A DNA stretch of 22,395 nucleotides. Source: a virus. The position numbers were made by a program, and so were the translations under genes. Shown here piece after piece: positions 1 to 22,395 of this stretch (position 1 is its first letter; every line of letters starts with the position of its first letter). The notes under the pieces were generated by a model. That model saw only the letters and a list, made by a program, of their open reading frames with translations, was not told the origin of the DNA and made no database searches. The stretch is taken from IMG/VR virus record IMGVR_UViG_3300015263_000003, positions 1-22,395 of that record; one strand, written 5' to 3'.

Positions 1-1447
1 TATTAACTATCGTCGGGTCACTTACTGTTAATGTGAATTGCTCCCCCTCGATACGGTCGTCCGCTACTTTAGCGAGTACAGTAGTACCAATACCTGCCGC
101 GGCAGTTTTAGTCCAATAAGTTAAATCAGTAGTAGTTAGTAAATTTTCCTCTATAACTGTATTAGCAATAAGCGCCGCAGAATTAGCCGCTTTCGCTGTC
201 GTCCCGTTATCGCTAAATAAGTTAGTAAATGACGCGAATACGTCCTGAGACGTCGTTACTTCGTACCCCTGCGCGTGGATATAGTTAACCGCGGCTTCAA
301 ACTCCGCTACGGTTAACTGGCTTCCGTTCCCCGAGTCATGGCCGGCAAATACGGCTACTCGACGGTTAGCGATACAATAGTCGATAAAGGCTTCTATTTG
401 CGCCTGACTCGCCCCTTCGATATTCGCACGGGTAAGGCCTTCTTCGTTTACTGGCGTATCCGCGCCAAAACTCGCCCCCTGGAACCCGTCCGGGTCATTC
501 CATGGCGAAGAAGTCCGCCCGAAAGCTACGCTATGTTTCTCCAAAATTTTAGGTATATATTTGGGGTCAAGGTGCGGGGTCTGGTCGATAACCGGCTTAC
601 CGTTAGAGGTAACCCACATCTGGGCGTTTATGCCTAACTTTTGTAACCAGTCGTGCGAGTAGTTAATCCAATAATCTTGTAGTGATTCGGATACAGTCGT
701 CCCCGGCGATAGGTCTAACGAGCTGCTCGTCCCGTGGTTATAAATTTCATGCCCGCGTCTAGCCGCGTCGACTAATTGGTCAATATAACCGTAATTAGCG
801 TTTTCATTCTGGCCGCCATACGCCCCGTTAGTTAAGTCTATAATTGACCCTACGCATACTTTTACGCCGAGGTCGTCGGCTTTATCCAAAAGAGCGGTAA
901 GATTCGAAATATAGGGCCCATCAAAGTGGAAAGCGAAAAGCGCTTTTTCCGGCTGGAATACTTTAGTTTCACGTACTGGAATCAAATTATAGCTAGATGA
1001 TTCGAATAGCTTTTTAGCCCATAGGCCGCCGCCTAGGTCTACGTCCGCCGAAGTCGTAACCACGGTGTAGCAGGTGAAGCTATCGCCCTCGCCGTTAACT
1101 TTCAGGGCTTGCCCTTCAAAGAACGAAACCGTAGAGCCGTCGAGGGCAGTACCGACGGCCATATTCGCCTCGTCTGCAAAGGCCGACGGGGTGCGACCGG
1201 ATATAATAGCCCTAACCGCCTGTAGGTATTGCGAGATATTCGCATTATCTGGGGTACCGGAGGGGACTATCGCTGCAGCGCTTAATAGCGCCTGCTGAAA
1301 GCCTAACAAATCGTTAACGATTCCTGCTTCCCATGGGGTACCCGTCCCGTCTCCTGGTACCGTTACGTTACGAGCCGCACCATAAGGATAATCGGAAGTC
1401 GACGGGGCTATTTTCCCGGGGTATTTTGTTTCTGGGTTAATTGCCAT
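1..1447 (-). CDS. Tail fibre with polysaccharide-deacetylase-like domain (3' end beyond window)
   Basis: The frame is open from ATG at 1447 to base 1, giving at least 482 residues with no stop, so the C-terminus is outside the window. The start is set by AAAGGAG eight bases upstream, in the 14-base gap after the gp48-like gene. Residues 1-about 140 resemble the virion-attachment part of tail fibres (start MAINPETKYPGKIAP). Residues about 165-405 look like a NodB/polysaccharide deacetylase domain: FHFDGP at 173-178, RRGHEIYNHG at 230-239, FGRTSSPW at 309-316, FAGHDSG at 367-373 and a closing IHAQGYEVTT. From about 420 the sequence looks like a beta-rich binding domain. Compared with canonical TFDDG and H(S/T)xxH motifs, one Asp and the second His are missing. 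Its place after the baseplate genes fits a host-receptor protein that binds, and perhaps modifies, surface polysaccharide. The fibre call is firm; enzymatic activity is uncertain. Confidence 0.85.
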   Translation of the reverse strand, partial: MAINPETKYPGKIAPSTSDYPYGAARNVTVPGDGTGTPWEAGIVNDLLGFQQALLSAAAIVPSGTPDNANISQYLQAVRAIISGRTPSAFADEANMAVGTALDGSTVSFFEGQALKVNGEGDSFTCYTVVTTSADVDLGGGLWAKKLFESSSYNLIPVRETKVFQPEKALFAFHFDGPYISNLTALLDKADDLGVKVCVGSIIDLTNGAYGGQNENANYGYIDQLVDAARRGHEIYNHGTSSSLDLSPGTTVSESLQDYWINYSHDWLQKLGINAQMWVTSNGKPVIDQTPHLDPKYIPKILEKHSVAFGRTSSPWNDPDGFQGASFGADTPVNEEGLTRANIEGASQAQIEAFIDYCIANRRVAVFAGHDSGNGSQLTVAEFEAAVNYIHAQGYEVTTSQDVFASFTNLFSDNGTTAKAANSAALIANTVIEENLLTTTDLTYWTKTAAAGIGTTVLAKVADDRIEGEQFTLTVSDPTIVN

Positions 1448-1461
1448 TTTATCGGCTCCTT

Positions 1462-2277
1462 TTAAATATATTCTACTAGTATACCTAACCACTGCTGGGC
1501 CGGGCAAATTTTCAAGCAAAGCGCCTCGAATTCGTCTTTACGTTTAGGGTCAACTTGTGCTAGCGTCCCGAACGTCTCGCCACCTATATAGAGGAAATAA
1601 GGCCATTTATCCGGGTCTCGCGGGACTATATACTCTTTAAATCTGAATCTGAAAGTAAAATAATTCCCGCATATAGCCTCGGGCTCGCCTGCTTCTGCGG
1701 CCGGCTCACCACATAAAGTTATTAAATCGGGCTCGCTTATGTATATTTTATTTACCAGCGGGTAACCTGCAGGGGATAAACTATTCCCAGCTTGTGCGAA
1801 AGATTCCCCACATAAGGCGTTGGGCTCCCCGCATTCTACCAGTAACGAAACGCCGGTAAATTCTCTACGTAACCACATTAGAGGGTTTCTAGGGGTCGCG
1901 GAGCCGTGCACTCCGGGGGCGGGTTCTGTACCTGGCTCCCACCACTCATGCACGTAGACGTCGAATCCGTTAGCTTGTAACGTATCCTGTATATACTTAG
2001 GGTCCTGTCCGCCTAGTGCTTTCCAAGAAGCGCCCAGCCTATCGCGGCGCTGCGCTTCGGTCAGTCCTGTACTTCTTAAGCCGAATTGCTGTTCCCAGGC
2101 GTCTAACTCCCCCGTGGTCTCGGGGAAGATATCCAGCCACACGCCATCAAAGAAGGTTTTAACATCCTTACCGACGCCAGAAAGCCCCGCGAAAAACTGG
2201 CGGAGCTTCTTATCTACCGTTATCCGCCAGGCGCGGGCGCGTGGAAGTAAGTGTTTAAAGACTCGCAAAAATATCAT
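1462..2277 (-). CDS. Baseplate protein, Mu gp48-like (YmfQ/DUF2313 family)
   Basis: The 271-residue product has the YmfQ-like start (HLLPRARAWRI at residues 9-19, then LDAWEQQFGL at 58-67 and RRDRLGASW at 77-85) of the Mu gp48 family, which lies at the outer baseplate next to the fibre genes. It overlaps the gp47-like gene by ATGA, so the two are probably translationally coupled, and the fibre gene follows after 14 bases. The middle carries CGEPNALCGE at 149-158 and CGEPAAEAGEPEAICG at 189-204, giving four cysteines (149, 156, 189, 203) in CGE/CGN settings; such Cys-Gly-Glu repeats are, from memory, common in this family. The role is inferred from family and position. Confidence 0.85.
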   Translation of the reverse strand: MIFLRVFKHLLPRARAWRITVDKKLRQFFAGLSGVGKDVKTFFDGVWLDIFPETTGELDAWEQQFGLRSTGLTEAQRRDRLGASWKALGGQDPKYIQDTLQANGFDVYVHEWWEPGTEPAPGVHGSATPRNPLMWLRREFTGVSLLVECGEPNALCGESFAQAGNSLSPAGYPLVNKIYISEPDLITLCGEPAAEAGEPEAICGNYFTFRFRFKEYIVPRDPDKWPYFLYIGGETFGTLAQVDPKRKDEFEALCLKICPAQQWLGILVEYI

Positions 2278-3470
2278 ACGAAAGTCACCGTACTAGCTTT
2301 AGCTTTCTCGCCGATACCAAGGGAATAAAGCTCTATATTAACCCCAGACTTAGAAACTATTACGGAGCTAAATATCCCGCCGGAAGCGCTTACGATATCC
2401 TCGACTACGCCACCTAAAGCGCTGCGGGTGACCCTGTCCTTTCTCGGCAGTATAGAAAGGCCCTCTATAAAAGGCTCGCGGTCTAAAAAATACTCTTTTA
2501 CTGCGGAAGTTATACTCGCCTGGACGCCTGCTAAATCATCTACTAATAGCCCCGTAACTCGTACGTCGAATCCGCTACGAGTAATAGGGAACGCATTAAC
2601 AAGGGCGTTAGCTGGCCGCCTAGTAGCTAACCCTGACTGGTCCAATTCGATAGAGTTTAGTACCTGCTGCAGTTGGGCGGCGGTTGGTATGCCGTCGGCG
2701 CTTCCGCTACTCGCTTCCGTGGCCTCGACATATACGTCAACTTGCCCGGGGGAATCGCTGGTATAAGGGAAGATATTTATAATACCGGCGGGTTCTTCCC
2801 CCCATTGCTCATAATCAGCATATGCGCCGCCCTGAGGTCGTTTCTGGAAGCGGTCTATAATACGCTGGCGGTATGCCTCTGTAGTTTCTCCGTCTGCTCC
2901 TGTAACCGTCTGGGAATCCACGGAGGCGTTACGCGACACGTTAGCGAGTGGGTTAGCGAAGGAAACCGTAGCGCCAGGCAATAAATTACCGATAGCACCG
3001 GCGCCCGCGCCTCCGGCCTGGTCTGATACTGCGCGTATCGTAGCCTGTACTATAGAAGCATTAAGCAGTACCGAGCCTATCGTAATATACGTAACGCCGT
3101 TATCGCTGTTAACTAATTGAGTGCCAGAAGGTAAGGACCCGGTCTGGTTCTCGACGGTTATATCGATAAGTAGCTCCGCGTTAGTAGCGGGGGCCGGGTC
3201 TCCTATACCAATCAATCGCCCCCACTCGATAAGCGGGGAAAGCGTACGGCCGTTAACCGTGGTTTCCGATATTGTCGCAGTACGTACGAATACCTGCAGA
3301 AACATAAAGCCCCCGTATTTATACAAAAGCACGAAAACGCCGGCCAGGGCCCGCGCTAGGACTCGTAAAAATGCCTTCGGTAAAAGTGGGATACTTTGGT
3401 TAAGCGACGCTTCGAGCTGGGCGATAATGTTATCGCTTATCTCCTTCGTCGTAGGGGTCGTTAAGCTCAT
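2274..3470 (-). CDS. Baseplate wedge protein, Mu gp47 / P2 gpJ-like
   Basis: This 398-residue protein is of the baseplate J-like family (Mu gp47, P2 gpJ), which forms baseplate wedges and triggers sheath contraction. Recognisable parts are the ring-like middle (IGNLLPGATVSFANPLANV, about residues 162-180), the ETTEAYRQRI segment near 200-209, and PQGGAYADYEQWG followed by GQVDVYVE. Length and order (46-47-48) match Mu-type tails. It overlaps the preceding gene by ATGA (3470-3467) and the next by ATGA (2277-2274), which points to coupled translation and a fixed ratio of baseplate parts. Confidence 0.93.
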   Translation of the reverse strand: MSLTTPTTKEISDNIIAQLEASLNQSIPLLPKAFLRVLARALAGVFVLLYKYGGFMFLQVFVRTATISETTVNGRTLSPLIEWGRLIGIGDPAPATNAELLIDITVENQTGSLPSGTQLVNSDNGVTYITIGSVLLNASIVQATIRAVSDQAGGAGAGAIGNLLPGATVSFANPLANVSRNASVDSQTVTGADGETTEAYRQRIIDRFQKRPQGGAYADYEQWGEEPAGIINIFPYTSDSPGQVDVYVEATEASSGSADGIPTAAQLQQVLNSIELDQSGLATRRPANALVNAFPITRSGFDVRVTGLLVDDLAGVQASITSAVKEYFLDREPFIEGLSILPRKDRVTRSALGGVVEDIVSASGGIFSSVIVSKSGVNIELYSLGIGEKAKASTVTFV

Positions 3471-3913
3471 ATGCTAGCCTTCCAATTTTCTACGAATTCG
3501 AAGCGCGACTCTATGCCGTTAGCCTCGATATCCACGGTTATTTTAATTCGGTTTACGCCGGGCATACTCGCCGATACGGTTACCGAGGACGCGACCCGCT
3601 CGGATACGAACCAGGATAAATCCCGGCTCGCGGCGTCCTCTATGCGACGCAGATTTCCGGACGTCGCCGGTACGCCGCGTAATAGGTTCTGCGTCTCGCT
3701 TCGGTATTGTTTCGCTGGGTCGATTTCGCCGAGATTCCCCCACCAGTTTTTATTATTTCCGGCGAGGCCGTCGTCGTCTTCATTGCCCCCGAATAGCGAA
3801 AGGTAGGCGGCCGTTTCGAGCCCTCCCCCCATTTCGACCAAACCGTCGCGGACTTCGATATCGCCCTCGTCGGTAGTCTGAAATAATGTAACGTCGCCTT
3901 GCTGGTTCTGCAT
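3467..3913 (-). CDS. Baseplate protein, Mu gp46-like (GP46 family)
   Basis: The 148-residue product matches the phage GP46 family: an acidic N-terminus (GDVTLFQTTDEGDIEV), LETAAYLSLFGGN at about residues 33-45, NNKNWWGNL at 54-62, and a C-terminal domain ending in FVENWKASI. Mu gp46 and the equivalent gpW/gp25 proteins form the inner baseplate wedge core. The start overlaps the spike gene stop as TAATG at 3915-3911, and the stop overlaps the next start. The family assignment is strong; the exact structural position is by homology. Confidence 0.88.
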   Translation of the reverse strand: MQNQQGDVTLFQTTDEGDIEVRDGLVEMGGGLETAAYLSLFGGNEDDDGLAGNNKNWWGNLGEIDPAKQYRSETQNLLRGVPATSGNLRRIEDAASRDLSWFVSERVASSVTVSASMPGVNRIKITVDIEANGIESRFEFVENWKASI

Positions 3914-4554
3914 TATACGTTAGGTCCTGTATTGCCTGGCGGTGTTCCGGCTAGGTGTACGTGCCCCGCCAGCTCCTTACCTGCCGCCGTTACCGATGTA
4001 CTGCCGGCCACGTTAGGGGCCGTAATTGTCGCCGGGCTGGTTATATTTCCGCTAGTATCTATTGTAACGCCATTTACTAAAAAGTCACCTCCGGCCTGTA
4101 GCTCGAATGAGCCCGAGCCATTAGCGCCCGCGATAGAGCCGTCCGCCGCGCAGTCGAAAGTAGACTCCGGGGTCGTAACCACGCTACCGCCGTCTGGTCG
4201 CAGCTTTACGGAGCCGTTAGCATTGATAACCAGCGCCTCGCCGTCGTTCTTAAGCCATATTTCGACCACGACGTCGCCAGTATCCGGGTCGCGGGCGTAA
4301 ATACGCTTTTCCCCCGGCTGCGCTTTCGATTCGTTCTTCGGGTCCAGGTAGCCGACGGCGGTTTCTCGGCCAGTGCCGGCCGCGCTGGTGGTGGCTACGT
4401 AGTCGCCTGGTATCGGGTGCGCGTCGTCTCCGGCTGGTGCGAAGTGTTCCGCCGTTATATTCGGGCCCCCGCCTGGGTCGGCCTTAACGTCCGATACCTT
4501 AGCGCCCCTACGCTCCCCGCGTACAAAGGATAAAATTTTCGCTAGCCGTCCCAT
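3913..4554 (-). CDS. Baseplate spike, Mu gp45-like (gpV type)
   Basis: This 213-residue protein fits the membrane-piercing spike family of contractile tails (Mu gp45, P2 gpV). The N-terminal half is an OB-fold-like region; the middle is low-complexity, Gly/Ser/Thr-rich beta-helix-like sequence (SFELQAGGDFLVNGVTIDTS). The tip ends in GHVHLAGTPPGNTGPN, with His198 and His200 forming the HxH motif that, in characterised spikes, binds an iron ion at the trimer apex. It overlaps the hub gene by 13 bases, so hub and spike are coupled. The protein would sit below the hub and puncture the outer membrane. Confidence 0.92.
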   Translation of the reverse strand: MGRLAKILSFVRGERRGAKVSDVKADPGGGPNITAEHFAPAGDDAHPIPGDYVATTSAAGTGRETAVGYLDPKNESKAQPGEKRIYARDPDTGDVVVEIWLKNDGEALVINANGSVKLRPDGGSVVTTPESTFDCAADGSIAGANGSGSFELQAGGDFLVNGVTIDTSGNITSPATITAPNVAGSTSVTAAGKELAGHVHLAGTPPGNTGPNV

Positions 4555-5777
4555 GGTAAGGCCTCCGGGATTTGACCGTTAAACGAACCAGGGATTACCA
4601 GGTCCAGGGTAGCCGTAGCGGCCGAGCTTTCCCGCTCAAATTGGACTGAACGGATAACGAACTCGTACTCGCCGTAGACCATGGCGTCGGGCGCGGTTAA
4701 TTTAATCGTGGTATTAGGCGCCCATAGCTTGCCGAACGGGTCCCGCCAGGTAGCTACGCGAACCGAATAGGCGACCATATTACCAAACATACGGCCCGCT
4801 TTCGCCTCGACTGCTGCCTTAACGTCCGCCCCCTCGGTATCGGGGGCGTTAAATGTTATAGGCCTGGTAACGCCCTGCAGACGCGGGTTTTTAACCGTGA
4901 ACTGCGAGCCGGTTAAGCCCACGAGTACGGGTTCTATCCCCGTAATATGGCTGTAGTATTCCTGGGGCGAGAAAAACGGCGTTACGGATAGGACCGGCGC
5001 TTCCCCCTGGCGGAGTTTCGCCGCTGGCTTACCTGCGTCCGCCGATTGCCAGAAAAGCAGCTTACCGCGCTCCGTGCTGGCGATAATTAAATTACGCTGC
5101 TTTGCAAGTTCGGCCAGGAACGCCAGGGCCTTTTTACCCGGCTCGCAGGCGACGCGCTCGAATACCGCGCCCTGGTCGCCCTGGAAGTCTACCGATAGCC
5201 CGAAAGGCCCCGCTATGGCGTCGGCGATATCCTTAAGGCCCTGGCCGTTAAATTCGAGTGGAAACGAAGACGCCGGCGGCGTACAGTCGTTAAGCACCCC
5301 GGGTAAAGAATACCCGCTTACTGCTATAGTGCGCTGGCCGTTATCTATCGTAGGCGTTACGGCGACCATGGTACCAGTAAATAGCGGCTCGCCTCCGACG
5401 GTAATAACCACGGGGTCGAATGCGAACGGGCGGAAAGACTCACGGAAACCCGGCGCCGTATGGTCGAATGGCGCGCCGAATTCTACCGTATCCATATTAT
5501 CGATAGCCCGGGTAATTCGTACCTTATCCCAAAAGCGGAATCGCTGGCCGTTTATTAGGACCGCGACCTCGTCTTCTACGTTCGCCGGTAATTGGCTCGG
5601 GAGGTTTTGCGGGGCGTCGGGTAGTGCTGGGACGGTTAGGACTGTACCGGCCGTTAACGGCTCGGATACGCCGGGGTTCGCCCGCGATATACGCCCCGCT
5701 TCTTTTTCGGTTCCGTACTTTTTGCGCGCGATAGTCTCGAAGGTATCGCCCGCTATTACGTTATACGTAGTAGACAA
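4542..5777 (-). CDS. Baseplate hub, Mu gpP (gp44) / P2 gpD-like with N-terminal LysM
   Basis: The 411-residue protein is a tail hub of the Mu gpP / P2 gpD / T4 gp27 type, which forms the trimeric ring joining tube and spike. Typical features are VAVLINGQRFRFWDKVRITR, DTVEFGAPF, RPFAFDPVVITVGGEPLFTG and the later ISLIASTERGKLLF-like core. The first about 50 residues (YNVIAGDTFETIARKKYG to TVLTVPALP) form a LysM peptidoglycan-binding module, joined to the hub by a short Pro-rich linker. In P2 a LysM-like function is carried by the separate gene X; here it is fused. The start overlaps the stop of the gpN-like gene by 17 bases. Confidence 0.92.
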   Translation of the reverse strand: MSTTYNVIAGDTFETIARKKYGTEKEAGRISRANPGVSEPLTAGTVLTVPALPDAPQNLPSQLPANVEDEVAVLINGQRFRFWDKVRITRAIDNMDTVEFGAPFDHTAPGFRESFRPFAFDPVVITVGGEPLFTGTMVAVTPTIDNGQRTIAVSGYSLPGVLNDCTPPASSFPLEFNGQGLKDIADAIAGPFGLSVDFQGDQGAVFERVACEPGKKALAFLAELAKQRNLIIASTERGKLLFWQSADAGKPAAKLRQGEAPVLSVTPFFSPQEYYSHITGIEPVLVGLTGSQFTVKNPRLQGVTRPITFNAPDTEGADVKAAVEAKAGRMFGNMVAYSVRVATWRDPFGKLWAPNTTIKLTAPDAMVYGEYEFVIRSVQFERESSAATATLDLVIPGSFNGQIPEALPWDG

Positions 5778-7005
5778 TTTCGCGCCCCTTCGGTAATTCC
5801 AGAATCTCGGAGCCGGTTAGGCTGTTCGAGTTAATTAAAAAATCGAGCTGGTCGTCTACCGACCCGTATAGCTCGGCGGCCAGGTCGATAATAGTACGCG
5901 CTCGGTCCAGGACGATACGGCGCTCCTGTTTTAAGGTAAACGATATTTCGACCAGGAAACCGGCTGTAAGTGCTACCGCCTCCTGCAGCTTTTGGTACGC
6001 TTCGCCGGTATCGACTTCGGCCAGTGATTCGAAGTTATTATCGCGCCAGTCGGTAACGTCCTGGAACTGCTCGAGAATAGCGTCCGCAGCTTCCAGGGCT
6101 TCGGCTTTAGTATTGAACCGGTTATTTACCACGGAAACCACGGAGCCGGTTACGTACGAGCTGGCGTAAAGGTCGTTAGCGTGGAATTGGTTAGAGGCCC
6201 GCGAATCGTTACCGGGCTCTGCGACGGCGCCGTCTCCGCTTATTAACGAGGCGGCCAGGTTGCCGTAGGCGTCGAGCCTGGCTTCTATATTCGTTAGGGC
6301 CCTGGCCGGCGCCTGGATTAACTGCGTAGTCTGAAAGGCGAGCGTAAGCGGCTGGGCGACCAGGATATCGATACCCTGGTTAATTGAATCTACGACCGCG
6401 TTAAATTGCTGGCGTACGTTATCCTGGGCGTCTGCTACGGCCTGTAACCCAGCCTGGGCGGAGTCTAATAACGCCTGGTAATCGCCTTTAAAAGTCGCGG
6501 TTTCGACGGCCGTATCTAAGCTGGTGGCGTCCTCGAATTGCTGGGACGCGGCGGCGTTATACTCGTCGACTGCGGCGAGTACGGAGCTAGCTGGGTCTGC
6601 CTGAGCCGAAGGGTAAATTAGCCCGATAGTCTCCCAGAATGTAACCTCTACGATAGCCTGGTTAGTGGCTGTTTTAAGGTCGTCGCGTCGCTTAACGGAC
6701 CCGAACGGTACGACGTCCACGGTACCGTATATAGGGTGTTCGAGGCGCCCGGAACCGCGTTCCAATAATGCAAGCTCGAAAGCGCCCGCCTCCTGGTCGT
6801 AATCGTCGCCCCAGAAAATAACCCGAAGCGGGTACCGTCGGCCAGAGTGGCCGAGGTCCTGGACGTAGGTACCGTCGGCGTCCGGAAATTCGAAACCAGT
6901 CGTTTTCTTTTCTACCGAGCGGCTTACGTCTTCGTATCCGAATACCGTACGCGCCCCACTTGGCGACGTATAGGCCGCCTCGCGTATTCTGTCATTCCAC
7001 GCCAT
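5761..7005 (-). CDS. DNA circularisation / baseplate protein, Mu gpN-like
   Basis: The 414-residue product begins with the DNA_circ_N type domain: MAWNDRIREAAYTSPSG, FEFPDADGTYVQDLG, YPLRVIFWGDDYD, HPIYGTVDVVPFGSVKR and VEVTFWET within the first about 130 residues. The rest is a long, helix-rich Ala/Gln region ending in ILELPKGREIVYYV. In Mu, gpN is a baseplate/tail protein; the 'DNA circularisation' name comes from related phages and may not describe the function here. Position between tape measure and hub is exactly that of Mu gpN. The start shares one base with the tape-measure stop (TAATG). Confidence 0.9.
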   Translation of the reverse strand: MAWNDRIREAAYTSPSGARTVFGYEDVSRSVEKKTTGFEFPDADGTYVQDLGHSGRRYPLRVIFWGDDYDQEAGAFELALLERGSGRLEHPIYGTVDVVPFGSVKRRDDLKTATNQAIVEVTFWETIGLIYPSAQADPASSVLAAVDEYNAAASQQFEDATSLDTAVETATFKGDYQALLDSAQAGLQAVADAQDNVRQQFNAVVDSINQGIDILVAQPLTLAFQTTQLIQAPARALTNIEARLDAYGNLAASLISGDGAVAEPGNDSRASNQFHANDLYASSYVTGSVVSVVNNRFNTKAEALEAADAILEQFQDVTDWRDNNFESLAEVDTGEAYQKLQEAVALTAGFLVEISFTLKQERRIVLDRARTIIDLAAELYGSVDDQLDFLINSNSLTGSEILELPKGREIVYYV

Positions 7006-8930
7006 TAGAAGGCCCCCGAATTAGCAAGCGCCAGCCCCGGGCCTAATTGGCCCCTCGTAACCTCCGCCCGTCCGGTCTCGTCCCGGATAGTAACTTCGGC
7101 GGTGCTGGTGGTGCGCTGTTCTTCAATACTGCGCGCTACGCGGTCCTGCGGGCTTACAATCTGCGGACCGGTCGCGCCTTTGTTCGTTTCTTCCCCGTCG
7201 CTTCCTCCGAATCCGAAGAATTCCGCGACGCCTTTACCTAAGCTAGATATTGTATCAACAATAGCCAAGGCCTTACCTTTAACCATATCCACAATTCCGG
7301 TAATTTTATCGAGCGCCCCGTTAAAGATATTAACGACGCCGCCCCATAGGTCGCCGAAGAAGGCCTTAATAGGCTCCCAGTTATCCATAATCAGCGACGC
7401 GGCGCCTATGAGCCAGCCGATAGGGCCGGTAAGCACTGCGATAGCTGCCTTAACTGGCCCTGGTAACGATAGGAACGCCGCCTTAATTTCGTCCCACCAG
7501 ATAATAGCCGCCGCGATAGCAGCGATAAGCGCGACAATACCTAGCACTATCCAGGTTATCGGGTTCGCGGCCATTACCAGATTAACGGCGGTCATAATTA
7601 GGACCAGCGTTTTAAGTATCGTAGCCAGGGTAAAAAATACCGCCAGGCCGATACCGATACGCTTAGCCCATTTAACGATATTCTCAAAATTATTGATAAT
7701 GCCCGCCAGGAACTCGCCTACATTACTGGCGATAAGTTTCTCGTTAGCCCTTACCCATTCCGTCGTTTTCTCGATAGCATCGGATAGCGGGCCCTCGGTC
7801 ATACTGAAAATAGAGATTTTAACGCCTTCTACTGCCGAATTAAGCGAGTTTAACCGGCCCTGCAGCGTATCGCGCATAACGGAGGCCATATTCGACGCGG
7901 CGCCCGTAGCGTCTTCTAATTGTTTACGATACTCGCGCAAGGCGTCCCCGCCACTGGCGATTACGTTCGCGGTACCGGCTAGGCCTTCCCGCCCGAATAT
8001 GGACTCGATTACGGCCAGGCGTTGCGTCTTAGATAAGTCCTTCGTCGCGTCCCGAATATTATCGATGATATCCGGCATATCCAGAAGGTCGCCGGAAGCG
8101 TTCCGCGTCTGAATACCTAAACGCCGCATAACCTGAGTAGCCTTAGAGGCCGGGTTCGATAAATTAAGGAACGAGTTAGCTATCGCGGTACCGGCTATTT
8201 CGGCCTTAATACCAGCGTTAGCCATGATACCGGCCATAGCCGCGACGGTCTCTAATGAAGCGCCGGCCTGGGTAGCTACCGGACCGGCCTTTCGCATAGT
8301 CTCGAAAAGTTTCTCTACCGTGGTATTCGAAGTCGTGGTCGTTTTTGCGATAACGTCGTTAACCCGCGCCAGGTTAATACCTAACTTGGTGGCGTCTTTC
8401 GTTGCGAGCCCAAAGGCTCCGAGGGTATCCGAGGCGATATCGGTCGCGGTCGCTAAATCTACCTGGGCGGCGGTCGCTAAATCCACGACGCCGGGCAGGG
8501 CCGCGACGGACGCTTCCGCGTCGAAACCGGCCATAGCGAGGAAATTAAGGGCGCTAGCTGCTTCGCTGGCGGTGAATTCTGTAGTAGCCCCCGTCTGGCG
8601 GGCGGCTAATTCTAACTTTTCGAACGCGGCGGTACCGCGACGGATTTCTCCGGGGAATTTTGCGGCGGCGGATACGAGCGTCTGTTCGAAGTCTGCGCCG
8701 GTGCTTATGACGTTAGCCATGGCGCCAGTAGATAGCGCCAGGCCTGCGGTAACGGCAAGCGCTCCGCGTTTAACGCCTGCGGCGAATTTATCGACGTTCC
8801 GGTTAAGGCTGTCGAATTGCGAGCCCATGGCACGAGTAAAGCGCCCTACCCGGTTCTGCATCCGGGATATAGGCGCCGTCATTCGGTCCACTGCTTTAAA
8901 AACGGCTTCTACGCTAAAACGTCCCGCCAT
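7005..8930 (-). CDS. Tail tape measure protein (TP901 type)
   Basis: This 641-residue protein has the TP901-type core at about residues 60-365: FEQTLVSAAAKF, RQTGATTEFTASEAASALNF, AGIMANAGIKAEIAG and IFGREGLAG. A hydrophobic segment at about 425-478 (two adjacent membrane-like helices) and another at about 491-514 are typical of tape measures, which leave the tail during DNA injection. At 641 residues it is fairly short; at the usual 1.5 angstroms per residue it would set a tail of about 0.1 micrometre. It begins two bases after the stop of the frameshifted chaperone extension, the normal place for this gene. Confidence 0.95.
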   Translation of the reverse strand: MAGRFSVEAVFKAVDRMTAPISRMQNRVGRFTRAMGSQFDSLNRNVDKFAAGVKRGALAVTAGLALSTGAMANVISTGADFEQTLVSAAAKFPGEIRRGTAAFEKLELAARQTGATTEFTASEAASALNFLAMAGFDAEASVAALPGVVDLATAAQVDLATATDIASDTLGAFGLATKDATKLGINLARVNDVIAKTTTTSNTTVEKLFETMRKAGPVATQAGASLETVAAMAGIMANAGIKAEIAGTAIANSFLNLSNPASKATQVMRRLGIQTRNASGDLLDMPDIIDNIRDATKDLSKTQRLAVIESIFGREGLAGTANVIASGGDALREYRKQLEDATGAASNMASVMRDTLQGRLNSLNSAVEGVKISIFSMTEGPLSDAIEKTTEWVRANEKLIASNVGEFLAGIINNFENIVKWAKRIGIGLAVFFTLATILKTLVLIMTAVNLVMAANPITWIVLGIVALIAAIAAAIIWWDEIKAAFLSLPGPVKAAIAVLTGPIGWLIGAASLIMDNWEPIKAFFGDLWGGVVNIFNGALDKITGIVDMVKGKALAIVDTISSLGKGVAEFFGFGGSDGEETNKGATGPQIVSPQDRVARSIEEQRTTSTAEVTIRDETGRAEVTRGQLGPGLALANSGAF

Positions 8931-8932
8931 AA

Positions 8933-9552
8933 TTACCTCGATTTTGGTTTCGTATGCTCTTTAAGTTCCGCGCGCAGGCCTTCGTAAAAAAAGCGTATTT
9001 CGTGCGCGCGTAGCGTCCGAGCATCCGGCAACCCCGGGTAATCGCGGCATACCTGCAGTAACATTTCAGTATATACAGGCTGGAACGTATGGTCTCCTTT
9101 AGCGAGCTTTTCGTCTGCGCCGCGACGTACTAGGGGCGTCCGAACTAGCCCAAAAAAAGCGTAGTTACCGCCATACAGACCTTAAGGTCGGCCATTTTCA
9201 TTTTAGCGAATGTCGAAGGGTGCGCCCCCGTCATATCGCCCATGGCTGCGTATAGCTTGCCGATATCTTCGCTTTTCTTCTTACGGTCCATAGCCATGAG
9301 CGAAGCGCCGGTCGGTTCGTGGAACGTGATAGTATCGGCGTCCTTCGTACGCTGCGGCGTATAGACCGGTTCGCCTTTATCATTAACGACCAGGGCGCCG
9401 GATTGAATCGCCGCGATTACGCGGTCCTTCTGCTGCTGGAAGCCCTTTTTATCATCTTCGTCCATATCCGCCGGGTCGACGTCCAGGTCCATAGCATCTA
9501 CGAAACGCTGGAACTCCTGCTCGGCTACTTCTTTCGCTACTTTATCGCTCAT
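8933..9552 (-). CDS. Tail assembly chaperone, -1 frameshift fusion product
   Basis: At 9151-9158 the coding strand reads CTTTTTTTGGG. In the zero frame the codons are CTT TTT TTG GGC TAG; a -1 slip on T TTT TTG continues as GGG CTA GTT CGG and stays open for 72 codons to TAA at 8935-8933, two bases before the tape-measure ATG. I translated this by hand. The extension contains YPGLPDARTLRAHEIRFFYE and ends RAELKEHTKPKSR, which strongly resembles the second half of tail assembly chaperones (P2 E', Mu gp42-like). The predicted fusion has 206 residues. Without the shift, 8933-9144 would be a 212-base gap in a gapless operon. The shift efficiency is unknown. Confidence 0.85.
9145..9552 (-). CDS. 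Tail assembly chaperone, unshifted product (gpG/Mu gp41-like)
   Basis: The 135-residue product is the short form of a tail assembly chaperone pair. It is mostly charged and helical, with SGALVVNDKGEPVYTP and ITFHEPTGASLMAMD, and ends MAVTTLFLG immediately after a run of seven T. It lies directly upstream of the tape measure, where such chaperones coat the tape-measure protein during tube assembly. The start ATG at 9552 has a weak AGGG nine bases upstream, and that AGGG is part of a potential inhibitory stem in the 100-base leader. Mu gp41-type and P2 gpE-type proteins are the nearest functional analogues. Confidence 0.85.
   Translation of the reverse strand: MSDKVAKEVAEQEFQRFVDAMDLDVDPADMDEDDKKGFQQQKDRVIAAIQSGALVVNDKGEPVYTPQRTKDADTITFHEPTGASLMAMDRKKKSEDIGKLYAAMGDMTGAHPSTFAKMKMADLKVCMAVTTLFLG
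9151..9158 (-). promoter_or_regulatory. -1 ribosomal frameshift site T TTT TTG
   Basis: The run of seven T followed by G fits the X XXY YYZ slippery form in the chaperone reading frame, three codons before the stop. The weak GGGC(9148-9151)/GCCC four-base stem that begins at the last base of the site may assist, but no strong downstream structure is seen. Programmed -1 shifts at this place are conserved in many tailed phages. Confidence 0.8.
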
Positions 9553-9652
9553 AATCTTAAGCCCTATTTCTTAAAAAGTGGTGCCGCGCCCCGGCGCTAA
9601 CCGGGTAAAGGGATAGGGCGCCCGCGCAGCTCAAAGCCCTATTTATACCTGG
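9553..9652 (-). promoter_or_regulatory. Leader with two mutually exclusive stems before the chaperone gene
   Basis: This 100-base gap is the longest between genes apart from the frameshift region. On the minus strand ATAGGGC occurs at 9642-9636 and again at 9567-9561, with the complement GCCCTAT at 9619-9613 between them. The middle copy can pair with the first (16-base loop) or with the second (45-base loop, containing an inner GCGC-CGGG-GCGC stem), not both. The second copy holds the AGGG that is the only ribosome binding site candidate for the chaperone ATG at 9552. The flanks extend the direct repeat to AAATAGGGCTT. A translational switch is inferred; no ligand or protein is implied. Confidence 0.4.
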
Positions 9653-10036
9653 TTACTGCTTAGTGAGTACGCCAGGACCCATTAGAGATACGGACGCGGT
9701 CGCGTTCTGGCTACTTGCCTGGGTTTCCCCTACGATTTGCGCCGTACCCTGGTACGTGCTGCCCGAGGCGTACGTAATAGCCACGGGGAAGAAGTCGTTA
9801 CGGTTCGAAAGCTCCTGTAGGAACTCATGGTCTCCCCGGTCGTCGTCGACTTCAACGGTAAGCCCGTCGATAGACAAAGGTACGCGCGTCTTAATTAGTC
9901 GCGCCGTCCCGTCGCCGTTCGCCTGGACTTCGTTTTCGAAACCGCCTAGCTTTCGCTGGGCTTCCGCATCGGCCGCTACCGGAAAGATACGGCCGTCTAG
10001 TGTTACTGACTCAATAGAGCCGCCAACTGCTGCCAT
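9653..10036 (-). CDS. Tail tube protein, Mu gpM-like
   Basis: The 127-residue product resembles the Mu gpM tail tube family: GGSIESVTLDGRIFPVAADA, RLIKTRVPLSIDGLTVEVDD, HEFLQELSNRNDFFPVAITY and a C-terminal ASVSLMGPGVLTKQ. It would polymerise into the inner tube under the sheath. It follows the sheath gene after 16 bases with a GGGAGGG ribosome binding site, the standard sheath-tube order. Length is near that of Mu gpM. Confidence 0.93.
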   Translation of the reverse strand: MAAVGGSIESVTLDGRIFPVAADAEAQRKLGGFENEVQANGDGTARLIKTRVPLSIDGLTVEVDDDRGDHEFLQELSNRNDFFPVAITYASGSTYQGTAQIVGETQASSQNATASVSLMGPGVLTKQ

Positions 10037-10052
10037 TTTAAGGCCCTCCCAA

Positions 10053-11567
10053 TTACGCTACTACGGTCGCCTGGCCGAAGTAGAAGCCGAAGTTAAGGTC
10101 TACGGATATAATATTCGTATTCCCGCTTAATTGCACGGTCGTAGCCACGTCCAGGCGCTTAGGGTTCTGGTCGTTGATTGCTGCGAACGTGTTTTCCTTC
10201 GCCGTTTCTGGGGCGCTAATAATAGCGTTAAGGCCCAGGCTATCAAGCATAGCGCATACTGCAGCTACGGCGGCTTTCGGCTTCTTCGCGCTACGGTTAA
10301 CCGTAGGCTGGTCATCCGGGATTAACGGCGCGCCGTCCCATTCCGGAGTAGCGAAGATAAGGTCCAGGTTAAAAATAATATTCTGTAGCTTAACGATATC
10401 CACTACGTAACGATACGCTGGGATAGGGTCTCCGCTCGGATGGTAGAAAGTAATAACGTCGGAGATATTAACGACGCCGTCCTTAACCTCGACGGTCGAG
10501 CTACCTTTCTTAACGGCTGCGTCGCGGTCCGCGTAGGTCCACTGGTCGCCGTCGTCGCCTGCTACGAGTCCGGTAGCCGCCTGGCTGCCGTAATCCTGCG
10601 GCGGGTTATTGTTCGCTACCTTAGCGATACGGGCCAACTGGCGCGCCGCAACTACGAACGGTAAATTATCGGAGCCTGGGGCCACGAGCTGCGAGTTAAC
10701 GCGGTCCGTTTTACGAGCGTCCGAGATAGTTGTCGCGGCGGTTACCGTGGTCGCAGTGTTACCGGTAAATACTACCAATGGCTTACGAACCAGGGCGCCG
10801 TAGCGGCCTTCGCCGAAAGTGCTATAAGCGTCCAGGGCGGTAGTATCTGCAATATCCAAGCAGTTAAGGACCATAGTTTCCCATACGTTACCGACCTGGT
10901 CTAACGCGGTCTGTACATCTGGGTTAACAAGGCCGCCGGTAGGCTGCGTAATAGCATACGAAACGCCGCTATTATCTTCGCTGGTGGCGACTACTTCGAC
11001 TACCAGGTCGTTACCGCTGGTACCCTTCCATTTAGCCGTAAGGCCTACTTCCGTAGACGTACCCGGCGTGGCATCCGTGGCGATAACTGGCATTTCCAGG
11101 ACTGCGTTAATAGCTGCGGTCATAGCCGTAATAATATCGGCTACGCTATCGCCATTGCTAACGACGAAGTCTTCCGAATCGATATTATTAACCCGAACGC
11201 GGAAAGAAGCCGTACCGGTCGCTGCGCCGCTCGGGGTGATATCCCCCGCTGCAGCTACGCCGCTAACGTCGTCGTCGAGGGGGTAAACCGTTACCGGAAT
11301 AGTGCCCACGCCGTCGCCATTGGTCGGGAAAAGCTGGCGTAATGCCAAGTGGATAGGGGAGCCGAAACCGTAAAGGCTGGCCGCTTCTGCTGCGCTTGTA
11401 ACCTGGCGCTTAGTCGTATCGTAAGTGGCGGCTGTATTGCCCTGGCCCACTACCGCGATACGCTGCGGGAGGAACAAGATACCGCCGCCGCGCAAGTCTT
11501 TAAATTGTGTTTTGATACCCACCACACGAGCGACGGCGGAGGCATCTACTGCTGAACTAATAGCCAT
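10053..11567 (-). CDS. Contractile tail sheath protein, Mu gpL-like
   Basis: The 504-residue protein is a Mu gpL-type sheath: ILFLPQRIAVVGQGN near residues 30-44, SLYGFGSPIHLALRQLFP at about 64-81, GLTAKWKGTSGNDLVVEV, and the C-terminal DVATTVQLSGNTNIISVDL that holds the sheath-sheath contacts. This fixes the tail as contractile (myovirus). The ATG at 11567 has AGGAG nine bases upstream, and this binding site lies within the last codons of the HNH gene (the Arg-Arg-Thr end), so HNH translation runs over the sheath start region. Confidence 0.96.
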   Translation of the reverse strand: MAISSAVDASAVARVVGIKTQFKDLRGGGILFLPQRIAVVGQGNTAATYDTTKRQVTSAAEAASLYGFGSPIHLALRQLFPTNGDGVGTIPVTVYPLDDDVSGVAAAGDITPSGAATGTASFRVRVNNIDSEDFVVSNGDSVADIITAMTAAINAVLEMPVIATDATPGTSTEVGLTAKWKGTSGNDLVVEVVATSEDNSGVSYAITQPTGGLVNPDVQTALDQVGNVWETMVLNCLDIADTTALDAYSTFGEGRYGALVRKPLVVFTGNTATTVTAATTISDARKTDRVNSQLVAPGSDNLPFVVAARQLARIAKVANNNPPQDYGSQAATGLVAGDDGDQWTYADRDAAVKKGSSTVEVKDGVVNISDVITFYHPSGDPIPAYRYVVDIVKLQNIIFNLDLIFATPEWDGAPLIPDDQPTVNRSAKKPKAAVAAVCAMLDSLGLNAIISAPETAKENTFAAINDQNPKRLDVATTVQLSGNTNIISVDLNFGFYFGQATVVA

Positions 11568-11569
11568 AG

Positions 11570-12109
11570 CTAAGTTCTCCTATGTATGTTATCGAATCGA
11601 TTTCCCTTTGACAGGTTGGCGAAAGCCGTTAATACCTGCAAATTAGCGGGAACGTGTAAACCCGAAACAAATTCGCCGCTTAGGGGTATTATATGGTCCA
11701 CATGGTGAGGCGTACCAGTTTCCCGAGTTAAGCGCTCTGCTTCATCGTATTTACATTGTATCTCGTATTTATCCAATTCGGATAGCCACGAGGGCGTACG
11801 CTGCATTTTAGCCGCCCGTCTAGCTGCCGCTTTAGAGCGGTTTTTATCCGGGTTTTCAGCTCTCCAACGGCTGCCGTACTCCGCCGTATGCTCTGGATTC
11901 TTTGCCCGCCATTCGCGGCTTAATTCATTCTTTTTAGGCTTATTCGTCTTAGCCCAGTTACCGCCCCTAACCCTCGCGCAGTCTCGGCACGTTCCGTCGC
12001 TTGTACGTCTCTCCTGTACGTGCCCGTTTCTGCAAGGCTTGCCGGTGAAGTAGTATTTACTTCCCGACGCTATAGCCTCTTTACGTGTTTTAGGGTGCCG
12101 TGTAGTCAT
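11570..12109 (-). CDS. HNH endonuclease (free-standing homing type)
   Basis: The 179-residue protein has an N-terminal zinc-finger-like CRNGH...CRDC pattern (Cys26, His30, Cys41, Cys44), a Lys/Arg-rich middle with two near-repeats (SREWRAKNPEHTAEYG and SRWRAENPDKNRSK), and a C-terminal HNH domain: HHVDHIIPLSG with His136, Asp138 and His139, NLQVL with Asn156, and NLSKGNRF with Asn165. It would make a double- or single-strand DNA break at a specific site; such genes often spread into phage operons by homing. Its start is nested in the last codons of the tail-completion gene (20-base overlap) and it ends two bases before the sheath ATG. It looks more AT-rich than its neighbours. It has no expected role in tail building. 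Confidence 0.9.
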   Translation of the reverse strand: MTTRHPKTRKEAIASGSKYYFTGKPCRNGHVQERRTSDGTCRDCARVRGGNWAKTNKPKKNELSREWRAKNPEHTAEYGSRWRAENPDKNRSKAAARRAAKMQRTPSWLSELDKYEIQCKYDEAERLTRETGTPHHVDHIIPLSGEFVSGLHVPANLQVLTAFANLSKGNRFDNIHRRT

Positions 12110-12758
12110 AATCTGCGTTAATGACGACTTCGCCGTCCTCCGACCTGCTTACTTTCGCCGAAACAAGTTCTAGCGTTTCCGCTTGCACCTGCGGCGAGAA
12201 TTCGTTAAATACTACCCGAAACGCAAGGCGAGCGCCTACTATTTGCTGCATCTGGCGCGCGTCTATATTCGGCTGGAAGATAGTAACCGACTGAGGCCAG
12301 CGAGACCACACGAGGCCGCGCAGCCCGAGGTAGGTATATTCCCCGGCCATTAAAATATTACGTACCAGGCGTATAGCCCGCTGCACTTCGATAGCTGCTT
12401 CCTGGTCCCCTGCCTTATGGCCGCCGCCTACTACGTCCTGGCTCATACCGTAGCCGTAGCAGTCAATATTAAAAACGGCTTCCGCTTTTTGGCGTTCTAC
12501 GCTATTGCTGGCGCGGGGGTCGAAGTTAGAATTATCGAACCATACGTTAACAATCGGCGAGCGGTCGGTCTGCTCGTTAAGCAGCGCTTCCCAAGGGTTA
12601 GAGCGTTCGGCGTATACGCGGAGCTTCCAGTCGTTCGGGTCCTTCCCGCCGGCGGTCGCTAATGCCATCTGGCTAGCGACTTCTGTAACCAGGATAGCCG
12701 CGATTTCGTCCCGGACGACTTCGAAATTATCCTGTTTATCGATTAGCTCGGCTATCAT
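12090..12758 (-). CDS. Tail completion / tail terminator candidate
   Basis: The 222-residue product lies between the FII-like connector and the sheath (with the HNH gene in between), where tail terminator or completion proteins (lambda Z/U, Mu gp37) are encoded. Visible features are an N-terminal helix (FEVVRDEIAAILVTEVASQM), SPIVNVWFDNSNFD, AVFNIDCYGYGM and a C-terminal ARLAFRVVFNEFSPQVQAETLEL, a mixed alpha/beta pattern compatible with terminator folds. I do not recognise it to family level. It overlaps the previous gene as ATGA. Function is inferred from position. Confidence 0.6.
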   Translation of the reverse strand: MIAELIDKQDNFEVVRDEIAAILVTEVASQMALATAGGKDPNDWKLRVYAERSNPWEALLNEQTDRSPIVNVWFDNSNFDPRASNSVERQKAEAVFNIDCYGYGMSQDVVGGGHKAGDQEAAIEVQRAIRLVRNILMAGEYTYLGLRGLVWSRWPQSVTIFQPNIDARQMQQIVGARLAFRVVFNEFSPQVQAETLELVSAKVSRSEDGEVVINADYDYTAP

Positions 12759-13135
12759 TCGTAAAGCTCCAAAAGCAAAGTAACGAGGCCGAGGGCCCGG
12801 TCTGGGTTCGACTGCGCTACCTTAAATTTATAGGCGTTACCGTTGATATCATCGAATTCTACTACCCACGGTTTCGAGCCTGTATCGGCAATACCACGGG
12901 GCAGGGTTAAGCCGGCCAGGGCCAGCGACGATATACGGAGCGCTACGGACGCTAGGCGCCCGCTTACGGCTTGCCCGGTGTCCGGGTCGATAACTTGCGC
13001 GATATCGTCCGAGAAACCCGTAAGCGACCCGACGTTCCCGTCCGGGTCCGTAACTGAAATAGGCCAGCCGAAACCGGTAGCGCTATCCTCAAGGATAACG
13101 CCGAGGTCGGCTTCGGCTAGCTGGCGTAGGCTCAT
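12755..13135 (-). CDS. Head-tail connector candidate (lambda FII-like position)
   Basis: The 126-residue protein begins SLRQLAEADLGVILEDSATG and continues with GWPISVTDPDG, VIDPDTGQAVSGRLASVALR and a closing KVAQSNPDRALGLVTLLLE, a small beta-rich protein. It follows the FI-like gene directly (TAATG overlap at 13135) and precedes the tail-completion gene, the place of lambda gpFII (117 residues), which caps the packaged head and accepts the tail. The same kind of protein is, from memory, common in phages with this gene order and is often left as hypothetical. The assignment rests mainly on synteny and size. Confidence 0.6.
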   Translation of the reverse strand: MSLRQLAEADLGVILEDSATGFGWPISVTDPDGNVGSLTGFSDDIAQVIDPDTGQAVSGRLASVALRISSLALAGLTLPRGIADTGSKPWVVEFDDINGNAYKFKVAQSNPDRALGLVTLLLELYE

Positions 13136-13560
13136 TATTCGCCCTTACCTACGTGGCCCGACTTAACGAAGGCTTCGAGCGCTTCTTTACCGCCGGCCAG
13201 GTCGTCGACTTTAATTTCGTCGCCGTCCGACAATACGCCGCGCTTACTGGTAATAGCCTTACCAGGCATAACGTAAAACGGTGGTTTTTTAGCGGCTTTT
13301 TCGGCCTTAGCTTTTTCCGCGTCCTGCTTCGCTTTCATTGCTGCGGCGGCGGAGTCTTCCTTCGCCTTTTCTTCCAGCTCGGCGGCTGCCTTAGCTGCGG
13401 CTTCTTCCGCTGCCTGGTTATCCGCGTCTTTTTTCTTCGCTTTCAGGTCAGAAACCAGCGCGGCCAGCTTTTCGTTATTTAGGCCTTCGGTACTGATTTC
13501 GAGGCCCAAGCCTTCGGCCAATTCCTCGGCCTGTTTGGTGTACTCTGCATTACTTGGCAT
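13135..13560 (-). CDS. Packaging accessory protein, lambda gpFI-like
   Basis: The 141-residue protein has the architecture of lambda gpFI: an N-terminal helix pair (about 1-40, GLGLEISTEGLNNEKLAALV), a long Ala/Glu/Lys-rich helix at about 41-92, and a small C-terminal domain starting PPFYVMPGKAITSKRGVL and ending FVKSGHVGKGE. In lambda, gpFI binds the prohead through gpE and helps the terminase-DNA complex dock. Position after the gpE-like capsid gene matches lambda. Sequence similarity is structural rather than close, because the middle is low complexity. Confidence 0.7.
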   Translation of the reverse strand: MPSNAEYTKQAEELAEGLGLEISTEGLNNEKLAALVSDLKAKKKDADNQAAEEAAAKAAAELEEKAKEDSAAAAMKAKQDAEKAKAEKAAKKPPFYVMPGKAITSKRGVLSDGDEIKVDDLAGGKEALEAFVKSGHVGKGE

Positions 13561-13582
13561 TTTATCGCCCTCTTAGGTTATT

Positions 13583-13600
13583 GGCGCCCCGTAGGGCGCC
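13583..13600 (-). promoter_or_regulatory. Stable UACG-tetraloop hairpin after the capsid gene
   Basis: On the minus strand the RNA reads GGCGCCC-UACG-GGGCGCC: a perfect seven-base-pair GC stem closed by C(UACG)G, the very stable UNCG tetraloop class. It starts seven bases after the major capsid stop and ends shortly before the GAGGG binding site of the FI-like gene. There is no U-run, so it is probably not a simple intrinsic terminator; a block to 3'-to-5' RNA decay that keeps capsid mRNA abundant is more likely. Confidence 0.7.
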
Positions 13601-13607
13601 GTTAATC

Positions 13608-14705
13608 TTAAAGCTGCGTATCCAAGCAGCCGAACGTATCGATAGCGGTCGGAATCATCAAAGGACGAGCCCCGACGCCGCCGAACAACTGCTCGCCATC
13701 CGCAGATAACCAGGCGTTCGTAAACAGGTCCATACCGCCCGCTGCGTTACTTACGCGGCTAGGCAATTCTGGCAACAACTGGGAAGCCTGCCCGCCCATA
13801 AGCGCCCCGATATTCGGGATAGCGCCGAAGGTAGCGTCCAGACGACCAGAAGAAGCACGTACGATAATCTTACCCGGGTCGACGAATTGGACCTTATTAC
13901 CGGTCTGTGGGTCCTTATAGCGACCGCCATAAGTCCACACGTCGTAACGGTAGTTACCGATTTCGACAATACCCCGGAAGGTGCCGCCGTTACCGCGCAT
14001 TTCCATAGCTGAGATAGTGCCGAGGTCGATACGACGAATATCGAAACGCTTCTGTACGTCCGCGTCGGAGATAAAGTTCTCGAACGCATCGATACCCATA
14101 ATAAGCTGGTCCGGGTCCGCCAGGCCGTCGTTACGGATTTGCTCGGCCAGGCTGTTAATATCAGCCAGCTTTTGCGCGCCCGTAGCAGTCGCCCAGGAAG
14201 TGCCCGCCGTCGGGAAGTGCGACGCCTTCGGCTTATAGTCCAGCGTATACAGTGCGTTACCGTTAATATCGGTAAGCGTTACTACGCCAGTCTGCAATAC
14301 CTGGGAGGCCTGCACCTCGATAGAACGTCGGATTTTACGCTCGATTTTCGTCATGCCGTTAAACATTCGGAGAATCACGTTAGCGCGGAAGTCCGGCGAC
14401 TGAAACGGGTTTTGCCCTGGCATACGCTTAAGCAGGTCGAACGAATTGATAGGCATAGCTTCCTTATGGATAGGCGGCTTAAAACCTTTATTCGTATACA
14501 GGTCCTCGGAGTTCATACGGTACCCGGTACTTAAGTCCTGGATAACGATAGAGATATCTTCATCGCTGCGTACGATATCGATTTCGACTTCTTCCGAGGT
14601 ATGGAAGTTTTCCGGCGGGCTTTGGAACAGGCCCGACAAAAATAGCATAGGCTGGGCCATCTGCTGATAAGCGCGAATCATGCGCTTTGTAGTGTTTCCG
14701 CTCAT
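13608..14705 (-). CDS. Major capsid protein, lambda gpE-like
   Basis: The 365-residue product belongs to the lambda gpE capsid family: QMAQPMLFLSGLFQSPPENF near the start, VEIDIVRSDEDISIVIQDLS, DLLKRMPGQNPFQSPDFRAN at about 89-108, KIERKIRRSIEVQASQVLQTG and a C-terminal LFTNAWLSADGEQLFGG. It would form the icosahedral shell with the upstream gpD-like protein. The start has a strong AAGGAG, spaced nine bases from ATG, consistent with high expression. A stable hairpin follows the stop. Confidence 0.95.
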   Translation of the reverse strand: MSGNTTKRMIRAYQQMAQPMLFLSGLFQSPPENFHTSEEVEIDIVRSDEDISIVIQDLSTGYRMNSEDLYTNKGFKPPIHKEAMPINSFDLLKRMPGQNPFQSPDFRANVILRMFNGMTKIERKIRRSIEVQASQVLQTGVVTLTDINGNALYTLDYKPKASHFPTAGTSWATATGAQKLADINSLAEQIRNDGLADPDQLIMGIDAFENFISDADVQKRFDIRRIDLGTISAMEMRGNGGTFRGIVEIGNYRYDVWTYGGRYKDPQTGNKVQFVDPGKIIVRASSGRLDATFGAIPNIGALMGGQASQLLPELPSRVSNAAGGMDLFTNAWLSADGEQLFGGVGARPLMIPTAIDTFGCLDTQL

Positions 14706-14717
14706 GGTTAGCGCTCC

Positions 14718-15119
14718 TTATTGGTTGTCGAGAATGCCCAGCTCTTGCACGTCAATAGCCACGAGGCCATAGTCGCGGAGCTGGTCGATAACTACGTCGT
14801 CGACGTTAGAGGCGTCGCCGTCTGCGTCGATAACGAGTCGTTCTTTACGGTACTTACCGGATACGCCCGCACGGATAGCAACGTCGCCGGCACCGGCGGC
14901 CACTACGTCATACGTTACGATAGCTTTCGGGATTCCGTTTTCGTTGGTAACGCCGCCCTTAACAAATGGGACCAGCTTACCCGATACCGAATCACGGGCC
15001 AGGATAGTACCTTCCAGTACCGTAGCCGCGCCGCCAAAAGTAAGCAGCTCGTCGCGGAAGTCCGCGTCCTGCAGGATTACGTTACCGATATCTACGTTAG
15101 TAATAGTCAAGTTAGCCAT
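14718..15119 (-). CDS. Head decoration protein, lambda gpD-like
   Basis: The 133-residue protein has the gpD-type head-stabilising pattern: ANLTITNVDIGNVILQDADF, EGTILARDSVSGKLVPFVKG, NGIPKAIVTYDVVAAGAGDV and DYGLVAIDVQELGILDN. It would trimerise on the expanded capsid and hold it against internal DNA pressure. It lies between the protease/scaffold and capsid genes, as in lambda. Its GGGGAG binding site overlaps the end of the protease gene, whose stop is the tandem TAATAG. Confidence 0.93.
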   Translation of the reverse strand: MANLTITNVDIGNVILQDADFRDELLTFGGAATVLEGTILARDSVSGKLVPFVKGGVTNENGIPKAIVTYDVVAAGAGDVAIRAGVSGKYRKERLVIDADGDASNVDDVVIDQLRDYGLVAIDVQELGILDNQ

Positions 15120-15125
15120 GGTCTA

Positions 15126-15473
15126 TTACTCCCCTGTTACGCCGAGTCGAGCTTCGACCAGGCTAGCTACGTTATCGGAAGCGTCCGCGCCGTTATCGCT
15201 CTCGCTGGCGTTATCCGCTGCGCTTGCTGCTGCGTCTTCTTCCTGGCGGGTGCTAACGTCGCTACGGTTCATACCTGCAGTTAAGTAGGTAGCCTGTAGC
15301 GTAGCCGTCATAGGCTCGCCGTCTTTAATCGCCTTACTGGCTGTTTCCATTGCGCCCGATTTCTCGCCCATAATCAAATGAGCGGTAACGCGGTCGCGTT
15401 CCTGGTCTGTGCCCTCTTGCACCGCCGCCGCGTATACGTCGGGATGCTGGGCCTTTAGAGTTTTGAGGTCCAT
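15126..15473 (-). CDS. Scaffold protein from internal in-frame start (lambda Nu3-like)
   Basis: Inside the protease gene, ATG at 15473 (Met275, context GPMDLKTLKAQHPDVYAAA) is preceded by GGAG nine bases upstream, with a second AGGA four bases upstream. Translation from there yields 115 residues of charged, helical sequence with an acidic Ala/Ser/Asp-rich tail, as expected for an assembly scaffold that is removed by the protease. In lambda, Nu3 arises in exactly this way from gene C. The start is predicted, not shown. Confidence 0.7.
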   Translation of the reverse strand: MDLKTLKAQHPDVYAAAVQEGTDQERDRVTAHLIMGEKSGAMETASKAIKDGEPMTATLQATYLTAGMNRSDVSTRQEEDAAASAADNASESDNGADASDNVASLVEARLGVTGE

Positions 15474-16295
15474 AGGTCCTATCTCCGGATTATTCCCGCC
15501 GCTGCGGGCGGTGGTTGCTGATTTGGTACTCTTAACGGCTTTAAGCGTTGGTTCCGCTATAGCGTCAATCATACCACGCTTTAAAGCCTCGCCGGCCAGT
15601 AGTGTAGCACCCTGGCCGAACTCGGCGTTAACTTTTTCTACGGTCGCGCTACGGCCCTCGGCGATAGCGTCGACAAAAATTTCGTGCATGGCGTCCAGTT
15701 CTTCCCGGACCATAGCCTTACCTTCTTCCGTGGTAATGTCCGGGCGCTTCTTCGGCGCGTTCGTGCTGGTAATGCTGATTTCGTTCGCGTCATTGTAGAA
15801 CGTGGCTACCACGCCTACGGAACCAATACGGGCCGCTCGGTTAGATGCGATAATCTCGTCCGCCTGGCTGGCGATAGCGTACGCTGCAGACGCGCCCAGG
15901 TTAGAGATAACGGCTTTTACCGGCTTGCTGGTGGACTGAATGGCGGCCAAGGTATCGAATAGGCCGTCGAAATGGCCCCCGGGGCTATCGATAGCGAGCG
16001 TAATATCCTCGACGTTGTCGTCGCGCTCCGCTTCCGCCAGGGCTGCGATAATTTCCGGGTAGGTAGTGTTACCGCCTCCGAAAAGCATAGCCAAAAAACT
16101 AGGCGTTTTTGTAATTACGCCCTTAATAGACACCTCGGCGCTACGTCCCGCCAGGGTTAAAATACGGGAGCCGATAGCCTGCTCTGCGCTATATCGACTC
16201 GCTTCGAATTGTTGCTGCTGCTCGACCGAAGGCGTAACGCCGGCTTTCTGGGCCTGCTCTAAAGCTTTCCGGACGGCAGATTCTAATAGCCACAT
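15126..16295 (-). CDS. Prohead protease, S49 (lambda gpC-like), with scaffold C-terminus
   Basis: The 389-residue protein has a signal-peptide-peptidase/S49 domain at about residues 50-250: oxyanion-region AIDSPGG (101-107), nucleophile Ser136 in LGASAAYA, GSVGVVATF (158-166), and the basic NAPKKRP (179-185), where Lys182 or Lys183 is the probable general base. The last about 115 residues (from Met275) are helical, Ala/Ser/Asp/Glu-rich scaffold sequence. This is the layout of lambda gpC, whose C-terminus is also made separately as Nu3. An AGGAG ten bases upstream sets the ATG at 16295. The protein would cleave scaffold and portal during head maturation. Confidence 0.93.
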   Translation of the reverse strand: MWLLESAVRKALEQAQKAGVTPSVEQQQQFEASRYSAEQAIGSRILTLAGRSAEVSIKGVITKTPSFLAMLFGGGNTTYPEIIAALAEAERDDNVEDITLAIDSPGGHFDGLFDTLAAIQSTSKPVKAVISNLGASAAYAIASQADEIIASNRAARIGSVGVVATFYNDANEISITSTNAPKKRPDITTEEGKAMVREELDAMHEIFVDAIAEGRSATVEKVNAEFGQGATLLAGEALKRGMIDAIAEPTLKAVKSTKSATTARSGGNNPEIGPMDLKTLKAQHPDVYAAAVQEGTDQERDRVTAHLIMGEKSGAMETASKAIKDGEPMTATLQATYLTAGMNRSDVSTRQEEDAAASAADNASESDNGADASDNVASLVEARLGVTGE

Positions 16296-16319
16296 TGGGT
16301 TAATCTCCTGTTTCGTAGC

Positions 16320-16348
16320 ATATTACTAGCTATTGCCCTCGTCGTCAA
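16320..16348 (-). promoter_or_regulatory. Possible sigma70 promoter before the protease gene
   Basis: In the 60-base gap after the collagen-like gene the minus strand has TTGACG (16348-16343), a 17-base spacer and TAATAT (16325-16320). Transcription would start near 16313, just before the AGGAG of the protease gene. The -10 match is only four of six, so this may be chance. Confidence 0.25.
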
Positions 16349-16355
16349 AATAACG

Positions 16356-17453
16356 TCAACTTAACCCGCGTAGCAGTACCTTACAGTACCAGCCGTTTAC
16401 TACCATGGTAGCGGGGGCGTCGGAGCGTACGCGGAATTTAGCCCCGTTAAGTAACGTATTATCGTCGCCCATGTAAATACCGTTATACCGGTTAACCGGG
16501 TACGTACCTACGGTTTTTACGTTAGCTTGCACGAACGGGACGGTATACTCGAAGCCGCCTATAGCGACTAAAAGTTCTACTATAACCGTCTGGTTCGGGC
16601 TGGTTGTTGTGATACTTAAGTCTAAACGTAAGTCGACCATATCGCCGACTTTTAAAGCGGTCCAGTCGAAGACGCCGTTATCCGCGTCCCAGATATCGCC
16701 GACGCCTTTAGGCGCAAACCCCCGCTTAGTGAACGGGCCTAGGGTGTCGTTAGGTATGTCTACGTTAACGAGCCCGGAAGGTATATTTATAGGGGTAGTC
16801 TGGGTAGCCAGGTCGTTATAATCAAAAAGGCCTATGCGTGCGATATCGTCGGGTAGCTTAGGTATCCCGCCGCCACCATTGCCAGGACTAAACGGAGCTG
16901 TAACTGCCGGCATTTTAATTTTACCGACGGCGCGCTTAACGCCATCAAGCCAGACGAATAGCTCGTTATTTTTAAGCTGGACGTCTGTAACGCTAACGCC
17001 GTCTTTACCCGGCTCGCCTTTATCGCCTTTCGGTCCACGCTCGCCGGGCTTGCCGTCTTTTACCTGGGCCTTAACTCGTCTAACGACGGTTTCCAGGTCT
17101 GGGCCGTTATGGCCGTCCTTTCCGTCTTTAGGCGTAGGGATTTTAGCCAGTACGATAGCCGCTACGTCTGATACGTTAACGGCTGGAGCGTCCCGCCCGT
17201 CGCGTGGCTTTGGAATCTGGGCCAGGACGTCGTTAATGATAGCTTTCGTATCGATTTTTTCCGGCTCCGGCAACTCGTTAACAACGGCGGCGACGATAGT
17301 TTCGATATCTGGGCTAACGCCGTCCTTTCCGTCTTTCCCGTCCCGGCCGTTAACAATAGCTGGCTTAACTTTTTCCAGACGTTCAAGCCTGGTAGAAAAG
17401 TCGCGGTTATCGGTTAAAAGCTGCTTTACGGCGGCCGTCAATTTATCCAGCAT
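16356..17453 (-). CDS. Collagen-like fibre protein encoded among head genes
   Basis: The 365-residue protein begins with a coiled-coil-like helix (about 3-30), then alternates short Gly-X-Y stretches with amphipathic helices: GRDGKDGKDG at 36-45, helix 49-62, helix 68-80 ending KPRDGRD, helix 94-105 ending TPKDGKDG, helix 120-132, and a longer collagen run of seven Gly triplets at 134-152. A Gly-rich linker (about 190-196) leads to a beta-rich C-terminal domain (205-365) that looks like a trimeric binding head. The ATG overlaps the portal stop by 11 bases. Lambda has no gene here. A head fibre is the best guess because of position; a tail appendage cannot be excluded. No homologue is recognised for the C-terminal domain. 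Confidence 0.75.
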   Translation of the reverse strand: MLDKLTAAVKQLLTDNRDFSTRLERLEKVKPAIVNGRDGKDGKDGVSPDIETIVAAVVNELPEPEKIDTKAIINDVLAQIPKPRDGRDAPAVNVSDVAAIVLAKIPTPKDGKDGHNGPDLETVVRRVKAQVKDGKPGERGPKGDKGEPGKDGVSVTDVQLKNNELFVWLDGVKRAVGKIKMPAVTAPFSPGNGGGGIPKLPDDIARIGLFDYNDLATQTTPINIPSGLVNVDIPNDTLGPFTKRGFAPKGVGDIWDADNGVFDWTALKVGDMVDLRLDLSITTTSPNQTVIVELLVAIGGFEYTVPFVQANVKTVGTYPVNRYNGIYMGDDNTLLNGAKFRVRSDAPATMVVNGWYCKVLLRGLS

Positions 17454-19119
17454 TTACGAGCCCCTTTTCTTCTAAATACTCGTCTAGCATAGCTTCCAAT
17501 TCCTCCGGACCGTCCAGGGCGCCGATAGTTTCTCCCGCCACCTGGTCGCCGAACTCTGCGCGGAACTCCGCCAGGGGCCTAGCTGCTTCGACTTTAAGCT
17601 CGTTTTCGCGCTTAAGCCGCTTAATGTTCTTAGAAAATTTAGTCCCGGTCGTAATACGGGCCTCGCGGGCGTTAGTCGACCAGCCCTCGTCCACCAGCAT
17701 TTTAGAGCCTTTAGCTTGCTTAAGCATATCAGTAGACGGCTTAATCGAGCCGTACCAGTCCGTAGAAACCCACGCGCCAAAAATATCGTATTTATTCGGG
17801 TCCCGCCAGGAATCGAGTAGGCCGGGCGCGCGGATTTTCTGCAGTAGCGTTTCGCTAAGCAGCCATTCCACATATACCGGAGTACAGAAAGTTTCGCCCC
17901 AGTCCGACCAGACTTTATTAAGGTAGATTTTAAATTCGTTAATAGCCGCCTGGCTTGCCGAGTAATTATTCGAAAAGGCTAGGCGTAGGATTTCGGGCGG
18001 TATTTCGTTCGCCCACGCTACGGCCTGGATAATCGCTTCTTCGAACGTACCGAAATTAACGTCGGTACCTTGGCTATGGAATCCGACCGGTTTTTCTCCG
18101 GTCTGTAGTTCTTCCATTACTAAGCCTGGTATCTGGTTAGCGATATTAAACGAGCGCTTTTTCCCGTCGCTATCGGTCGTCGTCGCTTTATCGCGGCGGA
18201 CCGCGCCACCAGTTACCGGAAGGGTGCCGGCTTTGTCTTCCGTCTTCTCGATAAACATAGCGAGGACGGAGTTAATAACGGCCTTACGCTGCGCGCTATC
18301 GCGGTAACGGTCGATTTCTTTAAGGGATTGCAGTACCAGGGATAGCAACGGCTGGCCGCGAACGTCGTCGAGTCGCTTATCGGACCCGTAAACCAGCCAG
18401 GAAATACGGCGGCCGGACTTCTCGCCGAATGCCGGTATACGTTTCGAGCTACCGTCGTCCTGTTTAATCCAGTGCGCGGCTACACGCCCTACGGTATCGA
18501 ATTCGACGCCGTGGCGGATTACGTGGCCTTTCCGGATATTAACTTCGCCGCCTAACGGCGTCTGGACTTTGCTACCGCTAACGAGCTGTACCATAGGTAA
18601 TTTAGTACGCTGGGACTGGCGCAGTACGACCAGGACGTCGCCGCTAATAAGCGCTTCGGCACGGGCCGCGCGTTGAATAGCCCCGAAAGTCGAGGTAGCT
18701 TTCCAGTCGCATAGCTCCGGGGATTTTGACCAGATACCGAAGCGGTTCTCTACCGTCTCGGTCCAGTCGTTAAGGCTATCTTCCGCTACGCCGATAATTT
18801 GCTCGTCTGGCGCCGCTTCCGGAGTTAAACCGGTATTTATCTCGTTAGTAACGAGGCGACGGATAAGGCCACGGGCGTAGAGGTTTTCGTTAAATAGTTG
18901 GGCGGACCTGGCGCGTAGCGTCCAGTAGTCGGTTAGCTGTATCTGGGTAACGCCGAAGCCCCCGAAGAATTTACCGCCGTCGTATATGGACGACTCCCAA
19001 GGGGAAAAAGCAGTCTGCCCGGAATAGGCGAACGGGTCCAGCTCGTCTACGGCTGTTACGTTGCTATTCGTTTCCGCGTCTTTACTGCGGAACCAGTTAA
19101 GCGGGTTTAGACTTACCAT
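17443..19119 (-). CDS. Portal protein, lambda gpB-like
   Basis: The 558-residue protein is a lambda-type portal: LRARSAQLFNENLYARGLIR near residues 68-87, VTNEINTGLTPEAAPDE, AARAEALISGDVLVVLRQS and the clip/stem region IPPEILRLAFSNNYSASQAA, followed by KIYLNKVWSDWGETFCTPVY. It forms the dodecameric ring at one capsid vertex through which the terminase pumps DNA. The C-terminus is acidic (LEAMLDEYLEEKG). It overlaps the gpW-like gene by seven bases and the collagen-like gene by 11. Confidence 0.96.
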   Translation of the reverse strand: MVSLNPLNWFRSKDAETNSNVTAVDELDPFAYSGQTAFSPWESSIYDGGKFFGGFGVTQIQLTDYWTLRARSAQLFNENLYARGLIRRLVTNEINTGLTPEAAPDEQIIGVAEDSLNDWTETVENRFGIWSKSPELCDWKATSTFGAIQRAARAEALISGDVLVVLRQSQRTKLPMVQLVSGSKVQTPLGGEVNIRKGHVIRHGVEFDTVGRVAAHWIKQDDGSSKRIPAFGEKSGRRISWLVYGSDKRLDDVRGQPLLSLVLQSLKEIDRYRDSAQRKAVINSVLAMFIEKTEDKAGTLPVTGGAVRRDKATTTDSDGKKRSFNIANQIPGLVMEELQTGEKPVGFHSQGTDVNFGTFEEAIIQAVAWANEIPPEILRLAFSNNYSASQAAINEFKIYLNKVWSDWGETFCTPVYVEWLLSETLLQKIRAPGLLDSWRDPNKYDIFGAWVSTDWYGSIKPSTDMLKQAKGSKMLVDEGWSTNAREARITTGTKFSKNIKRLKRENELKVEAARPLAEFRAEFGDQVAGETIGALDGPEELEAMLDEYLEEKGLVNAG

Positions 19120-19367
19120 GCTGGCCTCGCGGTTATAGTTCCGCTCCCATTAAGCCGGGCTTCTAAGGTAGCCAGTCGGTTATAGAGGGAGCCTATAGTC
19201 TTCTGCAGATTATCAAGGTCGAGACGGGTAACGGTCTGGCGGCTCTGCCCTGTATCAAGCGTATACGACTGTACGCCGCCACTAGCCAAAGCCGTAGCCG
19301 CGTCTTCGTACGCGATAATTTGCGCTTTTGTCGCGTCGATTCGCGCTTGTAAAAAGGTCGCGTCCAT
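19113..19367 (-). CDS. Head-tail connector, lambda gpW-like
   Basis: The 84-residue product has two helices (TFLQARIDATKAQIIAYEDA and LDNLQKTIGSLYNRLATLEA) flanking a beta hairpin (VQSYTLDTGQSRQTVTRLD), the pattern of the gpW family, which binds below the portal after packaging. Lambda gpW has 68 residues. Its position between large terminase and portal is that of lambda W. The binding site is weak (GGGCGAG). Confidence 0.85.
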   Translation of the reverse strand: MDATFLQARIDATKAQIIAYEDAATALASGGVQSYTLDTGQSRQTVTRLDLDNLQKTIGSLYNRLATLEARLNGSGTITARPAW

Positions 19368-19404
19368 TACTCGCCCAAAATAAGTTAAGGTTTTAGTCGT
19401 TTAC

Positions 19405-19432
19405 AGTATACCGCCTAGCCGCTAAATAGCAA
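19405..19432 (-). promoter_or_regulatory. Possible sigma70 promoter between terminase and gpW genes
   Basis: In the 69-base gap the minus strand has TTGCTA (19432-19427), a 16-base spacer and TATACT (19410-19405): four of six and five of six matches. It would drive the head genes separately from the terminase. It is a match by eye only. Confidence 0.3.
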
Positions 19433-19436
19433 AACA

Positions 19437-21434
19437 TTAAGCGACGCGGCCGAATATGTCGTCCGTATCCGGGCTTTCCGCGTAGTCCCAGAAGGTCGGC
19501 CAGTCTACCGTTTTTAATTCGAAGTGCTGAATACAGATAGCCCAGGCCAGGATTTCTACGCCGGCGTGGCCATAGCATAACAAGTCCCACAACTCGTTAC
19601 GAGCATTACCAGGGCGGTACCAGTAGTAAACCGTATTACCCTTATCGTCCTGCTTCTCGCGGCGAGTCTCGACGGTAAGCTCCTTAAGCTGCTTATCCGT
19701 GATATCCACGGGGGCGTTAAAGTGGTACGCCTTCTGCTCGCCGGATTCCTCGGCCCACTCCCTACGAAGTACCGGGGCTAGCCGGTCCTTATAGTGGTCT
19801 ACCAGGATGCGGTACCCGACGGTACCCGACTGGGTCCGGAATTCCGCGAACTCCTTAATAGTCTGGTTTTTGCCCGGGCGGTCGCGGCCCAGGATAGGGT
19901 AGACGCCGGCGGCGTAGTCCGCGCAGAAATTCGTAACGGTATCGTTAGCGTAGCCGGCATCGATTAACGTAAGCGCTAACCGGTATTTCTTACCGTTGTC
20001 CGCTGTATAGACGGTTTCCTCGATAAGCTCGCGCAGGCGGCCCCATACCGGGCTACTTAATTCGCTGCAGTCGTCGTCGTTTCCTTCCATCTCAAAGCGC
20101 CAGTAGTCCACTACGTAGCATTTCGCGTCCTTCGTCCAGCCCATTACGGAGACGGCCAGATTATTTTTATGTACGTCGACCTGGCAAGTAAGGAACAGGA
20201 TAGGCGAGCCGCTGTTCTTAATCGCGTACTCGTTCGGTATCTGGCCGAGACGATAAACCGCGCGACGGTGCGCCGATACGCTGGTAAAGCGAATTTTAGC
20301 GCCCATTATCTCGAACGGCTCCGCCAGGATATTGTTATAAAATACCTGGTACTTAGTAATATCGCGGACCTTCTGCTCTACGGGGTCAAAGCCACGGAGG
20401 TAGGCGCTTACGCACTTGTACCAGGGCTGCATACCGATAGGCGAGTAAAGCGCGGGTAGGTGATAGGAACGGATACCGGGCTCTACGGGTCTGGCCGTCG
20501 GGTGCCAGTGCGCCCCGTGGTCCCCCGAGAATAGCCGCTCCTTATCGTGTTCGTAGTGCGGTTCGCCGCAGTTCTGGCAGCAATAGCGGACGGATTCCAG
20601 GACCAGGATACCGTTATCCGTCTCCCACTGGAAACCGCCGATAACGCCGGTATCTTTATCGACCGTATGCCAGCGTAACGCCTGGGGGAATCCGCAGGCT
20701 TTACACAATACGCGGTAGATTCGCTGGTCGCCGCGCTGGAAAGCCGCCTCGATTTTTGATTTACCCTTAATTAGCGGAGTCGACCCCCGGAATATTTTAC
20801 GGCGCTCCCAGTAGGCCGAGCATCGGTCGTCGCTTAGCGCGTCTGGGTCCCCGTCCTTACCGACTGTATCGGGCCAGGCGTCGACCTCGTCCTTAAGCAG
20901 CACGGCGATAGAGTACGAGCGCATTTTATCGGCGTTTTTCGCGCCGAACGGTACCAGGTAGCCGCCGCCCTCAAATTGTAAATGATTCGCCGTCTTACCG
21001 GTTTTACGACTGTTACCCTCGTCGCTACTGCGGATAATATGCGCTAACCCGGAGTGGTTTAGCATAGGTAAGAAGTTATTCTCGATACGCGCCGCTGCGA
21101 GTTCCTTATCGGCGGTCATATACATGATAGGCAGCGTTTTAACGTGGCCCATAAAGTACAGGGCGCCGGATTCCAGTACCGTAGAGTAGGTAATCTGTAC
21201 GCCTTTCTTAAGGTTAACTTCCCGGACCGGGCTATCGATATCGAAGCAGTCTACAATTTCCCGCATAAATGGGTTAACGTCGTAGCGAATATAGCCAGGT
21301 ATAGAGGTGACAGACTCCGGTAGGTAGCGGTTTTCCTCGTTATACTGCGCCGGCGTTACGTGGTGTATTTCGTCCGTAAGGCTCCCGACCTGCTCGATAA
21401 TCCAGTCGGCGCCGAGCGTTTCTAATTTAGGCAT
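19437..21434 (-). CDS. terL: Terminase large subunit, lambda gpA-like
   Basis: The 665-residue protein is a gpA-family packaging motor and nuclease. The ATPase has a Walker A-like KKGVQITYST (76-85) and a Walker B AVLLKDEVDAW (177-187, Asp182-Glu183). A zinc-ribbon-like pair follows (CKAC at 244-247 and CCQNC at 285-289). The nuclease domain begins at LTCQVDVHKNN (Asp420) and has a second acidic site in LTLIDAGYAND. The family cuts cos ends and drives DNA into the prohead. ATG at 21434 overlaps the small-terminase stop, with GAGGG upstream. Family members of this kind act with a DNA-binding small subunit, encoded just upstream. Confidence 0.96.
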   Translation of the reverse strand: MPKLETLGADWIIEQVGSLTDEIHHVTPAQYNEENRYLPESVTSIPGYIRYDVNPFMREIVDCFDIDSPVREVNLKKGVQITYSTVLESGALYFMGHVKTLPIMYMTADKELAAARIENNFLPMLNHSGLAHIIRSSDEGNSRKTGKTANHLQFEGGGYLVPFGAKNADKMRSYSIAVLLKDEVDAWPDTVGKDGDPDALSDDRCSAYWERRKIFRGSTPLIKGKSKIEAAFQRGDQRIYRVLCKACGFPQALRWHTVDKDTGVIGGFQWETDNGILVLESVRYCCQNCGEPHYEHDKERLFSGDHGAHWHPTARPVEPGIRSYHLPALYSPIGMQPWYKCVSAYLRGFDPVEQKVRDITKYQVFYNNILAEPFEIMGAKIRFTSVSAHRRAVYRLGQIPNEYAIKNSGSPILFLTCQVDVHKNNLAVSVMGWTKDAKCYVVDYWRFEMEGNDDDCSELSSPVWGRLRELIEETVYTADNGKKYRLALTLIDAGYANDTVTNFCADYAAGVYPILGRDRPGKNQTIKEFAEFRTQSGTVGYRILVDHYKDRLAPVLRREWAEESGEQKAYHFNAPVDITDKQLKELTVETRREKQDDKGNTVYYWYRPGNARNELWDLLCYGHAGVEILAWAICIQHFELKTVDWPTFWDYAESPDTDDIFGRVA

Positions 21435-22305
21435 CTTTTAGCGCCCTCGCTACTTTCGCCTTAACCGGTCGAATAAAACTCGATATTTGGTCGGCGACGA
21501 ATTTCTCGATATCTTCCAGGTCGCGGCCGGCGTCGTGCATGGCCGTAGAACGCCTGGCGATAGTCTTCGCGCCGTCCGTAAGTAATTTAATATGGGCCGA
21601 GTCTATGGGCTCGATAATACCGACCCTAACGAGCTGGCGGTTAACTAACTCGCCCTTCGTCTGCGCGTTCTTAAGGCGCTTTTCGTTGATATCTTCGATA
21701 GCCTTCGTAGCTTTCAGCCAGTCCAGGAAACGGACGTCGGTACCGAACTTTTCCACCAGCTCGCGGAGCGTCATATCCGCGAACGCCTGGATATCCTCCG
21801 GCACCTCGAAGACGTAATCGTCTGGCGGCGCGGAGCGCTTCTTCGCCTCCTTAACCGCAGCCTGGCCGCGTGGCTTTCCGCCAAGTAACCCCAGGCGCTC
21901 GGCGACCGCTTTATCCATAACCACGGGTGGGGCTTCTTCCGAGGTAAGCGTTACTTTCTCGCCTTCCGGGTCCGGTACCAGGCCGTTAGCCCTCATAACG
22001 CCGACCAGCTTAGAGGCCCGTTCCCAGCCGACCCGTAAAGCCTTCTGCACGAACGAAACGGAATAGCGACCCTCCGCGCTGCAGGCGGCGACCGCTTCTT
22101 CGTAAAGCGGGTCTAGGCCGGTAGCAGCCGGCGGGGTCTGGTCTCGCTCCCGATTCTGCAGGTAGTTAACCGCGTCCGGGTGGGCGGCGTCGACCTTCTT
22201 ACCGACGATAGCCGCCTTAAGAATGGTTTCGCTTAGCCGCGTCACGGTCGAAGGGTTAACACCCGCCATCTGGGCGAACTTTGATTTAGAAATTAGTTTT
22301 TGCAT
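21427..22305 (-). CDS. Terminase small subunit candidate with HTH and FtsK-gamma-like domains
   Basis: From ATG at 22305 the product has 292 residues. Residues 3-50 form a helix-turn-helix (SKSKFAQMAGVNPSTVTRLS) like phage DNA-packaging small subunits. Residues 64-112 (DPLYEEAVAAC, GRYSVSFVQKALRVGWERAS, VGVMRANGLVPD) closely resemble the FtsK gamma winged helix that reads KOPS DNA. Residues 178-292 are helical (LRELVEKFGTDVRFLDWLKA, ARRSTAMHDAGRDLEDIEKF) and may bind the large subunit, whose gene overlaps the stop. The frame extends upstream to TTG at 22392, but those 29 residues look non-coding in character and carry a TATAAT. The packaging role is inferred from domain content and synteny. 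Confidence 0.75.
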   Translation of the reverse strand: MQKLISKSKFAQMAGVNPSTVTRLSETILKAAIVGKKVDAAHPDAVNYLQNRERDQTPPAATGLDPLYEEAVAACSAEGRYSVSFVQKALRVGWERASKLVGVMRANGLVPDPEGEKVTLTSEEAPPVVMDKAVAERLGLLGGKPRGQAAVKEAKKRSAPPDDYVFEVPEDIQAFADMTLRELVEKFGTDVRFLDWLKATKAIEDINEKRLKNAQTKGELVNRQLVRVGIIEPIDSAHIKLLTDGAKTIARRSTAMHDAGRDLEDIEKFVADQISSFIRPVKAKVARALKDA

Positions 22306-22315
22306 AGTACAGGGG

Positions 22316-22343
22316 ATTATAGCGCCCCTCCCCTCGAATGCAA
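22316..22343 (-). promoter_or_regulatory. Candidate promoter before the terminase genes
   Basis: The minus strand has a perfect TATAAT at 22321-22316, with a weak TTGCAT 16 bases upstream. Transcription would begin within about four bases of ATG 22305, giving a leaderless or nearly leaderless message; no ribosome binding site lies in the ten bases between TATAAT and ATG. The TATAAT is framed by GGGG/CCCC arms (22312-22328). Confidence 0.45.
22326..22333 (-). other. KOPS-like octamer GGGGAGGG upstream of the FtsK-gamma-like protein
   Basis: The minus strand reads GGGGAGGG, an exact fit to the FtsK loading consensus GGGNAGGG, inside the spacer of the candidate promoter. Three other fits occur in the window, all in genes (3821-3828 minus, about 8493 plus, about 12898 plus), about what chance predicts; this is the only intergenic one. 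It could be an operator or packaging start, but this is speculative. Confidence 0.3.
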
Positions 22344-22395
22344 AGCGCCGCAAAAAGTCCGATTCTGTGCGAGGCCTGCGCGATCGAATCAAAAC

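Follow-up and report, generated by a model that had tools for sequence, protein, structure and literature searches.

In phages lambda, 21 and N15, packaging specificity is set by pairs of recognition helices and R sites, R3 being located at about bp 50-60 from the genome end (PMC4669245). The locus described here shares with these phages a GpA-type large terminase (TerL), an N-terminal helix-turn-helix (HTH) in the small terminase (TerS), cohesive ends that are apparently fixed and lie immediately before terS, a recognition helix that seems matched to short repeats found 40-60 bp from the end and a conserved element at the left of the cut. It differs from them by predicted cohesive ends of 15 nt instead of 12 nt, by tandem 10-11 bp repeats merged with the terS promoter, whereas the other phages display an R3-IHF-R2-R1 arrangement, and by an additional FtsK gamma domain within TerS.

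The fusion of FtsK_gamma to a small terminase was published in 2021 for the Bacillus phages Sam46 and Sam112, where KOPS/SRS-like sites were proposed to load the packaging complex (PMC8190038). Sam46 and Sam112 are SPP1-like headful phages, in which gamma occupies the N-terminus (residues 11-70) of a Terminase_2 protein and keeps its DNA-binding residues. In contrast, the TerS studied here belongs to a putative cos phage and its gamma, whose residues are changed, lies at residues 65-117, after a gpNu1-type HTH and before a C-terminal module; the architecture with an N-terminal gamma on a Terminase_2 protein was not found in it. What is new with respect to the published fusion is that the terminase is of another family, that the cos is mapped and the iterons are assigned to a likely reader, and that tests separate the HTH from gamma. 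Compared with FtsK itself, the domain family and the fold are the same, whereas the phage protein has no motor domain, its KOPS-reading residues are changed and the phage genome is devoid of oriented KOPS.

Organization of the locus and domains of TerS

The window, i.e., the whole stretch of 22,395 nucleotides that was analysed, covers the initial 22.4 kb of a phage genome, whose gene order is read on the minus strand: terS, a GpA-type terL, then genes for a lambda-type portal, an S49 protease and capsid E, followed by Mu-like tail genes. The terS gene (21430..22305, with its stop codon extending to 21427, minus strand; ATG at 22305) encodes 292 aa comprising the HTH, the FtsK gamma domain and a C-terminal helical module. 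It directly precedes terL (19437..21434, minus strand; 665 aa; PF05876 4.9e-44, PF20454 3.1e-37), which is the position of gpNu1-type genes. A collagen-like repeat protein is encoded between the portal and protease genes (16356-17453, minus strand). An HNH-endonuclease-like ORF, assigned by eye and without Pfam match, is found among the tail genes (11570-12109, minus strand); in the Shewanella phage SppYZU01, the matching place is a gap without annotation.

The earlier note had claimed that the protein encoded before terL combines a small-terminase HTH with an FtsK gamma domain, and both were recovered. Residues 1-56 (22138..22305, minus strand) form a gpNu1-type HTH matching phrog_57, "terminase small subunit" (1.7e-4); this family is also matched by 31 of the 52 relatives (best 1e-7), as expected for a terminase-family HTH. 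Its recognition helix corresponds to about residues 17-25 (NPSTVTRLS). Residues 65-117 (21955..22113, minus strand) match FtsK_gamma, PF09397, with an E-value of 1.4e-12 and 47.6 bits for a curated cut-off of 30.6 bits, as do 37 of the 52 aligned relatives, and the PDB sequence matches of this domain are the FtsK gamma of E. coli and P. aeruginosa (best 3e-6). The structural resemblance to FtsK gamma is also borne out. An AlphaFold model of the 292-aa TerS, obtained with 52 relatives, has a pLDDT of 86.9 and a pTM of 0.50, which indicates good individual domains whose mutual arrangement is unsure. Its 11 best Foldseek matches in the PDB are all FtsK gamma (2ve8, 2ve9, 2j5o; probability 1.00, TMt 0.61-0.74, with E-values of 0.02-0.13 due to the search of a small domain inside a large query), and the KOPS-bound form is among them. 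Residues 65-117 are thus confirmed as a genuine FtsK gamma winged helix, the fold match including 2ve9.

The C-terminal helical module (about residues 165-292; 21430..21813, minus strand), delimited from alignments, is common to relatives with gamma (gamma-plus) and without it (gamma-minus). By analogy with lambda gpNu1, it is assumed to ensure oligomerisation and TerL contact.

All the 52 aligned relatives match PHROG 13700, "FtsK/SpoIIIE-like protein", so the whole family falls in a group that PHROGs labels "moron, host takeover". Because of their gene position and of the remainder of the protein, the members met here are small terminases.

Genome end and cos site

The edge of the window lies 90 bases upstream of the terS ATG. 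Many independent metagenome contigs end on the identical base, GTTTTGATTC, 85-98 bp upstream of their own terS. Furthermore, an exact terminal repeat is found in seven full-length genomes (L011, L014, L059, L069, L086, L100 and the isolate PD0307) and its length is exactly 15 nt in all seven records; so short and constant a repeat fits the residue of end-repaired cohesive ends. From these assembly ends, we infer a cos packaging of the lambda type, with fixed ends and 15-nt cohesive overhangs. The window edge would therefore be the physical genome end, and the left cohesive end would be GTTTTGATTCGATCG (15 nt; 22381..22395, minus strand). The contig ends and the terminal repeats both map close to terS, where the earlier note had proposed to look for the start of packaging; its refutation by ends lying elsewhere does not apply.

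Comparison of the leaders reveals a conserved cos box, CCTCGCACA (22366..22374, minus strand), which is present in gamma-minus relatives too. At the left of the cut, a putative cosQ counterpart, AAAGGTACTG, is found at about 24 bp. In circularised or concatemer-joined records (SppYZU01, L004, L005, L053, L058, L078, L087, L090, L093 and L094), the joined site reads GGTACTG, about 24 bp, then GTTTTGAT. The order and spacing of these elements resemble those of cosQ-cosN-cosB. An additional scan for the cos pattern led to just two new terS leaders.

Some public records deserve comment. The record of SppYZU01 (L220, KY622015), which lists terS as a hypothetical gene, was linearised about 2.27 kb off its likely physical end, which is placed at 2273/2274 with a predicted 15-nt cohesive end GTTTTGATTCGACCG (record 2274-2288). 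For PD0307, a PhageTerm run by its authors called P1-type headful packaging (PMC10132091). However, its record (L041 and L119, OL658619) begins and finishes with the 15 nt that mark the cohesive ends of its relatives; because of this repeat, the headful call would deserve a second look. In L075 and L136, the contig starts with the cohesive end and terS lies about 550 bp inward, with extra DNA between cos and terS.

Iterons, promoter and the HTH as their probable reader

Two tandem direct repeats, or iterons, 10-11 bp apart, occupy about bp 40-57 from the genome end. In the window, repeat analysis identified iteron 1 as TTTGCG (22349..22354, minus strand) and iteron 2 as TTTGCA (22339..22344, minus strand); the pair lies at bp 42-57 from the end, to be compared with bp 50-60 or so for R3. 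Promoter analysis indicates that iteron 2, also singled out by covariation (see below), doubles as a -35-like hexamer, the -10 hexamer TATAAT (22316..22321, minus strand) being located 10 nt upstream of the ATG, so that the mRNA would have nearly no leader. Across related leaders, the distance from the end of the -10 box to the terS ATG is usually 6-11 nt, an interval in which no Shine-Dalgarno sequence fits; family-wide, terS is probably transcribed into an mRNA with no leader or almost none.

The iteron unit differs among lineages (TTTGCA, TTAACC, TTTACC, etc.). Pairs of TTNNC 10 or 11 bp apart occur in 25 of 51 leaders versus 1.5 in shuffles, this strict rule leaving about half of the leaders without a pair. 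The variable bases of the pair are identical within a genome in 17 of these 25 cases versus 5.5 expected, for a unit that was set after viewing the leaders, an earlier best-repeat scan without fixed unit being too weak.

The type of iteron tracks the class of recognition helix. Helices with PS[ST] (PSS or PST) go with TTTGC in 6/6 cases and with T..AC in 0/22, all the other helices going with T..AC (22/22); this class was named after the table had been viewed, so that the 6/6 count is descriptive and the distance test made segment by segment is less biased. In the latter, a partial Mantel test in which gamma, the C-terminus and the other HTH residues were controlled, iteron 2 is the only leader segment with which the recognition helix correlates (r 0.27, p 0.001), keeping in mind that the leaders are related by descent and that Mantel-type tests correct for kinship in part. 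Iterons are also clear in many gamma-minus relatives, such as L096, L142 and L179, and L219 carries three copies of TCAACC. Because of the covariation between helix and iteron and of the maintenance of iterons in gamma-minus relatives, the N-terminal HTH is likely the reader of the iterons, independently of gamma; the match between recognition helix and cosB repeats is, here, one of covariation alone.

The gamma domain: an optional cassette with a changed DNA face

In FtsK, KOPS is read by N1296, R1300, E1303 and E1306 (E. coli numbering); the equivalent residues of the window gamma are E95, K99, G102 and R105, all four positions being replaced. The FtsK mutant R1300A/E1303A/E1306A is blind to KOPS (PMC2680272).

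With a dN/dS of 0.11-0.29 within the window clade, the gamma domain is under purifying selection and functional. Its synonymous divergence from the window reaches 2-3 times that of the remaining terS, which suggests that it is an exchanged cassette. Its presence or absence requires nine changes on the tree, at least two of these changes being forced by well-supported branches. Because it is missing in 20 of 64 non-redundant relatives, it is optional for this cos type.

The KOPS-like octamer and its possible meanings

As the earlier note had pointed out, an exact KOPS-like octamer, GGGGAGGG (22326..22333, minus strand), stands 20 bases before the terS ATG, within the 17-bp spacer between the -35 and -10 hexamers; its distribution is limited to some lineages. 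It is notable by its position in the cos/promoter leader and not by its rarity, the window holding five such sites on both strands for 3.4 +/- 1.9 expected. Exact forward GGGNAGGG was found in 3 of the 44 gamma-plus lineages (the window, L083 and L093) versus 0.16 expected; none was found on the reverse strand of gamma-plus leaders, nor in any of the 20 gamma-minus lineages. As most of the 44 gamma-plus lineages are without octamer, KOPS as a conserved cosB element was rejected as a general rule. The proposal that the site is a cosB element or an operator holds for the location, a region that resembles cosB and doubles as the terS promoter.

It is quite possible, although not probable, that the octamer is incidental, i.e., that it belongs to a G-rich promoter spacer or forms the left arm of a small terS operator, without any role in packaging. 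Its location inside a promoter spacer whose sequence is otherwise poorly conserved agrees with this, and so does an inverted repeat around the -10, AGGGGA-N12-TCCCCT (22311..22334, minus strand; p 0.035 in the window leader), that could be an operator. Of all the leaders, that of L081 has the dyad most clearly resembling an operator, a perfect 11-bp inverted repeat TCAGGGAGTTT-N7-AAACTCCCTGA around the -10. Such repeats are also present in L043 and L076, but over the whole gamma-plus set they do not clearly exceed shuffles and are not clearly commoner than in gamma-minus leaders, so that a general inverted-repeat operator was rejected. Furthermore, the exact octamer is present in more lineages, three, than chance would predict.

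This excess is one of the arguments for an opposite reading, according to which GGGGAGGG is recognised by gamma in the window clade and the terminase is thereby loaded at cosB in one direction, like FtsK at KOPS, gamma and site having both changed elsewhere. The strand bias and the absence from gamma-minus lineages point in the same direction, as does the octamer of the window clade, which varies only at its N position (GGGGAGGG and GGGAAGGG). In addition, the spacers of gamma-plus leaders are purine-rich, as are KOPS and SRS (0.60 versus 0.44 in gamma-minus, p 0.0003, a contrast that includes only two well-supported independent pairs on the tree, too few for a tree test), and the distance between whole gammas correlates with the distance between spacers after control for the HTH and the C-terminus (r 0.21, p 0.0007). 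However, a sliding scan reveals that this covariation is spread across the leader and strongest at the -10. When the remaining gamma is controlled, the DNA face of gamma shows no covariation with the site of the octamer (r -0.06, p 0.91) or with the spacer (p 0.24); two other segments, iteron 1 (p 0.004) and the bases immediately following the -10 (p 0.001), do correlate with it. The gamma-spacer covariation was thus dropped as a proof of read-out. The replacement of the residues whose mutation blinds FtsK (PMC2680272) also argues against this reading, and the sister genome of SppYZU01 shows neither excess nor polarity of KOPS (4 sites versus 8.1 expected, 2 per strand), which led to the rejection of a KOPS-guided genome polarity. 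Altogether, such loading at the octamer is unlikely. As for the idea of the earlier note that gamma reads GGGNAGGG as FtsK does, it is not supported: the residues are replaced, most gamma-plus relatives are without the octamer, the DNA face does not covary with it and the relatives deprived of gamma keep the same cohesive end, cos box and iterons.

A third reading, in which gamma targets the host, seems very unlikely. Gamma would bind host KOPS, leading to packaging of host DNA and transduction, or would engage host XerCD through its XerD-binding face. The FtsK gamma does use one surface for both KOPS and XerD (PMC5052618), most gamma-plus relatives have R or K at the position of E. coli R1289, which is critical for XerD, and binding to host SRS was proposed for Sam46 (PMC8190038). 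However, the remaining contact residues are not kept, and the cassette is part of TerS and passes between phages that have one and the same cos type.

From these comparisons, we take gamma to be an auxiliary DNA binder whose target has probably changed, the octamer being at most a lineage-specific contact. A more specific version, which we advance tentatively and consider rather doubtful, is that gamma is a swappable second reader of a purine-rich cosB element beside the iterons read by the HTH, each domain co-evolving with its own half of the DNA.

A model for packaging initiation

According to the model that we favour, the window would come from a cos-type phage whose head-packaging module resembles that of lambda, and would carry the left end of its genome. 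The terminase would make a staggered cut at cosN, generating 15-nt cohesive ends, and TerS would dock on the adjoining 90 bp or so (cosB) by its N-terminal HTH, reading two helically phased iterons. Because iteron 2 overlaps the -35 of terS, this docking would probably also shut terS off, leading to autoregulation. The gamma domain, placed between the HTH and the C-terminal module, would be a second module that binds DNA and can be exchanged; over the same stretch of DNA, it would most likely contribute an affinity or specificity that is not critical, with an altered target that is not canonical KOPS. Taken as a whole, this explanation by a cos end, HTH docking and an auxiliary gamma is, in our opinion, probable.

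Significance

A packaging start site can thus be proposed from sequence alone for widespread and uncharacterised environmental myophages, of which the Shewanella phage SppYZU01 is an isolate, together with the TerS domain that most likely reads each type of DNA repeat. The label of a terminase subunit filed in databases as a host-takeover gene is also corrected. If gamma were indeed a second specificity reader, two unrelated DNA pumps would load through one module, and the dozens of phage variants found in nature would allow its choice of target to be deciphered. Furthermore, the natural series of gamma-plus and gamma-minus phages sharing one cos would make the role of an FtsK-type reader in motor loading testable by domain removal.
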